In this document: piece by piece, positions 1 through 64,000 of the stretch | How positions within the stretch are numbered: position 1 is the first letter of the stretch | Layout of the letters: each line of letters begins with the position of its first letter | NCBI RefSeq assembly: GCF_019923725.1 | Contig: NZ_JAHXRI010000001.1 | Coordinates: 186,001 to 250,000, forward strand | Length of the DNA stretch: 64,000 nt | Reading direction: 5' to 3' | Origin: Zwartia hollandica | GTDB lineage: Bacteria; Pseudomonadota; Gammaproteobacteria; Burkholderiales; Burkholderiaceae_B | Notes under the pieces: model-generated | What the model saw: only the letters and a program-made list of their open reading frames with translations | Database searches by the model: none | What the model was told of the DNA's origin: nothing | Translations under genes and position numbers: made by a program

Positions 1-98
1 ACGCTACTCGCAGAGATTATCAAGGCACAAAATATAAAAAAACCGGAAACATATTTGTTGAATTTCTTTCTTAAGTTTGACATAAAAATATTATTCAT
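1..98 (-). CDS. N-terminus of an exported protein (partial, runs off the left edge)
   Basis: A minus-strand frame opens with ATG at 98 (or an in-frame ATG at 83) and stays open to the window edge, giving 32 residues. From the second Met it reads as a textbook Sec signal peptide: a basic start (MSNLRKKFNKY), a hydrophobic stretch (FFIFCALIISA), then small residues. It lies 123 bases downstream of tatD on the same strand, and the gap is very AT-rich with no other gene seen. In related Burkholderiales I recall an exported ankyrin-repeat protein following tatD, so that identity is possible, but nothing visible here proves it. The start and the signal peptide are seen in the sequence; the function is unknown. 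Confidence 0.5.
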   Translation of the reverse strand, partial: MNNIFMSNLRKKFNKYVSGFFIFCALIISASS

Positions 99-221
99 CC
101 GGATAAATTTAAAAGAAACGTAAGAAATACTATCTAAAGTGTTACTTGAAGTAATAAATAGCGAATATTGCACTTTAAATAATCTACTAGAGCTAAATTA
201 GTTTAAATAATTGACCTTAAA

Positions 222-992
222 CTAACTTTTTAACTTACTGAATAAATTGAAGAAATTGTTAGTTGAAGCAAGCTCGATCTCGGCAAGCGGCACGCCTCGA
301 AGTGCAGCCAACATCTCAGCTACGTGCACGACTTTTGAGGGATCATTTATTTGCCCGCGATATGGAACTGGTGACAAGTACGGAGCATCTGTCTCGATCA
401 AGATGCGCTCAAGCGGCATCCGTTTAGCAACTTCCTGAAGGTCTTTCGCGCTTTTAAAAGTCACAATCCCTGAGAAAGAGATATAGAAGCCCAACTCCAT
501 CGCTTGGCAAGCGACCTCCCAGGACTCGGTAAAGCAATGCATCACCCCACCAACCTCTTGAGCTCCCTCTTCTCGCATAATCTGTATGGTGTCGGCCGAT
601 GCGGAGCGAGTATGAATAATCAGGGGCAGCTGGGCTTGGCGCGCTGCACGGATGTGCGTGCGAAATCGCTCTCGCTGCCAAGCTAAGTCTCCGGTTAAAC
701 GAAAATAATCGAGCCCTGTCTCGCCGATCGCTACGACCTTTGGATGCTGACTTTGCTCAACAAGTCCGTCAACGCTAGGTTCAATCGTATCTTCATAATC
801 TGGATGCACGCCCACGGACGCCCAGAGTGCATCATTCTGCTCAACAATTTCTATTAAGCCAGGCCAGTCGGGCAAATTAACGCTCACGCACAACGCGTGC
901 GAGACTCGGTTCACGCCCATTTTTTTTAGAATTTCTGGTAGCTGTGCTGCCAACTCTGGAAAATCTAGATGGCAGTGTGAATCCACATACAT
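222..992 (-). CDS. tatD: TatD-family metal-dependent deoxyribonuclease
   Basis: A 256-residue TIM-barrel hydrolase of the TatD/YcfH family, normal in length. The metal-binding residues expected for the family are visible: HxH at residues 6-8 (SHCHLD), Glu91 in GETGLDYF, His127 in IIHTR, His152 in MHCFTE and Asp202 in IETDAPYLSP. Family members are cytoplasmic nucleases with 3'-5' exonuclease activity implicated in DNA repair and nucleic-acid turnover. It sits last in the mltG-tmk-holB-tatD run, 40 bases after holB. The order resembles that of Pseudomonas, except that no pilZ gene lies between holB and tatD. Family assignment is secure; the in vivo substrate is not. Confidence 0.93.
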   Translation of the reverse strand: MYVDSHCHLDFPELAAQLPEILKKMGVNRVSHALCVSVNLPDWPGLIEIVEQNDALWASVGVHPDYEDTIEPSVDGLVEQSQHPKVVAIGETGLDYFRLTGDLAWQRERFRTHIRAARQAQLPLIIHTRSASADTIQIMREEGAQEVGGVMHCFTESWEVACQAMELGFYISFSGIVTFKSAKDLQEVAKRMPLERILIETDAPYLSPVPYRGQINDPSKVVHVAEMLAALRGVPLAEIELASTNNFFNLFSKLKS

Positions 993-1032
993 AAGGAATT
1001 GTTCCAGACAAGGGTGTTAAAAATTAAAAGAT

Positions 1033-2112
1033 CTATCTGTTGGTAACTTGCTGGCAACTTAGACTCACGCGTTGCAAGGCAGCCTGAGCAAACAGCTTTG
1101 CATTCAAGGGATGCCCTGCGACGCGCGATTGCTCAGCAAGCCATTTGCTCAAATCGCTTAGTTTCCTGGGGTCGCCCTTACGGGCGATTGCCTCAATACT
1201 CTTACTCAATCCTGGGTAATAACGCGGTGCCAAGCAATGCGCGGCAAGATTCAAATCTACCGTAGCGCGAGACAGCGCGTCCAACCAAGAGGGCGTGGGA
1301 AACTTCGCAACAGTATCTGCGAGTGTCCCCAGGTCAAAGGATCGGGCCGACTCAAGGGATTGCAACAGACCACCGAGCCACGAGGGACACGCCTGCTCAT
1401 CAGAATGCGCTAGGCGCCGCGCTTCTACTGGAGCACCTCCGGCTGCGGAGAGCCACTGTTCAGGCGACGTCACGCCTTGACCCGCCAGCCACTGCATTGC
1501 TTCAATATGTCCGGGTGTAGGGAGTGCAAGCCGACGGCAGCGAGACAGTAACGTGGGCAAAAGCCTGTCTGGAGCGCTGGCTACCAACAAAAACACTGTC
1601 GACGCGGGCGGCTCTTCCAGCACTTTCAGCAACGCATTGCCAGAAATCGTCGTCAAGGCCTCTGCGGGATAGATGACTGCGACGCGCCAACCGCCACGGT
1701 GAGTCGCATGGTTGAACCAAGGTTCCATCGAACGAATTTGATCAATCCGAATGTCCTTAGAGGGAGTCTTTTTAGACACCACACTCCCAGAGGCGACATC
1801 CCCAGACGCCTCCAACGCGTCCTCACCCGTTGCGTCTTCAGCACCCTCTTCTAGCGCCATGGCCTCAGGCCGAATGCGCTTGAGATCTGGATGGTTGCCG
1901 TGTGACATCCAACCACAGGCGAGACACTTGCCGCAAGCTAGGCCGTCGGTTGGACTCTCACAAAGTAAGGCGGCCGCAGCGGCCAACGCAAACTCTCGTT
2001 TACCAATGCCAGCCAGTCCATGAATTAACCACGCGTGCGCAAAGCGCTCACGCGCACCTAGCCATTCGCGAGCCAAGCCGGTTTGCCATGGAAGGAACAA
2101 AGCCTGACTCAT
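1033..2112 (-). CDS. holB: DNA polymerase III subunit delta'
   Basis: The delta' subunit of the clamp-loader complex, 359 residues, an AAA+ protein that helps load the beta clamp at primed sites. A P-loop-like GLAGIGKRE lies near residue 33, a cysteine-rich zinc module (CGKCLACGW) near residues 59-67, and the SRC sensor/arginine-finger motif in TLLSRCRRL near residue 190. An acidic, low-complexity insert (about residues 85-115, rich in E, D, S and A) separates the zinc module from the IDQIRSM segment and probably forms a loop. The ATG overlaps the tmk stop by 4 bases (ATGA), so the two are translationally coupled. This pairing is widely conserved. Confidence 0.92.
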   Translation of the reverse strand: MSQALFLPWQTGLAREWLGARERFAHAWLIHGLAGIGKREFALAAAAALLCESPTDGLACGKCLACGWMSHGNHPDLKRIRPEAMALEEGAEDATGEDALEASGDVASGSVVSKKTPSKDIRIDQIRSMEPWFNHATHRGGWRVAVIYPAEALTTISGNALLKVLEEPPASTVFLLVASAPDRLLPTLLSRCRRLALPTPGHIEAMQWLAGQGVTSPEQWLSAAGGAPVEARRLAHSDEQACPSWLGGLLQSLESARSFDLGTLADTVAKFPTPSWLDALSRATVDLNLAAHCLAPRYYPGLSKSIEAIARKGDPRKLSDLSKWLAEQSRVAGHPLNAKLFAQAALQRVSLSCQQVTNR

Positions 2113-2744
2113 TGAAGTATCCGAGACTGCACCAAGCGTGTTAGTGCCTCGCTCAGATCAGTGCGTATTTCGTCAATTGGTCGTGTCGAATCAATGACCG
2201 TGAATCGATTGGGCTGTTTGGAGGCCCGCTCTAAATACACCTGACGCGTGCGCAGAAAAAACGCGTCTGCCTCAGTCTCAAAACGGTCCTGGTCTCGCGT
2301 GCGATTCAGGCGTTCGCGGGCGACCTCCAGTGGAACATCAAACAACCAGGTCTTGTCAGGCTGCAAGGTCGGATGCACCCAATTCTGGAGAACTTCAATT
2401 CGAGCCGTCCCGAGCTCTCGACCCCCGCCCTGGTAGGCAAAGGTCGCATCCGTGAAGCGGTCGCAGACCACCCACGTTCCTGCCGCAAGCGCCGGCTCAA
2501 TCACTGTCCTGATATGTTCAGCGCGTGCCGCAAACATCAGCAAGGTCTCGCATTCAAGTGTCATTGGAGTGTGTAACAAAAGATCGCGGAGTCTCTCTCC
2601 GATGGGAGTCCCACCCGGCTCACGCGTGCAAAGCACGGGCTGGCCAAGTGAGCTGAGCATCTCAACAATCCATTGCACATGCGTACTCTTACCAGCACCA
2701 TCAACACCTTCGAGCGTTAAAAACAATCCGCGTGCGGGCATCAT
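2109..2744 (-). CDS. tmk: Thymidylate kinase
   Basis: Phosphorylates dTMP to dTDP using ATP in the cytoplasm, feeding dTTP synthesis. The 211-residue protein has the P-loop GVDGAGKST at residues 13-21, the nucleoside-binding DRFTDATFAYQGGGR segment, and a LID region with RTRDQDRFE. The length is typical. It overlaps mltG upstream and holB downstream by 4 bases each, forming a tightly coupled set. The start chosen begins MMPARG; the second Met two codons region is equally usable and changes nothing in the fold. Confidence 0.95.
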   Translation of the reverse strand: MMPARGLFLTLEGVDGAGKSTHVQWIVEMLSSLGQPVLCTREPGGTPIGERLRDLLLHTPMTLECETLLMFAARAEHIRTVIEPALAAGTWVVCDRFTDATFAYQGGGRELGTARIEVLQNWVHPTLQPDKTWLFDVPLEVARERLNRTRDQDRFETEADAFFLRTRQVYLERASKQPNRFTVIDSTRPIDEIRTDLSEALTRLVQSRILQ

Positions 2745-3772
2745 GGCTTGCGTCCCAAAATATATTGCGCCACGTTACGATTGTGCTCTGGCAACGTCTT
2801 AGCGAAGGCACTTGTCCCATCTCCCTTCGCTACAAAATACAGATAGTCATGCTTTTCAGGCTGCAATGCAGCCTGAAGGGAGGCAAGCCCTGTACTTGCA
2901 ATTGGCGTTGGCGGCAGTCCATTACGTGTGTATGTATTCCACGGCGTGTCGGTTTGAAGATCAACCTTACGTAACCTTCCTGTATAGGCCTCCCCCAAGC
3001 CATAAATGACCGTTGGGTCTGTCTGCAAAGGCATATTTAACCTGAGCCGATTTATAAAAACGCCAGCGATTCGTGCCCGATCCGACGCCTTACCCGTCTC
3101 TTTTTCTACAATCGAAGCAAGAATCAAGGCTTCATAGGGAGACCTAAGTGGGAGCCCTTCTTGTCGCACCTGCCAGGCCTTTTCTAAGACTCTCTGTTGT
3201 GTACGAGCTGCTCGCTCTACAATCTCTGTGTCGGGCGTACCAATCGAAAATATATATGTATCCGGAAACAACAAACCTTCGGGAGGATAGGATTTAAGCG
3301 CCGTTCCCCCTTGTATTAACCGTGGTACTTCTTGGTCCGTCCAAGGAGGATCGGATTTTTTTATATCCGGATTAGATAAAATGGCTGCTCGTACTTGCCT
3401 AAGCGTCCAGCCTTCCACGATTGTGATCTGCCGTGACGTGACTTCCCCAAGCGCGATACGACGCAGCACATCCCAGACGCTATCTCCACGGGCTATCTGA
3501 TAGCCACCCGCCTTAAGTTTCTTATCAAGCTCCGTGGCTCTGGCAAGCATCGCAAACGCGCCCGAATTAACCTGAACGCCAGCCTGGTTGAGTAGCCGCG
3601 CAATCGTTGCAGGCGTGGCACCCGCTGGGACTAGCAGATCTACCTTGGCGCTCGGTAGTTCCAGCGGGCGCGTGACCCACTGGTAACCCACTGCAGCTAC
3701 CGCGCCAAGCAGCACAACGATAGGCAATACCAGATAAAGGAGAAGTTTATTGAGCAGTTTCATGAGGTTCAC
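2741..3772 (-). CDS. mltG: Endolytic murein transglycosylase MltG
   Basis: A 343-residue YceG/MltG-type protein that cleaves nascent peptidoglycan strands at the inner membrane and is thought to terminate glycan chain growth. An N-terminal membrane anchor (LLNKLLLYLVLPIVVLLGA, residues 6-24) is followed by a LysM-like region and the catalytic domain, with the family segment ASIVEKETGKASDRARIAG containing the catalytic Glu. It is the first gene of the mltG-tmk-holB-tatD run and diverges from ygfZ across about 50 bases, where both promoters must lie. The stop overlaps the tmk start by 4 bases. Confidence 0.93.
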   Translation of the reverse strand: MNLMKLLNKLLLYLVLPIVVLLGAVAAVGYQWVTRPLELPSAKVDLLVPAGATPATIARLLNQAGVQVNSGAFAMLARATELDKKLKAGGYQIARGDSVWDVLRRIALGEVTSRQITIVEGWTLRQVRAAILSNPDIKKSDPPWTDQEVPRLIQGGTALKSYPPEGLLFPDTYIFSIGTPDTEIVERAARTQQRVLEKAWQVRQEGLPLRSPYEALILASIVEKETGKASDRARIAGVFINRLRLNMPLQTDPTVIYGLGEAYTGRLRKVDLQTDTPWNTYTRNGLPPTPIASTGLASLQAALQPEKHDYLYFVAKGDGTSAFAKTLPEHNRNVAQYILGRKP

Positions 3773-3823
3773 AGTTTAATATGCCTTGCGTAGGTTCCAA
3801 TCGTTTTGCCCATTAAAAGTCTC

Positions 3824-4885
3824 ATGCATCCATTTTTTCAGCACACCGTTACTCATACCGAAACGCATCCAAGCAGTGAAACGCCACCGGAAGCTATCAC
3901 CGTCCACCGTCTCGAGGACGAGCTCACCGTGCTGTCTGTGACGGGTGAAGATGCGCTTAGCTTTCTTCAAGGCCAAATTACCAACGATCTCGCCGCCCGC
4001 GGCACAGATGCCGCATGTTTAGCTGGCTACTGCACGGCGCAGGGACGTTTATTGGCAACTGCAATTTTCAGCCAAGACAGATCACGCGCCTCGACACAAA
4101 CGGCACAGCCTGCACAATCGCACGAGATTTCCATGCTTTTGCGCAGCGATATCGCGACAGCGGTAGCCAAGCGCCTATCGATGTTTGTACTTCGCTCAAA
4201 GGTAAAGATAGCGCCATCCGCTTACGCAGCCGCTGGGGTATGTGCACCCAACAGCAAGCTAGACATGCTCACTGCAGCCTTAGGTCACGACCTACCTCTT
4301 ACGCCGTGGCAGACCATGCACGACAAGACCGGCACTTGGATCGCAGCACCGACACGGCCTGGCTTTCATCGCTGGTGGTGGCTAGCGTCGAAAGAAGCCT
4401 CTGAGCCAAGCCAAATCAACTGGCCAAGCTTGAATGCGGTCCTAGCCTTGGCAGATACAAAAATCTGGTTCACCATAGACATTCAGCTCGGACTGCCCTG
4501 GGTCGAAGCAAAAACTCAGGATCTTTTCATTCCTCAAACGCTCAACCTCGATTTGATTGAGGGCGTCAGCTTCACTAAGGGCTGCTATCCCGGGCAAGAG
4601 ATTGTGGCGCGCAGCCACTACCGGGGCACGCTTAAACGCCGCATGACCCTCGCCCGAGTAGACACCTTGCTCGGCGCTGAAGTAACACCTGGCCAAGATA
4701 TCTATGAAGGCGATCAGCCTTGCGGACGCGTGATCAACCTATCAAGCTCGGGCGAACAGTCCTGGTTACTTCTTGAGGCGCCCTTCGACGCAATGGATCG
4801 CAATGCGCTGTTACTCGGCAGCGCAACCGGACCTCGCGTACTTCTAGAGTCGCTTCCTTACGAGATCCGCCCGACAAAAACCTAA
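3824..4885 (+). CDS. ygfZ: Folate-binding protein YgfZ (iron-sulfur cluster repair/assembly factor)
   Basis: A YgfZ/GcvT-like protein that binds tetrahydrofolate and supports repair or assembly of certain Fe-S enzymes. The diagnostic motif KGCYPGQE, with its conserved cysteine, occurs about two thirds of the way along, followed by IVARSHYRG. I start it at the ATG at 3824 (MHPFF). A TTG at 3806 in the same frame would add six residues but is a weaker start. It diverges from mltG. The length of about 353 residues is within the family range, and the first 30 residues look poorly conserved. Confidence 0.88.
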   Translation: MHPFFQHTVTHTETHPSSETPPEAITVHRLEDELTVLSVTGEDALSFLQGQITNDLAARGTDAACLAGYCTAQGRLLATAIFSQDRSRASTQTAQPAQSHEISMLLRSDIATAVAKRLSMFVLRSKVKIAPSAYAAAGVCAPNSKLDMLTAALGHDLPLTPWQTMHDKTGTWIAAPTRPGFHRWWWLASKEASEPSQINWPSLNAVLALADTKIWFTIDIQLGLPWVEAKTQDLFIPQTLNLDLIEGVSFTKGCYPGQEIVARSHYRGTLKRRMTLARVDTLLGAEVTPGQDIYEGDQPCGRVINLSSSGEQSWLLLEAPFDAMDRNALLLGSATGPRVLLESLPYEIRPTKT

Positions 4886-4897
4886 CGTGACTTATTG

Positions 4898-5785
4898 TCA
4901 GTCACGCTTGATCAAATTAACAATGCTCGAGAAGTCCAGCTTTCCGCTGCCTTGGGCGCTGTGCATTGCAAACAAGTTTCGTGCGAGCTCGCCCAACGCA
5001 ATGACCGACTGAGTACTGACGGCCGCTTCAGCAGCCAGACCAAGGTCTTTGAGCATCAGGTCCACGCCAAAGCCACCGGCATAGCCCTTAGATGAGGGAA
5101 CGTTCTCCATCACACCTGGCCATGGGTTGTAGAGCTCAATCGCCCAGTTACGGCCAGAGCTCTTAGCGATGATCTCAGAAAGTACTTTGGGGTCCAGTCC
5201 GTTGGCTACCCCTAGGGCCAACGCCTCGGCGGTGCCTGCCATTGCAATACCGAGCAGCATATTGTTTGCAATCTTGGCAACCTGGCCAGCACCGGCTGCA
5301 CCGGCGTGGAAAATGTTCTTGCCCATTTTCTCTAACAGAGGGCGGGCGCGGGCTAGATCAGTAGCCTCGCCGCCGACGATAAAAGTCAGTGTCCCAGCAA
5401 TCGCGCCACCAGTGCCACCCGAGACTGGGGCATCGATCATTGCGAGGCCACGCTCCGAAGCAGCGCGTGCAACTTTGCGTGCGGAATCAGCGGCAATGGT
5501 GCTGCAGTCAATAATGAGGGCCTTCGATGGAATCTTTGTCAGCAAACCCTCGGCACCCAGGTAGACCCCTTCGACGTGCTTGCTTGCTGGCAACATCGTG
5601 ATCACCACATCCGCATCTATGACGGCATCGCTTGCCGACTTAGCCGCACTCGCACCGCCGGCGACTAGCTGAGCGACCGATTCAGCAACCAAATCGAACA
5701 CCTTAAGGCTAAACCCACCCTTGATGAGATTCAGCGCCATGGGGGCGCCCATATTTCCTAATCCAATAAAGGCAACACGTGTCAT
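4898..5785 (-). CDS. mmsB: 3-hydroxyisobutyrate dehydrogenase
   Basis: Oxidises 3-hydroxyisobutyrate to methylmalonate semialdehyde with NAD+, late in valine breakdown. The 295-residue product begins MTRVAFIGLGNMGAPMA, the Rossmann GxGxMG fingerprint. The substrate segment DAPVSGGTGGA and the catalytic-lysine region (GAGQVAKIANNMLL) are present. I chose the ATG at 5785 because it overlaps the stop of the upstream hydrolase as ATGA and starts exactly at the Rossmann fold; the frame is open 36 codons further, but that part is unlike the family. It is the last gene of a three-gene valine operon. Other beta-hydroxyacid dehydrogenases look similar, but the neighbours make this call strong. Confidence 0.92.
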   Translation of the reverse strand: MTRVAFIGLGNMGAPMALNLIKGGFSLKVFDLVAESVAQLVAGGASAAKSASDAVIDADVVITMLPASKHVEGVYLGAEGLLTKIPSKALIIDCSTIAADSARKVARAASERGLAMIDAPVSGGTGGAIAGTLTFIVGGEATDLARARPLLEKMGKNIFHAGAAGAGQVAKIANNMLLGIAMAGTAEALALGVANGLDPKVLSEIIAKSSGRNWAIELYNPWPGVMENVPSSKGYAGGFGVDLMLKDLGLAAEAAVSTQSVIALGELARNLFAMHSAQGSGKLDFSSIVNLIKRD

Positions 5786-6975
5786 GACAACTCTCCTAGT
5801 GTGTGTAATGGGTGCTTGAACGGCGGTATGGGCAAGGTGAAGAATTTTTCGACCCAGTCTGCACTTGCTTCCTGGAGTGTCGCAGGATTCCATTTGGGTT
5901 GTTTATCTTTATCGATCAACAAAGCCCGTATCCCCTCAGCAAAATCTCCATGTGATGCGGCCATCAAACCCGCAATCCACTCGGTGCGAAAAACCTGTGC
6001 AAGCGACATGCGCTTCGTGCGCTCAAGCAATGCGAAAGTTAGTCTTGCCGAACCTGGGGAACCAGACGCAAAGGTTTTGGCCGCACGTTGCAGCCAGGGG
6101 TCTTCTTGCGCGGCAAGCGCCAAGAGGTTTGCTGCCACTTGATCCAAATTCGACGAGACACAAGAGCGTTGAATCAAGGCTTGATGTGTCTGTAACGGAC
6201 CGACTAACGGTGTAGGTTGCGTGGCCAACTGGGCAATTAACTGATGCAGCTTCGCATGATTATTTGTGAGCGCCAAATCGCGATCATCGCGAAAGTTCGA
6301 CTGCTGTCCGGCAGCGCACGCGGTCCAACTCACAGAAGCAACTGCCTGCGTCAGCTGATCCCACTTGCCGCGTTCAACGTGGTAATCGGCTAAGCCTGCA
6401 AATAGCGCATCGGCCGCACCGACCTGAGCACCGGTTAGCCCCATGAATAGCCCAGTTTTTCCCGGTAGTCGGTTTAGGAGCCAAGTGCCTCCTACATCTG
6501 GAAACAAGCCGATTGATATCTCCGGCATTGCCAAGCGGGAGGTCTCGGTGACTATGCGGTGACTTGCTCCCATCATCAGACCCATTCCGCCGCCCATGAC
6601 AATGCCATCTCCCCAAACGAGCACAGGTTTGGGAAAGGTATGCAGCCGATAGTCTAGGGCGTACTCTTCCGCGAAAAACGTACCTGCATACACATTTGCA
6701 ACAGGCGCAAGACCCGCATACTCGAGCATACTGTGATGCAGCGCGTGAAGATCACCACCTGCACAGAAAGCTTTGTCGCCTGCGCCCTTTAAAATCACCA
6801 ACGCTACCTTCGAGTCGCTTGCCCAATGTTCAAGCTGGGTCGCCAACAAACGCGTCATATCCAGCGTCAACCCATTTAAGGTCTTTGGAGCGTTAAGCGT
6901 AGCAACACCCGCACACATTCCGCCTGCACATGGAATAGTCGAAAAAACGACAGGGCTCTCATCAAGCTGGCTCAT
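5782..6975 (-). CDS. 3-hydroxyisobutyryl-CoA hydrolase (enoyl-CoA hydratase/isomerase family)
   Basis: A 397-residue crotonase-fold protein with the long C-terminus typical of the HIBYL-CoA hydrolase (ECH_2) subgroup, about 130 residues longer than plain hydratases. Visible signatures are KAFCAGGDLHAL for the CoA oxyanion hole, GIVMGGGMGLMMG, and PEISIGLFPDVGGTWLLNRL, which is characteristic of this subgroup. It releases CoA from 3-hydroxyisobutyryl-CoA, giving the substrate for the dehydrogenase encoded next. It is coupled on both sides by 4-base overlaps, with the acyl-CoA dehydrogenase upstream and mmsB downstream. A generic enoyl-CoA hydratase is the alternative, less likely given length and context. 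Confidence 0.87.
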   Translation of the reverse strand: MSQLDESPVVFSTIPCAGGMCAGVATLNAPKTLNGLTLDMTRLLATQLEHWASDSKVALVILKGAGDKAFCAGGDLHALHHSMLEYAGLAPVANVYAGTFFAEEYALDYRLHTFPKPVLVWGDGIVMGGGMGLMMGASHRIVTETSRLAMPEISIGLFPDVGGTWLLNRLPGKTGLFMGLTGAQVGAADALFAGLADYHVERGKWDQLTQAVASVSWTACAAGQQSNFRDDRDLALTNNHAKLHQLIAQLATQPTPLVGPLQTHQALIQRSCVSSNLDQVAANLLALAAQEDPWLQRAAKTFASGSPGSARLTFALLERTKRMSLAQVFRTEWIAGLMAASHGDFAEGIRALLIDKDKQPKWNPATLQEASADWVEKFFTLPIPPFKHPLHTLGELS

Positions 6976-8126
6976 TCCAGTATCAATCCTCTCTCTAGTA
7001 ACTGTTGCGCAATAATGACGCGCATGATTTCATTCGTGCCCTCAAGAATTTGATGCACGCGCGTATCGCGTACCAAGCGTTCAAGAGGATAGTCCTTAAG
7101 GTATCCATATCCGCCGAGCAGTTGCTGCGCGTCCAAGCAGACAGAAAAACCTGCGTCCGTTGCAAAACGTTTAGCCATCGCGCTGTAAACCGTCGCATCC
7201 GACGAGTCGGCATCAAGCTTGCAAGCTGCTAAGCGAACCATCTGCCTCGCGGCGACGACTTGAGTTGCCATGTCTGCATACTTAAACTGCAATGCTTGGA
7301 ACTGAGTCAGGTCCTTGTTGAATTGTTTCCTTCCTCGCATGTACTCTCGGGCGACGTTCATTGCACCTTGCGCAGCACCTACAGAGCAGGTTGCAATATT
7401 GATGCGCCCGCCTACAAGCCCCTTCATTGCGAGTTTGAAACCCTCCCCCTCCTTTGCTAGCAAGCAATGTGCGGGCACCTCTACGTTGTCGAACGTAATC
7501 GCGCGGGTCGACTGACTATTCCAGCCCATTTTGAGCTCTTTGCGACCATAACTGATGCCAGGCAAGTCAGCAGGAACCGCAAAAGCTGAAATACCACCAG
7601 CACCGGCCGCCCCAGTGCGTGCCATCACTACCAGCAATTCGGTCTCGCCAGCGCCTGAAATAAACGCCTTCGCCCCATTTAGCAGGTAAAAATCCCCTTG
7701 CTTTTGGGCCGAGGTCTTCAAAGAGGCCGCATCCGAGCCCGCGCCCGGTTCGGTAAGGCAGTAAGAAGCCAACTTGTTACCGCCGGCTAATGCCTCTCCC
7801 CACTGCTCGAGGAGTTTTGGCGATCCCCAGGTTCCAACCATCCATACGGCCATGTTGTGTATCGTAAGAAAGGCGGTGGTCGAGGGATCCACCGCAGCCA
7901 ACTCTTCAAATACAATAGATGCATCCAGACGTGACAATCCTAAGCCACCCATTTCCGCAGGCGCATACAGACCACAAAAGCCAAGTTCACCAGCACGCCG
8001 AAAGGCGTCAACGGGGAATATGCACTCTTGATCCCAGCGTGCTGCGTGCGGGGCGAGTTCGCCTTGCGCAAACTCGCGTGCAAGCTGTGCGAAAGCTTGT
8101 TGCTCCTGACTCAGTTCAACATCCAT
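6972..8126 (-). CDS. Acyl-CoA dehydrogenase, probably isobutyryl-CoA dehydrogenase
   Basis: A 384-residue FAD-dependent acyl-CoA dehydrogenase. It carries the signatures CLTEPGAGSDAASLKT (FAD/substrate site) and QQLLGGYGYLKDYPLERL, and the C-terminal ILEGTNEIMR, whose first Glu is at the catalytic-base position of the short-chain group. It transfers electrons to ETF at the cytoplasmic face. It heads the operon with 3-hydroxyisobutyryl-CoA hydrolase and 3-hydroxyisobutyrate dehydrogenase, so oxidation of isobutyryl-CoA to methacrylyl-CoA is the inferred step. Substrate choice among branched short acyl-CoAs cannot be fixed from sequence alone. Confidence 0.87.
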   Translation of the reverse strand: MDVELSQEQQAFAQLAREFAQGELAPHAARWDQECIFPVDAFRRAGELGFCGLYAPAEMGGLGLSRLDASIVFEELAAVDPSTTAFLTIHNMAVWMVGTWGSPKLLEQWGEALAGGNKLASYCLTEPGAGSDAASLKTSAQKQGDFYLLNGAKAFISGAGETELLVVMARTGAAGAGGISAFAVPADLPGISYGRKELKMGWNSQSTRAITFDNVEVPAHCLLAKEGEGFKLAMKGLVGGRINIATCSVGAAQGAMNVAREYMRGRKQFNKDLTQFQALQFKYADMATQVVAARQMVRLAACKLDADSSDATVYSAMAKRFATDAGFSVCLDAQQLLGGYGYLKDYPLERLVRDTRVHQILEGTNEIMRVIIAQQLLERGLILE

Positions 8127-8187
8127 TCAACCTCCGGTCTACTTTTAAGCAAAACAAGTCAAACAGCGGTAACTACTTCATCTTGCC

Positions 8188-8538
8188 TCAGACAGTGCGA
8201 TCCGCTATTGGGACTCTATTTTTTGTTTGGCGTACCTTCTGACGATGTGCAGCGCGTCTACGGCGCGCCACCTTAGGCTCAACCACAAGCGCCCGATACA
8301 GTTCTACCCTGTCGCCATCGCTAAGCAGAGCGCAAAGATCGCACTTCACTCCAAAAATGCCAAATGTCACAGCCTCATCGACGAGCATACCAAACCCGGA
8401 GTGCTCTCGCGCCCTACTGAGTGCATCCTGCACTAGGGAGCCCTTGGCTAGCATTAACGTGACTTCTCGACATGATTGGGCCAGGGCGTAACACACGGTG
8501 ACCTGAATCAAGGTACCGGGTAGCGAGGGCAAGCTCAA
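8188..8538 (-). CDS. rnfH: RnfH family protein (ubiquitin-like beta-grasp, UPF0125)
   Basis: A small protein of about 116 residues with the RnfH/YfjF pattern: QVTVCYAL near the start, DEAVTFGIFGVK, DGDRVELYRALVVEPKVARRR, and a basic tail. Its biochemical role is not established; it is conserved beside ratA. I start it at TTG 8538, which overlaps the ratA stop as TTGA and has a GGAG ribosome-binding site seven bases upstream, a clear coupling signal. A GTG at 8556 is also in frame and would add six residues. The sequence is more divergent than usual in the middle, but the beta-grasp ends are recognisable. Confidence 0.8.
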   Translation of the reverse strand: MSLPSLPGTLIQVTVCYALAQSCREVTLMLAKGSLVQDALSRAREHSGFGMLVDEAVTFGIFGVKCDLCALLSDGDRVELYRALVVEPKVARRRRAAHRQKVRQTKNRVPIADRTV

Positions 8539-8975
8539 GAGCCATCTCCGTAGCACTGGGCTGCGCGTTGCGTGAAGGAATCGATGAAGCTTGTCGCGAT
8601 TCGATTAAAGACCGGCCCGACAACAACCTCAAGCGCTCGGCTAGAAAACTCATAACGCAAGGTAAACAACACCTTGCACGCATCCTCTGCCAAAGGCATA
8701 AATCTCCACTCGCCATCGAGCGCCGAAAACGGCCCTTTTACTAAGGACAACGCGATACGGCTGGGGAACTCGTGGGTATTGTTGGTTGTAAAGGTATGCT
8801 TAAGGCCGGCAATCGCGATCGTTATTGATGCCTGCACTCCAGACGCATCCTGCTTGTCGACAGAGGCGCCACCGCACCAAGGCATGAATTCTGGGTATTT
8901 TTGAACATCCGCAACTAAGTTAAACATCTGGCTTGCGCTGTGCGGAACCAAAACGGAGCGCTCGACTGTATGCAT
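8535..8975 (-). CDS. ratA: RatA/Coq10-family START-domain protein
   Basis: A 146-residue START-like lipid-binding protein of the Coq10/RatA family. The start MHTVERSVLVPHSASQMF and the segment DVQKYPEFMPWCGG are diagnostic. Family members are linked to ubiquinone binding; the E. coli protein was described as inhibiting 70S ribosome formation as part of a proposed toxin-antitoxin pair with RnfH, a role that is disputed. I chose the ATG at 8975, where family similarity begins; the open frame extends 27 codons further without resemblance. smpB, usually directly divergent from ratA, lies 6 kb away here. Confidence 0.88.
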   Translation of the reverse strand: MHTVERSVLVPHSASQMFNLVADVQKYPEFMPWCGGASVDKQDASGVQASITIAIAGLKHTFTTNNTHEFPSRIALSLVKGPFSALDGEWRFMPLAEDACKVLFTLRYEFSSRALEVVVGPVFNRIATSFIDSFTQRAAQCYGDGS

Positions 8976-9070
8976 GCTGTGTTGTGATTGGCTAGAATGC
9001 AGACATTTTAGCGGCAGTCGCACGATATGTGCGCTCGGCCCTTGCCATTTGACCAAGGTTAGAGGCGATC

Positions 9071-10201
9071 ATGACTGTGCGCAACAACCGACGTTCCGGC
9101 ATCTTGCTTTCGGCTGCAATTGTGGCCCTCGGGTTATTAACCGGTTGTTCCATGAAGGACTGGCCAGCGTTTCTAGGCTTGATGGAGCAAGAGCACACAA
9201 ACCCAAGCGATGCAGGACCCTCAGCGCCAATCTGGCCAAGTATCACGCAGCACTATCGATTGCCAGCGATCAGTACACCAATCGTCGCACAGCAGGCCAA
9301 ACTCTACGCCTCGGGAGCCAATCATTTCCAAACGGTGCTTTCAAACGCGACACCCTACTTGTATTTCGTAGTGCAGGAGCTAAAGCGCCGAAACATGCCC
9401 GTTGAATTGGCGTTCCTTCCCATTATCGAGAGTAGCTATTCGCCAAGAACAAAAACGGGGCTCAACCCCGCTGGGCTCTGGGGCCTCATGCCGGTCGCGG
9501 CTAAACATTTGAACTTAGTGCGTGACGAATTTAAGGATGAACGCAGAGACATTATTCGTTCAACTCAAGCGGCACTGGACTTGCTGCAAGAGCTCCATAC
9601 CCAATTTGGCGATTGGAACTTAGCCTTGGCGGCTTACAACTGGGGGCCAGGCAATGTCACTCGTGCGCTTTCTAACAATGCAAAGCGTAAAGTACCCATA
9701 ACGTACGATCACTTGTCTATGCCTAGGGAAACACAAGTATTTGTACCTAAGCTGTTCGCAATTCGCGACATCATCGCACGCCCAGACCTCTACAAAATCG
9801 CCCTCCCTAATATCCCGGACGCTCCCTATTTTGAGGTGATATCTGTCGCGCAAACCATCGATATTCACATTGCCGCTGAATTAGCTGACATGACACTTCA
9901 GGACTTTGTAGACCTTAACCCTGCATTTAACAGACCAGTCATTGTTGGTGGCCCAACACAGACAATCCTTTTGCCGATCGATCAAGCAAAAAAATATCGA
10001 GCAAATTTGAACCTCCGAAAAGAGGCGCTGTCTGCGTTCACGTCAGTCGTACTTGAAACAGTGGAAACACCGGAAAGCCTAGCACGCACCTGGAAAGTTG
10101 ATGCAGCACGTGTCCGAGCGCTCAATCACTTACGTTGGGGTGTCCGCCTGAAGGTCGGCACCGTCGTTCTCTTGCCAATCCCAAGCGGACAACGCCCTTG
10201 A
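9071..10201 (+). CDS. mltD: Membrane-bound lytic transglycosylase D-like lipoprotein
   Basis: A 376-residue SLT-type lytic transglycosylase. A lipoprotein signal ends in the lipobox LLTGC with Cys26, so it is probably outer-membrane anchored. The catalytic Glu120 sits in FLPIIESSYSP, followed by GLWGLMPVAAKHL (the family's GLWQFMP) and AAYNWGPGNVTRAL. The C-terminal 60 residues (ETPESLARTWKVDAARVRAL to GTVVLLPIP) look like one LysM domain. It cleaves peptidoglycan to 1,6-anhydro products. A good AGAGG ribosome-binding site precedes the ATG. It is shorter than E. coli MltD, which has two LysM repeats. It lies between ratA and the O-acylation operon, convergent with the latter. Confidence 0.88.
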   Translation: MTVRNNRRSGILLSAAIVALGLLTGCSMKDWPAFLGLMEQEHTNPSDAGPSAPIWPSITQHYRLPAISTPIVAQQAKLYASGANHFQTVLSNATPYLYFVVQELKRRNMPVELAFLPIIESSYSPRTKTGLNPAGLWGLMPVAAKHLNLVRDEFKDERRDIIRSTQAALDLLQELHTQFGDWNLALAAYNWGPGNVTRALSNNAKRKVPITYDHLSMPRETQVFVPKLFAIRDIIARPDLYKIALPNIPDAPYFEVISVAQTIDIHIAAELADMTLQDFVDLNPAFNRPVIVGGPTQTILLPIDQAKKYRANLNLRKEALSAFTSVVLETVETPESLARTWKVDAARVRALNHLRWGVRLKVGTVVLLPIPSGQRP

Positions 10202-10209
10202 GCACACAC

Positions 10210-10233
10210 CATGCGCGGGACCACTCGCGCATG
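10210..10233. terminator. Possible weak hairpin between convergent genes
   Basis: An 8-base-pair inverted repeat (CATGCGCG, eight-base loop, CGCGCATG) sits in the 40-base gap between the mltD stop and the stop of the convergent SGNH hydrolase gene. No clean U-run follows on either strand, so termination activity is uncertain. Confidence 0.35.
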
Positions 10234-10241
10234 ATGTATGT

Positions 10242-11636
10242 TTATTGTGCGCGATTAAGCGACAGTACGTGCGGTGTCTTCCTCATCAAAATTGCGCGCG
10301 CATCGATCGCCGCATTCGTTGAATCCATCCATGACTGCATAAACGTTAAATAAGCGCTGTGCCCAACAACACCAAAATCCGGAAGATCTCGCATGCGATC
10401 ACCACGCGTTGCCGCGACGAGTAAGTCGCGCTTAACGATCATGTCGAAGAGACAATCGTAATCATTCACATACGAATAGCCCGTCTTCAAAGAGCAGGCC
10501 TCAAGGTCTTTTCGCGCTTGTGCACTAAGTGAAGCACGTGTTTCTGCCCCCTGCATGACATCCACACCACGCGCGAGCTCCTCGCCAGTGAAGCGGCCAA
10601 CCGACACACTGTCAAGCATGACGTGGTAACTCGCTTGTGCTTCTAGCCCACTCACACGCCAAACGAGCGACTTAAGAGCACTGAGTTCAGCACTTGCGAC
10701 CGATTTAACCTGAGCGTGGCTTAAAACAAAGGGGACCGGTGGTAGAGCCATACCAACGTCGACGGATACTCCCTTTCCTCGCGTTAAGGCAGTCTGAAAC
10801 TTAAGTGCTTTCTTTTCGTTTGCTCCGGCAGGGAGAAACTCTGTCTCAACAGTTCTGTCCGAAACATTGCTTTGAATCACAGCGGGCGCCAAGTTTGCTC
10901 CAATTTGCCTTAGAAACTCAACGGCCATCAAACCATGCCCTATGGCACTGGGGTGTATACGATCAGGGATCAATTTAATATCTTGAGACGACGCCGTAAG
11001 CGCTAGCGCGTTCTTTAACGTCTGATGCCACTGAACCTTCAGTACGTCTGCGCCAACTGCCTCAGCTTGCATCGCCGCAACAAGCCGTTCGAGCTGCCTT
11101 TGTCGGTCAATCAACTTTGATGGGGAGGCAACACCTGCGATATTCGCTGGACTCGGTTCGACCCAAATAATGCGCTTGACCCCCGCCTCACGAAGGCGCT
11201 CAATAATGGCTTGAACGTTCTTTATCAATGCAGCGTGCGGGCTGTTCAGAGGATACGCCGCATCATTCATTCCAAAATTAATCACAACAACGGTTGGACG
11301 ATGAACCAGTACGTCTCGATCTAATCGATTGAGACCATCGAACGCAGAATGTCCACCAATCCCCGCATTCACAAACGTCAAATCCAGGTCTGGCCGACGT
11401 AGCAAGAAAAAAGTTTCGATGTATCGCCCGTATGTGTATGCAGCGGTGATGCTGTCACCAAGCCAAACAATGCGATCCCCTTGGGAAAAAGCCAAGGGTT
11501 TGGTCTGAGCAATTGCAGTGGTCAACGGCACACACAACATCACACATACCATCAAAAACTGGCGTAAATTTCGAATGCGTTTCACCCTATTTTCTTCCAC
11601 CAGACCACACGGTCTTGTCACTCGATCTATCTTCAT
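10242..11636 (-). CDS. Periplasmic SGNH/GDSL hydrolase of an O-acylation operon
   Basis: A 464-residue exported protein. The signal peptide ends near TTAIAQ at residue 44. An SGNH hydrolase domain spans about residues 55-245 with all blocks: GDSIT (Ser62), the NAGIGG glycine, GMND (Asn124) and DRIHP (Asp225 and His228). It should be a periplasmic carbohydrate or acyl esterase, or an acyltransferase. The remaining 210 residues do not match anything I recognise and include two cysteines near DYDCLFDM. It is third in the MBOAT-AlgX-like-SGNH run, 24 bases after its neighbour. A role in moving acetyl groups onto or off an envelope polymer is inferred from this context. Confidence 0.82.
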   Translation of the reverse strand: MKIDRVTRPCGLVEENRVKRIRNLRQFLMVCVMLCVPLTTAIAQTKPLAFSQGDRIVWLGDSITAAYTYGRYIETFFLLRRPDLDLTFVNAGIGGHSAFDGLNRLDRDVLVHRPTVVVINFGMNDAAYPLNSPHAALIKNVQAIIERLREAGVKRIIWVEPSPANIAGVASPSKLIDRQRQLERLVAAMQAEAVGADVLKVQWHQTLKNALALTASSQDIKLIPDRIHPSAIGHGLMAVEFLRQIGANLAPAVIQSNVSDRTVETEFLPAGANEKKALKFQTALTRGKGVSVDVGMALPPVPFVLSHAQVKSVASAELSALKSLVWRVSGLEAQASYHVMLDSVSVGRFTGEELARGVDVMQGAETRASLSAQARKDLEACSLKTGYSYVNDYDCLFDMIVKRDLLVAATRGDRMRDLPDFGVVGHSAYLTFMQSWMDSTNAAIDARAILMRKTPHVLSLNRAQ

Positions 11637-11660
11637 GGTTCACTCCTAGAGCCAAAAGGG

Positions 11661-13310
11661 TCATTGACTAGGTGCGCTATTACTTTTTGCTGCTGCCGCT
11701 GCAGCCTCTTCCTGTCTGATGCGCCGCTTCTCTGCCTCGGTTTGCCATGCAGTGCTTGTACCACGAGCAACTTGACGCATACGCTCTTGATGAGCACCTG
11801 AATTAGCGGTAATCGTCGCGTTAACAAAAACCAAATCCGTGACCCCAAAGGTCTTGACAATATCCTGGATATTGCGGAACACATAGCGATAGTCGACAAC
11901 GACAACCTTATCGAAATGCGGCAACAGGTAGGGTGCAAAGGCATTGCCATAAGAGTTCTTGACCACAAGTGCCGTTCTACCCGTTCCGGCGCTTGTCGTG
12001 CCAACCAACAGCGGCACATCTCCGCCAAGAAATACGATATACCCACGGCTCTTCTCTGCGAAGAACTCGTGCGGCGCAGGCGTCTTTTGCTCCGGACCAA
12101 CATATTGAGTGCTCTTAACAGTCACCGTTGTTGGCACGTAGTAGTCAGAGACCTTATCGGCTTGTCTGAGCTCGGGCGCTTGGGTCAGACTCCAAAATGA
12201 CCCTGCGACTCCTGCAACCGAGCGCTTATCGAACGCGGAAAGCTCAAGTGGCGTAAGCCCCATCACTTGAGCCCACGCACGATAGGCATAATAGGCGCCC
12301 AGTCCAGTCCAGTGATGATCAGACTTGAAAAACATGGGTTCGGACGTATGGTCTTGCATTTCGGTGATGACATCGGCAAAGCGTACTTCAGGGTTCAGCG
12401 CTAACTTCATTGCCTCTAAGTTGCGCGCCTCCGAGGTCGTGCGCGCTCGCGCCGCTGCAGGCAGATAAAAATGGCTGCTTGTCGGAGTCACAACAACACT
12501 GACACTTTGCATATTATTTGGCTTCGCGACCTGGTCCACCCACGTGTTCACCGCATTCGCATAGCCTTGTGCAGACTTGTCTGTGCCCCCAAACATAAAC
12601 AACGCCTGTCCCTCGTGTAGTAATACGCCTCCCACCACATTCAGTGGCTTGTTGCTGGGTGCCGCAGCCTGAGCTGTCAAGCTAGGCGGGGCGGTCTCCC
12701 GCGAGCGTGCCACTTCGGGTGAGGTCGACTGAGGAACCGCATTGACTTGTGGGGCCGTCTCTTGGGCACTAAGCGTGTCGCTCTTCTGTACACCTGTCGC
12801 TCCCTCAGCGCGCTCTAGGGGCTCAGGGGAAGCATTAGACTCACGATCAAGCCCTGGGGTAACCAGTGCGATCTCGGCTTCTGCCCCAACTTCTTTAGGC
12901 GATTCGTCCTGATCGGTACCGGTCTTAGGCTTAGCCCAGCTGTTTATATCCTCAAAGCCGGTATCACCACCCTTCACTTGGACAATGCGACCATCTAGCG
13001 TCAGACCGCGGTTGGTCCGCACGAAGCTCGCAACCTGGGTGAAGTACTCACGAAGGGGGAAATGATCGGCCACATACGACTCAATGCCGCGAGCAAAGCT
13101 TCCGTCTAACAAATTTTCTTGCGTCAGCTCTGGCCATGGGGCCAGCCGACGATTCTCAGTCTCGGAAACAGCTTGCCGAGACTCGTATTGCGCAAGAAAA
13201 ATGACACCTAGCGAAGAAAGCAAAAGAAAAATCAAAAGTGCGTGCAGAATCCGTGCCGACCGACTTGCATGCGGATAGTGAACACCCGAGGCTTGTGTTG
13301 ATTTTTCCAT
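11661..13310 (-). CDS. AlgX/AlgJ- or DHHW-type O-acetyltransferase protein
   Basis: A 549-residue protein with one N-terminal membrane segment (residues 21-40) and a periplasmic SGNH-like domain of the AlgX/AlgJ superfamily. The hallmark KSDHHWT lies at residues 329-335, and the likely nucleophile Ser453 in VVKNSYGNAF. Such proteins receive acetyl groups brought across the membrane by an MBOAT partner and place them on a polymer. Residues about 128-222 are a Pro/Ala/Glu/Ser-rich low-complexity insert, and the last 20 residues are Ala/Gln-rich. The ATG at 13310 overlaps the MBOAT stop as TGATG, so I prefer it to a longer open frame upstream. The polymer acted on is unknown. Confidence 0.84.
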   Translation of the reverse strand: MEKSTQASGVHYPHASRSARILHALLIFLLLSSLGVIFLAQYESRQAVSETENRRLAPWPELTQENLLDGSFARGIESYVADHFPLREYFTQVASFVRTNRGLTLDGRIVQVKGGDTGFEDINSWAKPKTGTDQDESPKEVGAEAEIALVTPGLDRESNASPEPLERAEGATGVQKSDTLSAQETAPQVNAVPQSTSPEVARSRETAPPSLTAQAAAPSNKPLNVVGGVLLHEGQALFMFGGTDKSAQGYANAVNTWVDQVAKPNNMQSVSVVVTPTSSHFYLPAAARARTTSEARNLEAMKLALNPEVRFADVITEMQDHTSEPMFFKSDHHWTGLGAYYAYRAWAQVMGLTPLELSAFDKRSVAGVAGSFWSLTQAPELRQADKVSDYYVPTTVTVKSTQYVGPEQKTPAPHEFFAEKSRGYIVFLGGDVPLLVGTTSAGTGRTALVVKNSYGNAFAPYLLPHFDKVVVVDYRYVFRNIQDIVKTFGVTDLVFVNATITANSGAHQERMRQVARGTSTAWQTEAEKRRIRQEEAAAAAAKSNSAPSQ

Positions 13311-14773
13311 CAAAAACGAAAGTATAAAAACGGGTTGTAACTTTGACCGACTAGCAAGGCGGTACAGGAAAGCAACATGACCAAGTCGACAGCTAAGATT
13401 GCGATCGGTCTCCAACTAACAAGTGACCGCACGATGTCCAAACGCACGAGAATGGACGACGACCAAGGCGCGACGGGTGTGCACGCAACCAATGCCAGCG
13501 GTAGCCAGAGCGCGTGCGCCTGGATATCAGTGAAAGTTTGCTCACCAAACAATGGTGCCTCGGTAAAGCCAAACAAAATCATCGAAAACAGTTTCAGTTG
13601 CTGCAAATCTGTGAAGTAAAAGAGTGCCCATCCCAGCGTGACGATGAGTAGTAAATATAGGTGCCCGAACAGTCCTGGGAGCCTGGCGAGCAAATTGCCC
13701 AAAAAGAGACGCTCGATCGCGATCCAAACGCCAAAATAGAGCCCCCAAAGCATAAAGTTCCAACTCGGACCATGCCAAAAGCCGGTTAACGCCCAAACAA
13801 TAAACAAGTTTCTATAAGGCCAACGTGCTCGCCCTCCCAAGGGGATATAGACATAGTCTCGAAAAAACGTACTGAGCGAAATATGCCAACGTCGCCAGAA
13901 TTCGGTGACCGATTTGGAAATATAGGGATAGTTAAAGTTCTCGTGAAAATGGAAGCCGAACATCATTCCCAAGCCGATAGCCATGTCTGAATACGCAGAG
14001 AAATCAAAGTAGATCTGCAACGCAAACATAGCCAAACCCAACCAAGCGTCACCGGTAGACAACGTTGACAGGTCCCCTCCCATGGTCCGCTCGGCCCACT
14101 CGCCAGCGACGTTGGCAATGAATACTTTCTTGAATAGCCCGACACACAGGCGATGTAAACCCCGGCTAAACAAATCCCAGGAGTGCCTACGTCCGCGGAT
14201 CTCCGCTGCGATATGAACATACCGCACGATTGGACCCGCAACCAGCTGAGGGAAGAGGCTTACAAAAAGCAAGAAATCGGTGAACCTACGCTGCGCACGG
14301 ACATCTCCACGATAGACATCGATCGAATAAGACAGCGTTTGAAAAACATAAAACGAAATTCCGATCGGCAATGCATAGCCAGGCAAATTGAACGAAGCGC
14401 CAAAAGAAGTGTTGACGTTCTCGACCACAAAATCACTGTACTTAAAGACACCCAACAACGACAGATTTGAAACAAGAGAAAGGGCTAATGCAAGTTTCGG
14501 GCCATTTGTGCCACGCGTGCGCTCCATCCACAATGCCGCCAGCCAATCAATCGCTGCGGTGAGTACCAACAAAGACACCCAAATCGGCTCGCCCCAAGCA
14601 TAAAAAAATAGACTGACTGCGATCAGGATATAGTTTTGCGCTTCGGTTGGGGCACCGGTATCTGTGGTTCCATCCGCGCCAACGCCATGACGAAACTTTG
14701 AGCCAAAAAAATAATAAAGGATCAAACTGCAGGGTAGAAACAGATACAGAAATACCAAAGAGGAGAAAACCAT
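13310..14773 (-). CDS. MBOAT-family O-acyltransferase (AlgI/PatA-like)
   Basis: A 487-residue polytopic inner-membrane protein of the membrane-bound O-acyltransferase family, AlgI branch. Conserved segments are GISFYVFQTLSYSIDVYRG, EFWRRWHISLSTFFRDYVYI (His297) and ALTGFWHGPSWNF with the catalytic His334. AlgI-type proteins move acetyl groups from a cytoplasmic donor across the membrane to periplasmic partners. It is the first gene of a three-gene operon with the DHHW/AlgX-like and SGNH proteins, and diverges from smpB across 180 bases. No polysaccharide synthase genes adjoin, so alginate or cellulose as acceptor is not supported; peptidoglycan or another envelope glycan is possible. Confidence 0.9.
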   Translation of the reverse strand: MVFSSLVFLYLFLPCSLILYYFFGSKFRHGVGADGTTDTGAPTEAQNYILIAVSLFFYAWGEPIWVSLLVLTAAIDWLAALWMERTRGTNGPKLALALSLVSNLSLLGVFKYSDFVVENVNTSFGASFNLPGYALPIGISFYVFQTLSYSIDVYRGDVRAQRRFTDFLLFVSLFPQLVAGPIVRYVHIAAEIRGRRHSWDLFSRGLHRLCVGLFKKVFIANVAGEWAERTMGGDLSTLSTGDAWLGLAMFALQIYFDFSAYSDMAIGLGMMFGFHFHENFNYPYISKSVTEFWRRWHISLSTFFRDYVYIPLGGRARWPYRNLFIVWALTGFWHGPSWNFMLWGLYFGVWIAIERLFLGNLLARLPGLFGHLYLLLIVTLGWALFYFTDLQQLKLFSMILFGFTEAPLFGEQTFTDIQAHALWLPLALVACTPVAPWSSSILVRLDIVRSLVSWRPIAILAVDLVMLLSCTALLVGQSYNPFLYFRF

Positions 14774-14953
14774 GGCAAGGAGGGGTATCTGTTACGGGGA
14801 GTTTGAGTTGGTGACTGGTGGAGGCAAAAACACGACGCATTATTCAAAAAAGCAACGAATTTTACCTAGATAACTGTCCCACTGCACCACGGGTTAAAAT
14901 GAGGATCCTAGCTCTACGAGTGTGTAGGCTTTCTAAGCCCTCTGATAGAAACA

Positions 14954-15412
14954 ATGAGCATCATCGAAAACCGCAAAGCGTTCCATGATTTTTTGATAGA
15001 AGAACGCTTTGAAGCAGGCTTAGTCCTGCAGGGGTGGGAGGTCAAGGCCATCCGCGAGGGGCGAGCGCAACTTAAGGAAAGCTATGTTGTGATTTTAGAG
15101 GGTGAGCTTTGGCTGTTGGGTATGCATATTAGCCCCCTCCACTCGGCCTCTACACACGTTCTACCGAACTCCACCCGCACCCGCAAGCTGCTGCTCAAGG
15201 CGGAGGAGATCAGCAAACTGATCGGCAAGGTAGAGCAGCGAGGTTACGCCCTTGTGCCGATTAATTTACATTATAAAAATGGTCGGATTAAGCTCGATTT
15301 TGGACTAGGAAAAGGCAAGAAACTGCACGACAAACGCGATGCGTCTCAAGAGAAAGACTGGGCTCGCGAGAAAGAACGCCTCATGAAACATGACACCCGG
15401 AACCGGGACTAG
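14954..15412 (+). CDS. smpB: SsrA-binding protein SmpB
   Basis: Binds tmRNA and brings it to stalled ribosomes for trans-translation. The 152-residue protein shows the family pattern: [54 protein letters not shown] and the basic tail [19 protein letters not shown]. The length is typical. No ssrA gene was seen in the window. It is followed by a strong hairpin terminator shared with the convergent ppsA. In related genomes smpB is usually head-to-head with ratA. Confidence 0.97.
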
Positions 15413-15413
15413 T

Positions 15414-15440
15414 AAAAATGGGGCCATCGGCCCCATTTTT
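15414..15440. terminator. Bidirectional intrinsic terminator between smpB and ppsA
   Basis: A perfect 12-base-pair stem with a three-base loop: AAAAATGGGGCC, ATC, GGCCCCATTTTT. The flanking A-run and T-run give a U-tract in either direction, so it can end both smpB (plus) and ppsA (minus), which converge here. Confidence 0.93.
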
Positions 15441-15472
15441 ACACTTACTACTAGTTTCTCTTTTTTACTGTT

Positions 15473-17836
15473 TTAAATAGCGAGCTTCTTCCAAGTGTCG
15501 ACAACGGTATCTGGGTTTAGCGACATAGATAAGATGCCCTGGTCACGCAACCAAACCGCGAAATCGGCGTGATCGCTTGGACCTTGCCCACAAATACCAA
15601 CATACTTACCCGCTTTCAAACATGCATTAATGGCACGACTGAGCATAAATTTCACTGCCTCGTCCCGCTCATCAAAGTCGGCTGCTAACAGCTCCATTCC
15701 CGAGTCACGATCTAGACCTAGCGTCAACTGCGTGAGGTCATTGGACCCAATTGAAAAGCCATCGAAATGCTCAAGAAACTGTTCCGCCAAAATTGCATTG
15801 GATGGAACTTCGCACATCATGATGAGGCGTAAACCATTCTCCCCTCGCACCAGCCCATGCGCTGCCAACAAATCGACTACGCGCTTGGCTTGCTGAACGG
15901 TGCGCACAAAGGGCACCATGATTTCAACGTTCGTCAGACCCATCTCATTGCGTACGCGTTTTAAGGCTTCACACTCCATTTTGAAGCACTCTGCAAAATC
16001 TGCAGAGATGTAACGAGATGCTCCGCGAAAGCCCAACATCGGATTCTCTTCCTCGGGTTCGTAACGTGCGCCGCCTACAAGCTTTCGGTATTCATTCGAT
16101 TTAAAGTCTGAGAGACGGACGATTACAGACTTAGGGTAAAAAGCGGCGCCGATTGTGGCCACACCATCAGCAAGCTTTTCTACAAAGAAGGCGCGAGGGC
16201 TGGCATGGCCTCTCGCTGCAGACTCCACCGCCACCTTGAGCTCCGCATCCACATTGGGATAGTCAAGGACAGCCTTAGGATGAATCCCGATATTGTTGTT
16301 GATAATGAACTCAAGGCGCGCAAGACCAACCCCATGGTTTGGGATGGACGAAAAGTCAAACGCGAGCTGTGGATTGCCAACGTTCATCATGACTTTAAGT
16401 CCAATCTCAGGCATCGCACCACGTTGGACTTCTTCGATTTCAGTTTCGATCAGACCGTCATAAATGCGACCCTCGTCACCTTCAGCACACGACACGGTCA
16501 CTTGATGACCGTCCTTTAAGCGATCGGTCGCGTCGCCGCAGCCAACCACTGCTGGAATACCGAGCTCTCGGGCGATAATGGCAGCGTGGCAAGTACGACC
16601 ACCACGATTAGTCACAATCGCAGACGCACGCTTCATGACAGGCTCCCAGTTTGGATCCGTCATATCGGTCACTAATACATCCCCTGCCTGTACCTTATCC
16701 ATATCCGAGATGTCTGCAACAACTCGCACTGGACCCGCGCCGATTTTCTGTCCGATCGCGCGACCTGTCACCAAGACCTTCCCGGTAGCCTTAAGCTTGT
16801 AGCGCTGCTGCACGTCACTGTGGCCTTGCTGAGACTTCACGGTCTCGGGACGGGCCTGCAAAATGTATATTTTTCCATCTACACCATCCCTGCCCCATTC
16901 AATATCCATGGGGCGTTGGTAATGCTGCTCGATGATGACTGCGTACTTTGCGAGTTCAATAACTTCGGTATCAGTTAAAGAAAAACGATTCCGTTCGGAA
17001 ACCGGCACATCCACCGTGCGCACCGCTCGACCTTCCGATCGTTGTGCATCAAACTCCATTTTTAAGAGCTTTGAACCAATGCGTCGGCTAACAATCGGGT
17101 ACTTCCCGCTAGCCAGTGTCGGTTTGAAGACATAGAACTCATCCGGATTCACTGCACCTTGTACGACCGTTTCACCTAGGCCATAAGAGGATGTGATAAA
17201 GACGACATCCGCAAAACCAGATTCGGTGTCAAGAGTGAACATAACCCCTGCGCTGCCCTTATCCGAGCGGACCATCCGTTGGATACCAGCAGAGAGTGCG
17301 ACATCTGCGTGGGCATAACCTTTGTGAACGCGGTAGGAAATAGCTCGATCGTTATACAACGAAGCGAACACGTGACGAATCTTGTCGATGACGTCGTCAA
17401 AGCCGACGACATTCAAAAAGGTTTCTTGCTGGCCCGCGAAGGACGCATCGGGCAAATCCTCCGCAGTCGCAGACGAGCGCACCGCGAACGAGCCTTTGCC
17501 ATCCGCATCCAGCACGGCAAACGCCTTCCTAATATCATCATGCAACTGTTGGGGAAGAGGCGCTTCAACGATCCACTGCCGAATCTGACCTCCGGCCACG
17601 GCTAACTCACGGACATCGTCCGGATTTAAGGTGCTAAGCCGGTCGGCAATACGCTTATCCAATCCCGTGCCGGAAAGGAAGTCACGAAAGGCCTGAGCGG
17701 TGGTCGCAAAACCGCCCGGTACACGAACGCCCGCATGTGCGAGCTGGCTGATCATTTCGCCTAGTGAGGCGTTTTTTCCCCCGACAGAGTCAACATCCGT
17801 CATACGGAGCTGCTCGAATGAAACGACATACGACAT
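15473..17836 (-). CDS. ppsA: Phosphoenolpyruvate synthase
   Basis: Converts pyruvate and ATP to PEP, AMP and phosphate for gluconeogenesis. The product of about 787 residues has an N-terminal ATP-binding domain ([25 protein letters not shown]), the phosphohistidine domain ([17 protein letters not shown], with His as phosphate carrier) and a C-terminal PEP/pyruvate TIM barrel ([19 protein letters not shown]). I start it at ATG 17836 because AAAGGTGA precedes it at good spacing; an in-frame upstream start would add six residues without a comparable site. It diverges from ppsR, which encodes the kinase/phosphotransferase controlling it. Confidence 0.96.
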
Positions 17837-18024
17837 GAAAGTCACCTTTAACAATATTGAAAGCGAGTTTGGTCAATGTGCGATACACGCTGACCAAACT
17901 GGCCTATCCCGTCTTCAAACTCCAGTGTTGTGACGCAGTCTTAGGGACGGTTTTTAGGTGACGTTTCAGAACAAATTGCTGCGGTGCATTATACTACTTC
18001 GTACTCTTGTGACGGATACTTTTC

Positions 18025-18861
18025 ATGTCGACGCCAGCCACCGAACGCACCGTTTTTATTATTTCTGACGGCACAGGCATTACCGCTGAGACCTTTAGTC
18101 ATTCGGTTTTGTCACAGTTCGAGTCCGTCACGTTCAAGCAGGTGCGCGTACCCTTCATTGACTCAGTTGAGAAGGCTGATACGGTCGTCCAGCGTATTAA
18201 CCGGTGCGCGGCCGATCAAGGTAAACCCCCTATCGTCTTCACGACCCTGGTCAATCCAGATGTTCTGGCGCGTGTGCGCATTGCAAATGCCCTATTTTTG
18301 GACTTATTCGGTGCCTTCGTCGAGCCGCTTGAACAAAACCTTGGGATGAAGTCCAGTCACTCCATCGGAAAGTCCCATAAAGCGGTTAGCTCCCTACAGT
18401 ACCGCAACCGCATTGAAGCCATTAACTTTAGCTTAGCCCACGATGATGGTCAGTTTGTCTCAGGGCTTGCCCAAGCCGATGTCATTCTGATTGGTGTGTC
18501 GCGTTGTGGGAAAACACCGACAAGTCTCTATCTCGCAATGCAATACGGCGTAAAGGCCGCTAACTTCCCGTTGATTCCGGAAGATTTTGACCGAGGCGCC
18601 CTACCCAAAACGATCATGCCATATCGGACAAAATTGTTCGGCCTGACAATTCAGCCCGAACGATTAACAGAAGTCAGGCATGAGCGCCGACCAGACAGCA
18701 AATATGCCTCGCTACCACAGTGTCGTCACGAAGTCGCCGAAGCAGAAAGACTAATGAGACGTGAAAGTATTCCCATGCTATCGACCACCACAAAGTCGAT
18801 CGAAGAAATCTCGACAACTGTACTTCAAGAAGTTGGCTTAGACCGGCACTCTGCCTATTGA
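18025..18861 (+). CDS. ppsR: PEP synthase regulatory protein (bifunctional kinase/pyrophosphorylase)
   Basis: A 278-residue DUF299 protein that inactivates PEP synthase by ADP-dependent threonine phosphorylation and reactivates it by phosphate-dependent dephosphorylation. It begins with the family pattern [20 protein letters not shown], has the P-loop-like [17 protein letters not shown] near residue 153, and ends with the [12 protein letters not shown] segment. It sits divergent from ppsA, the usual arrangement, across 188 bases. A TATACT hexamer at 17990-17995 could be its -10 element, but no good -35 was found. It converges with the rRNA methyltransferase-like gene, with only five bases between stops. 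Confidence 0.95.
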
Positions 18862-18866
18862 ACTGC

Positions 18867-19637
18867 TCACCGATGTTGTCTGCGTTGCTCAAACAGACAG
18901 ATAGCCGCTGCTGCAGTGACATTGAGCGAATCCACCGCTTGCGCGTGGTCAATCCGTATGCGGAGCGCCGCCAAATCAATCAGTGACTGGCTCACGCCCT
19001 GCCCCTCGTGCCCAAACACCCAAGCGGCTTGAACTGGCAACTCTACTTCAAACAAGTCGTTCGCCTCGCTTAGCGTAGTCACAATAAGCGGAACCACTAG
19101 CGTGCGTGCAACGGCAAGTAAATCGATGTGTTCATGCAGATGCATGCCAAAGTGCACACCCTGACCGCTCCGCAGCACTTTCGGCGACCAAAGTGATGCC
19201 GTACCCGTTGACGCCAATACACGCGTTATACCAGCCGCCGCAGCGGTTCTGAGAAGCGTCCCAACATTACCTGGGTCCTGTACACGGTCAAGCCACAGCA
19301 TGTTTGCATTCAAATGCGTGGGCAAAGTGGCCACCGCTGGCCTCACCACGAACAAAACACCTTGCCCCGTATCGACGTTCGACAGATTAGCCAGCAAGCC
19401 TGCAGGTAGGAGGCAACAAACCTCCTCGGACAAATTCTCAATCAATCCGGCGAGATGCGGTTCAGTAATCCGTGTTTGATCGAATAATGCATACTGCGGT
19501 TGGCGCCCGAGCGCCAGAAATGCTTCGCATAGATGGACACCTTCCAAAAGAATGGGTTCATCCCTGCGTCCAGCGCTCGACTGCCATTTGAAAAGCTGCT
19601 TGTACAAGGGATTCGAGCGAGACTCAATCGTTTTCAT
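18867..19637 (-). CDS. TrmH/SpoU-family RNA 2'-O-methyltransferase
   Basis: A 256-residue RNA methyltransferase of the SPOUT class. An N-terminal substrate-binding region (residues 1-95, [26 protein letters not shown]) precedes the knotted SAM-binding domain with [31 protein letters not shown] and [18 protein letters not shown]. These are motifs 1 to 3 of the family. The likely substrate is ribosomal RNA, but the site modified cannot be predicted. It ends the long envelope supercluster and overlaps rnhB by 4 bases; the pair rnhB plus this methyltransferase is common in Burkholderiales. Confidence 0.88.
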
Positions 19638-20287
19638 TGCTTATCCAATAAGGTACGAACAGGAGCAAAGCTTCGCCGGTGTGCAGCACAAGGCCCGTGG
19701 AGACGAAGCCGTTCTAGATGCAGTGCAGTTCCGTAGCCTTTGTGTTGATCAAACGCGTATTGGGGATATTGTCTATGCAGTTGCACCAGCGTCGCATCGC
19801 GCGCGGTCTTGGCTAAGATGGACGCTGCAGATATCGCAGGCACTAACGCATCGCCCTTAATGATTGTTCTCACTGCACAGTTAAGAACGGGTGCGCGATT
19901 TCCATCGATCCAAGCTAAATCCGGAACCACCTCTAAACCTTGAACCGCACGCTGCATGGCAAGCAACGTCGCTTGCAGAATATTGAGATGATCGATTTCC
20001 TCGACACTTGCACTTGCCACACACCAAGCGAGCGCATGCGCTTTAATCTCGGTGGCTAGCAACTCACGCTTAGCTTCGGTCAGCGTTTTCGAGTCCGCTA
20101 ACCCTGTAATTGGATGTGCGGGATCGAGAATGACAGCCGCTGCATAGACATCGCCCGCCAACGGGCCACGCCCGGCTTCGTCTACCCCCGCACAATGCGC
20201 AAACCTCTCTAAATCATCACCAAACAAAGCCACTTGCCGCAGCCCAACCTCAGAGGCATGCCGCGAGGGACGCTTAGACTCCGTCAT
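19634..20287 (-). CDS. rnhB: Ribonuclease HII
   Basis: Cleaves the RNA strand of RNA-DNA hybrids and removes single ribonucleotides from DNA. The signature [19 protein letters not shown] carries the first catalytic Asp-Glu pair, and further acidic residues appear in LADSKTL and AWIDGN. About 217 residues from the ATG at 20287 (MTESKRP); a TTG five codons upstream is in frame but weaker. It overlaps the end of lpxB by 14 bases and the next methyltransferase gene by 4, so it is co-transcribed with lipid A genes, as in E. coli. Confidence 0.95.
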
Positions 20288-21461
20288 GAACGATATGCTC
20301 AAGTGCCTGCGCCACTCGGGTTGGCGTATCGCACTTCAAGGTATGGTGCATTTCAGCAAAGCGATTTTGAATCTGTTCGCAGAGCGACGCATTATCTAAT
20401 AGGCCCCACATCGCACTTGCAAGCTTCTCCGGCGTAGCATCCTCTTGGATAAGCTCCGGCACGACAAAATCATTTAACAAAATGTTGGGCAGTCCCACCC
20501 AGGGAAGGTAGGGACGCTCTTGACCGGACTTCCAGCCCATAACACGACGAATCATGGGAGACACTGCGTAAGAAATCACCATCGGCCGTTTAAATAGTGC
20601 AGTCTCAAGCGTTGCCGTACCGCTCGCAACTAAAGCGGCATCACACGCTTCGAGTGCAAGCCATGCCGTCGGATCTGTCTGAATACCCGATTGGGTCGAA
20701 GACAACAAAATCTGTAGATGATTAACTGGATACTGAGCCAACGCAGTCTCAAACTCGAGTTTCCGCGCCTCGTTGACCATGGGTACAACAAACTGCAGCG
20801 AAGGATCCCGTTTTTGCATGATCTGGGCTGCTTGCAAAAAACGAGGAGCAATCAAACGGACTTCGGATGACCGACTGCCGGGAAGTATCGCAAGCACACG
20901 GGCGTTATCTGAAATCTGTAGTCGGCGTCTTGCCGCTGCTCGATCAGGCGTCATGGGTATAGCGTCGGCCAAGGGATGGCCCACATAGGTCACCGGGATT
21001 CCTTCCTTTCGGTAAATCGCTTCCTCAAAGGGGAACAGAACTAGCATGTGTGACACGGATTCGCGGATGTGCCGAATGCGCTCGTAGCGCCATGCCCAAA
21101 TGGAGGGACCCACAAAGTGTACGGTCGGTATGCCTGCGCGTTTTAAGCGATTCTCTAAACGAAAATTAAAATCTGGTGCATCGACACCAAGAAACAACTG
21201 AGGGGGCTCACGCAACCATCGAGATTTGACATCATGGTAGATCCGAAGCAAGGACGGTAAGCGCTTGAACGCATCTACATACCCAAATACGGTTAAAGCG
21301 TGCATTGGATGCCAGACATCCATCCCCTGCGCACTAAGATTTGGTCCTCCTATCCCTTCTGGGCGCATCGCTGGATCACGTCTCGACAATCCAGCTAAGA
21401 CTCGTGAGGCAATCAGATCCCCGGAGGGCTCACCAGCCACTAAGCCAAGCCGCCAAGTCAT
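20274..21461 (-). CDS. lpxB: Lipid-A-disaccharide synthase
   Basis: A peripheral inner-membrane glycosyltransferase joining UDP-2,3-diacylglucosamine and 2,3-diacylglucosamine-1-phosphate into lipid A disaccharide. The 395-residue product begins [20 protein letters not shown] and contains [18 protein letters not shown] and [20 protein letters not shown], all typical. I chose the ATG at 21461 because it overlaps the lpxA stop as ATGA and matches the family start; the frame is open 35 codons upstream but reads through lpxA sequence. It follows lpxD-fabZ-lpxA in the standard order. Confidence 0.96.
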
Positions 21462-22252
21462 GGGCGGATAATGCCCCGTGTGCTCGCCGCGATGAAGGCA
21501 AGTAAAGGTTCGATCGCCTGCGCTACAGCCGGTTCGCTCTTCTGACGCGCACGCAACTCTTCGCAAGCGTCGCTAAGTGACAAACCCCTGCGATAGATGA
21601 TCTTATAAGCGTCACGCAAAGCCGTAATCGCTTCTGGAGAGAACCCTCTGCGCTTCAGACCTTCTGCATTAATCCCAACTGGCACGCAAGGATTGCCTGA
21701 GCCCATGACATAGGGTGGAATGTCCATATGCAGAGCGCTTTGCCCACCAGTCATACTGTGCGCACCAATGCGTCCGAACTGATGCACTGCAGCCAGACCT
21801 CCGACGATGGCCCAATCGCCAATATGCACATGACCACCCATCTGAACGCCATTCGCCAAAATCACATGGCTGCCCACCTGACAGTCGTGTGCGACGTGCA
21901 CATAGGCCATTACCCAATTATCAGATCCCATGCGGGTCACACCCACATCTTGTGTCGTGCCAATGTTAATCGTGACATACTCACGAAACATATTACGGTC
22001 GCCGATTTCGAGTCTTGTCGCCTCGCCAGCGTACTTCTTATCTTGAGGAATTCCGCCTACCGAACAAAAGCGATAAAACTGATTGTCACAACCAATCGTC
22101 GTGTGGCCGTCGATAACGCAATGCGAACCTACAACCGTATTAGCACCAATCTGAACGTGCGGACCAATAATGGAATAAGCGCCCACGCTAACCGTTGGGT
22201 GTAACTGGGCTTGTGGGTCGACCAACGCAGTGGGATGGATCTGGGCAGACAT
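21458..22252 (-). CDS. lpxA: UDP-N-acetylglucosamine acyltransferase
   Basis: Transfers a 3-hydroxyacyl chain from ACP to UDP-GlcNAc, the first step of lipid A synthesis. The 264-residue left-handed beta-helix protein shows hexapeptide repeats from [20 protein letters not shown] onward, with [20 protein letters not shown] (containing the catalytic-histidine region) and [13 protein letters not shown]. The start ATG at 22252 overlaps the fabZ stop as TAATG. The C-terminal helical part ([13 protein letters not shown]) is present. Confidence 0.97.
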
Positions 22253-22710
22253 TATTTTTCCAGTGGTCTGATCGCACACATAAGCTTTGCCTCGGCTACT
22301 ACCTCACCGTCAACAAACGCTTTACTTTGATACTTACAAATCGTACGGCCTAACCGCTCGGCTTCAACTTCAATAATTAACTGGTCGCCTGGTAAAACTG
22401 GCTTACGGAAACGCGCTCCGTCGATGCCAACGAAGTAATACACGGCCTCGCCATCTACGGGCTTTAGTCCGGTTTCATCTGCGAAAGAAAAAATGGCGGC
22501 GGCTTGTGCCATTGCTTCGAGAATCAATACGCCCGGCATCACAGGATGATGCGGAAAATGACCCGTGAAAAACGGCTCATTGATCGATACATTCTTGAGG
22601 GCCTTGATCGACTTGCCAGGCACCATATCCAAGACCCGATCCACTAGCAACATCGGATAACGGTGAGGAATTCGATCGAGGATCTCTTTAATATCCAGCT
22701 GTATCGCCAT
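22252..22710 (-). CDS. fabZ: 3-hydroxyacyl-ACP dehydratase FabZ
   Basis: A 152-residue hot-dog-fold dehydratase of fatty acid elongation. The active-site segment [20 protein letters not shown] contains the catalytic His and Glu. It competes with LpxA for 3-hydroxyacyl-ACP, so their coupled translation (TAATG) makes physiological sense. It lies 60 bases after lpxD in the supercluster. Confidence 0.97.
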
Positions 22711-22770
22711 ATTGATTCAACGCTTTAAGAAGGCGACATCAAAAAGACATCGCGATTAATCGTAGCTAAA

Positions 22771-23865
22771 CTATTCACGCTCAAGCGCCCGTAGGCGCTT
22801 ACGAAGACTCCATAGCTGCGTAACTACCGCTGCATTACGCTGCCACTCCGCATGCTCACCGAAAGGAAACACGCCGGTATACCTACCGGGTTTTGATACA
22901 TCATTGGTAATGCCTGTACCGCCAGACACGTGCACATCATCGCCAATGGTGAGATGCCCAGCGACACCCGCTGCACCACCAATTGTGCACCGTGAACCAA
23001 TCACCGTCGAGCCAGCAATAGCGGCGCAAGCAGCGATTGCTGTGTGCGCACCGATGCGAACGTTATGTGCGACCATCACCAAATTATCGATCTTGACACC
23101 ATCATCGATGACCGTGTTTTCAAGTGCGCCACGATCAATGGTTGTGTTGGCACCGACTTCGACATCGTTCCCGATGACCACGCCACCAAGTTGAGGAATC
23201 TTTCCCCACGCGCCCTTGGCAAGGCTCGGATCAGGCGCAAAACCGAATCCATCTGCACCAATCACCACGCCGCTATGCAGAATCGCGCGCGACCCGACAC
23301 GCACACCTGAATAGATAGAAACATGCGCATGAAGTCGACCAGAGACGCCGATTGACACATCATCACCAATGACACAACCGGGCCCAAGATAGGTCATCGC
23401 ACCGATCTCACAGCGCGCACCCACAACACTATTGGCACCAATAGTGACTCCAGCGCCTAAAACTGCAGTAGGGTCCACAACTGCACTCGGGTGCACGGTA
23501 GGTTCACGTGGAGGCTGTATCGCCCACTCGAACCACTGCGCAATTCGTGCATAGAGTAAATAAGGATGCTTACACACCACGCGAGCAAACGATGGGGGTG
23601 GTGACTGCGTGGCGAGGTGCACCTCGATCTCAGGCAGCACGATCACAGCGCACGCATTTGTGCGCGAAAGGTGCTCTAAATACTTCGCATGAACGATAAA
23701 AGAAATTTCAGATGGACCGGCGCTAGACAGCGCCCCTAGCCCCGCGATGCACGGATCTGAATCTTGTTCGGAACCGGCAACAATACTTTGCACAAGGCCG
23801 CCAGGAATGGCGCGCAAAAGCGCCGATAACGGAGGAGCGCGATTGGCGTCTAGCAATACCGGCAT
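22771..23865 (-). CDS. lpxD: UDP-3-O-acylglucosamine N-acyltransferase
   Basis: Adds the second hydroxyacyl chain in lipid A synthesis. The 364-residue protein has an N-terminal uridine-binding domain (residues 1-115) and a left-handed beta-helix of hexapeptide repeats ([20 protein letters not shown] and on), including [19 protein letters not shown] with the catalytic His. The C-terminus [18 protein letters not shown] is typical of the family. It is 15 bases from the skp gene upstream and part of the bamA-skp-lpxD-fabZ-lpxA-lpxB block. Confidence 0.96.
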
Positions 23866-23880
23866 GCCTAAACCCTTTAA

Positions 23881-24447
23881 TTACTTGCCAAGGGCTTGAA
23901 TAACTCTATCGGTGATGTCAACACGAGGACTTACCGTCACGGCATCCTGCAAGATGACATCATAATTTTCCTGTTCAGCAATACGCTTAATCGCCGCGTT
24001 GGCTTTTTCTACGATTGTTGCGAACTCTTCATTGCGACGACGATTGAAGTCCTCTTGAAACTCACGACGCTTTCGCTGTATGTCCGCGTCGATGTTCGCG
24101 AGTTCACGTTGACGCTTATTACGGTCCGACTCAGACAAAACCGGCGCATCTTTCTCGAATTTTTGAGCAAGATTTCGTAAGTTAGCGGCTAACTTTTGGA
24201 GATCATCTTCGCGTTTTTTAAACTCAGCCTCTATTTTGGTCTGTGCGGCTTTAGCAGGAATCGAATCGCGTAAGATCCGCTCGGTATTGACGAAACCGAT
24301 TTTCGATCCTTGAGCTTGAGCCATTGCGCTAAACAGCAGGCCAAGAGCCAATAGCCCAGCGCTCAACAACCAAAAGAGTCGGTTGCCACGAGCGTGAGCT
24401 TGTTTTGCGATCGCAATCTGAGCGGTTGAAGTGTGATTTACAGACAT
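23881..24447 (-). CDS. skp: Periplasmic chaperone Skp/OmpH
   Basis: Holds unfolded outer-membrane proteins in the periplasm and passes them to BamA. The 188-residue precursor from ATG 24447 has a long basic N-region, a hydrophobic core (LFWLLSAGLLALGLLFSA) and the cleavage site AMAQAQG. The mature part starts KIGFVNTERILRDS and is followed by a charged coiled-coil (AAQTKIEAEFKKREDDLQKL). A GGAA-type site precedes this ATG; an upstream in-frame start would add 13 residues and spoil the signal peptide. It is encoded between bamA and lpxD. Confidence 0.93.
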   Translation of the reverse strand: MSVNHTSTAQIAIAKQAHARGNRLFWLLSAGLLALGLLFSAMAQAQGSKIGFVNTERILRDSIPAKAAQTKIEAEFKKREDDLQKLAANLRNLAQKFEKDAPVLSESDRNKRQRELANIDADIQRKRREFQEDFNRRRNEEFATIVEKANAAIKRIAEQENYDVILQDAVTVSPRVDITDRVIQALGK

Positions 24448-24513
24448 GATTCCATTTCCACAGTAAACAAAATTGCAAGTTGGCATTGTGCCACTAAAAA
24501 ATTTTAAACAAAT

Positions 24514-26868
24514 CTAGAACCCGGTTCCGATCTGGAACTGAAAGACCTGTGTGTTATCACCTGGTTTGGCGTTAAGCGGCTTGGCAAGCGATAGCTGTAA
24601 TGGTCCGATTGGCGAAATCCAAGACAAACCGATACCGGCCGAATAACGTAACTGGCTTAGGTCAATTGAGGTGTCGTTACCAAACCCATCGGTTCCGTAC
24701 ACTTGGCCACCATCACCAAAAATATACCAACGCAAACTACGATCTTTCTGGGTTCCAGGGAATGGCATGTACAACTGAACGTTGCCAACCACGCGCTTGG
24801 AGCCGCCAAGGTACGTCCCAGTGATCGGATCAATCGGGCCAAGCGAACTCTGTGAGTAGCCTCTCACCGTCCCGATACCGCCGGCGTAGACGTTTTTAAT
24901 GATCGGGTAAGGCAAATCGCTGTAGCTCTTACCATAGTCAAACATGGCATTAAATGCGATCGTGTAGTCACGCGACAGGGGCAAGAATAGCTGTTGCTGA
25001 GCGCTTAACAAGTAATACTCTAGGCTGCCAGTACCCAAGTCTGCTTTGAGTCGAGTAAACGAGCCTTTTGTAGGTGCAAGCGCGCTATCTCGCGTGTCTT
25101 TCGCCCAACCAGTATTCAAAATCGCAGCGGTTGTGGTGTCGCCATAATCGCGTACGTATTCCCGGTAGGCGGCTGGGGAGTTAGAGTACAACCCGATCGT
25201 GTTGCGCTCAAGGCTCACCCCAGCATAAATCCGATCAAATTCGGTGATCGGCACCCCAAAGTTCAAGCCTAAACCCGCTGTAGTTACTTGGTACATCCCA
25301 GGGTTATTTGAATACGGAGTCACGGTGCGGTAGTAAATCGAACTCGTACGGCTGATGCCGTCGTTCGTAAAATATGGATCCGTGTGCGCTAGCACGGCAG
25401 TCCGGTTGTATTGGCTAGTGTTCAAATTAAGCGTTAAGTTGGTCCCGCTACCGAACGCATTGTCCTCTGAGATGCCCGCAGACAAAATAATGCCATCCGC
25501 CTGTCCATAGCCAACACCCAAGTTGACCATGCCGGTTGGTTTTTCCGCTACGACTACGCTGACATCAATTTGATCCGGCGCGCCTGGCACAGGCTCAGTG
25601 GTCACTTTGACTTCTTTAAAGTAACCGAGTCGATCTAGGCGATCCCGAGACAGCTTGATCTTGCCGGAGTCATACCAAGCGGCCTCCACCTGACGAATCT
25701 CACGTCTAACAACCTCGTCCTTGGTCCGATGATTACCACTCACTTGAATCCGACGTACATAAACACGGCGGCTCGGATCGACGTAAAACGTTACCTCAGC
25801 CGTTTGGTTCTCGCGGTTCAATACAGGGTTAGGATTGACGTTCGCGAACGCGTAGCCCAGATCACCAAGGTAGTCTGCAATTGCCTTCGCTGTACCATTG
25901 GTTTTTGCGCCAGAGAAGAGCTCGCCCTCTTTCAGTTGAACGAGCTTTCCAATTTCCGCATCTAAACCGATCAATTCACCCGCAAGCTTGACACTCGTTA
26001 CCTTGTAGGGCTTGCCTTCATTGATGGTCAGCGTAATAAAAATGTCCTTGCGATCAGCCGATATCGTGACCTGAGGTGGCTCCACCTTGAACTCTAGGTA
26101 GCCTCTGTTCAAATAAAACGACTTCAGCTCTTCAATATCTCGTTCAAGTTTCTCGCGTGAGTACTTATCAGCGTCCGTGTACCAGGTCAACCAGCCTGGA
26201 GTTGTCAAAGAGAATAGACCTCTCAACGTGCTCTCAGAAAAGTCCTTATTTCCGACAAAAGAAATCTCTTTGATTCGCGCCACACTGCCTTCAAACAAGT
26301 CGAAGTTAATGCCGACCCGATTACGGGGCAAAGGCGTCACAGTGGGGGATATTTCGACGGCGTACTTGCCTTTCGCTAAGTACTGTTGCTTGAGCTCAAA
26401 CTGAGCTTGATCCAACATGGACTGATCAAAAACTCGACCTTCGCCAAATCCGACTTGTTTAAAACTATCAATCATATTTTTGGATTCAAACTCGCGCATC
26501 CCGGTAAACGAGATCGATGCAATCGTTGGTCGTTCTTGCACCTGCACGATTACTACGCGACCCGTAGTCTGAATCCGTACGTCGGCATAAAGACCAGTTT
26601 CGTACAACTTGCGGACCGACTCGGTTGCTAATTCCTCGGTAAAGCGCTGGCCGACCTTGAACGGTAGACGCGCAAAGACAGAGCCCGGCTCCGTGCGTTG
26701 CATACCATCGACTCGAATGTCGCTCACCACGAAAGGATCGAACGCAGACGCATTAGGAAGCAACCCAAGCGAACTAACCGCTAACGTCACCCCAACGAGT
26801 CCCAGACGAACGGAAGCTATGACGCGACGCGCGCATCGACCCAATACACACAACAAGCTAGCGGACAT
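24514..26868 (-). CDS. bamA: Outer membrane protein assembly factor BamA
   Basis: The core of the BAM complex that inserts beta-barrel proteins into the outer membrane. A signal peptide ends near PNASAF. Five POTRA domains span about residues 25-420 (opening FVVSDIRVDGMQRTEPGSVF), followed by a 16-strand barrel. The conserved loop motif appears as GTVRGYSQSSLGP, and the last residue is the expected Phe (FQIGTGF). I start at ATG 26868, preceded by AAGGA; a weaker start three codons upstream is in frame. The length of 784 residues is typical. It is followed by skp 66 bases downstream. Confidence 0.97.
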   Translation of the reverse strand: MSASLLCVLGRCARRVIASVRLGLVGVTLAVSSLGLLPNASAFDPFVVSDIRVDGMQRTEPGSVFARLPFKVGQRFTEELATESVRKLYETGLYADVRIQTTGRVVIVQVQERPTIASISFTGMREFESKNMIDSFKQVGFGEGRVFDQSMLDQAQFELKQQYLAKGKYAVEISPTVTPLPRNRVGINFDLFEGSVARIKEISFVGNKDFSESTLRGLFSLTTPGWLTWYTDADKYSREKLERDIEELKSFYLNRGYLEFKVEPPQVTISADRKDIFITLTINEGKPYKVTSVKLAGELIGLDAEIGKLVQLKEGELFSGAKTNGTAKAIADYLGDLGYAFANVNPNPVLNRENQTAEVTFYVDPSRRVYVRRIQVSGNHRTKDEVVRREIRQVEAAWYDSGKIKLSRDRLDRLGYFKEVKVTTEPVPGAPDQIDVSVVVAEKPTGMVNLGVGYGQADGIILSAGISEDNAFGSGTNLTLNLNTSQYNRTAVLAHTDPYFTNDGISRTSSIYYRTVTPYSNNPGMYQVTTAGLGLNFGVPITEFDRIYAGVSLERNTIGLYSNSPAAYREYVRDYGDTTTAAILNTGWAKDTRDSALAPTKGSFTRLKADLGTGSLEYYLLSAQQQLFLPLSRDYTIAFNAMFDYGKSYSDLPYPIIKNVYAGGIGTVRGYSQSSLGPIDPITGTYLGGSKRVVGNVQLYMPFPGTQKDRSLRWYIFGDGGQVYGTDGFGNDTSIDLSQLRYSAGIGLSWISPIGPLQLSLAKPLNAKPGDNTQVFQFQIGTGF

Positions 26869-26921
26869 CCTGACCAATCCTTGAAATTCAATTCATCTAT
26901 GACGCGGCTGAGGCGCACGTA

Positions 26922-28286
26922 TCATGGCGTAAGCCACTGCGTTAAATACCTCATCGAGTCGTTAAATAGTGCAAGCGCCATCAGCGCAGACAACAGCCCA
27001 AATCCTATCCTTTGCCCCCACTCCATAAATCGCTCGGGGGGCGGACTTCCACGTACGATCTCTATGAGATAGTACAGCAGATGCCCTCCATCTAGCATCG
27101 GTATCGGCAGCAGGTTAAGTACCCCAAGGCTGACGCTCACGAGCGCAAGATAGCCAATAAAGGAAACCCAGCCAATCTTTGCGGACTGGCCAGCATAATC
27201 AGCGATGGTGACCGGCCCACTGATGTTCTTAACCGAGACCTCCCCCAAGATCATCTTGCCCATCATCCGGAGGGAAAACCAAGCCGTATCAAAGGTTTTG
27301 ACTACACCCTTGACCACACTATCTATCGGACCATAACTCACGGCTACGAGCTCAGGATCTCCACCCAATTGGATGCCGATCCGGCCAACAATCTGCCCAT
27401 CTGCCTGCACAACCGCCGAAGGAACTAAAGTAATACTTAATTTTTCAGCATCCCGTTCAATCTCAAGCTGCAACGGCTTATCGGCGTGTTGTTGAATAAG
27501 TTGAATCAACTGACCTACATCCAAGTTCCCCTGTCTTTGAACTGCTAAAACGCGATCCCCGATCTTTAAGCCAGAGGCCATGCCGACACTATCGGCGACG
27601 ATGCCGCGTATCACCGGCGTACCTGTTGCCAACCGCAAACCGAGTACGCGAAGTGGGTCTACCGCTGACGGATCCGCCAAGACAGGCATCTGCAGCGCCC
27701 GACTGAGCGTTGAGCCGCGTTGCTCAATCGTCAGCTCGATCGTGCCGCCGTCCCCTACCTTTTGCAGCAAGCTCCAGCGCAACTCTGACCAAGATTTAAT
27801 CGGTGCGTCATCCACAGCAGTAATCCGATCACCTGACTGCAAACCCGCATTTGCAGCGGGCGACTGAGCGACCGGCGTCGCAAGGACGGCCGCCGGTTCT
27901 TCGGTCCCAACAAAACTCAACAAAGCGTACAGAAAAGCTGCCAACAGCAAATTAAAGATTGGACCAGCGGCAACAATCGCAATGCGTCGCGACACCGGCT
28001 GAGCAGCAAAACTCTCTGGCGATTGCTTGGCTTTCGTGTCTGCTGCACTGGACGCCGGCGCTAAATCCGACTCATCCAGCATCTTGACGTAGCCGCCCAA
28101 CGGAATCGCAGACAGGGCCCATTCCGTGCCATGTCGATCTACGCGTTTGATTAACACACGACCGAATCCGATTGAAAATCGCAATACCCGCACACCACAC
28201 CAACGTGCAACCCAGTAGTGACCGAGCTCATGAAACGTGATCAACACACCAAGTGTGACGACAAAGGCCAAAAGGGTAACAAGCAT
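26922..28286 (-). CDS. rseP: Site-2 intramembrane zinc protease RseP
   Basis: A 454-residue inner-membrane metalloprotease that performs regulated intramembrane cleavage, classically of anti-sigma factors, in the envelope stress response. The zinc site HELGH is at residues 19-23 and the second metal motif LDGGHLLYY near the C-terminus. Two PDZ domains lie between (about residues 115-200 and 205-290; GLQSGDRITAVDDAPIKSW and GLKIGDRVLAVQRQG). It lies 20 bases after dxr and about 50 before bamA, the standard order. Confidence 0.96.
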   Translation of the reverse strand: MLVTLLAFVVTLGVLITFHELGHYWVARWCGVRVLRFSIGFGRVLIKRVDRHGTEWALSAIPLGGYVKMLDESDLAPASSAADTKAKQSPESFAAQPVSRRIAIVAAGPIFNLLLAAFLYALLSFVGTEEPAAVLATPVAQSPAANAGLQSGDRITAVDDAPIKSWSELRWSLLQKVGDGGTIELTIEQRGSTLSRALQMPVLADPSAVDPLRVLGLRLATGTPVIRGIVADSVGMASGLKIGDRVLAVQRQGNLDVGQLIQLIQQHADKPLQLEIERDAEKLSITLVPSAVVQADGQIVGRIGIQLGGDPELVAVSYGPIDSVVKGVVKTFDTAWFSLRMMGKMILGEVSVKNISGPVTIADYAGQSAKIGWVSFIGYLALVSVSLGVLNLLPIPMLDGGHLLYYLIEIVRGSPPPERFMEWGQRIGFGLLSALMALALFNDSMRYLTQWLTP

Positions 28287-28306
28287 AGTTTGCGCCAGAA
28301 AAATCT

Positions 28307-29509
28307 TCAGTTCGACTGTATGGATACGAGCTGTTGTGCGTGCCGCCTAGCCTCAAGATCAAGGCTTAGGACATCATCAATCGCGCAAATCTGAGCGCCA
28401 TGCATTGATGACATCTGCTCAAGAACGCGCTCGATGATTGATGGTATCCGAGTGTAGGAGAGTTTGTTGGATAAAAATGCTTCTACCGCAATTTCATTCG
28501 CAGCATTTAGCGCGATACAGGCGACTTGTCCGCTGCGTAAGGCTTCAAAGGACAGCCGCAAGCAAGGAAACTGTAGCAAATCTGGCTCAGCAAAATCAAG
28601 GCGTCCCGCAGCCGCAAGATCAAGCATTCCCACGCCTGAGTTGATGCGCTCAGGAAACCCGAGCCCATACGCAATAGGTGTGCGCATGTCGGGCTGCCCA
28701 AGTTGGGCGATCACCGAGCCATCCTCGTACTCGACCATGGAGTGAACCACGCTCTGCGGGTGAATGACTACGCTAATTCGATCTGCAGGCATGGCAAATA
28801 ACCAGTGCGCTTCGATTACCTCAAGCCCCTTATTCAACATCGTTGCCGAATCGACTGAGATTTTTCGCCCCATACTCCAATTAGGATGGGCGCAAGCCTC
28901 CTGGGGAGTAACTGTATGCAAGTCTTCCCAACGCCTCGAACGAAAAGGTCCGCCAGAAGCCGTCAAAATCAATCGACGTACGCCTGGTGCTGGCTCTAAC
29001 GGAGCACTCGCTCGACCGTGATGGGGGAGACACTGAAAGATCGCGTTGTGCTCACTGTCGATGGGCAATAGCTCAGCGCCGTTTGCCTTCACAGCAGCCA
29101 TGAACAACGACCCCGCAGCAACAAGGGCCTCTTTGTTGGCAAGCAACACTCGCTTACCCGCTTGTGCGGCAGCTAAGGCCGCAGGCAGGCCCGCAGCACC
29201 CACAATCGCAGCCATCACGATCTGACTCTGATTATCGCCAGCCGTGTCCGTCAGGGCGTTGGCTCCCACCCTTACCTCTGGAGGTGTCGTGTTTTCACCC
29301 CACAACCGACGAAATTCGCGAGCAGTCGCGTCCGTTGGCACAACGACGACTCGAGCAGTCGCTGCGCGCGCTTGTGCAACCAACACATCGATGCGGGAGT
29401 AAGCAGACAACGCGTGAACCGCAAACTTATCAGGGTGCCTTGCAAGCACGTCAAGCGTGTTTTGCCCAATTGAGCCGGTAGAGCCAAGGACCGTCACGCG
29501 CTTCACCAC
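28307..29509 (-). CDS. dxr: 1-deoxy-D-xylulose 5-phosphate reductoisomerase
   Basis: The committed step of the MEP isoprenoid pathway, supplying precursors for undecaprenyl phosphate and quinones. The 400-residue protein has the NADPH motif [18 protein letters not shown] at the start, [12 protein letters not shown], the substrate/metal segment [13 protein letters not shown] and [20 protein letters not shown]. It uses a GTG start at 29509 (another GTG follows directly) and overlaps the cdsA stop by 7 bases. Confidence 0.96.
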
Positions 29510-30348
29510 GGAGAGTGTCCCAGAAAAAGATAAGCCAACGGCACGACAGCAACAACCGCATCAATTCGATCGTATACACCACCATGGCCTGGAAGAAGAC
29601 TACTTGAGTCTTTCATCGACGCACGTCTTTTTAAAAGCGACTCGAACAAGTCCCCACCGATAGAAAACAGAGCCAAAAACACCGACAGCACAGCTGCGCC
29701 AAACAAACCCCAGCGTTGCGCCAACTCAAAGCCGAAGCTGTCGGGCAAATACAGGGCTGTTCCAACCACCCAAGCTACAACACCTATGACACCGACCAGT
29801 GCGCCCTCGACTGTCTTTCCAGGACTAATGCGCGGGGCAAGCTTGCGACGTCCAAAGGCCCTGCCGGCAAAATAAGCGAAGATATCAGCGATCCAAATGA
29901 CCGCCAACATCGTGAGAACGAACTGAGCGCCTTTGGCCAAAAAGAGCCAAGCCAGACTAGACCATGTCGCTAAAAGCGTGATTGCGGCAAACAGGCTCCA
30001 CAACAATGCGGACTGGCGAACATGCGTTTGAGCTCTTAGCAGCGCAGCACTGACAAACACGAGCCAACCAAAGACACAAAACAGAGTCGACCAAAGCAGC
30101 AACCTCTGGTCACCGGAACCGGATGGCATCCACATCCAGGCCTGAGTGACCGTGATGACAAAAAGCAGAAGCCCCATGAATAATGGCAGCTGCGTACCGC
30201 GTCCCCAAAGCAAACGACCCCACTCCCATGCGGCAAGCGCGCAGGTCAAGGACAAGAAGATAAGAAAAGGCCAAGCTGAAGGGATCGACAACAGCACCGT
30301 CAAGAGACACAGCAGCACAACGGCAGTGATCACGCGCTGTCCGAGCAT
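29503..30348 (-). CDS. cdsA: Phosphatidate cytidylyltransferase
   Basis: Makes CDP-diacylglycerol, the branch point of phospholipid synthesis, at the inner membrane. The 281-residue polytopic protein ends with the family signature spread over [33 protein letters not shown] and [15 protein letters not shown]. Several hydrophobic segments occupy the first 170 residues. It overlaps dxr and starts three bases after the uppS stop, so the block is a single transcript. Confidence 0.96.
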
Positions 30349-30351
30349 GAT

Positions 30352-31116
30352 CTACGTCTTCGCTGTGCCATGCACCTGAGCGCTAGTGCGACCAAAGCGT
30401 CGCTCGCGGGTGCTGTACCAGTCAAAGGCCTGGCGTAACTCTTGTTCGCCAAAATCGGGCCAGTAGCAGTCGGTAAAAAATAACTCGGTATAAGCTAACT
30501 GCCAGATTAGAAAATTCGAAATTCGTTGCTCGCCACCCGTCCGAATAAACAAATCGGGCTCTGGAGCCCATGCCATCGAAAGATGATTGGAGAGCAGTTG
30601 CTCGTCTAGTTGTTCTGGGTTGGCCACCAACTCTGGGTGAGCAGCGAGCATACGACGGGTCGCCTGCAAAATATCCCATCGTCCACCGTAATTGGCCGCG
30701 ATGGTTAGGTGTAGCGCATCGTTTTGAGCGGTGCTGTCCTGAGCTTGCGTAATCAACTCCTGCAGCTTAGGCTCAAAAGGACTGAGGTCTCCGACCACAC
30801 GTAATCTCACACCCTGCTCTTGCAAGCGCGACACCTCTCGCTCAAGAGCCTGCACGAATAATCGCATGAGCAACGAGACTTCATCCGCAGGCCGTCGCCA
30901 GTTTTCAGAGCTGAACGCGAAAAGTGTTAAGTAGCGTACACCTGCGTTACCGCAGGTCTCGACTGCGCGACGCACGGACTGCACACCCTTAGCATGCCCT
31001 GCCGTACGAGGGAGAAATCGCTGCGAGGCCCAGCGGCCGTTGCCATCCATAATGATCGCAACGTGTTCTGGGGTCGCCGACGTACTCGGCACGGTTTTAG
31101 TTGAGCTGATCGCCAT
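30352..31116 (-). CDS. uppS: Undecaprenyl diphosphate synthase
   Basis: A cis-prenyltransferase making the C55 lipid carrier for peptidoglycan and O-antigen units. In the 254-residue protein, [15 protein letters not shown] contains the catalytic Asp. Downstream are [20 protein letters not shown] and the C-terminal [19 protein letters not shown]. It is encoded 12 bases after frr, upstream of cdsA. Confidence 0.97.
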
Positions 31117-31128
31117 AAATAAGACGGA

Positions 31129-31689
31129 TTAAACCGTCATGATCTCGGCTTCTTTTTGGGCGACCAACTTGTCTATTTCTGTGACGCAACGATCTGTCAG
31201 TTTTTGTACGATATCTTGCGCGCGACGCTCGTCATCCTCAGAAATTGTCTTGTCTTTAACGAGTTTTTTGAAGCTGTCATTTGCATCGCGACGCAAATTA
31301 CGCACAGCAATCTTTGCATCCTCACCCTCAGACTTCACCACCTTATTGAGGTCACGGCGGCGCTCCTCGGTGAGGGCCGGCATCGGCACGCGGATACTGT
31401 CTCCCATTCCAATCGGATTTAAGCCTAAATCGGAGTCCCGAATCGCTTTCTCTACGGTCCCTCCAAGGTTCTTTTCCCAAACCTGAACGTTGATCGTGCG
31501 AGCATCCAAGAGTGTCACGTTAGCGACTTGTGAAATTGGCACAGGAGAGCCGTAGTACTCAACTTGAACGTGATCAAGAATCCCGGTGTGGGCACGTCCC
31601 GTACGAATTTTCGCAAGATTGCTTTTAAGGGTCTCAAGCGACTTGCTCATCCGAGCTTCAATCGATTTCTGTATTTCGGCAGTACTCAT
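31129..31689 (-). CDS. frr: Ribosome recycling factor
   Basis: Splits post-termination ribosomes together with EF-G. 186 residues, with typical segments [38 protein letters not shown] and [17 protein letters not shown]. Two ATG codons stand in tandem; I prefer the second (31689), since AGAGGG is seven bases upstream of it and only four from the first, and it gives the family's usual length. It sits nine to twelve bases after pyrH, ahead of uppS. Confidence 0.97.
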
Positions 31690-31700
31690 CATTTATCCCT

Positions 31701-32417
31701 CTAGACATGAACGAGCGTACCCTCGTCCTCACCACTTACAGCGCGCTTAAGCGCACCAGGCTTATTGATTGAAAACACCTTGATTGGCAACTTTTGATCA
31801 CGACACAATGCGAAAGCCGTCGCATCCATCACCTCGAGCCGACGCATAATGACCTCGTCGAAACTAATCCGCGCATAACGCGTGGCGGCGGGATCCTTTT
31901 TTGGATCGGCCGTATAGATGCCATCGACCTTGGTCGCCTTGAGCACAACTTCCGCACCAATTTCAGCGCCTCGTAGGGCCGCTGCAGTGTCGGTCGTAAA
32001 AAACGGATTACCCGTTCCAGCGGCAAATATGACGACTTTCCCCTCTTCGAGGTAGCGCAACGCTTTGGGACGAATATAGGGTTCGACGACTTGTTCGATA
32101 TTCAGTGCAGACTGAACACGGGCGTCAACACCCCTGTGCTTCAGTGCGTCCTGTAAGGCCAAGGCATTCATCACTGTCGCCATCATGCCCATGTAATCGG
32201 CTGTCGCACGATCCATACCTTGGGCGCCCGGCGCTACGCCGCGAAAGATGTTGCCGCCACCAATCACGATGGCCAACTGCACGCCCATGGCGACGACCTC
32301 GGCGACCTCATCGGTCATTCGCATAATCGTCGCGCGATTGATACCGAAAGCGTCATCACCCATGAGCGCTTCGCCAGACAGTTTGAGGAGAACTCGTTTA
32401 TGCATTCTGCTGGTCAT
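31701..32417 (-). CDS. pyrH: UMP kinase
   Basis: Phosphorylates UMP to UDP; bacterial UMP kinases are hexameric and GTP-activated. In the 238 residues, [19 protein letters not shown] is the N-terminal nucleotide-binding signature, [11 protein letters not shown] the glycine loop, and [19 protein letters not shown] a conserved UMP-binding segment. It lies about 90 bases after tsf, behind a hairpin terminator, so it may have its own promoter as well as read-through. Confidence 0.97.
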
Positions 32418-32464
32418 ATGCGTTATTTTTCCGGGATATTGATCACGAACAAAAGTGTAAACGA

Positions 32465-32497
32465 AAGCCGGGCGGCCATTACTGCGCCGCCCGGCTT
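32465..32497 (-). terminator. Intrinsic terminator downstream of tsf
   Basis: A GC-rich hairpin lies just past the tsf stop. The 12-base-pair arms (plus strand AAGCCGGGCGGC and GCCGCCCGGCTT) flank a nine-base loop. On the minus strand it is followed by TTTCGTTT, a broken U-tract. It would separate rpsB-tsf from pyrH-frr, probably leakily. Confidence 0.8.
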
Positions 32498-32508
32498 AGA
32501 GTACAAAA

Positions 32509-33387
32509 TTATGCGTTTCCGGCAGCAGCGGCAGCCACTTCAGCAGCAAAATCGCTGGTTTTCTTCTCGATGCCTTCGCCCACCACAAAAAGTGAGAAGC
32601 CTGCAATCGATGCGCTTTTTTCTTTCAGCATCTGGGCAACTGACTGTTTATCGTTTTTAACGAACGGCTGCGATAGCAGTGCCACTTCCTTGAGAAACTT
32701 CTGAACCGAGCCCTCAACCATCTTTTCAACGATTTCCGCCGGTTTACCGGACTCGGCTGCCTTTTGGCGCGCAACCGAACGTTCGGTCTCTTTGTCTGCC
32801 TCTGAAACGCCGGTCTCGTCCACTGCGCGTGGCTTTGTCGCGGCTATGTGCATCGCCAAATCTTTGCCCACCTCGTCCGGACCAGAAAACTCCACCAACA
32901 CACCAATCTTGCCGCTGTGAACATAGCTAGCAAGCTTGTTTGCCGTGTTGTAGCGTTGAAAGCGTCGAACAGAAATGTTCTCGCCGATTTTGCCAATCAA
33001 GGCTGTGCGCACTGAGTCAACCGTACCATCACCAAAAGCAGTTGCCGACAATGCAGCTACGTCGGATATTGAAGACGTTGCCACAAGTTTGGCGATATTA
33101 GCGACAAATGCGACAAAGTCGTCATTCTTAGCGACAAAGTCCGTTTCACAGTTGATTTCGACAACAGCACCCTGCTTTGCATCGGGTGAAATGTACAAGC
33201 CGATTAGTCCTTCAGCGGTCACACGACTTGCTGCCTTGCTAGCTTTGCTGCCAAGCTTGACACGCAAGATCTCTTCGGCGCGTGCCATATCGCCAGCCGC
33301 TTCTGTCAAGGCTTTCTTACATTCCATCATTGGCGCGTCGGTTTTCTCGCGCAGTTCTTTAACCATTGCGGCGGTGATTTCAGCCAT
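32509..33387 (-). CDS. tsf: Elongation factor Ts
   Basis: The guanine-nucleotide exchange factor for EF-Tu. The 292-residue protein begins with the UBA-like domain ([20 protein letters not shown]), with the TDAPMM motif, and continues to the core segments [20 protein letters not shown] and [13 protein letters not shown]. It follows rpsB by 98 bases, as in most bacteria, and the pair is usually autoregulated by S2. Confidence 0.97.
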
Positions 33388-33462
33388 AACTACTCCAGAT
33401 TGTGTTGTGCCCGCCCTAAGCCAGCAGGCTCAGGGTCGGGCAAGATAGACAAGCGCCAAATA

Positions 33463-33479
33463 ACCGCGCAGAGCGCGGT
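33463..33479. other. Small hairpin in the rpsB-tsf spacer
   Basis: ACCGCGC, three-base loop, GCGCGGT lies just past the rpsB stop (33486). No U-run follows on the minus strand. It may be an attenuating or RNA-stabilising hairpin that sets the ratio of S2 to EF-Ts. This is inference only. Confidence 0.45.
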
Positions 33480-33485
33480 GGCTAC

Positions 33486-34232
33486 CTAGGCTTTCGCCTG
33501 ATCGACTTCGATGAACTCTTCGCCCTGCGCGAGTTCTTCAACCAAACCGTTCACATTGTCTGTACGCCCGGCGAGTACTGCGTCAGCCACGCCTTTCGCG
33601 TACAGTGCGATGGCCTTGGCAGAGTCATCATTACCAGGAATGATGTAATCAATGCCATCTGGGGAGTGGTTGGTATCAACCACAGCAACCACAGGGATGC
33701 CCAAAGCTTTAGCTTCTGCAACCGCAATCTTGTGGTATCCCACATCAATCATGAAAATTGCGCTAGGCAGACCGTTCATGTCCTTGATGCCGCCGATCGA
33801 CTTGTTTAGCTTATCGAGTTCGCGTTGAAACATCAGGCCTTCTTTCTTGGTCATGCGCTCCGTACCGCCTTCGGCGATCATCACTTCCATATCTTTTAAG
33901 CGCTTGATCGAGCTCTTCACCGTCTTGAAGTTAGTGAGCATTCCGCCCAACCAACGGCTATCAACGAAAGGCATACCTGCACGTTGCGCTTCAGCCGCAA
34001 CGAGTTCGCGCGCAGCGCGTTTTGTACCAACAAACAGAACGTTACCGCCCTTGGCCGCAACCTGGCGCAGAAACTTAGTCGCCTCTTGGTAGTTTGCGAC
34101 TGTTTTCTCGAGGTTGATAATATGGATTTTGTTGCGATGGCCGAAAATAAAGGGGGCCATCTTAGGATTCCAATAACGGGTCTGGTGACCGAAGTGCACG
34201 CCCGCTTCCAACATTTCACGCATTAACGACAT
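33486..34232 (-). CDS. rpsB: 30S ribosomal protein S2
   Basis: A 248-residue small-subunit protein that begins [20 protein letters not shown]. Other typical segments are [37 protein letters not shown] and [20 protein letters not shown] start it at ATG 34232, which matches the family and is preceded by CGGAG; the frame is open upstream but reads leader RNA. First gene of the long minus-strand supercluster that runs to the TrmH-like gene. Confidence 0.97.
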
Positions 34233-34399
34233 AGTAAGAGCTCCGAGGGTTAGGTCTAGTGAGACGCCTGCACCAGCAACAGCCTTGAGGCTGCGCACTG
34301 GCACCCTGGCGGCGCATCACGCGATTTACAAATAAACCGTTAAAAAACAACGGTAAGCCTATAATTCTACTATCTTTCACCCTCAATACTCAAGTCAAC
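34233..34399 (-). promoter_or_regulatory. rpsB leader and divergent rpsB/map promoter region
   Basis: The 167 bases between rpsB and map must hold both promoters and the rpsB leader. On the minus strand the leader contains a short perfect hairpin (CAGCC, four-base loop, GGCTG at 34280-34293) and GC-rich sequence upstream of it. S2 is known to autoregulate through its leader in other proteobacteria, so this is a candidate site. On the plus strand TATAAT at 34360-34365 is a good -10 for map; no convincing -35 was found. Confidence 0.4.
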
Positions 34400-35200
34400 A
34401 TGGGTTTAGTCACCAATTCGATCGATTTAGACCGCATGCGGGCGGCCTGCAAAGACGCCGCGCGAGTGCTGGATTTCATTACCCCCTACGTAAAGCCCGG
34501 CGTCACGACCGGAGAGCTCGATAGGCTTTGCCTAGACTTCCTGACAAACGTGCTGCAGGTCAAATCGGCGACGGTGGGCTACGCCCCACCCGGTTACCCC
34601 CCGTTCCCTGGCGCTATTTGCACGTCGGTCAACCACCAGGTCTGCCATGGAATTCCCGGAGACAAGGTCTTGAAAAATGGCGACGTGTTGAACATCGACG
34701 TGACAATCATCAAGGAAGGCTGGTTCGGTGACACGAGCCGGATGTATTACGTCGGGGAGCCCTCGATTCTAGCCAAGCGTCTGACTGAGGTCACATTTGA
34801 CTGCATGTGGCTGGGGATTGCTCAGGTTAAGCCCGGCAATACCCTTGGAGACATCGGCCAGGCAATTCAGCGACACGCCGAGGAGAACGGTTTTTCCGTT
34901 GTGCGGGAGTTTTGCGGACACGGAATTGGTAAGGTGTTTCACCAAGACCCTCAAATTCTGCACTATGGTAAAGCCGGCACTGGTCAACGCCTTGAACCAG
35001 GGTTGATATTTACGATCGAACCGATGATTAACGCTGGACGACGTGAGATTCGACAACTGGCTGATGGCTGGACCGTCGTCACACGCGATCACAGCCTCTC
35101 CGCGCAATGGGAGCACAGCGTGCTCGTGACCGAGACCGGTTTCGAGGTCATGACGATCTCTGACGGCATGCCAGCGCCTCCCGCATTCATCACCACATAG
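34400..35200 (+). CDS. map: Methionine aminopeptidase, type I
   Basis: Removes the initiator Met from nascent proteins. 266 residues, pita-bread fold. Metal ligands lie in NIDVTIIKEGWFGDTSRM (two Asp), FCGHGIGKVFHQDPQI (His), IFTIEPMI (Glu) and WEHSVLVTETG (Glu). It diverges from rpsB and runs directly into glnD, with which it probably forms one transcript; map-glnD is a common pair. Confidence 0.97.
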   Translation: MGLVTNSIDLDRMRAACKDAARVLDFITPYVKPGVTTGELDRLCLDFLTNVLQVKSATVGYAPPGYPPFPGAICTSVNHQVCHGIPGDKVLKNGDVLNIDVTIIKEGWFGDTSRMYYVGEPSILAKRLTEVTFDCMWLGIAQVKPGNTLGDIGQAIQRHAEENGFSVVREFCGHGIGKVFHQDPQILHYGKAGTGQRLEPGLIFTIEPMINAGRREIRQLADGWTVVTRDHSLSAQWEHSVLVTETGFEVMTISDGMPAPPAFITT

Positions 35201-35234
35201 TTTGATTGAACTTCGCAACGCCTGCTTCGACAAC

Positions 35235-37823
35235 ATGACTGATACAACAACACTCGCTTCTATCCGCAGTCACGCTCAGGCCGCGCGTTTATCAGCCATC
35301 GAGGCCTATCGCACCAAGCCACAGGCAGACAAGTTACTTGGTGCGCTACGTCAGTGCGCTGATCAGGCCCTGCGCAGTTTGCTTAAACATCTACCACTCC
35401 CCAAAGGTGCAGCGCTTGCTGCCGTTGGTGGCTACGGCAGAGGAGAACTGTATCCTTTCTCCGATGTCGATCTGTTGATCTTGCTGCCCAAAGAGCCAAG
35501 CGAGAGTGATGAATCAGCGCTCAGCGCACTTGTTGCCGCGATGTGGGACATCGGCCTAGAGCCGGGTTGCAGTGTTCGAACAATCGAACAATGTGTATCC
35601 GAAGCAAGAGGCGATATCACTGTAGAGACGTCACTGCTCGAGACGCGCTGGATTGCCGGCAGTCGTAAGTTGACGCAGTCACTGCATCAACGCATGACCG
35701 AGCACCTTGATGCCCGTGTTTTCTTTCAAAGCAAGCGGGCCGAGATGCAGCAACGGCATGCGCGTTATCAGGATACTCCCTACTCTCTCGAGCCGAACTG
35801 CAAAGAATCACCAGGCGGCCTGCGTGACCTGCAAGTGATTATGTGGATGGCACGTGCGGCAGGCTTTGGTAATAGTTGGCAGAAAATCGCCAATGCCGGC
35901 CTGCTCACCTCCGCAGAGGCGCGTGACTTAAGACGCGCGGAGCAGGCCTTTAAGCGAGTGCGAATCGAAGTACATCTCTTGGCTAAGCGTCGTGAGGATC
36001 GCTTGTTGTTTGATCTACAGCATGGCCTAGCACAGGCGTATGGCATCGAAGCGACCGCAACACGGCGCGCGAGTGAAATTCTGATGCAACGCTACTACTG
36101 GGCGGCAAGGTTGGTGACACAGCTCAACACACTCCTCGTCCAAAATATCGAAGAAAACTTGTTTCCTCCAAATCGCGATGAAGTCCGACCGATCAATAGC
36201 TTTTACGTCGCGCACCGAAATCGGTTGGACATCATCGACGACGAGGTTTTTGAACAGCACCCCGAGCAGCTCTTAGGCGTGTTCTTGGTGATGCAACAAC
36301 ACCCTGATTTAACAGAGCTCTCTGGACGAGCACTGCGTGCAATTTGGCACGCACGTCATCGTATTGACGCGCAGTTTCGACGCTCGCAAACCAATCGTGC
36401 TTTGTTTCTGCAAATATTGCAACAGCCACATGGCATTGTGCATGCGATGCGACGCATGACAATGCTAAACATTCTGCCCCGTTACCTGCCCGTATTTCGC
36501 CTTGTTGTGGGTCAGATGCAGCACGACCTGTTTCACGTATACACGGTTGATCAGCATACGCTAGCCGTCTTGCGCAATCTGCGCCGGTTCACAATGCCCG
36601 AACATGCGCAAGAGTATCCACTCGCAAGCAGACTGACGGCCAGCTTTGATCGCCACTGGTTACTCTACGTTGCAGCGCTATTTCACGATATCGCGAAGGG
36701 GCGAGGCGGAGACCACTCCACCTTAGGTGCCGAGGAAGTCAAGCGCTTTGCTCGCGATCATGGCCTGTCTAAAGAAGATACAAACCTGGTCGTATTCCTC
36801 GTCCACCGCCATCTGCTGATGTCTCACGTCGCACAGAAAAAAGACTTGTCAGACCCAGAGGTCATCAAAGAGTTTGCAACATTGGTCGAGACTCCGAGGC
36901 GGTTAACGGCGTTATACCTGTTGACCGTCGCCGATATTCGCGGCACAAGCCCTAAAGTCTGGAACGCTTGGAAAGGTAAATTGCTTGAAGACCTTTACAA
37001 CCAAACCCGCGCGACCTTCAGTGGTACAAGCGACGATGCGAACACTGTGCTGCGACAGCGGATGGAAGAAGCGTCCGGCCTTGTTCGCCTCGCGGGTTTA
37101 CGTGACGAAACGAGAGAGGCATTTTGGAAGCAGTTGGATGTCGCCTACTTTTTACGCCATGAAGCAAGTGAAATCGCCTGGCATACAAGACACTTGTATC
37201 ACCGCGTCGGGACAACCCAAACGATTGTGAAGGCACGACCTACTGACGGGGGCGAAGGCATACAAGTCCTGGTCTACACAAAGGATGTTGCAGATCTTTT
37301 TGCACGCATCTGTGGCTATTTTGCGCGGCGTCTCATCAGCATTCAAGATGCGCGCATTCACACGACGCGCGATGGCTATGCCTTGGACAGCTTTGTGGTG
37401 CTACCGACTGATGGCAACGAAGATTTGCGAACGATTGCGGCACTTATTGAACACGAACTTACACAGCATTTAGATGCACCACAAGACGCAAGCGGAGCCG
37501 CTGATGCCTTTGGCCTAAGGCCATCCCGGCTTTCCAAAGCCTTTCCCTTCCCACCGATCGTTGAGCTCTATCCCGACGAGCGCAGCCAGAGCTGGCGCCT
37601 AGACGTCATCGCCAGTGATCGCCCCGGCCTGCTCGGCGACATCGCTCAAGTGTTTGTGTCCTATGCAATCAACCTGCAAACGGCTAAGGTCATGACGCTG
37701 GGCGACCGGATCGAAGATGTGTTCGTCATCAGTGGTGACACCCTCGCACAACCACGCACACAGCGACAGTTCGAACGTGCTCTGCTAGCTGTACTAGGCG
37801 TGGAGCAAAAGAATGCAGCCTGA
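35235..37823 (+). CDS. glnD: PII uridylyltransferase/uridylyl-removing enzyme
   Basis: The nitrogen sensor that uridylylates PII when glutamine is low and deuridylylates it when glutamine is high. About 862 residues: a nucleotidyltransferase domain with GGYGRGELYPFSDVDLLIL (catalytic Asp pair) near residues 65-82, an HD domain with ALFHDIAKGRGGDHS near residue 475, and two C-terminal ACT domains (the second near DVIASDRPGLLGDIAQVFV) that bind glutamine. I chose the ATG at 35235; a TTG at 35202 directly after map would add 11 residues. It connects to the ntrBC-glnA genes at the right end of the window. Confidence 0.95.
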   Translation: MTDTTTLASIRSHAQAARLSAIEAYRTKPQADKLLGALRQCADQALRSLLKHLPLPKGAALAAVGGYGRGELYPFSDVDLLILLPKEPSESDESALSALVAAMWDIGLEPGCSVRTIEQCVSEARGDITVETSLLETRWIAGSRKLTQSLHQRMTEHLDARVFFQSKRAEMQQRHARYQDTPYSLEPNCKESPGGLRDLQVIMWMARAAGFGNSWQKIANAGLLTSAEARDLRRAEQAFKRVRIEVHLLAKRREDRLLFDLQHGLAQAYGIEATATRRASEILMQRYYWAARLVTQLNTLLVQNIEENLFPPNRDEVRPINSFYVAHRNRLDIIDDEVFEQHPEQLLGVFLVMQQHPDLTELSGRALRAIWHARHRIDAQFRRSQTNRALFLQILQQPHGIVHAMRRMTMLNILPRYLPVFRLVVGQMQHDLFHVYTVDQHTLAVLRNLRRFTMPEHAQEYPLASRLTASFDRHWLLYVAALFHDIAKGRGGDHSTLGAEEVKRFARDHGLSKEDTNLVVFLVHRHLLMSHVAQKKDLSDPEVIKEFATLVETPRRLTALYLLTVADIRGTSPKVWNAWKGKLLEDLYNQTRATFSGTSDDANTVLRQRMEEASGLVRLAGLRDETREAFWKQLDVAYFLRHEASEIAWHTRHLYHRVGTTQTIVKARPTDGGEGIQVLVYTKDVADLFARICGYFARRLISIQDARIHTTRDGYALDSFVVLPTDGNEDLRTIAALIEHELTQHLDAPQDASGAADAFGLRPSRLSKAFPFPPIVELYPDERSQSWRLDVIASDRPGLLGDIAQVFVSYAINLQTAKVMTLGDRIEDVFVISGDTLAQPRTQRQFERALLAVLGVEQKNAA

Positions 37824-38304
37824 TCAACGCGCTCAGCTATACATCGCATCGATTAGTTTGCTTGCAGTGCTTATTGCGCTGGTATCGCAACATGTCTATG
37901 ACATGCAACCTTGTGCCTGGTGTGTGGCCCAACGCATGCTGTATTTGCTCATTGCAGCCGTTGGTTTTTTGGGCTCACTCGGACAAGCGCAACGAACAAA
38001 ACTCGCATTATGCTTTGCGCTCATACTATCGATTGCCTTAGCTGGCATTACGGCCGCGATCTACCAAGCACAAGTTGCATCGCAAAGTTTCTCATGCGCA
38101 CAGAGCCTAGCAGATCAATGGATGACAAAGACCGGGCTAGAGTCTGCGGTGCCATGGCTGTTTGGCATCTACGCAAGCTGCATGGACGCTCGCATTACGC
38201 TGTTGGGCATCGAATACGCTTATTGGAGTCTGACGTTGTTTGCGTTGATTGCGCTTGCCTCGGTCTATCGACTCAGTTGTCTTCTGCGGCGTAACCCATA
38301 TTAA
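37813..38304 (+). CDS. dsbB: Disulfide bond formation protein DsbB
   Basis: An inner-membrane protein of 163 residues with four hydrophobic segments that reoxidises DsbA and passes electrons to quinones. The first redox pair is seen in QPCAWCVAQRM after the first membrane segment. The second pair is FSCAQ and YASCMDA in the second periplasmic loop, as in the family. It overlaps the end of glnD by 11 bases and the end of the convergent purF by 32. No dsbA is in the window. Confidence 0.92.
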   Translation: MQPDQRAQLYIASISLLAVLIALVSQHVYDMQPCAWCVAQRMLYLLIAAVGFLGSLGQAQRTKLALCFALILSIALAGITAAIYQAQVASQSFSCAQSLADQWMTKTGLESAVPWLFGIYASCMDARITLLGIEYAYWSLTLFALIALASVYRLSCLLRRNPY

Positions 38305-39787
38305 AGAGTAGTCCACTCGCCTCATCTTGCGCATTGTGTCGGCTGCGACCCAGTCGCTCTAAGTATTCGGGCGTAATATCGCCAGTGACATAGTCTCCGG
38401 TAAAGCAAGAATTATCGAATCTTGTTAATGCAGGATTCAAGTCAGTGACGGACTTTTGCATTGAAGCAATATCTTGATATACCAATGCATCAGCACCAAT
38501 AATTTTTGCAATTTCCGCCTCATCGCGTCCGGTCGCAATCAATTCCTTTTGGGTGGGCATATCGATGCCGTACACATTCTGGTAGCGCACGGGTGGCGCA
38601 GCAGAGGCCATGTACACCTTGTTTGCACCAGCGGCGCGCGCCATATCCACAATCTCTCGACTCGTAGTGCCTCGAACGATCGAATCGTCTACGAGCAGTA
38701 CATTTTTACCTTTAAACTCCATCCCAATCGTATTCAGTTTTTGACGCACAGATTTTTTTCGGACAGCCTGCCCGGGCATAATGAACGTGCGACCGACGTA
38801 TCTATTTTTAATGAGTCCTTCGCGGTAGTTCAACCCAAGTCGATCTGCGAGTTGCATAGCGGAAGGACGCGATGAGTCAGGGATAGGCATCACAACATCA
38901 ATGTCACCGAGTCTAAGAGTCTTGGCTAATTTATCTGCCAAATACTCGCCCATTTTTAAGCGCGAGCCATAGACCGAGACACCATCCAAGACAGAGTCAG
39001 GCCTAGCAAAGTAAACGTACTCAAAAATACAGGGCGCGTGCACCGTGGAGGCCGCACAAAGTTCACTGCTCAACTTGCCATCCAGAGATATAAAAATCGC
39101 CTCGCCTGGCGCCACATCCCGCACGAACTGAAAGCCTGAGCCTTCTAACGCAACCGACTCGGATGCGACCATCCATTCCGATCCCTGATCCGTATCAAAA
39201 CGCCCCAAACACAACGGCCGAATGCCATGTGGATCGCGGAACGCCAGCAATCCATAGCCAGAAATCTGCGCAACGACTGCATAGGCGCCCTTCACCCGCT
39301 GATGGACCGCCTTAACCGACTTGAATATTGCAGTTTCATCCAGAGACACGCCATTCGCAGCCCGCTGCAACTCATGCGCGAGAACATTGAGCAGCACCTC
39401 GGAGTCAGAATTCGTATTGATATGCCGCTGGTCTACTTTAAACAACGATTCGCGCAGCTCGTGCCAGTTCGTCAGATTACCGTTATGTGCGAAGGTGATG
39501 CCAAATGGCGCGTTGACATAAAACGGCTGAGCTTCTTCTACGCTTTCAGAAGAACCCGCCGTAGGGTAGCGGACCTGCCCAATGCCAGAAGTGCCAGGCA
39601 ATGACCGCATATTGCGTGTACGAAAGACATCACGAACTAAGCCATGCGCCTTGTACATATTGAAATGATTGCCGTTCGATGTCGCAATGCCTGCAGCGTC
39701 CTGACCCCGGTGCTGCAGCAACAACAAGCTATCGTAAAGCAACTGATTAACCGGTCCGCGACCAATGACTCCGACAATTCCGCACAT
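38273..39787 (-). CDS. purF: Amidophosphoribosyltransferase
   Basis: First committed step of purine synthesis: PRPP plus glutamine gives phosphoribosylamine. The 504-residue protein starts MCGIVGVIG, with Cys2 as the glutaminase nucleophile after Met removal. The PRPP loop NVLLVDDSIVRGTTSREIV lies in the C-terminal phosphoribosyltransferase domain. It is last in folC-SPOR-cvpA-purF, the usual order. Its 3' end overlaps the convergent dsbB by 32 bases. Confidence 0.97.
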   Translation of the reverse strand: MCGIVGVIGRGPVNQLLYDSLLLLQHRGQDAAGIATSNGNHFNMYKAHGLVRDVFRTRNMRSLPGTSGIGQVRYPTAGSSESVEEAQPFYVNAPFGITFAHNGNLTNWHELRESLFKVDQRHINTNSDSEVLLNVLAHELQRAANGVSLDETAIFKSVKAVHQRVKGAYAVVAQISGYGLLAFRDPHGIRPLCLGRFDTDQGSEWMVASESVALEGSGFQFVRDVAPGEAIFISLDGKLSSELCAASTVHAPCIFEYVYFARPDSVLDGVSVYGSRLKMGEYLADKLAKTLRLGDIDVVMPIPDSSRPSAMQLADRLGLNYREGLIKNRYVGRTFIMPGQAVRKKSVRQKLNTIGMEFKGKNVLLVDDSIVRGTTSREIVDMARAAGANKVYMASAAPPVRYQNVYGIDMPTQKELIATGRDEAEIAKIIGADALVYQDIASMQKSVTDLNPALTRFDNSCFTGDYVTGDITPEYLERLGRSRHNAQDEASGLLFNMGYAAEDN

Positions 39788-39838
39788 GAAAATTCCTGAT
39801 ATCGGTTAAACCGAAAAAATAAAGCACGAAGACCACAT

Positions 39839-40327
39839 TCAGTAGGGCAACCATCCCGCGATCGGTTCAGGCAGCCGCACTTTAATTTGTTGAACTGCCG
39901 AGACGACCTGCGCCGAAAACATCGCGTTCTTCCACCACGATTCGTTCGGCAATGGCGTATAACCCGCCAAGGTCACTAAAATTAAAACAAACAAGGCGCC
40001 TCGCACTAGACCGAATAGCCCCCCCAGACCGTGGTCCGCGGGAGTCAAGCCTGTCTTACTAATCAAAGCACTCAAGGTCATATTGACGAGCCCGAGCGTC
40101 AGTAACACTGCGATGAAGATCCCTAGGTAAGAGACAGCCATTCTTAAAAAGGACTGTGTAATCCAGGCCTCTACCCAATCAGAGACCTCGGGGCCCCACC
40201 AAATCGCAGCTAAAAATGCTGAAATGTAGGCGACTAATGACAACACTTCTTTGAGCAGCCCTCTCAACAATCCCAGCACAGCCGAGACCCCAAGTATTGC
40301 AATCAGAACGAAATCGAATCCGGTCAC
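39839..40327 (-). CDS. cvpA: CvpA family membrane protein
   Basis: A 162-residue inner-membrane protein with four hydrophobic segments. It begins DFVLIAILGVSAVLGLLRGL, with the typical RGLLKEVLSL motif. CvpA is needed for colicin V production in E. coli and affects envelope homeostasis, but its molecular role is unclear. It overlaps the SPOR gene by 4 bases and lies 51 bases before purF, the conserved position. Confidence 0.93.
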   Translation of the reverse strand: MTGFDFVLIAILGVSAVLGLLRGLLKEVLSLVAYISAFLAAIWWGPEVSDWVEAWITQSFLRMAVSYLGIFIAVLLTLGLVNMTLSALISKTGLTPADHGLGGLFGLVRGALFVLILVTLAGYTPLPNESWWKNAMFSAQVVSAVQQIKVRLPEPIAGWLPY

Positions 40328-41115
40328 TGCGAGGCTATAAAGGCGCCGCTATACCCCAACGTGCGCAACCGAGTCTGAGCAGCCTGTGCTGCCTCGCGGG
40401 ACGGGAACGGACCGATGCGCACACGATACTTGGGGTTACCGTTCACATTCACTGGGCCATCAACAAAAGCATTGCTCACACCGGAAGCTAACAACTTCCC
40501 ACGCTGTCGTTGCGCATCATCTGCTGAATCAAGCGACATGGCTTGTACAACGAAATTGCCTGCTGCCGGTGGGGGACGAGGTGCTGCAGTCTGAGCGGGT
40601 GTTGGGCTTGCGCCAGCGGGTCGGACAGGCCTGCCTTCAAGCAAGGCGAGCGCACGCTCGCCGTCTGCCGAGCGTGCGCTCAGCGCCGGGCTCGCGGCTT
40701 TTGGAGGCTCCGTGCGAGTAGGAGGATCGGTACGCTTGGGATCCACTTTTAACTCAGGCTTCGGATCATCCGAAACTGCGGCTGTTGCTCCCGGAGCTGG
40801 GGCGGCGCCAGGAGTCGCCTGCGCGACCGCAGTGGGTTCAACCGCCGCAGGCGGCTCTGGCGCATTCGGCCCAAAGGGAGCTGCCTGACGATCAGGGATG
40901 CGAATCGGTATATTTGTCGCGACTGGGGCGGGCTCTGAGTCAAGCAACATTGGCAGGACAATGACCGCAGTTAAGACCAACGCCACTGCGCCAGCGAGAC
41001 GACGACGCGCCCGTACACGCATTTCAGCCGCTTGGGCCTCACTCGTAACCGAGGGACGAGGCTTGACCGCTGGCTTGCGGGCGCTGGCACTATCTTTTCT
41101 AGAAAACAGTCCCAT
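40324..41115 (-). CDS. SPOR-domain membrane protein (DedD/FtsN-like)
   Basis: A 263-residue bitopic protein: a basic cytoplasmic start (MGLFSRKDSASARKP), one membrane helix (LAGAVALVLTAVIVLPMLL, residues 41-59), a Pro/Ala-rich periplasmic linker, and a C-terminal SPOR domain (about residues 185-263; NFVVQAMSLDSADDAQRQR to YSGAFIA). SPOR domains bind denuded peptidoglycan at the septum, so a role in cell division is likely. The dedD position between folC and cvpA supports a DedD-type identity. Confidence 0.88.
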   Translation of the reverse strand: MGLFSRKDSASARKPAVKPRPSVTSEAQAAEMRVRARRRLAGAVALVLTAVIVLPMLLDSEPAPVATNIPIRIPDRQAAPFGPNAPEPPAAVEPTAVAQATPGAAPAPGATAAVSDDPKPELKVDPKRTDPPTRTEPPKAASPALSARSADGERALALLEGRPVRPAGASPTPAQTAAPRPPPAAGNFVVQAMSLDSADDAQRQRGKLLASGVSNAFVDGPVNVNGNPKYRVRIGPFPSREAAQAAQTRLRTLGYSGAFIASQ

Positions 41116-41179
41116 TATTCACACATCCTGGCCGTAAAACTGATCGCGCACATAGTCACCAAAAGTGATTGGACTTTTT

Positions 41180-42493
41180 TTAAATGCGTCCGATTGCAGT
41201 AAGTGCCTCGGCAACTGTTAAAAACGATCCGAACACTACGATTCTATCATCCGGGTTAGCCTTGGCGACGGCCGCTTGATAGGCTTTTTCGACATTGACA
41301 AAACCAGAAACTTGTATGTTTTTAGCGCCACTTGGATCATAACTTTGCACATATTGCCGCACACGCGACTCTAACGCTTGGCCGGTTACCCCTCGAGCCC
41401 CGGGCAGTCCTGCGCAAAACCAGTGGTCTACCCGTCCAGCCATGTGCCCCAACACGCCCTCAATATCCTTATCGGCCAACATTCCGAACACTGCGTACGT
41501 GTAAGGGTGAAAGCCCATATTTCCAAGGTTCTTTTCCAGTACAGCCGCCGCATGGGGATTGTGTGCCACATCCAAGATGGTTGTTGGTTGGCCGGGTAAG
41601 ATTTGAAAACGTCCTGGCAGAGACGCCTGCAACAGCCCCTGTCTTACGGCCTGCTGGGGCACCGCGAGTCGCTCACGTAACGCTTCAAGTGCTGCGAGTG
41701 CTGCAGAGGCGTTCAACAGCTGATTAGCCCCTCGCAAAGCGGGATAGGCTAGAGCATTGCGCCGCTGCTGTCGGCCTGCAAAAGCCCATTGCTGTCGATC
41801 ACCGGAATAATTGAAGTCGCGGCCAAATAGCCACAGATCTGCACCAATATCTTGCGCGTACTGCAGCAACGATAGAGGCGGCGCCGGATCGCTGCATATT
41901 GCAGGACGACCTGAACGATAAATGTGTGCCTTTTCGAAGCCGATTTTTTCACGTGTATCACCGAGCCAATCGGTGTGATCAATATCAACACTAGTCACGA
42001 TAGAACAGTCGGCATCCACAATATTGACCGCATCCAATCGACCACCCAAGCCGACTTCTAGCACCCAGACATCGAGCGCCTGGGTGGCAAAGAGCGCCAT
42101 CACAGCAAGTGTCGTGAACTCAAAGTATGTCAGGGAGACGCCTTGGCGTGCGGCTTCGATCCGTTCAAGTTGATCAACGAGCATGGCATCATCGACAATG
42201 ACACCGTTCAAGCGCGCACGTTCATTAAAGGAAATCAGGTGCGGAGACGTATACAACCCAACCCGATAGCCCGCCGCCAACAAAATTGACTCGAGCATGG
42301 CGCAGGTTGAGCCTTTACCATTCGTGCCACCAACCACAATTTTGACCGCCTCCGCCTGTAAATCGAGGCGATGGGCAACTTGCTGTACACGCTCTAGCCC
42401 CATATCAATCGCGCTGGGATGAAGCGCCTCGAGATAAGCAAGCCACGCTGCGAGCGTAGAACCTTGAGGTGGGTGCGTGGAAACCATAAACAT
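41180..42493 (-). CDS. folC: Bifunctional folylpolyglutamate/dihydrofolate synthase
   Basis: Adds glutamate to dihydropteroate and folates. About 437 residues of Mur-ligase type. The P-loop region VVGGTNGKGSTCAMLESIL, TYFEFTTLAVMALFA and LEVGLGGRLDAVNIVD are all diagnostic. I start at ATG 42493 (MFMVSTH); the frame is open 21 codons further with no family resemblance. In many Burkholderiales accD lies directly upstream; here a divergent EamA transporter occupies that position. Confidence 0.95.
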   Translation of the reverse strand: MFMVSTHPPQGSTLAAWLAYLEALHPSAIDMGLERVQQVAHRLDLQAEAVKIVVGGTNGKGSTCAMLESILLAAGYRVGLYTSPHLISFNERARLNGVIVDDAMLVDQLERIEAARQGVSLTYFEFTTLAVMALFATQALDVWVLEVGLGGRLDAVNIVDADCSIVTSVDIDHTDWLGDTREKIGFEKAHIYRSGRPAICSDPAPPLSLLQYAQDIGADLWLFGRDFNYSGDRQQWAFAGRQQRRNALAYPALRGANQLLNASAALAALEALRERLAVPQQAVRQGLLQASLPGRFQILPGQPTTILDVAHNPHAAAVLEKNLGNMGFHPYTYAVFGMLADKDIEGVLGHMAGRVDHWFCAGLPGARGVTGQALESRVRQYVQSYDPSGAKNIQVSGFVNVEKAYQAAVAKANPDDRIVVFGSFLTVAEALTAIGRI

Positions 42494-42605
42494 TGCTATC
42501 CGGATTGTTCTTCGTAGATTGCAGTTTAACAGTCGGGCTACAGGCACTGCGCCCACCAGCCTAGTTAAGCGTGGTGTGTAAAATCAGTTGTCAACAAGGA
42601 AATGT

Positions 42606-43517
42606 ATGTCCAACTCCCGCAAACCGTTAGACGGCACGGCCTTCGCCTGTATTGTTTTTCTCTGCACACTTTGGGGTGGACAACAAATTTTTCTAAAACT
42701 CGCCGCACAGGATATCGCTCCAGCGATGCACATTGCCTTGCGCGGCTTCATCGGTTGCGTGCTGCTCGCGCTGTTTATGTGGCACAAGAAAATATCACTC
42801 GCACTATGGCGTGGGCCTTGGGTGGTTGGTTGCTTGGTGGGCCTATTATTTGCTGCCGAGTGGTGGATGATTGGTGAGGGGCTCGCACGCACCACCGCCT
42901 CTCACATGGTGGTGTTTCTATACACAACACCCATTTTTACTGCGTTAGGCCTGCATTACTGGGTACCGGAAGAACGCCTCAGTTGGTTGCAATGGTGCGG
43001 CGTGCTGACTTGCTTTACCGGAATCGCGGTCGCGTTTCTTGGCGGTGCTGATCAGCCACATTTCAACCTTACGACAATATGGGGTGATCTTTTAGGTTTG
43101 GGCGCGGGTTTTCTATGGGCAATGACAACGGTCATCATCCGTTGCAGTGAACTGGCCAAGTTGCCTCCAGCACAAACAACTTTCTACCAGCTCTTTTGTG
43201 CGTCAATCGGGATATTGTTGGTCTGCTTAGCCACGGGAAATGCCAGTGTGAACTGGACCCCGTTCGTCATCACTAGCGTTTTAATACAGGGTGTCGTGAT
43301 TGCCTTTTTAAGCTTACTGCTTTGGTTTTGGTTATTGCGTCATTACCTGGCATCCCGCGTGTCCATTTTTACGTTTCTCACACCCTTGCTGGGAGTCACG
43401 TTTGGGGTGTGGATCTTGGATGATCCGCTCCATCCAGAATTCGTCTGGGGTGCGCTGATGGTGTTGAGCGGAATGATTCTTGTCAACATCCCTAAGAAAA
43501 AGCAGCAGGTTGTTTAA
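42606..43517 (+). CDS. EamA/DMT-family transporter
   Basis: A 303-residue inner-membrane protein with ten hydrophobic segments arranged as two EamA repeats (first opening AFACIVFLCTLWGGQQIFLKL, second from LLGLGAGFLWAMTTVIIR). The family exports amino acids or other metabolites; the substrate is not predictable. I chose ATG 42606, which has AAGGAAA just upstream, over a TTG six codons earlier. Its stop overlaps the next start as TAATG, so it is coupled to the NRDE protein gene. Confidence 0.88.
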   Translation: MSNSRKPLDGTAFACIVFLCTLWGGQQIFLKLAAQDIAPAMHIALRGFIGCVLLALFMWHKKISLALWRGPWVVGCLVGLLFAAEWWMIGEGLARTTASHMVVFLYTTPIFTALGLHYWVPEERLSWLQWCGVLTCFTGIAVAFLGGADQPHFNLTTIWGDLLGLGAGFLWAMTTVIIRCSELAKLPPAQTTFYQLFCASIGILLVCLATGNASVNWTPFVITSVLIQGVVIAFLSLLLWFWLLRHYLASRVSIFTFLTPLLGVTFGVWILDDPLHPEFVWGALMVLSGMILVNIPKKKQQVV

Positions 43518-44305
43518 TGTGCTTGGCAATTTTCTCCCTCAATCGCTTACCTGACTGGCCACTTATCATTGCGGCGAATCGCGATGAGTTGCACACCCGC
43601 CCTACCCTAAGCGCTGCACCTTGGGATAACGCCACACATATTCTGGGCGGACGTGATCTTGAGGCTGGCGGAACTTGGCTCGGCATGACGCTTTCAGGAC
43701 GGATCGCATTGCTGACGAACTACCGTGAGCCGACCCCTCGTAAACTCGATGCGCCTTCGCGAGGACAACTCACAGAAAACTATCTGCGGGGAAACCACAC
43801 CGCCCAAGCGTACGCGCAGACCGTACATCAAGACTCATCACTCTATAACGGCTTCAACCTGCTTGTGGGGGATCATCGCGAACTTTGGTATTGCTCAAAC
43901 CGCAGTGCTACACCACCACAGCAATTAACGACCGGAATCTTTGGGCTCTCTAACGCTGTACTGAATGCTCCTTGGCCGAAAGTATTGCGCACACGCAACG
44001 CGCTTGAAAACCACCTGCGTGATGTAACAACCCCTTCGGCAGAAGTATTGTTTAGTATTTTGCAAGACACGACGGCGGCCGCTGAACATGAACTGCCTGA
44101 CACCGGTGTTGGGCTTGCACGCGAAAAAATTTTAGGTAGTCCCTTCATTACAGATCCCCGGTACGGCACACGCTGCACCACGATTGTTCTGCAACACGTT
44201 GATGGAAAAGCGATTTTTCTTGAAAAACGCTATAACTCATTAGGCCAAACCGAAGGTCTTGTTCGCTGGGAAATCGACACGCAGCAACAAAAAATTATTG
44301 CTTGA
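43517..44305 (+). CDS. NRDE/TANGO2-family protein
   Basis: A 262-residue protein opening MCLAIFSLNRLPDWPLIIAA followed by NRDE, the motif that names the family. Further conserved stretches are GGRDLEAGGTWLGMT and RYGTRCTTIV. The fold resembles N-terminal-nucleophile hydrolases, with Cys2 a candidate nucleophile. Eukaryotic TANGO2 affects lipid and haem handling, but the bacterial function is not established. It is coupled to the EamA transporter and followed by the LexA-controlled imuA. Confidence 0.85.
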   Translation: MCLAIFSLNRLPDWPLIIAANRDELHTRPTLSAAPWDNATHILGGRDLEAGGTWLGMTLSGRIALLTNYREPTPRKLDAPSRGQLTENYLRGNHTAQAYAQTVHQDSSLYNGFNLLVGDHRELWYCSNRSATPPQQLTTGIFGLSNAVLNAPWPKVLRTRNALENHLRDVTTPSAEVLFSILQDTTAAAEHELPDTGVGLAREKILGSPFITDPRYGTRCTTIVLQHVDGKAIFLEKRYNSLGQTEGLVRWEIDTQQQKIIA

Positions 44306-44324
44306 AGTTTGTTTGAAAAAGAAA

Positions 44325-44354
44325 ATAATACTGTATATTTGTACAGTATTATTC
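44325..44354. promoter_or_regulatory. LexA (SOS) box upstream of imuA-imuB-dnaE2
   Basis: CTGTATATTTGTACAG at 44331-44346 fits the E. coli-type LexA consensus CTGT-N8-ACAG exactly. It sits in a longer near-perfect palindrome at 44325-44354 (AATAATA on the left, TATTATT on the right). It lies 30 bases before the imuA ATG, a position where LexA would block transcription. The mutasome operon is therefore very probably SOS-induced. Confidence 0.93.
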
Positions 44355-44376
44355 TTCAACTCTTTCAGCCTTCAGT

Positions 44377-45114
44377 ATGCTTTTCTCCTCGATTTCGACG
44401 CAAAACACCCGTGCTATCGCTCAGCCACAGCACATTCATCCAGACCTTTGGCGAGGCTCTGAACTCAGTACATACACACGCCCCACCATTGGCACAGGGC
44501 ACGAAAGCCTTGATGCCGAACTACCTGGTCGTGGCTGGCCAACGGGTGTATTAATTGAACTCCTGATCGCGCGTGCGGGAATTGGCGAACTACGTCTATT
44601 GCGCCCTGCGCTCGCCTCGCTCGACCCGCTGCAGACGATCGCGCTCATTAATCCACCGTACATCCCCAACATTGTTTGTTGGAAAAACTGGTTAAAGACG
44701 CCTCGTTCCATTTTTTATGTGCGTACAGCACAGCGCCGTGATCAATGGTGGGCAGCGGAGCAAACACTTAAGAACGGGAGTTGTGCGGCGCTGTTCTGCT
44801 GGACAGACAGCATCCCACAACTTGCACTCAAACGACTACAGCTAGCTGCACAAACAAGCCAAACCCTTTTCGTGATGTACCGACCACTTGCGGTCAAGGC
44901 AATCGCTTCACCCGCCAGTCTACGGCTCACACTAGAACCCGATCGCGCAGGGAATTTGCATATTTCTGTCATCAAACGACGTGGTGCATTGCACAGCAAG
45001 TTGCTTTGTCTCCCGCGTGACACGCATAACGACTTTATGAGCACTCAAGATGGCGATATGGATCGGCTTGCGCCTACACGCACTCGAACGCTGGCAACCG
45101 CCTTGGCACTCTGA
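44377..45114 (+). CDS. imuA: ImuA, SOS mutasome protein
   Basis: A 245-residue RecA/SulA-like protein of the ImuA family, the first gene of the imuA-imuB-dnaE2 cassette for translesion synthesis. Diagnostic stretches are HIHPDLWRGSEL near residue 20, LDAELPGRGWPTGVLIELL, LALINPPYIP-like ALINPPYIPNIVCW, and the C-terminal half with LRLTLEPDRAGNLHISVIKRR. It lacks an intact Walker A motif at the expected place (GRGWPTG). It is preceded by a LexA box and overlaps imuB by 65 bases. The start ATG 44377 has no strong ribosome-binding site. Confidence 0.88.
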   Translation: MLFSSISTQNTRAIAQPQHIHPDLWRGSELSTYTRPTIGTGHESLDAELPGRGWPTGVLIELLIARAGIGELRLLRPALASLDPLQTIALINPPYIPNIVCWKNWLKTPRSIFYVRTAQRRDQWWAAEQTLKNGSCAALFCWTDSIPQLALKRLQLAAQTSQTLFVMYRPLAVKAIASPASLRLTLEPDRAGNLHISVIKRRGALHSKLLCLPRDTHNDFMSTQDGDMDRLAPTRTRTLATALAL

Positions 45115-46402
45115 ACCCGAGCCCTTAATCGCTAAGCGTTCCGTGCAAGCGCAGCAATCGATTTTCGATCACTGCGCTCAGCATGCGCTCGCCTATACAC
45201 CAGCGGTTTATCAAGCAGAAGAACATACCCTGCTGCTAGAGGTTGAGGCAAGCTTACGCTTATTTGGCGGCCTACGAAAAATTCTCTACAACATACGAAA
45301 GGGTACGAGCACATTGCATGGTCAGCTCAGCACCAGCGTGGCTCCGACCCCGACAGGCGCATGGCTACTCACAAACGCTAGGCAAGTGCCTTTCCGCTAC
45401 GCTTGCTCATTCGCCTCGTTGAAGCGAGCACTCGACCCACTCTCCTGCCTCGTTCTGCCCGGCGCGCAAGAGCATCGCAACTGGCTCGATGCGATTGGTT
45501 GTAAAACATTCAAGGATTTGCGTGCTTTGCCGCGTGCAGGGCTAGCGCGACGGATCGGACCAGCACTTCTAAAAGAGCTCGATGCTGCGTACAGTCAAGC
45601 ACACACGGCGCTTAAAGCCTATGTGCCTCCACCTCGATTTGTGCAGTATCTCGATTTGACTGAGCGTATGGAGCATACCGCAGCCATTATGCACGTTGTG
45701 GAACACGTGCTATCGCAGTTGTGCGCATGGCTTGTTGCCAAACGTAGTGCCCTCACGCGCTTACGCATTACCTTGCACCACGAACGCTACAAAGAGAGTG
45801 CCGTACACACACAACACGATTTAGCGTTCGCCGAGCCGGTATATACGCTTGGCAGCCTCACCCTGCTAGTACATGAGCACCTTGAGCGCTTACCTCTAAA
45901 AGATTCTGTTGTAGCTTTAACAGTAGAGAGCCTCGATATCACCGAGCTACAACACACCGCAGGGGGATTGTTTCCGGAAACGCTTCGCACGCCCGCAGAG
46001 CGACGCAAACTTTTTGATCTGCTCACATCAAGGTTAGGACCGAAATCGTTATTACACCCCGCACCAGTCGCGGACCATCGTCCTGAGATCGCAAACAGCT
46101 GGATATGCACACCCATCAATCATGAAAAGCCCACACAGGACGACGCACTCCAGTTACTCGATCGACCTTTCTGGCTGCTACCCGTTCCACTTGCACTGCG
46201 TCTAGAACGAGATCGGCCGTTTTATCAAACGACACTTGAGCTACTACGTGGCCCTGAGCGTCTCGAGTGTGGCTGGTGGGATGGACCAAGTATCGCAAGA
46301 GATTATTTTGAGGCCCGCGATAAAACTGGTGTGCGTTATTGGATTTACCGTGAGCGCGATACGGATCCCGCGCATTGGTATTTGCATGGAATCTTCAGTT
46401 AG
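45050..46402 (+). CDS. imuB: ImuB, catalytically inactive Y-family polymerase homolog
   Basis: A 450-residue Y-family DNA polymerase relative that acts as an adaptor, linking DnaE2 and ImuA to the beta clamp in known systems. It starts MAIWIGLRLHALERW, where active polymerases have an Asp (VDxNxFFA-type), and LLEVEASLRLFGG stands at the second catalytic position, so metal-binding acidic residues are incomplete. The fingers and little-finger regions follow, ending with YWIYRERDTDPAHWYLHGIF, typical of ImuB. It overlaps imuA by 65 bases and dnaE2 by about 17. Confidence 0.9.
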   Translation: MAIWIGLRLHALERWQPPWHSEPEPLIAKRSVQAQQSIFDHCAQHALAYTPAVYQAEEHTLLLEVEASLRLFGGLRKILYNIRKGTSTLHGQLSTSVAPTPTGAWLLTNARQVPFRYACSFASLKRALDPLSCLVLPGAQEHRNWLDAIGCKTFKDLRALPRAGLARRIGPALLKELDAAYSQAHTALKAYVPPPRFVQYLDLTERMEHTAAIMHVVEHVLSQLCAWLVAKRSALTRLRITLHHERYKESAVHTQHDLAFAEPVYTLGSLTLLVHEHLERLPLKDSVVALTVESLDITELQHTAGGLFPETLRTPAERRKLFDLLTSRLGPKSLLHPAPVADHRPEIANSWICTPINHEKPTQDDALQLLDRPFWLLPVPLALRLERDRPFYQTTLELLRGPERLECGWWDGPSIARDYFEARDKTGVRYWIYRERDTDPAHWYLHGIFS

Positions 46403-49400
46403 CGCCATGCATATAGAACAACCGTCAGGGCTACCAGAGTACGCAGAGCTCAGTGCATCCAGCCACTTTTCTTTTTTGCGTGGCGCTTCTGCGCCAGAAA
46501 GTCTCGTTGCGCAAGCCGCTGCCCTAGGCTATCACGCGCTTGCCCTGACAGACGAATGCTCCCTTGCAGGGATTGTGCGCGCACATGTTGAAGCCAAGAA
46601 AATAGGTCTAAAACTTTTAGTCGGCTCAGAGTTACGCATCACACCCAAGGTATACGGATCCTTCCGAATAATTTTGCTGGCGCAAAATCGCGAGGGCTAT
46701 GGCAACTTATGTGAAACCATCACGCGTGGGCGTATGCAAGCCCCAAAGGGTCAGTACTTATTACAACCTGACGATGTGCTCACCCAGTGTTGCCTGGCTG
46801 TTCTAATGCCCGATTACTTTGCGACACCTCAAGAGCTAGATCAACGCTTGAAGTGGCTTAAGACAGCCTATCCCGAACGCGCTTGGGTGGGAATCAGTTA
46901 CCTGTATCGCAGTCACGAACGATCTATTAATCAACAAATCGAACGTGCAGCAACGCACCATGCCTTACCTTGCGTCGCACTAGGGCAAGTTGAAATGCAC
47001 AAGCGTTCGCGCAAGCCGCTGCACGACACGCTCGCAGCAATCCGTCTGCGCAAAACAGTGAGCGAGTGCGGCTATTTGCTTGCCTCAAATGCAGAGCAAC
47101 ATCTGCGTAGCCGCATGCGGCTGGCCGCGCTGTATCGTGCAGAGCTACTGCAAGAAACCGTCCGCATTGCACAGCTCTGTACCTTTACCTTGGACAGTCT
47201 GCGCTACGAATATCCTGAGGAAGTTGTCCCGAACGGCTATACCGCTAAGCAGTATCTGTACGAACAAACCATGTTGGGAGCGCAACAACGCTACCCAAAC
47301 GGCATACCTATTCAGGTACAACAGCAGCTCAATGCAGAACTTACGCTTATCGCAGAGCTGCAATACGAAGCTTACTTTCTAACGGTTTATGACTTAGTGA
47401 AATTCGCTGTGAGTCGAGACATTCTTTGTCAAGGCAGAGGCTCTGCAGCAAACTCCGCTGTCTGCTATTGCTTGGGCATTACCTCGGTCGACCCTGCAAA
47501 TGGCAATGCACTCTTCGAGCGATTTATTAGTCGCGAGCGTAATGAGCCTCCCGATATCGATGTTGACTTCGAACATCACCGTCGCGAAGAAGTTATTCAG
47601 TATCTATATAAAAAATACGGTCGCACTCGGGCGGCTCTCACTGCTGTGGTGACGTCTTATCGACCACGCAGTGCGCTGCGTGATAGTGGTCGTGCGCTAG
47701 GCATTGATCCAGGGCGTATCGATCAAGTAGCCAAATCTTATCGCTGGTGGGATGGCAAACAAGAGCTAATGAAACGCCTTGCTGAAGCGGGCATGGATAC
47801 CGAAGAAACTGTTACCCAACAATGGGCGCAACTTGCTCAAGCCCTCATGGGTTTTCCGCGTCATTTATCCCAGCATCCAGGCGGTTTTGTTCTTGCGCGC
47901 GGCTTGCTTTCGCGCATGGTACCTATTGAAAATGCCGCAATGCCCGAACGCAGTGTCGTGCAGTGGGATAAAGATGACTTGGATGCCGTCGGGTTACTCA
48001 AAGTAGACGTATTAGCCCTAGGAATGCTGACCGTTATTCGTCAAGCATTGCATTTAACCGCCCGACGCCGGGGCGTAACGCGTTTCGAACTGCATGAGGT
48101 TCCGCAAGAGGATCTTGCGACCTACGACATGATTTGTCAGGCAGATACCGTCGGCGTGTTTCAGATCGAATCGCGCGCGCAAATGAGTATGTTGCCGCGA
48201 CTCAAGCCACGCTGTTTTTATGACCTAGTGATCGAAGTTGCCATCGTACGACCAGGTCCGATCCAGGGCGGCATGGTCCATCCCTATCTCAGGCGGCGTC
48301 AAGGTCTTGAAGCGATTGTCTATCCCAGTCCTGCGGTACGTGAAGTTCTGCAGCGCACCTTAGGAATACCGATTTTTCAAGAGCAAGTCATGAAAATCGC
48401 TATGGTTGCGGCTGGCTTTAATGCAGGTCAAGCGGACGCACTACGCAGATCAATGGCTGCTTGGCGGCGCAAAGGTGGCGTAGATCAGTTTCGAACACGC
48501 CTAATTAATGGCCTACTCGCTAACGGTTACACATCAGAATTTGCGGATGCAATTTTTAAGCAGATTGAGGGTTTCGGAGAGTACGGATTTCCTGAAAGCC
48601 ATGCGGCGAGCTTTGCCTTGTTGGCATACGTCAGTGCTTGGCTTAAATGCCACGAGCCCGAGGCTTTTCTGGTGGCCCTACTCAATGCGCAGCCAATGGG
48701 CTTTTATGCACCTTCGCAGTTGATACAAGACGCACGTCGCCATGGCGTTACTGTTTACCCAGTCGATGCAGAAAAGAGTATGTGGGACTGTACGCTGGCG
48801 CAACCTAGGTCAGCCGCACGACCTGCGGTGCAGTTAGGTCTGAATCAAATCAGTGGCCTGGAGCGCGCCTCTGCACTTGTTATTGAGCGGGTCCGCCGCG
48901 AGGCTGCCTTTGCCAATCTACAGGATTTCGCAAAGCGGACTGAACTTAGTCACAGTACGCTACAAAAGTTAGCGCAAGTTGGCGCTTTCGATTGCTGGTC
49001 TACTCATCGCCGAAACGCTGCCTGGGAAGTTACCGGTCACATCGCGACCAAAGGCTTATTGCGCGAAGCACCGATACAGGATGACATTTCGCTCGATTTA
49101 CCAGCACCGAGTGAAGCGGAGAACATGTTGACGGACTACCGCCAACTTGGCTATACACTCGGCCGCCACCCGCTCGCTTTATTACGCAGTCAATTAAGCC
49201 GACTGCGATTTTTTTCAGCACAGTCACTTTCTGACTTCGAGGACGGTCGACTTGCACGTGCCTGTGGGCTCGTCATTTTAAGACAGCGCCCTCCTACAGC
49301 CAATGGTGTTCTGTTCCTCACTCTCGAGGATGAAACAGGCTCTGTAAACGTAATCGTACGAGCCTCGTTACTAGAACGAGAACGTCATCTGCTTTTGCAT

Positions 49401-49523
49401 GCCCCATTACTGGGCGTAGTTGGAGTTTGGCAACATATACAGGGGGTCAAACATCTTTTGGCAGGTCGTCTGGAAGATCAGACGGCATTGCTGCATACGC
49501 TCCAAAGCGCGCACACTCTATAA
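46386..49523 (+). CDS. dnaE2: Error-prone DNA polymerase DnaE2 (ImuC)
   Basis: A C-family polymerase for SOS mutagenesis, about 1045 residues. An N-terminal PHP domain (YAELSASSHFSFLRGASAPE) is followed by the palm with the catalytic acidic motif PPDIDVDFEH, SQHPGGFVLARG, YGFPESHAASFALLAY, a helix-hairpin-helix region, and a C-terminal OB fold (GVLFLTLEDETGSVNVIV). I start it at ATG 46386 overlapping imuB; ATG 46407 just after the imuB stop is equally possible. A 50-codon upstream extension is open but unlike the family. Confidence 0.93.
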   Translation: MESSVSAMHIEQPSGLPEYAELSASSHFSFLRGASAPESLVAQAAALGYHALALTDECSLAGIVRAHVEAKKIGLKLLVGSELRITPKVYGSFRIILLAQNREGYGNLCETITRGRMQAPKGQYLLQPDDVLTQCCLAVLMPDYFATPQELDQRLKWLKTAYPERAWVGISYLYRSHERSINQQIERAATHHALPCVALGQVEMHKRSRKPLHDTLAAIRLRKTVSECGYLLASNAEQHLRSRMRLAALYRAELLQETVRIAQLCTFTLDSLRYEYPEEVVPNGYTAKQYLYEQTMLGAQQRYPNGIPIQVQQQLNAELTLIAELQYEAYFLTVYDLVKFAVSRDILCQGRGSAANSAVCYCLGITSVDPANGNALFERFISRERNEPPDIDVDFEHHRREEVIQYLYKKYGRTRAALTAVVTSYRPRSALRDSGRALGIDPGRIDQVAKSYRWWDGKQELMKRLAEAGMDTEETVTQQWAQLAQALMGFPRHLSQHPGGFVLARGLLSRMVPIENAAMPERSVVQWDKDDLDAVGLLKVDVLALGMLTVIRQALHLTARRRGVTRFELHEVPQEDLATYDMICQADTVGVFQIESRAQMSMLPRLKPRCFYDLVIEVAIVRPGPIQGGMVHPYLRRRQGLEAIVYPSPAVREVLQRTLGIPIFQEQVMKIAMVAAGFNAGQADALRRSMAAWRRKGGVDQFRTRLINGLLANGYTSEFADAIFKQIEGFGEYGFPESHAASFALLAYVSAWLKCHEPEAFLVALLNAQPMGFYAPSQLIQDARRHGVTVYPVDAEKSMWDCTLAQPRSAARPAVQLGLNQISGLERASALVIERVRREAAFANLQDFAKRTELSHSTLQKLAQVGAFDCWSTHRRNAAWEVTGHIATKGLLREAPIQDDISLDLPAPSEAENMLTDYRQLGYTLGRHPLALLRSQLSRLRFFSAQSLSDFEDGRLARACGLVILRQRPPTANGVLFLTLEDETGSVNVIVRASLLERERHLLLHAPLLGVVGVWQHIQGVKHLLAGRLEDQTALLHTLQSAHTL

Positions 49524-49556
49524 TTCGTTTATCCCTCGTTTTTCGGAAAGCACAAT

Positions 49557-50012
49557 ATGTCAGACTTAAAACTGCGACTCGCCAATTCCGTCAAGGACGC
49601 TATGCGCGCCAAAGCCTCTGAACGCCTCAGTACCTTGCGTTTTTTGCAAGCTGCGATCAAGCAACGAGAAGTCGATGAGCGTAAAGAGTTAAGTGATGCC
49701 GAAGTAGTCGCCATCATTGAAAAACAAGTTAAGCAACGCCGGGAGTCAATCGCAGCCTTCGAGCAAGCGGGCCGCACCGAAACCGCAGCGCAAGAGACTG
49801 CCGAGATGGCCGTCCTAAAAGAATTCCTGCCCCAAGCAGCTAGCGAAGCCGATATCGCAGCAGCCATCGATGCTGCCCTAGCTGAGGTCCAAGCACAAGG
49901 CATAACAGGTGCGCCCGCAATGGGCAAAGTCATGGCTATTTTGAAGCAAGCGCTAGCAGGACGCGCAGACATGTCTGCGCTTTCCGCTCTAGTAAAAGCA
50001 AAGCTAGGTTAA
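49557..50012 (+). CDS. yqeY: GatB/YqeY domain-containing protein
   Basis: A 151-residue soluble helical protein. It begins LKLRLANSVKDAMRAKASER and contains LSTLRFLQAAIKQREVDERK and FLPQAASEADIAAAIDAAL. YqeY resembles the tail domain of GatB amidotransferase and may bind tRNA, but its role is unknown. A GGAAAG site precedes the ATG. It lies 34 bases after dnaE2. Its usual partners rpsU and dnaG are not here. Confidence 0.9.
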   Translation: MSDLKLRLANSVKDAMRAKASERLSTLRFLQAAIKQREVDERKELSDAEVVAIIEKQVKQRRESIAAFEQAGRTETAAQETAEMAVLKEFLPQAASEADIAAAIDAALAEVQAQGITGAPAMGKVMAILKQALAGRADMSALSALVKAKLG

Positions 50013-50025
50013 GGCGTGGAGGTGA

Positions 50026-50436
50026 TTACGCCTTCACCTTCAGAACCTTAAATGCAGCGGAAGCTTTAGCAATCAACTTCCCGCTCGTATCCAGAATTTC
50101 ACCTTCGCAAAAGGCAATCGAGGCGCCGCGTCTAATGCAACGCGCCTCGATGGTGAGGTCTGTCATCGCAGGCTCGATACAGCTCGTGTGCATGTCAATC
50201 GTTGCCATCCCGATCCCTAACGGATCGTTGGCACGACCTGCTGCGCTTAGTGTGAAGTCTAGAATACTCATGAGCGCACCACCATGAATATGCCCACGAC
50301 TATTTAGCAACTCACTACGGATACGTAGCCGTGTCATCGCGCGATCGTTCTCGCACAATACCGGCTCAAGTTGCAGAAAGTCGAGATAGGGGATCTCAAG
50401 TCCGAAATATTTTTTTTGATGATTTGAAGATGACAC
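50026..50436 (-). CDS. PaaI-family hot-dog thioesterase
   Basis: A 136-residue hot-dog protein. The PaaI-type signature RGHIHGGALMSILDFTLSA contains the HGG active-site region, and MHTSCIEPAMTDLTIEARCI and GEILDTSGKLIAKASAAFKV complete the fold. It probably hydrolyses aromatic or short acyl-CoA esters. I chose a GTG start at 50436 (VSSSNHQKKYFG); the frame is open 39 codons upstream, into the lipoprotein gene, but that part is Cys/Phe-rich and unlike the family. It converges with yqeY. Confidence 0.8.
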   Translation of the reverse strand: MSSSNHQKKYFGLEIPYLDFLQLEPVLCENDRAMTRLRIRSELLNSRGHIHGGALMSILDFTLSAAGRANDPLGIGMATIDMHTSCIEPAMTDLTIEARCIRRGASIAFCEGEILDTSGKLIAKASAAFKVLKVKA

Positions 50437-50488
50437 AGCAGCTCTACGAAAGAAAAAATATAAACAAAAACAAATATGCTTCACGCAC

Positions 50489-50902
50489 CTAGCGAGGCGC
50501 TGCCCGCGGCATGTAACTTGAGCAAGTAGGCACGCCAAACTGCATGACCTCATGCAGCGCAGAAAGCGATGCGCGATTCCACATATTCACGCCCATGACT
50601 GTTGCGACGACCTCAGTGTTCCGCTCCCCCAGAGAGCGCATATCAACCTGCGCATAAGGTGTCGAACCCAGCACTCCGGTCACCCAAACCCGCGCAGAAC
50701 CACTGGCTTGATCACTCGAAGACTTAACTGGAAACTCGCCGTCAGCACTCCAACACTCTTTCGCTTGCGCCTGCGCACGTGCGAAGACCTCCTGAAAAGC
50801 TACGGGGACTGTAAAGCTATCTTTAGGCGAATTTGTCGGATTGATCCCTAAACAGCCGCCCAACAGAATTGGACAAATGAGAGTGAGCCAATGTCGTTTC
50901 AT
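50489..50902 (-). CDS. Hypothetical lipoprotein
   Basis: A 137-residue protein with a lipoprotein signal (LICPILLGGC, lipidated Cys17). The mature part contains FQEVFARAQAQAKECW, a serine-rich stretch, ARVWVTGVLGSTPYAQVDM and two further cysteines (in AKECW and VPTCSS) that could form a disulfide. I do not recognise a named family; short lipoproteins with this pattern occur in Alcaligenaceae. It lies upstream of the thioesterase gene on the same strand and diverges from the DUF423 gene. Confidence 0.75.
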   Translation of the reverse strand: MKRHWLTLICPILLGGCLGINPTNSPKDSFTVPVAFQEVFARAQAQAKECWSADGEFPVKSSSDQASGSARVWVTGVLGSTPYAQVDMRSLGERNTEVVATVMGVNMWNRASLSALHEVMQFGVPTCSSYMPRAAPR

Positions 50903-50982
50903 CTTGTGTTCCTTGGCGCTGCCCAGCGGGCGTTAAAGGTTGCATAATACGCTGAGAATTTTAACTATATTTGTAGCCCACC

Positions 50983-51354
50983 ATGACCAACCTCATTCCG
51001 ACACCCCGCTTCTGGCGCTTGGTAGCGGCCGCGCTTGGTCTAACTGCGGTAGCCTTAGCCGCCGCAGCAGCCCATGCGATCGCAGACCCAAAAGCCGCGC
51101 TGTCTGTGGAGCGCGCCGCAATCATGCAACTTATCCATGCGGTCTTGCTTGTCTACCTTGCGAGTTTGCCAGGCAGCTGGATCCGCCTTGCCCGGTGGGC
51201 CACTCTGTTAGGACTCGTTCTCTTTTGCGGTGGGATTTACACAAAATATTTCGCAGAGATCGTGAGCGCGGGCGCATTGGCACCCGCAGGGGGCGTCATG
51301 CTCATGCTAGGCTGGATGCTCTTAGGACTATCAACCTTCACCAAGGACAACTGA
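50983..51354 (+). CDS. DUF423 family membrane protein
   Basis: A 123-residue inner-membrane protein with four hydrophobic segments. It shows the DUF423 pattern: a small-residue-rich first helix with AAAAAHAIADPKA, then HAVLLVYLASLPGSW, LFCGGIYTKYFAEI and LAPAGGVMLMLGWMLLGLS. The function of the family is unknown. It stands alone between the divergent lipoprotein gene and the thiolase pair, 84 bases upstream of the thiolase. Confidence 0.85.
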   Translation: MTNLIPTPRFWRLVAAALGLTAVALAAAAAHAIADPKAALSVERAAIMQLIHAVLLVYLASLPGSWIRLARWATLLGLVLFCGGIYTKYFAEIVSAGALAPAGGVMLMLGWMLLGLSTFTKDN

Positions 51355-51438
51355 GGCCAAAGCTGCATCCTTAAAACAAGTGCATACAACAGTGGTACAA
51401 AGCTATTTCACAATTTTTCAACTACCAAAATATCGCAT

Positions 51439-52608
51439 ATGAGCATACGAGACAAAGCCTATATCGTTGGCGCCTACGAGCACCCAACACGCAAAGCACC
51501 AGATAAATCCGTTGCGCAACTACACGCCGAGTCTGCACGTGGCGCACTAGAAGACGCTGGACTGACACTGGGTGATATTGACGGCTACTTCTGTGCTGGA
51601 GACGCGCCAGGCCTGGGCATGCTGAATATGGCCGACTACATGGGGCTAACTAAACTGCGTCACGTAGACTCAACCGAAACCGGTGGTTGCTCCTATTTGA
51701 TCCACGTGTCCCATGCTGCGCAAGCGATTGCAGCTGGCAAGTGCGATGTCGCGCTAGTGACGCTAGCTGGCCGCCCACGTTCTGCCGGCTCCTCTGGACT
51801 CCAGCCACGCAATTGGGGATCTGACCTACCGGACGTTCCTTTCGAGGCGCCTTTTGGATCGGTCACAGTTAATAGTTATGCCATGGTGGCAGCCCGTCAT
51901 ATGTACGAGTTCGGCACGACCGCGGAACAACTGGCGTGGGTAAAGGTTGCTGCGTCTCACCATGCCCAACATAATCCACATGCGATGCTACGAGATGTTG
52001 TGACTGTGGAAGATGTGGTTAATTCACCTCTCGTCTCTACGCCCTTACACCGTCTAGACTGCTGTGTCGTCAGCGATGGTGGTGGTGCACTCATCATCGC
52101 CCGGCCAGAAATTGCAAAGTCACTGAAGCGACCACTCGTAAAGTTACTGGGTGCTGGCGAAGCTGTAAAAGGTCAACTTGGCGGTCACGTTGACCTCACC
52201 TACTCAGCTGCGCGATTTTCTGGTGCAGCCGCTTTCAAAGAAGCAGGCATCACTCACCAAGATATCAAATACGCTTCGATTTACGACAGTTTCACCATCA
52301 CCGTCATCATGCAGCTCGAAGACTTAGGCTTCTGTAAAAAAGGCGAAGGTGGAAAATTCGTGGCCGACGGCAACTTAATTTCTGGTGTGGGTAAACTTCC
52401 ATTCAACACGGACGGTGGCGGCTTGTGTAACAACCATCCGGCAAACCGAGGTGGAATCACCAAGGTGATTGAAGCGGTCCGCCAGTTGCGCGGCGAAGCG
52501 CACCCAGCAGTACAGGTAAAAAATTGCGATATCGCCCTTGCTCACGGCACGGGTGGTTTCCTCGGCTCGCGCCATGGTAGCGCGACTCTGATCATGGAGC
52601 GTAACTAA
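51439..52608 (+). CDS. Thiolase-family protein (SCP2/Ltp-type)
   Basis: A 389-residue thiolase-fold protein of the lipid-transfer/SCP-x branch. Recognisable parts are VAQLHAESARGALEDAGLTL, STETGGCSYLIHVSHAAQAI (Cys84 near the usual nucleophile), GGLCNNHPANRGGITKVIEA and CDIALAHGTGGFLGSRHG. It is followed two bases later by a zinc OB-fold (DUF35) protein. Such pairs form complexes: some are thiolases, others are retro-aldolases of steroid or side-chain breakdown. Which reaction applies here is undetermined, so I give no gene symbol. Confidence 0.85.
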   Translation: MSIRDKAYIVGAYEHPTRKAPDKSVAQLHAESARGALEDAGLTLGDIDGYFCAGDAPGLGMLNMADYMGLTKLRHVDSTETGGCSYLIHVSHAAQAIAAGKCDVALVTLAGRPRSAGSSGLQPRNWGSDLPDVPFEAPFGSVTVNSYAMVAARHMYEFGTTAEQLAWVKVAASHHAQHNPHAMLRDVVTVEDVVNSPLVSTPLHRLDCCVVSDGGGALIIARPEIAKSLKRPLVKLLGAGEAVKGQLGGHVDLTYSAARFSGAAAFKEAGITHQDIKYASIYDSFTITVIMQLEDLGFCKKGEGGKFVADGNLISGVGKLPFNTDGGGLCNNHPANRGGITKVIEAVRQLRGEAHPAVQVKNCDIALAHGTGGFLGSRHGSATLIMERN

Positions 52609-52610
52609 TC

Positions 52611-53012
52611 ATGACGATGATGTATCAACCCAACCCGATTCCCGCACCGGCCCAAGAAAAAGGCAATGAACCATTTTGGGATGCGGCCAAGCTCGGGAAA
52701 TTTCTAATCAAGAAATGTAAGTCTTGTGGTCAAACTCATTGGTATCCGCGTGAACTCTGCCCCTTTTGTATGAGCGACACAGAATGGATTGAAGCCTCTG
52801 GCAAGGGCACGATCTATTCCCTAAGCGTCATGCAGCGTGGCAACCCTAACCCGTATTGCATTGCCTATGTTTCGCTCGACGAAGGGGTCACGATGATGAC
52901 TCAAATTGTAGATTGCGACCTCGAAGCGCTGAAAATTGGGCAAAAGGTGAAGCTCGTTTTCAAACCGACTGAAGGCGATGGACCACCTGTACCGATGTTT
53001 ACCCCTGTATAA
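52611..53012 (+). CDS. Zn-ribbon OB-fold protein (DUF35/ChsH2-like)
   Basis: A 133-residue partner of the thiolase-like protein. A zinc ribbon with Cys36, Cys39, Cys50 and Cys53 (CKSCGQTHWYPRELCPFC) is followed by an OB fold (GKGTIYSLSVMQRG to GQKVKLVFKP). DUF35 proteins bind CoA and help channel acyl-CoA to or from the thiolase fold. The two genes are almost contiguous and end at a strong terminator. Confidence 0.9.
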   Translation: MTMMYQPNPIPAPAQEKGNEPFWDAAKLGKFLIKKCKSCGQTHWYPRELCPFCMSDTEWIEASGKGTIYSLSVMQRGNPNPYCIAYVSLDEGVTMMTQIVDCDLEALKIGQKVKLVFKPTEGDGPPVPMFTPV

Positions 53013-53030
53013 AACAGAGCCGAATAAAAA

Positions 53031-53072
53031 GCCGTGCGTAGTCAATTAAATTGACCACGCACGGTTTTTTTT
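53031..53072. terminator. Strong terminator after the thiolase/OB-fold pair
   Basis: A long hairpin: GCCGTGCGTAGTCAA pairs with TTGACCACGCACGGT, one internal mismatch and a G:U closing pair, five-base loop. A run of T (53065-53071) follows on the plus strand. An A-rich flank on the left makes it usable in reverse for the convergent DUF945 gene as well. Confidence 0.92.
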
Positions 53073-53110
53073 GCACCAGCCTGTGTGCGAGCCCTCTCAA
53101 CGACTCGTTA

Positions 53111-54376
53111 TTACTTCAAGGCCTCATTGATCAGCGCATCAAAATAATCAAGATTCGCTTTTACATCAAAGGTCTTCCCATTCGCTTTGATCGAGCCACC
53201 CGCAAGCTCAAAACTAGCGCGTAAGCCCTCTTTGGTTGGAACCACCAAACCAAACAACATCGCCAATGATCGCTGCTTGTTGTCTAAGACCCGACCATTC
53301 GCATCGATTTGCCCAGAAGCGCGAATCGAATCTACCGTTGAAAACTTCGCAGCTTTGGCAGGCAAGACCTCAAGCTTGAGTGCGCCTTGAACGGATCCTG
53401 CGTCAGTCTTCGCTGCAAGCGTTGGAATACCAATTGAAAAACCATCACTAATCAATGTGCGTAACGCTTGTTTCACACGAGACTGCTCATCAGCTGTCAG
53501 CATCCGAAAGTCATTGGTGTCGTGACCTACAGCAGACAAAGCCTCGACGCTAGCGCTGTTCATTCCAGTAACGGCAAATTCAAGAGAAACATCCCGTAGT
53601 TTTTGCCCCGCAACATCAAGCGATGCAACCTTGGGATGGACCGTCAAATCAATGCGCTTATCCTTTTCTCCAGTCGTGCTCGTCAAAACAAAGTTCTCGG
53701 CAGTGAACTCTTTAGTACTAACCTTTGCAATCGCCAAGGAGCCAGAACCAATCCCCTTTTGTCTGTCGCTTACCTCTGACTGCATGTTGACACCCTGCAC
53801 ATCTAGGACATACTCAGCAGTACGCATAGTAAGACGATCGAGCTTGAAATCAGCGGCAAGTGTCTTGGCACCCCATGCAATATTTCCCGTTAGAGGACTG
53901 AAGTCAAATGAATCTCTGCCCTGCCGGACGGCAAGCTTGGGCAGACTGAAACTCGATCGAGCCGCCCCACCATAAGCAAGCTTGCCGTGACCATGAAGAT
54001 CAAACTCTTGACCAAAGAAATCTTTCAAAGCCTGTGCGCGTGGTCCAGCTGGCTTGACGTGCCAGTCAAACCGCATCGCCGAGTCTGGTAACAGTAAGTT
54101 CGATACCTTATAGGTAGCCTGTGCCGTGTAAAGTGCTGTGCCATCCTTCGCGTCAGCACTGACGTCTGCGAACTGCAGATCAAAAGAACCCTTTGCCGAC
54201 AACAGTGACTGCTCGTGTTTAACGTTCACAATCCGTAGAGCGGCCCCAGGCTTATTGCGTTCGGTAATCGTAGAGACAAACTTCTCGGTGCTGCGCCCGA
54301 CGTAGACACTTGCGCCAAGCCAAACAGCTAGGAGCACTACGATCAAACCGCCTACTGCAGCAAATAGCTTTTTCAT
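53111..54376 (-). CDS. DUF945 (YdgA-like) protein
   Basis: A 421-residue protein with an N-terminal membrane anchor or signal (MKKLFAAVGGLIVVLLAVWL) and a long beta-rich periplasmic part. It matches the YdgA/DUF945 pattern: VYVGRSTEKFVSTI near the anchor, LRIVNVKHEQSLLSAKGSF, and repeated strand segments to SIKANGKTFDVKAN at the end. The family's function is unknown; it is probably envelope-associated. It lies about 35 bases after proC on the same strand. Confidence 0.8.
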   Translation of the reverse strand: MKKLFAAVGGLIVVLLAVWLGASVYVGRSTEKFVSTITERNKPGAALRIVNVKHEQSLLSAKGSFDLQFADVSADAKDGTALYTAQATYKVSNLLLPDSAMRFDWHVKPAGPRAQALKDFFGQEFDLHGHGKLAYGGAARSSFSLPKLAVRQGRDSFDFSPLTGNIAWGAKTLAADFKLDRLTMRTAEYVLDVQGVNMQSEVSDRQKGIGSGSLAIAKVSTKEFTAENFVLTSTTGEKDKRIDLTVHPKVASLDVAGQKLRDVSLEFAVTGMNSASVEALSAVGHDTNDFRMLTADEQSRVKQALRTLISDGFSIGIPTLAAKTDAGSVQGALKLEVLPAKAAKFSTVDSIRASGQIDANGRVLDNKQRSLAMLFGLVVPTKEGLRASFELAGGSIKANGKTFDVKANLDYFDALINEALK

Positions 54377-54411
54377 TAGGTCATTCCTGTTATTAAAATT
54401 TACTGCTGAAT

Positions 54412-55248
54412 CTACTTCCCGAATTCAATCGAAAGCTCCGCCGCGCGACGATCTGCTGCTGCCATCGCCTGAACCACTGTTTGACCAAAAGCCTGTTGCG
54501 CAAAAACATCCAGCGCCGCCGCAGTCGTTCCCCCCTTGGACGTGACCCGCTCCCGGAGCACGGAGGGAGCTTCCGCAGACTGCTGCGCGAGTTTCGTCGC
54601 ACCAGCAAGCGTAGACAAGGCTAAGTCCCTTGCCTGTTGCTCTGACAAACCGAGTGCAAGCCCCCCTTTAATGAGAGACTCGAGGAAAAGGAACACGTAG
54701 GCCGGTCCACTGCCAGACAGTGCCGTTACGGCATCAATGGCCTTGTCGTTATCCACCCAAACCACTTCGCCTACGGTAGAAAGCAATGCAGTCGCGCGCT
54801 CCCGATCGGCTGCGCTCGTTGTCGCGGGTGCGCTCATCCCGGTTACTCCAGCTCCGACAAGTGCAGGCGTATTGGGCATGCAACGCACCACATTACCAAA
54901 CGGTTTGGCATCCTCACCAAGCCATTTGCCAAGTGAGTCAATTGAAATCCCCGCAGCGATACTAATGACTAACGTGTTGGGTTGTAGCCAAGCACGGCAC
55001 TGTAATACGACATCCCGCATCTGTTGTGGCTTGACAGCAAAAATCCAGACCTGGCGCTGACTGAGCAGCGTATCTGGTGCGGCGCTCACACTGACAGAAC
55101 GCGCACGCCATTGCTCTCGTAGCACCTCGGCTACCTCAATTACATGGACCTTTTCGGCGGGACAGCCCTGAGCCAGCATGCCCGAGACCAAAGCGTTCGC
55201 CATGTTACCGCCACCAATAAATGCCACCGAAGGAAATGTTGCCATCAT
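54412..55248 (-). CDS. proC: Pyrroline-5-carboxylate reductase
   Basis: Last step of proline synthesis, reducing pyrroline-5-carboxylate with NAD(P)H. The 278-residue protein has the N-terminal Rossmann motif FIGGGNMANALVSG, VVRCMPNTPALVGAGVTGM and the signature near ALSGSGPAYVFLFLESLIKG. Tandem ATGs stand at the start; either is possible. It lies 11 bases after ubiA. Confidence 0.95.
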   Translation of the reverse strand: MMATFPSVAFIGGGNMANALVSGMLAQGCPAEKVHVIEVAEVLREQWRARSVSVSAAPDTLLSQRQVWIFAVKPQQMRDVVLQCRAWLQPNTLVISIAAGISIDSLGKWLGEDAKPFGNVVRCMPNTPALVGAGVTGMSAPATTSAADRERATALLSTVGEVVWVDNDKAIDAVTALSGSGPAYVFLFLESLIKGGLALGLSEQQARDLALSTLAGATKLAQQSAEAPSVLRERVTSKGGTTAAALDVFAQQAFGQTVVQAMAAADRRAAELSIEFGK

Positions 55249-55259
55249 TCATCCAAAAA

Positions 55260-56117
55260 TCAATAGAGTGTGAGCTGAAGTCCAATACCGCAAAATACCG
55301 CAGCGCCAAGCCAGGTGTTATGTAAAAAAGCCTTAAAGCAGGCTTGGCGGTCACGGTCTCGTATCCAGTAAATGTGCAACGCGGAAATACCAAGCGCAAG
55401 CAACAAGCCTAGGAAATAAGGCCATCCATAGCTAAGCAAGTAACCGACAACGCCTAGTAAAGCGATTGCTAACAGATAACAAAACGCAACCAAAGAAACA
55501 TCGTAGCGACCAAATGTGATCGCAGATGTCTTGAGTCCGAGTCGTAAGTCATCGTCACGATCAACCATGGCGTATTCCGTATCATACGCAATTGCCCAGC
55601 ATACATTGGCGAGAAGCATCACCCAGGCTACGCTGGGTACCTCGTTCTGTATCGCAGCAAACGCCATCGGAATCCCGAAGCCAAAAGCAACGCCTAGATA
55701 GGCCTGCGGGATCGCGAAAAACCGCTTGAACAACGGATAGGTTACTGCGAGTATTGCCGCAATAAGCGCCAATAAAATAGTCAGTACATTCAAAAACAAT
55801 ACCAGTACGAAGCTAACCAAACCCAACACAGCAGCGACATATAAGGCTTCGCGTGGCTCGATCAATCCAGCTGTCAACACACGCTTTTCCGTACGTGCGA
55901 CATGTCTATCAACATCTCTGTCGAAGTAATCGTTCATAGCACACCCTGCAGAGCGCATCAAAAATGTGCCTAGTACAAAGATGCATAGAATCGCTGGCTC
56001 TGGCCACCCATCTGCAGCGACAAAGAGCCCCCATAGTGTTGGCCAAAGCAAAAGCAAGGTACCGATAGGCTTATCGAGACGTACTAGTTTGGCATACAGA
56101 CCGAGACGTTCAAACAC
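55260..56117 (-). CDS. ubiA: 4-hydroxybenzoate octaprenyltransferase
   Basis: A 285-residue intramembrane prenyltransferase of ubiquinone synthesis. The first Asp-rich motif is NDYFDRDVDRHVART and the second DTEYAMVDRDDDLRLGLK, both binding prenyl diphosphate through Mg2+. The start RLDKPIGTLLLLWPTLWGL is typical. It follows oxyR by two bases in a recG-oxyR-ubiA-proC run. Confidence 0.96.
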   Translation of the reverse strand: MFERLGLYAKLVRLDKPIGTLLLLWPTLWGLFVAADGWPEPAILCIFVLGTFLMRSAGCAMNDYFDRDVDRHVARTEKRVLTAGLIEPREALYVAAVLGLVSFVLVLFLNVLTILLALIAAILAVTYPLFKRFFAIPQAYLGVAFGFGIPMAFAAIQNEVPSVAWVMLLANVCWAIAYDTEYAMVDRDDDLRLGLKTSAITFGRYDVSLVAFCYLLAIALLGVVGYLLSYGWPYFLGLLLALGISALHIYWIRDRDRQACFKAFLHNTWLGAAVFCGIGLQLTLY

Positions 56118-56119
56118 AG

Positions 56120-57070
56120 CTAACCGCGCTCCTTCTCGTGCAGGTTATCAAGCATATGGACATCCTCTAACCCGCAATGGAATACTGCTTGAACCAGCGC
56201 ATCAATTGCAACCGTACGAGGAAAGCTTTTCCGCCACGCGAGCACAACACGACGATTAGGCACGGGTACATCAAACTTGATGTACTTGAGCAATTTACTA
56301 CTGCGGTCCACAGATGACACCGAACTGGCGGGCATCACAGTGATCCCTATACCGGCTGCAACCATATGGCGAATGGTCTCCAGTGACGAGCCCTCAAACG
56401 TCCGCTGAATACCTTCGCTCGTCGCAGCAAACCTGGATAGCTCGGGACAAACTTCTAATACCTGATCGCGAAAGCAGTGCCCACTGCCAAGCAACAACAT
56501 GTTTTGTTGCTTGAGATCTTCAGCAGAAATAGATTTTCGGGATGCCCAAGGATGCTGAGACGGAATAGCGACGACAAAGTCTTCATCATACAGGGGCAAA
56601 ACACTTAGACCGGAATCTGGGAGCGGTAACGCCATGATTGCGCAGTCAATTTCTCCTTGACGCAAAAGCTCCAACAAGCGAACGGTGAAGTTCTCTTGCA
56701 AGATCAATGGCATTTGGGGGGTACGTTCGATCTGTTTCGGCACAAGTTTCGGTAACAAGTACGGGCCTATCGTGTGGATCACTCCAACGCGAAGCACACC
56801 GGCAAGAGGATCACGACCAAGGCGTGCAAGCTCTTTGATACTGGCGCTTTCCTCAAGTACCTTTTGCGCCTGCAACACAATTTGCATTCCAATCGCAGTC
56901 ACACCGATCTCCGTCCCTCCCCGCTCAAACAGTGTGACACCTAACTCATCTTCTAGCTTCTTGATGGCCACAGACAAAGTCGGTTGACTGACAAAACAGG
57001 CATCGGCCGCACGACCAAAGTGCTTTTCACGAGATACTGCAACGATATACTTCAATTCTGTAAGAGTCAT
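56120..57070 (-). CDS. oxyR: Hydrogen peroxide-responsive regulator OxyR
   Basis: A 316-residue LysR-type regulator. The N-terminal HTH (MTLTELKYIVAVSREKHFGRAA to SQPTLSVAIKKLEDELGV) is followed by the sensor domain with both redox cysteines: counting from ATG 57070 they fall at residues 199 and 208 (GHCFRDQVLEVC), the same numbers as in E. coli. So it should sense peroxide by disulfide formation. A TTG five codons upstream is in frame but would break the family numbering. No catalase or ahpC gene is nearby; recG and ubiA flank it. Confidence 0.95.
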   Translation of the reverse strand: MTLTELKYIVAVSREKHFGRAADACFVSQPTLSVAIKKLEDELGVTLFERGGTEIGVTAIGMQIVLQAQKVLEESASIKELARLGRDPLAGVLRVGVIHTIGPYLLPKLVPKQIERTPQMPLILQENFTVRLLELLRQGEIDCAIMALPLPDSGLSVLPLYDEDFVVAIPSQHPWASRKSISAEDLKQQNMLLLGSGHCFRDQVLEVCPELSRFAATSEGIQRTFEGSSLETIRHMVAAGIGITVMPASSVSSVDRSSKLLKYIKFDVPVPNRRVVLAWRKSFPRTVAIDALVQAVFHCGLEDVHMLDNLHEKERG

Positions 57071-57101
57071 AGCTATTTCGCCCAATCAATCAGCAAATCA
57101 T

Positions 57102-59207
57102 TTAAGTTCGTAAATAATCTTCTTTCCCACGCATCCACCGATCTAGGTGTTTGCGAACCGTTTGCGGATCCGTCTCACGCAATACGATGGCTTGTTCCCG
57201 TGCAACAACGACCAACCCACCATCCTGAGCCAGATCAGCAAACTTCAATAACGTGAGTCCTGACTGCCGCGATCCCAATAGCTCACCAGGACCACGCAAG
57301 TCTAGGTCGCGCTGTGCGATCTCAAACCCATCCTGTGTTTCGTACATTGCCCGCAGTCGCTGACGAGCAAGCATCGACAGAGGAGTTTGATACATCAAGA
57401 CACACACCGACCGCTTTGCGCCTCGTCCAACGCGACCCCGTAACTGATGCAACTGAGCCAAGCCAAAGCGCTCAGCGTGTTCAATAATCATCAACGAGGC
57501 GTTAGGAACATCGACACCCACCTCGATAACCGTCGTCGCAACGAGCACATCAAGCTCAGCGTTCCTAAAGCTATTCATCACTAAAGCTTTCTCGGCAGGT
57601 GTCAAACGACCGTGTACCAAGCCAACACGCCGAGGACTCAACGCTTGAACAAGCTCCGCGTATGTGTCGACGGCATTTTGCAAATCTAACGCCTCGCTCT
57701 CTTCGATCAGGGGACAGACCCAGTAGGTTTGCTGACCTTCGGCACAGGCCTGCGCCACGTGCGCAATAATATCCATGCGACGGTCTGAGGCAAATAATTT
57801 GGTGACGACCGGAGTTCTCCCAGGCGGTAGTTCATCAATCGATGACACCTCAAGGTCGGCGTAAAAAGTCATCGCGAGCGTACGCGGAATGGGCGTCGCA
57901 CTCATTGTTAACTGATGCGGGATCAGATCCAGTGTTGTCCCCGCCACTGAGCCTCGGACTGCATCCTCGCCCTTACGGGATAAAGAGAGTCGTTGGCTAA
58001 CGCCAAAGCGATGTTGCTCATCGACAATAACGAGGCCTAAGGCACAGAACTCTACGCCCTCTTGGATGAGCGCCTGCGTGCCCACGACTAACTTAGCCTC
58101 GCCGGAGCGAATCGCCTCAAGCGACTCGCGCTTGGCCTTTACTGGCATGCTGCCTGCTAGCCAACAAACCTTCACCCCCAGAGGCTCAAACCACGAGTGC
58201 ATCTTATTGAAATGTTGCTCGGCAAGAAGCTCGGTTGGGGCCATTAGCGCTACTTGGGCATTGTGTGAGATCGCTCGCAGCGCTGCGAGGGCAGCAACAA
58301 TCGTCTTGCCGCTACCGACATCCCCCTGTAGCAATCGATACATCGGAAAGGAGCGTCCAAGATCGGACTCGATTTCTTGTAACACGCGCGCTTGTGCTGC
58401 CGTGAGTGCAAATGGCAGACTGGCGAGTAGGCGCTCGGTCAAAGAGGCGTCTTGCTTACCAGATACCACCGGACCCAAGGGACGGGCACGCCTAACTTGT
58501 CGTTGGTCTCTTGCTGCAGCGAGAGACAACTGCTGTGCTAGTAGCTCATCAAATTTAATACGCGTCCATGCGGGATGCGTGTGCTCGAGCAAACTGGTCG
58601 GGTCTAAATCCGCAGGTGGAGAGTGAATCGTTTGCAACGCCTCACGCAATTCCATCAGGCCAAGTCTGGAACGGATTGTGTGCGACAAGGTATCACACAA
58701 ATCTACCGTCGTCAGGGCTGAGCCAATCGCCTTGCGCAGACTGGCTTGCGATAATCCGTCAGTGGTAGGATAGACTGGTGTGAGCGCCATCGACAACGGC
58801 GCACCGGCGACACTTACCTTCGGATGCACCATCTCGAAGCCGTGACGAACCCCACGAACTTCGCCGCGCACGCGCCAGCGCTTTCCTGGCGTCATCTGTG
58901 CTTGTTGACTTGGATAGAATGTCAACCAACGCAAGTGAATCTCGCCTGACTCGTCGCGCAGAACCGCCGTCAACTGCCGACGGGGTTTGAGGACGATTTC
59001 GCTACGCACCACCTCACCTTCGATTTGCGACATCAGCCCAGGGCGCGCGGAGGCGATCGGCATAATTTGCGTCTCGTCCTCGTATCGCAGCGGGAGATGC
59101 AATACAAAATCTTCGGCGCTCATCAGCCCTAAGCGCAAAAATTTAGACTCGAGGCTAAGAGCGGGTGTCTTAGCACTCTGGCGTTTTGGTGCAGAACGAG
59201 CACTCAC
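57102..59207 (-). CDS. recG: ATP-dependent DNA helicase RecG
   Basis: A branch-migration helicase of 701 residues that rescues stalled forks and processes recombination intermediates. An N-terminal wedge/OB domain (SQIEGEVVRSEIVLKPRRQL) precedes the SF2 core: Walker A LLQGDVGSGKTIVAALAAL, DEQHRFGVSQR for motif II, MSATPIPRTLAMTFYADL for motif III, and QLRGRVGRGAKRSVCVL for motif VI. It lies 31 bases before oxyR, a pairing seen in other Burkholderiales. Confidence 0.97.
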   Translation of the reverse strand: MSARSAPKRQSAKTPALSLESKFLRLGLMSAEDFVLHLPLRYEDETQIMPIASARPGLMSQIEGEVVRSEIVLKPRRQLTAVLRDESGEIHLRWLTFYPSQQAQMTPGKRWRVRGEVRGVRHGFEMVHPKVSVAGAPLSMALTPVYPTTDGLSQASLRKAIGSALTTVDLCDTLSHTIRSRLGLMELREALQTIHSPPADLDPTSLLEHTHPAWTRIKFDELLAQQLSLAAARDQRQVRRARPLGPVVSGKQDASLTERLLASLPFALTAAQARVLQEIESDLGRSFPMYRLLQGDVGSGKTIVAALAALRAISHNAQVALMAPTELLAEQHFNKMHSWFEPLGVKVCWLAGSMPVKAKRESLEAIRSGEAKLVVGTQALIQEGVEFCALGLVIVDEQHRFGVSQRLSLSRKGEDAVRGSVAGTTLDLIPHQLTMSATPIPRTLAMTFYADLEVSSIDELPPGRTPVVTKLFASDRRMDIIAHVAQACAEGQQTYWVCPLIEESEALDLQNAVDTYAELVQALSPRRVGLVHGRLTPAEKALVMNSFRNAELDVLVATTVIEVGVDVPNASLMIIEHAERFGLAQLHQLRGRVGRGAKRSVCVLMYQTPLSMLARQRLRAMYETQDGFEIAQRDLDLRGPGELLGSRQSGLTLLKFADLAQDGGLVVVAREQAIVLRETDPQTVRKHLDRWMRGKEDYLRT

Positions 59208-59236
59208 GTCAGCGACAAGCGACGAATGGCGAGTTC

Positions 59237-59623
59237 TTAAACGACGATAATCGCTTCAATCTCAAATTGCGCACCCTTCGGTAGGCTCGAGACGCCGACC
59301 GTTGAGCGTGCAGGAAAAGGCTGTGGCAAGCGCTCAGCCATCAAAGCATTCACGATGCCAAACTGTCCCAAGTCCGTGAGAAACAAATTCAGTTTAATAA
59401 TATTTTCAAGCGAACCACCGGCAGCCTCAATCACCGCCTGCATGTTTGAAAACGCTTGTTTGACTTGATCTTCAAACTTGTCAGACACCATTTCACCGGT
59501 GCTAGGTACTAGACCAATCTGACCAGACAAGAAGATCATCTTGCCGGTTGGCGCCTGGACCGCCTGTGAATACGGACCAACCGCAGCGGGAGCTTTGGCT
59601 GTGTGAATGATCTGTTTGGACAT
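59237..59623 (-). CDS. ridA: RidA family reactive-intermediate deaminase
   Basis: A 128-residue protein of the YjgF/YER057c/UK114 family. It hydrolyses 2-aminoacrylate-type enamines released by PLP enzymes, protecting them from damage. Typical parts are HTAKAPAAVGPYSQAVQAP, FLSGQIGLVPSTGEM and the C-terminal ARSTVGVSSLPKGAQFEIEA, whose Arg binds the substrate carboxylate. It lies 29 bases upstream of recG on the same strand. Confidence 0.94.
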   Translation of the reverse strand: MSKQIIHTAKAPAAVGPYSQAVQAPTGKMIFLSGQIGLVPSTGEMVSDKFEDQVKQAFSNMQAVIEAAGGSLENIIKLNLFLTDLGQFGIVNALMAERLPQPFPARSTVGVSSLPKGAQFEIEAIIVV

Positions 59624-59707
59624 GAGAGACTCCTGGATTTGACTATCAAAATTTTATAGACAATAGTTTAATCCAATTGCTCTGGAATGTCCCCTACAAA
59701 CACGCCT

Positions 59708-61165
59708 TCACGCAGCGATATCGGCCCCGCCTGCATCCATCCCTAGTTCCCGCAATTTACGGGTAATCGTATTGCGCCCCATCCCGAGCCGCGCTGCAGC
59801 TTCTACACGTCTGCCGCGACACACATCTAGGGAAGCTTGCAAGATGGTGCGCTCAAACATCTGGGTCAAAACCAACCAGACCTCAGGATCGGAGCGTGAT
59901 AGACGTAGCGTCGCATCAGTGGCTAACAGCTGCTGCCAAGTTCGGTGCTGCGCCTCGGGTTGAACACTCATACCAACCGCAGCGATTGGCAACTGGGCCG
60001 CGCGAACTTCTGGGGGTAAATCCGCTACACCGACAGTCTGGCCCGGTGCCATGACAGTTAACCAATGACAAAAGTTTTCGAGCTGCCGAACATTACCTGG
60101 AAAATCGAAATGCGCGAGCGCCTGCATCGCGGGCTCAGAGATGCGTTTAATAGGCACACCTACTCCACGTGCCGACATCGCCAGAAAGTGTCTAGCCAAT
60201 TCTGGCACGTCCTCGCGACGCTCCCGCAAAGGTGGCAAACGGAGTCGTATCACGTTTAGTCGATGAAATAAGTCTTCACGAAACTTTCCTTCACGGACAC
60301 GATCTTCCAACGGCTGGTGCGTAGCGGCGACAATACGCACATCCACTCGGACAGGCTGAGAACCACCCACACGGTAAAACGTACCATCGGACAATACCCG
60401 TAGCAGTCGCGTCTGCAACTCGAAGGGCATGTCACCGATCTCATCTAGAAAGAGCGTACCGCCACTTGCTTCTTCAAAACGCCCACGCCTAAGTGCGTTC
60501 GCGCCAGTGAAGGCGCCGCGTTCGTGCCCAAACAACTCCGCTTCGAGTAAGTCCCTCGGAATCGCAGCAGTGTTTAAAGCGATGAAGGGGCCTTTTGCGC
60601 GCGCGCCATGACTATGAAGCGCGTGCGCGACGAGCTCCTTACCGGTTCCAGACTCACCGGTAATCAGCACCGTGACATTTGACTGAGCCAAACGACCAAT
60701 GGCTCGGAATACTTCCTGCATGGCGACCGAAGAAGACTGAGTCAATATTCCCTTGTCTTGAGATATATCCGATCTTCCAACACCGATAGCGACCTCTTCG
60801 GCTTCGGGCTCCTGCACAGCGCGTGATATCAATGCCACGGCATCATTGATATCGAATGGCTTGGCCAAATAATCAAACGCTCCACCCTGGAATGCCGTCA
60901 CCGTACTATCTAGATCACTAAAAGCGGTCATGATAATGACCGGTAAGCTAGGATACTTTTCCTTCACGTGCTTGAGCAGTTCGAAACCATCTGTGCCTGG
61001 CATGCGAATATCGGAAATCAACGCGGCCGGTATCTCGGTTCGCAAGGCTGCTGAAACTTCGTTCGCACTGACGAAACTTCTGGTGACCATACCAGCACGA
61101 CCCAACGCTTTCTCTAATACCCAGCGAATGGCCTGGTCATCATCAACGATCCAGACAGGTTTCAT
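59708..61165 (-). CDS. ntrC: Nitrogen regulation response regulator NtrC
   Basis: A 485-residue sigma-54 enhancer-binding activator. The receiver domain has the phosphoacceptor Asp52 (ALISDIRMPGTDG). The AAA+ domain carries Walker A GESGTGKELVAHAL near residue 170, the sigma-54-contacting GAFTGA (GAFTGANALRRGRFEEA), and the Walker B LFLDEIGDMP. A Fis-type HTH ends the protein (AAARLGMGRNTITRKLRELG). The ATG overlaps the ntrB stop by 4 bases. It should activate glnA at the sites found upstream of that gene. Confidence 0.97.
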   Translation of the reverse strand: MKPVWIVDDDQAIRWVLEKALGRAGMVTRSFVSANEVSAALRTEIPAALISDIRMPGTDGFELLKHVKEKYPSLPVIIMTAFSDLDSTVTAFQGGAFDYLAKPFDINDAVALISRAVQEPEAEEVAIGVGRSDISQDKGILTQSSSVAMQEVFRAIGRLAQSNVTVLITGESGTGKELVAHALHSHGARAKGPFIALNTAAIPRDLLEAELFGHERGAFTGANALRRGRFEEASGGTLFLDEIGDMPFELQTRLLRVLSDGTFYRVGGSQPVRVDVRIVAATHQPLEDRVREGKFREDLFHRLNVIRLRLPPLRERREDVPELARHFLAMSARGVGVPIKRISEPAMQALAHFDFPGNVRQLENFCHWLTVMAPGQTVGVADLPPEVRAAQLPIAAVGMSVQPEAQHRTWQQLLATDATLRLSRSDPEVWLVLTQMFERTILQASLDVCRGRRVEAAARLGMGRNTITRKLRELGMDAGGADIAA

Positions 61166-62214
61166 AACGACTCCAAAGGTAACATCAGCCGAAACTCGGT
61201 GTGTCCGGGTTTCGAGTCAAATTCAATTACGCCACCATGCTGTTGGACGAAATCCTGCGCAAGGCTCAGGCCTAAGCCCGTTCCACCATCACGCCCAGTC
61301 ACAAGTGGATGAAAAATCCGGTCTTGAATTGTCTCGGGCACGCCAGGTCCATTGTCTAGTACAGATACGACAACGGCCATGCGATGTTGTTTATGTCGCA
61401 ATAAAACTTGTCGTGCGACTCGCGTTTTGATTGTGATATGCGGCGATGCAATTTGTGCTGATCCTGTCAGCACTTGCGCAGCGTTTCGCACGACATTTAA
61501 TAGCGCTTGCATCAAGCGTGCAGGGTCTGCGCGAAACTCTGGCATCGACGCGTCGTAGTCACGCTGCAATGCGACGCTGCGAAACTCGGCGCGTACCAGT
61601 GCACAGACACGCTCGCACACCTCATGGATATTGACTGACTGCCATTGCACTGGCATGCGTTGAGGCGCCGCTAAGCGATCTACCAAAGCCTGCAAACGAT
61701 CCGCTTCAGAAATAATAACTTGTGTGTACTCCTGCAACGCAGGGTCGGGCAATTCAGACTCGAGCAACTGCGCAGCGCCGCGTAACCCCCCAAGCGGATT
61801 CTTCACCTCATGCGCCAGGTTGCGCAACAACTCATGCTGCGTTTCGATTTCGTCAACCAAGCGAATACTGCGATCGACCAGCACACGCTGCTCGATATCT
61901 TTAACTTCAATGAGAGCGGCCCAAGGTCGCCCAAGGAGCGCAATCGAAGTCACACTGACTTCGACAGAATCTGCACCTCGACGTGTGTGTGCGAACTGGC
62001 GGCAATCATCCACTGCACCCGAACACGCTTGCCGGAAAGACTGCTCAAGCGCAGCATCACGCTCAAACAAATGGGCGGCTGGCCACCCTACCAGGGAACG
62101 CCTAGACCGCCCGAACATCACTTCTGCCGCCGCATTCGCTTGTGCAACTTCGCCGTTCTGGTTCAGTAACAGAACCGTCGTGGCGAGTAGATCGAAAGCT
62201 TCAACGGAGTTCAT
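61162..62214 (-). CDS. ntrB: Nitrogen regulation sensor kinase NtrB
   Basis: A 350-residue soluble histidine kinase/phosphatase for NtrC, controlled by PII. An N-terminal PAS domain (residues 1-110) is followed by the phosphoacceptor His135 in LRNLAHEVKNPLGGLRGAAQ and an ATPase with N box NVVRNAAQVL, DNGPGVPETIQDRIFHPLV and GGTGLGLSLAQDFV. It lacks membrane segments, as expected. It lies 42 bases after glnA and is coupled to ntrC. Confidence 0.96.
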   Translation of the reverse strand: MNSVEAFDLLATTVLLLNQNGEVAQANAAAEVMFGRSRRSLVGWPAAHLFERDAALEQSFRQACSGAVDDCRQFAHTRRGADSVEVSVTSIALLGRPWAALIEVKDIEQRVLVDRSIRLVDEIETQHELLRNLAHEVKNPLGGLRGAAQLLESELPDPALQEYTQVIISEADRLQALVDRLAAPQRMPVQWQSVNIHEVCERVCALVRAEFRSVALQRDYDASMPEFRADPARLMQALLNVVRNAAQVLTGSAQIASPHITIKTRVARQVLLRHKQHRMAVVVSVLDNGPGVPETIQDRIFHPLVTGRDGGTGLGLSLAQDFVQQHGGVIEFDSKPGHTEFRLMLPLESL

Positions 62215-62256
62215 GGGTATCAGGCCGGGAGGCCCGACCCCAAATTTGTCGGCAGT

Positions 62257-63669
62257 TTAGAGGCTGTAGTAAAGATCAAACTCAACAGGGTGCGTTGTCA
62301 TGCGCAGACGGTTGACTTCCTGCATCTTTAATTCAACGTATGCATCAAGCATCTCGTTTGTGAACACGCCACCACGGGTCAAGAACTCGCGGTCTTTGTT
62401 CAGCTCTTCAAGAGCTTGTTCCAGTGAGCTGCACACTGTTGGGATCTTTGCATCCTCTTCAGGTGGCAAGTCGTACAAGTTTTTGTCTGCTGGATCGCCA
62501 GGGTGAATCTTGTTCTGCACACCATCCAGACCCGCCATCATCAATGCCGAGAAAGCCAAGTATGGGTTGGCCAGTGGATCTGGGAAGCGCGCTTCAATGC
62601 GACGACCTTTGGGGTTTGCAACATAAGGAATGCGGATCGAAGCAGAGCGGTTGCGTGCCGAGTAGGCAAGCTTCACAGGCGCTTCGTAGTGTGGGACCAA
62701 ACGCTTGTATGAGTTCGTACCTGGATTGGTGATTGCATTCAGTGCACGTGCGTGCTTGATGATGCCGCCGATGTAGTACAGCGCAAACTCAGACAGACCG
62801 GCATAACCATTGCCTGCGAACAAATTCTGACCGTCTTTCCATATCGACTGATGCACGTGCATGCCCGAGCCGTTGTCACCGACAATTGGCTTCGGCATGA
62901 AGGTGGCTGTCTTGCCGTAGGCATGAGCAACGTTGTGAATCGTGTACTTCATGATTTGGTTCCAGTCCGCACGTGTAACGAGTGTGCTGAACTTGGTGCC
63001 GATCTCGAGCTGACCAGCGCCAGCCACTTCGTGATGGTGCACTTCCACTGGAATGCCAGCTTCTTCGAGCAACAAGCACATCTCTGAACGCATGTCTTGC
63101 ATTGAGTCGACCGGAGGAACGGGGAAATAGCCGCCCTTCACCTTAGGACGGTGGGCCAAGTTACCGCCTTCGAATTCCATGCCAGTTGACCATGAGCCTT
63201 CTTCGGACTTGATCTTGACGTGGCAGCCGGACATGTCGTCGCCCCAGGTCACGCCGTCAAAAACGAAGAACTCTGGCTCAGGACCAAAAAAGGCTGTGTC
63301 ACCCAGACCACTGGACTTCAGATAGGCTTCTGCGCGTTTTGCCAACGAGCGTGGATCGCGTTCGTAACCTTTCATGTCCGAGGGCTCGACCACATCACAT
63401 GTCAGAATCATGGTCGACTCTTCACGGAACGGATCCATGTGCGCTGTCGCTGGATCTGGAATCAACAGCATGTCTGAAGCTTCAATGCCTTTCCAGCCAG
63501 CGATCGACGAACCGTCAAATGCATGACCGTCCTTGAATTTCTCTTCGCCCATTTGGCTGACAGGCACCGAGACGTGTTGCTCTTTGCCCATTGTGTCCGT
63601 AAAACGGAAATCAACAAACTTGACTTCGTTTTCGGCAATCTTCTTCAGAACATCTTTAGAGGTGGTCAT
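62257..63669 (-). CDS. glnA: Glutamine synthetase, type I
   Basis: Makes glutamine from glutamate, ammonia and ATP; a dodecameric enzyme of 470 residues. Signatures present are [20 protein letters not shown], the metal-binding [19 protein letters not shown], and [20 protein letters not shown]. The adenylylation Tyr lies in [16 protein letters not shown] near residue 398, so GlnE-type control is expected (type I-beta). It leads a glnA-ntrB-ntrC set driven from a sigma-54 promoter with NtrC sites. Confidence 0.98.
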
Positions 63670-63754
63670 TATTGACTCCGGATATGAATTAGAAGGAATG
63701 ACTGACTGCTATCGTGGTTGAAACTGACAAGCAATTTTACCTTGGCAGAACCAA

Positions 63755-63770
63755 AGCAATTTTTGTGCCA
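63755..63770 (-). promoter_or_regulatory. Sigma-54 promoter of glnA
   Basis: On the minus strand this reads TGGCACAAAAATTGCT, a very good match to the sigma-54 consensus TGGCAC-N5-TTGCW, with the -24 GG and -12 GC correctly spaced. Transcription would start near 63743, leaving a leader of about 74 bases before the glnA ATG at 63669. Confidence 0.92.
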
Positions 63771-63809
63771 GCAAGCAAGTCATGAAATAGCCCTGTTGCG
63801 GGGCTTTTA

Positions 63810-63830
63810 TTTGCACTAATATAGTGCAAA
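63810..63830. promoter_or_regulatory. NtrC-binding site 1 upstream of glnA
   Basis: A perfect palindrome: TTTGCACTA, three bases, TAGTGCAAA. The core TGCAC-N7-GTGCA fits the NtrC enhancer consensus. Its centre is about 77 bases upstream of the predicted glnA start. Confidence 0.85.
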
Positions 63831-63852
63831 TGCGCACTTCATGTGCATTTAA

Positions 63853-63869
63853 TGCACTTTTATGGTGCT
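63853..63869. promoter_or_regulatory. NtrC-binding site 2 upstream of glnA
   Basis: TGCACTTTTATGGTGCT, matching TGCAC-N7-GTGCA except for the final base. It lies about 118 bases upstream of the predicted start and overlaps the stop codon of the upstream gene. Two sites allow cooperative NtrC binding as at other glnA enhancers. Confidence 0.7.
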
Positions 63870-64000
63870 AATCAAGAAAAGATTCTTGCAACTCGTTTAG
63901 AAAGCGCCAGCCTAGCGGAGTTGCTTGATAGCGGTCCGTTATGTCCGCTAATAGCCCTTTCTGCCTGGCTCCAGCTAGCATCTTCGCAAAACCAGCAGGC
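63868..64000 (-). CDS. C-terminus of a HemW/HemN-like radical SAM protein (partial)
   Basis: A minus-strand frame entering from the right edge codes for 43 residues and a TAG stop at 63868-63870. The end reads YQATPLGWRFLNELQESFLD, which resembles the C-terminal winged-helix tail of HemW (heme chaperone, formerly called oxygen-independent coproporphyrinogen oxidase-like). The radical SAM core lies outside the window, so the assignment rests on this tail only. Its stop overlaps NtrC site 2. Confidence 0.6.
   Translation of the reverse strand, partial: PAGFAKMLAGARQKGLLADITDRYQATPLGWRFLNELQESFLD

Follow-up and report, generated by a model that had tools for sequence, protein, structure and literature searches.

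In the Gram negative OAP system for peptidoglycan (PG) O-acetylation, known from Neisseria and Campylobacter, patA-patB-ape1 encode an MBOAT with an FXYXXF tail, a periplasmic transferase of the SGNH superfamily and an SGNH/GDSL hydrolase. For species with Ape1a, the gene order pat-ape2(patB)-ape1a is given in the section of PMC1199599 cited here. A lytic transglycosylase (LT) is a functional partner of this system in Neisseria, where LtgA binds Ape1 and both stimulate each other (PMC7083599, cited in part). PatA1-PatB1 of the Gram positive B. cereus combine an MBOAT with a DHHW transferase carrying K-x-S (KDS), DXRY and DHHW motifs. According to the cited part of PMC9487903, PatB1 acetylates the secondary cell-wall polysaccharide, has GlcNAc as its site of action and yielded no O-acetyl-PG. 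A 2022 review lists 56 PatB1 homologues, all of which belong to Bacilli and Clostridia. A conserved MBOAT-DHHW pair of Clostridia, in the ccsZABHI locus together with a cellulose synthase and a cellulase, was proposed to acetylate cellulose (PMC7710045, cited in part). The cellulose system WssH-WssI and the alginate system AlgI-AlgX/AlgJ follow the same logic of an MBOAT and an SGNH-superfamily transferase.

We analysed a four-gene insert between ratA and smpB in the window, which is the whole 64,000 nucleotide stretch of Zwartia hollandica DNA. We cautiously favour the reading that these genes form a module for PG O-acetylation, de-O-acetylation and cleavage, working like the Gram negative OAP system. 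The features of the locus are:

8535-8975, minus strand: ratA, left border of the insert (Pfam Polyketide_cyc (RatA), comparison with relatives)
9071-10201, plus strand: MltD-type LT paralogue (Pfam SLT, alignment, tree)
10210-10233, plus strand: hairpin between the convergent LT and SGNH stops, possible terminator (consensus scan)
10242-11636, minus strand: SGNH/GDSL hydrolase, putative O-acetyl esterase (Pfam, PDB sequence, alignment, motif positions)
11661-13310, minus strand: predicted DHHW-family (PatB1-type) O-acetyltransferase (Pfam, PDB sequence, fold of a poor model, alignment)
13310-14773, minus strand: predicted MBOAT O-acyltransferase (Pfam, DltB structures by sequence, alignment, tree, motif)
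14954-15412, plus strand: smpB, right border of the insert (Pfam SmpB, comparison with relatives)

The module resembles OAP in its order of an MBOAT with the tail motif, an SGNH-superfamily transferase and an SGNH/GDSL hydrolase, and in having an LT as partner. Unlike in OAP, the transferase is of the DHHW type and not DUF459/PatB, the third gene in the window is not Ape1-like and the locus itself includes an MltD-type paralogue. The module shares the MBOAT, the DHHW transferase and its motifs with PatA1-PatB1, but its host is Gram negative, the K-x-S motif is KNS in the eight insert rows and an SGNH hydrolase and an LT lie alongside. The neighbouring MBOAT and DHHW genes are also a feature of ccsZABHI, whereas neither a cellulose synthase nor a cellulase lies beside the insert. 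In contrast to WssH-WssI and AlgI-AlgX/AlgJ, the partner of the MBOAT is a DHHW protein, no synthase adjoins, and the MBOAT falls outside the cellulose-context clade (in a tree without AlgI). The module looks to be built around a transferase type so far characterised in a Gram positive bacterium.

The MBOAT stop overlaps the DHHW start as TGATG, 24 bp separate the DHHW gene from the SGNH gene, and the SGNH and LT genes are convergent with 40 bp between them. Gene calls and Pfam thus agree with the sequence-only reading of the gene content and of a coupled minus-strand run. The hairpin has 10 pairs; 7 such sites were found in the region versus 8.8 expected in shuffles. At the locus the SmpB, Polyketide_cyc (RatA) and Ub-RnfH families were confirmed with Pfam, and nine of ten flanking proteins have a Pfam family, among them the lipid A genes lpxA and lpxB. 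No polysaccharide synthase or exporter was detected by Pfam among these ten proteins, as the sequence-only reading had stated; the window beyond them was read by N-termini only. The base composition is ordinary, no transposon-type direct repeats flank the insert (a 35 nt pair with 71% match, separated by 6.1 kb, was taken as chance), no tRNA was found in the window and promoter-like sites are not more frequent than in shuffles.

We compared 32 genus genomes. The insert is present in 11, of which 8 have it complete and 3 have it truncated at contig ends; in 18 the ratA-smpB gap is at most 23 bp, which leaves space for none of the four genes, and in 3 (G008, G012, G027) the site was unreadable and counted as such. 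Not all carrier genomes are complete, with 65-86% for G020, G022 and G025. At the insert the four genes are inherited together, in identical order in all eight complete inserts. A head-to-head ratA-smpB pair with a gap below 500 bp is found in 28 of 29 family genomes, the remaining one being tandem, and in 34 of 40 order genomes; of the other six, two had no match, two had the genes on different contigs and two had them far apart. The genus comparison bears out the earlier claim that the four genes are an added module. In a tree of 30 selected rows the carriers form two supported clades, and a single origin is not rejected (p-AU 0.27).

The MBOAT (Pfam E-value 8.7e-21) matches DltB structures by sequence and is the single MBOAT of the window's genome. 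H297, H334 and Y484 within F-L/I-YFRF are invariant in 11 aligned rows. The C-terminal FLYFRF corresponds to the FXYXXF acyl-shuttle motif given in PMC12148441, so the protein has both the conserved His and the motif of OAP.

The second protein consists of an N-terminal hydrophobic helix, a variable linker and an SGNH-like domain. It matches Pfam DHHW with 3.4e-40 and ALGX with only 3.3e-8, so that of its earlier description as DHHW/AlgX-like the DHHW part stands, as PatB1-type, and the AlgX part does not. Its motifs are S-D331-H-H333-W334, K451-N-S453 and D473-Y-R475-Y476, whose Ser, His, Asp and Arg residues do not vary across nine aligned rows. The block motifs of PatB1, as given in the cited part of PMC9487903, are largely matched, with deviations in block I (its middle residue) and in block V (its first residue); the G017 protein has KDS. 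By sequence the protein matches PDB 4nzk and PatB1 (PDB 5v8d), which Foldseek with the poor AlphaFold model (mean pLDDT 53.6) only repeated, followed by AlgJ. DUF459, the PatB family, gave no Pfam match at E-values up to 1, and no PatB structure is among the 11 PDB profile matches at E-values up to 10. A profile of the protein matched only its own genome at 1e-8 among 398 genomes of the phylum. Because the low-complexity linker may have weakened this profile, we repeated the search with Pfam DHHW at 1e-5 in 369 genomes of the class, again with its own genome as the only match; both samples were drawn evenly, and their share of other genus members is not evident from the lists.

The SGNH protein matches Lipase_GDSL_2 (6.5e-19), with DUF459 below the cut-off (E-value 0.076). 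GDS with S62, N124 and D225-x-x-H228 are invariant in eight orthologues, and the C-terminal region has no family assignment. The closest PDB sequence is 7br2, the AlphaFold model is poor (mean pLDDT 51.7), and a scan of genome contigs found three loci of the genus and one weak match in Clostridiales. No Ape1 structure was matched by its alignment profile at E-values up to 0.001. The window's genome does encode an Ape1 homologue of 488 amino acids, unlinked to the insert, whose residues 98-443 match 4k3u/4k7j (phmmer E-value 2.3e-22); 4K7J is named NmApe in the cited part of PMC6174289. The window SGNH protein is 22% identical to this homologue over 157 amino acids (BLASTP E-value 0.011) and is not Ape1-like, and no Ape1-type esterase was found within the insert cluster.

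Like MltD, the LT has an SLT domain (3e-21), a lipoprotein signal (LLTGC, predicted) and a weak LysM (0.13, sub-threshold); E120 is invariant in nine aligned rows. Applied to this protein, the NCBIfam murein transglycosylase D model PRK10783 gives 210 bits with a cut-off of 508, and we therefore call it MltD-like only, which agrees with the sequence-only reading. Unlike canonical MltD it is a second paralogue, 38% identical to the canonical-type copy at G000:C22, and its group is separate from canonical MltD in a tree of 27 selected rows.

A related arrangement is found in G017, where MBOAT, DHHW and an Ape1 homologue run to a contig end outside the ratA-smpB site. This Ape1 homologue gene, with matching residues, also opens a second contig, on which a convergent LT of the module paralogue group lies; the G017 assembly, in which the cluster is split over these two contigs, has a completeness of 83% and a contamination of 7%. 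Ten genus members without the insert have a PatA-like MBOAT with a PatB-type gene after it, while all 11 carriers have one MBOAT match each, that of the module. The Fisher p of 0.006 for this contrast is an overstatement, as the contrast tracks clades and not all carrier genomes are complete. In five genomes (G006, G009, G017, G027, G030) the PatB-type gene is whole, and in the other five (G004, G005, G012, G018, G024) a contig end truncates it; Pfam DUF459 was run on those of G027 and G030 and the PDB search on that of G027. A third gene of the set is seen in four (G006, G009, G017, G027), does not follow in G030 and falls past the contig end in the remaining five. The genus contains genomes with the insert, genomes with PatA-PatB and genomes in which neither was found.

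In the favoured PG module, the MBOAT would load acetyl, taken from acetyl-CoA in the cytoplasm, onto Y484 in its own tail, and the membrane-anchored DHHW protein would accept it on S453 and pass it to a hydroxyl of the PG glycan. Acetylated PG would block lytic transglycosylases until the acetyl is removed by the SGNH protein and, in the case of the window's genome, perhaps also by the unlinked Ape1 homologue; the dedicated lipoprotein MltD paralogue may then cut where it was removed. This reading is supported by the co-occurrence of the four genes in 8/8 complete inserts with 18 empty sites, by the invariant active-site residues (11 MBOAT, 9 DHHW, 8 SGNH and 9 LT rows) and by the PatA-PatB-type pair in ten insert-less members versus the module MBOAT alone in 11 carriers. 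The published OAP gene order, the LtgA-Ape1 interaction in Neisseria and the position of the MBOAT outside the cellulose-context clade also speak for it. PG as the polymer, which we infer, gains from the Ape1 homologue of the window's genome and the G017 arrangement. The reading is weakened because PatB1 made no O-acetyl-PG and the clostridial MBOAT-DHHW pairs sit in cellulose loci, as well as by the low Ape1 similarity of the window SGNH protein, the two-contig G017 cluster and the LT relatives that sometimes occur alone. The earlier proposal of a PG acetylation, de-acetylation and cleavage set is thus retained in part: the Ape1 homologue and G017 speak for it, but the transferase is PatB1-like and not PatB-like, and the SGNH protein is not Ape1-like.

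A possible, if rather unlikely, alternative is that the target of MBOAT-DHHW is some other glycan of the envelope (O-antigen, capsule or wall-bound polysaccharide), which the SGNH protein trims and for which the LT makes room in the PG. PatB1 itself is a secondary-polysaccharide transferase (PMC9487903, cited in part), and eight GT2-type matches occur in the window's genome, six of them over the cut-off. Read by eye, these include O-antigen-type regions on C22 (about 460-545 kb) and, on C23, a cluster for capsule-type export (about 492-497 kb). No such genes adjoin the insert, however, and the Ape1 homologues of the window's genome and of the G017 cluster would be left unexplained. The capsule-type export protein, the one exporter gene tested, is strongly matched in just 4 of 32 genus genomes and 2 of 11 carriers, so we rejected a link to this exporter; a co-conserved polysaccharide gene, which would have spoken against PG, was not found in this check.

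It is doubtful, but conceivable, that the DHHW-based system marks a position other than MurNAc C6, for example GlcNAc, the residue used by PatB1 on GlcNAc-MurNAc, with its own non-Ape1 esterase erasing and the MltD-type paralogue reading the mark, all in one insert and in the place which PatA-PatB fills in other genus members. It seems improbable to us that the acetylation operon of three genes and the LT are unrelated and were placed between ratA and smpB independently. The LT does lie on the opposite strand with its own start region, and related LTs occur alone in three genomes (G001, G003, G007), but both parts are kept in 8/8 complete inserts, the tree groups its nine module LTs as a single clade (96/95 support), and the related LT of G017 is convergent with the Ape1 homologue away from the ratA-smpB site. 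That the MBOAT is part of a cellulose or alginate acetylation system is very improbable: it shares the superfamily, other genus members have MBOATs in cellulose-type context and the MBOAT-DHHW combination is known from cellulose loci of Clostridia (PMC7710045, in part), but no synthase adjoins the insert, the cellulose-context partner in L118 is AlgX-family and not DHHW, and the 11 module MBOATs form one clade outside the 10 cellulose-context MBOATs (100/100 support each, context labels by eye). On this tree, as the sequence-only reading had suggested checking, we rejected membership in the cellulose-context clade; the tree has 40 selected rows and long deep branches, and was built without the partial MBOAT of G020, the contig-cut cellulose-context MBOAT of G018 and any named AlgI.

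If the PG module is real, it would bring DHHW transferases into a Gram negative envelope and show that different parts can be used to rebuild PG O-acetylation. The locus would genetically tie acetylation, its removal and glycan cleavage, which fits acetylation gating lytic transglycosylases. With carriers, PatA-PatB carriers and neither-type members in one genus, the effect on the wall could be compared between close relatives.

Two further observations concern other genes. By eye, an O-antigen-type region of the window's genome holds an AT3-like ORF, which could be another source of acetylation and counts against the PG reading. In a protein search of 101 relatives, one G035 protein had matches to ALGX as well as to DHHW; it adjoins an AT3-SGNH gene.

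The gene layout described in the sequence-only reading, a minus-strand MBOAT-DHHW-SGNH run together with a MltD-like lytic transglycosylase (LT) between ratA and smpB, was upheld. The features of the locus are as follows.

8535-8975, minus strand, ratA, left of the insert
9071-10201, plus strand, MltD-like LT, between ratA and smpB
10242-11636, minus strand, SGNH hydrolase, last gene of the minus-strand run
11661-13310, minus strand, DHHW protein (Pfam DHHW 3.4e-40)
13310-14773, minus strand, MBOAT, first gene of the minus-strand run
14954-15412, plus strand, smpB, right of the insert

The MBOAT and DHHW genes overlap as TGATG, and 24 bp separate the DHHW and SGNH genes. The middle gene had been called DHHW/AlgX-like; its Pfam matches make DHHW the better name, the ALGX match being weaker (3.3e-8). 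A second peptidoglycan-cleaving gene of the window, mltG-like (Pfam YceG, 2741-3772), lies in a housekeeping neighbourhood.

Each of the six genes was searched in 101 genomes, 32 of the genus (including the window's own), 29 of the family and 40 of the order. As had been supposed, ratA and smpB are usually head-to-head, at <500 bp in 28/29 family and 34/40 order genomes, and likewise in 18/32 genus genomes, where they lie within 23 bp or overlap. In 8 genus genomes the two genes are head-to-head 5.9-6.3 kb apart. The four genes occur together and in the identical order in all 8 of these complete inserts, which answers the earlier call for a comparison of these loci. The module is broken by contig ends in three further genus genomes (G010, G015, G020), so that 11/32 are carriers; the site was unreadable in another three (G008, G012, G027). 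The carriers make up two well-supported clades in a phylogeny built from smpB, ratA and partial ppsA, which does not reject one common origin (p-AU 0.27). Base composition is ordinary.

Judged by their conserved residues, the MBOAT, DHHW, SGNH and LT proteins are plausible enzymes on paper. H297, H334 and the tail Tyr of the MBOAT are invariant in 11/11 aligned rows, and the tail, FLYFRF in the window, agrees with the FXYXXF motif of PatA, whose Tyr is described as auto-acetylated (PMC12148441). The DHHW protein consists of an N-terminal hydrophobic helix, a variable low-complexity linker and a further domain. Among solved structures this domain lies nearest to the DHHW-family entry 4nzk and to PatB1 of B. 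cereus (5v8d), both by sequence and in a fold comparison with a poor predicted model. The family blocks KDS, DXRY and TDHHW (PMC9487903) read KNS, DYRY and SDHHW in the window protein; the Ser, His, Asp and Arg do not vary across the 9 aligned rows. That 2022 review cites 56 PatB1 homologues, all from Bacilli and Clostridia, and gives the DHHW family 766 members; the statement on hosts covers the 56. Our Pfam DHHW search of 369 class genomes gave one match, the own genome.

In the SGNH protein, S62, N124, D225 and H228 are invariant in 8/8 aligned rows; 7br2 is its closest PDB sequence, and by sequence comparison it is not Ape1-like. The LT has an SLT domain with an invariant E120, which we take to be catalytic, and a lipobox in 8/9 rows. 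A tree of 27 LTs puts the 9 module LTs in a single clade (96/95) and 13 canonical-type rows in a second one; both kinds are present in the own genome. Relatives of the module LT occur without the rest of the module in G001, G003 and G007 (L109:5000-6103, L110:5381-6442, L111:3723-4820), with no MBOAT partner within the stretches examined.

PatA/PatB/Ape1 systems (PMC12148441) and the LtgA-Ape1 partnership (PMC7083599) are already described. No four-gene module of this make-up appeared among the titles and opening abstract lines listed for papers on peptidoglycan O-acetylation, Ape1, DHHW/PatB1 and MltD, a collection with few subscription papers. The module contains neither the PatB nor the Ape1 of the patA-patB-ape1 (OAP) cluster, and therefore we liken it to the OAP kind in its working without counting it as a member.

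Four lines of evidence favour peptidoglycan as the polymer, as in the acetylation, de-acetylation and cleavage set proposed earlier. Outside the window, the own genome encodes a homologue of Ape1 (G000:C2:122637-124103 = L160:14638-16104, 488 aa), which matches 4k3u/4k7j over residues 98-443 (E 2.3e-22); 4K7J is NmApe (PMC6174289). Since this genome has one MBOAT, the module would be the simplest source of a substrate for Ape1, except if an AT3-type acyltransferase makes it; an AT3-like ORF lies, by eye, within an O-antigen-type region.

In the relative G017, a diverged MBOAT (55%) and DHHW gene (30% over the alignment) are followed by an Ape1 homologue up to the contig end. A second G017 contig begins inside this same Ape1 homologue, its residues agreeing with those on the first contig; on it lies an LT of the module paralogue group in convergent orientation. 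As a query in 399 order genomes, the G017 Ape1 homologue gave only 4 matches at 1e-6; identity is 76% in the own genome and 26-28% in the other three. The cluster has the order pat-patB-ape1 given for species with Ape1a (PMC1199599), but with DHHW at the PatB position; it also has the window's arrangement, but with Ape1 at the SGNH position. Its ownership is uncertain because G017 is 7% contaminated. The ratA-smpB site of G017 is empty.

A PatA-like MBOAT, unlike that of the module, followed by a PatB-type gene was found in 10 insert-free genus members, complete in five (L163, L165, L166, L167, L174) and cut by a contig end in five (L124, L125, L162, L164, L173). An Ape-like SGNH gene is third in 4 of the 10, five loci being cut. 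The PatB-type gene matches NgPatB 7tjb (E 6e-36, one genome tested) and Pfam DUF459 (2/2 tested). A search of the 11 carriers brought up no MBOAT match besides the module's. The contrast between insert and PatA-PatB-type pair gives a Fisher p of 0.006, uncorrected for kinship or incomplete genomes, and neither was found in 11 genus genomes. Module and pair are distributed in the genus as if one or the other suffices.

Another polymer is suggested by PatB1, which is reported to acetylate secondary wall polysaccharide on GlcNAc without forming O-acetyl-peptidoglycan (PMC9487903), and by conserved clostridial loci whose MBOAT-DHHW pair is proposed as a cellulose acetylator (PMC7710045). Together with an SGNH protein that is not Ape1-like and with the three genomes whose LT relatives lack the other module genes, these weaken the peptidoglycan reading. 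In the MBOAT tree, module MBOATs fall neither in the cellulose-context clade nor with the PatA-like MBOATs; the deep branches are long, and the tree therefore leaves the polymer unnamed. The one capsule-type export protein tested is not co-conserved, with a strong match in 4/32 genus genomes and 2/11 carriers, but GT2-type matches (8) and O-antigen-type regions in the own genome are candidate sources of another glycan.

Capsule-type export genes lie beside a very long polyketide-synthase-like ORF on own-genome contig C23 at about 490-509 kb (L149, by eye, partly masked). Large ORFs, defence-cluster-like by eye, lie on C2 at about 108-117 kb, some kb from the Ape1 homologue. Cellulose-type acetylation clusters, labelled by eye, occur in several genus members (L118-L123); in L118 the partner of the MBOAT is AlgX-family by Pfam. 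A different mix of acetylation parts is found in G035 (L113:3093-7599), where a single run joins an MBOAT, a protein with ALGX as well as DHHW matches, and a fusion of AT3 with SGNH.
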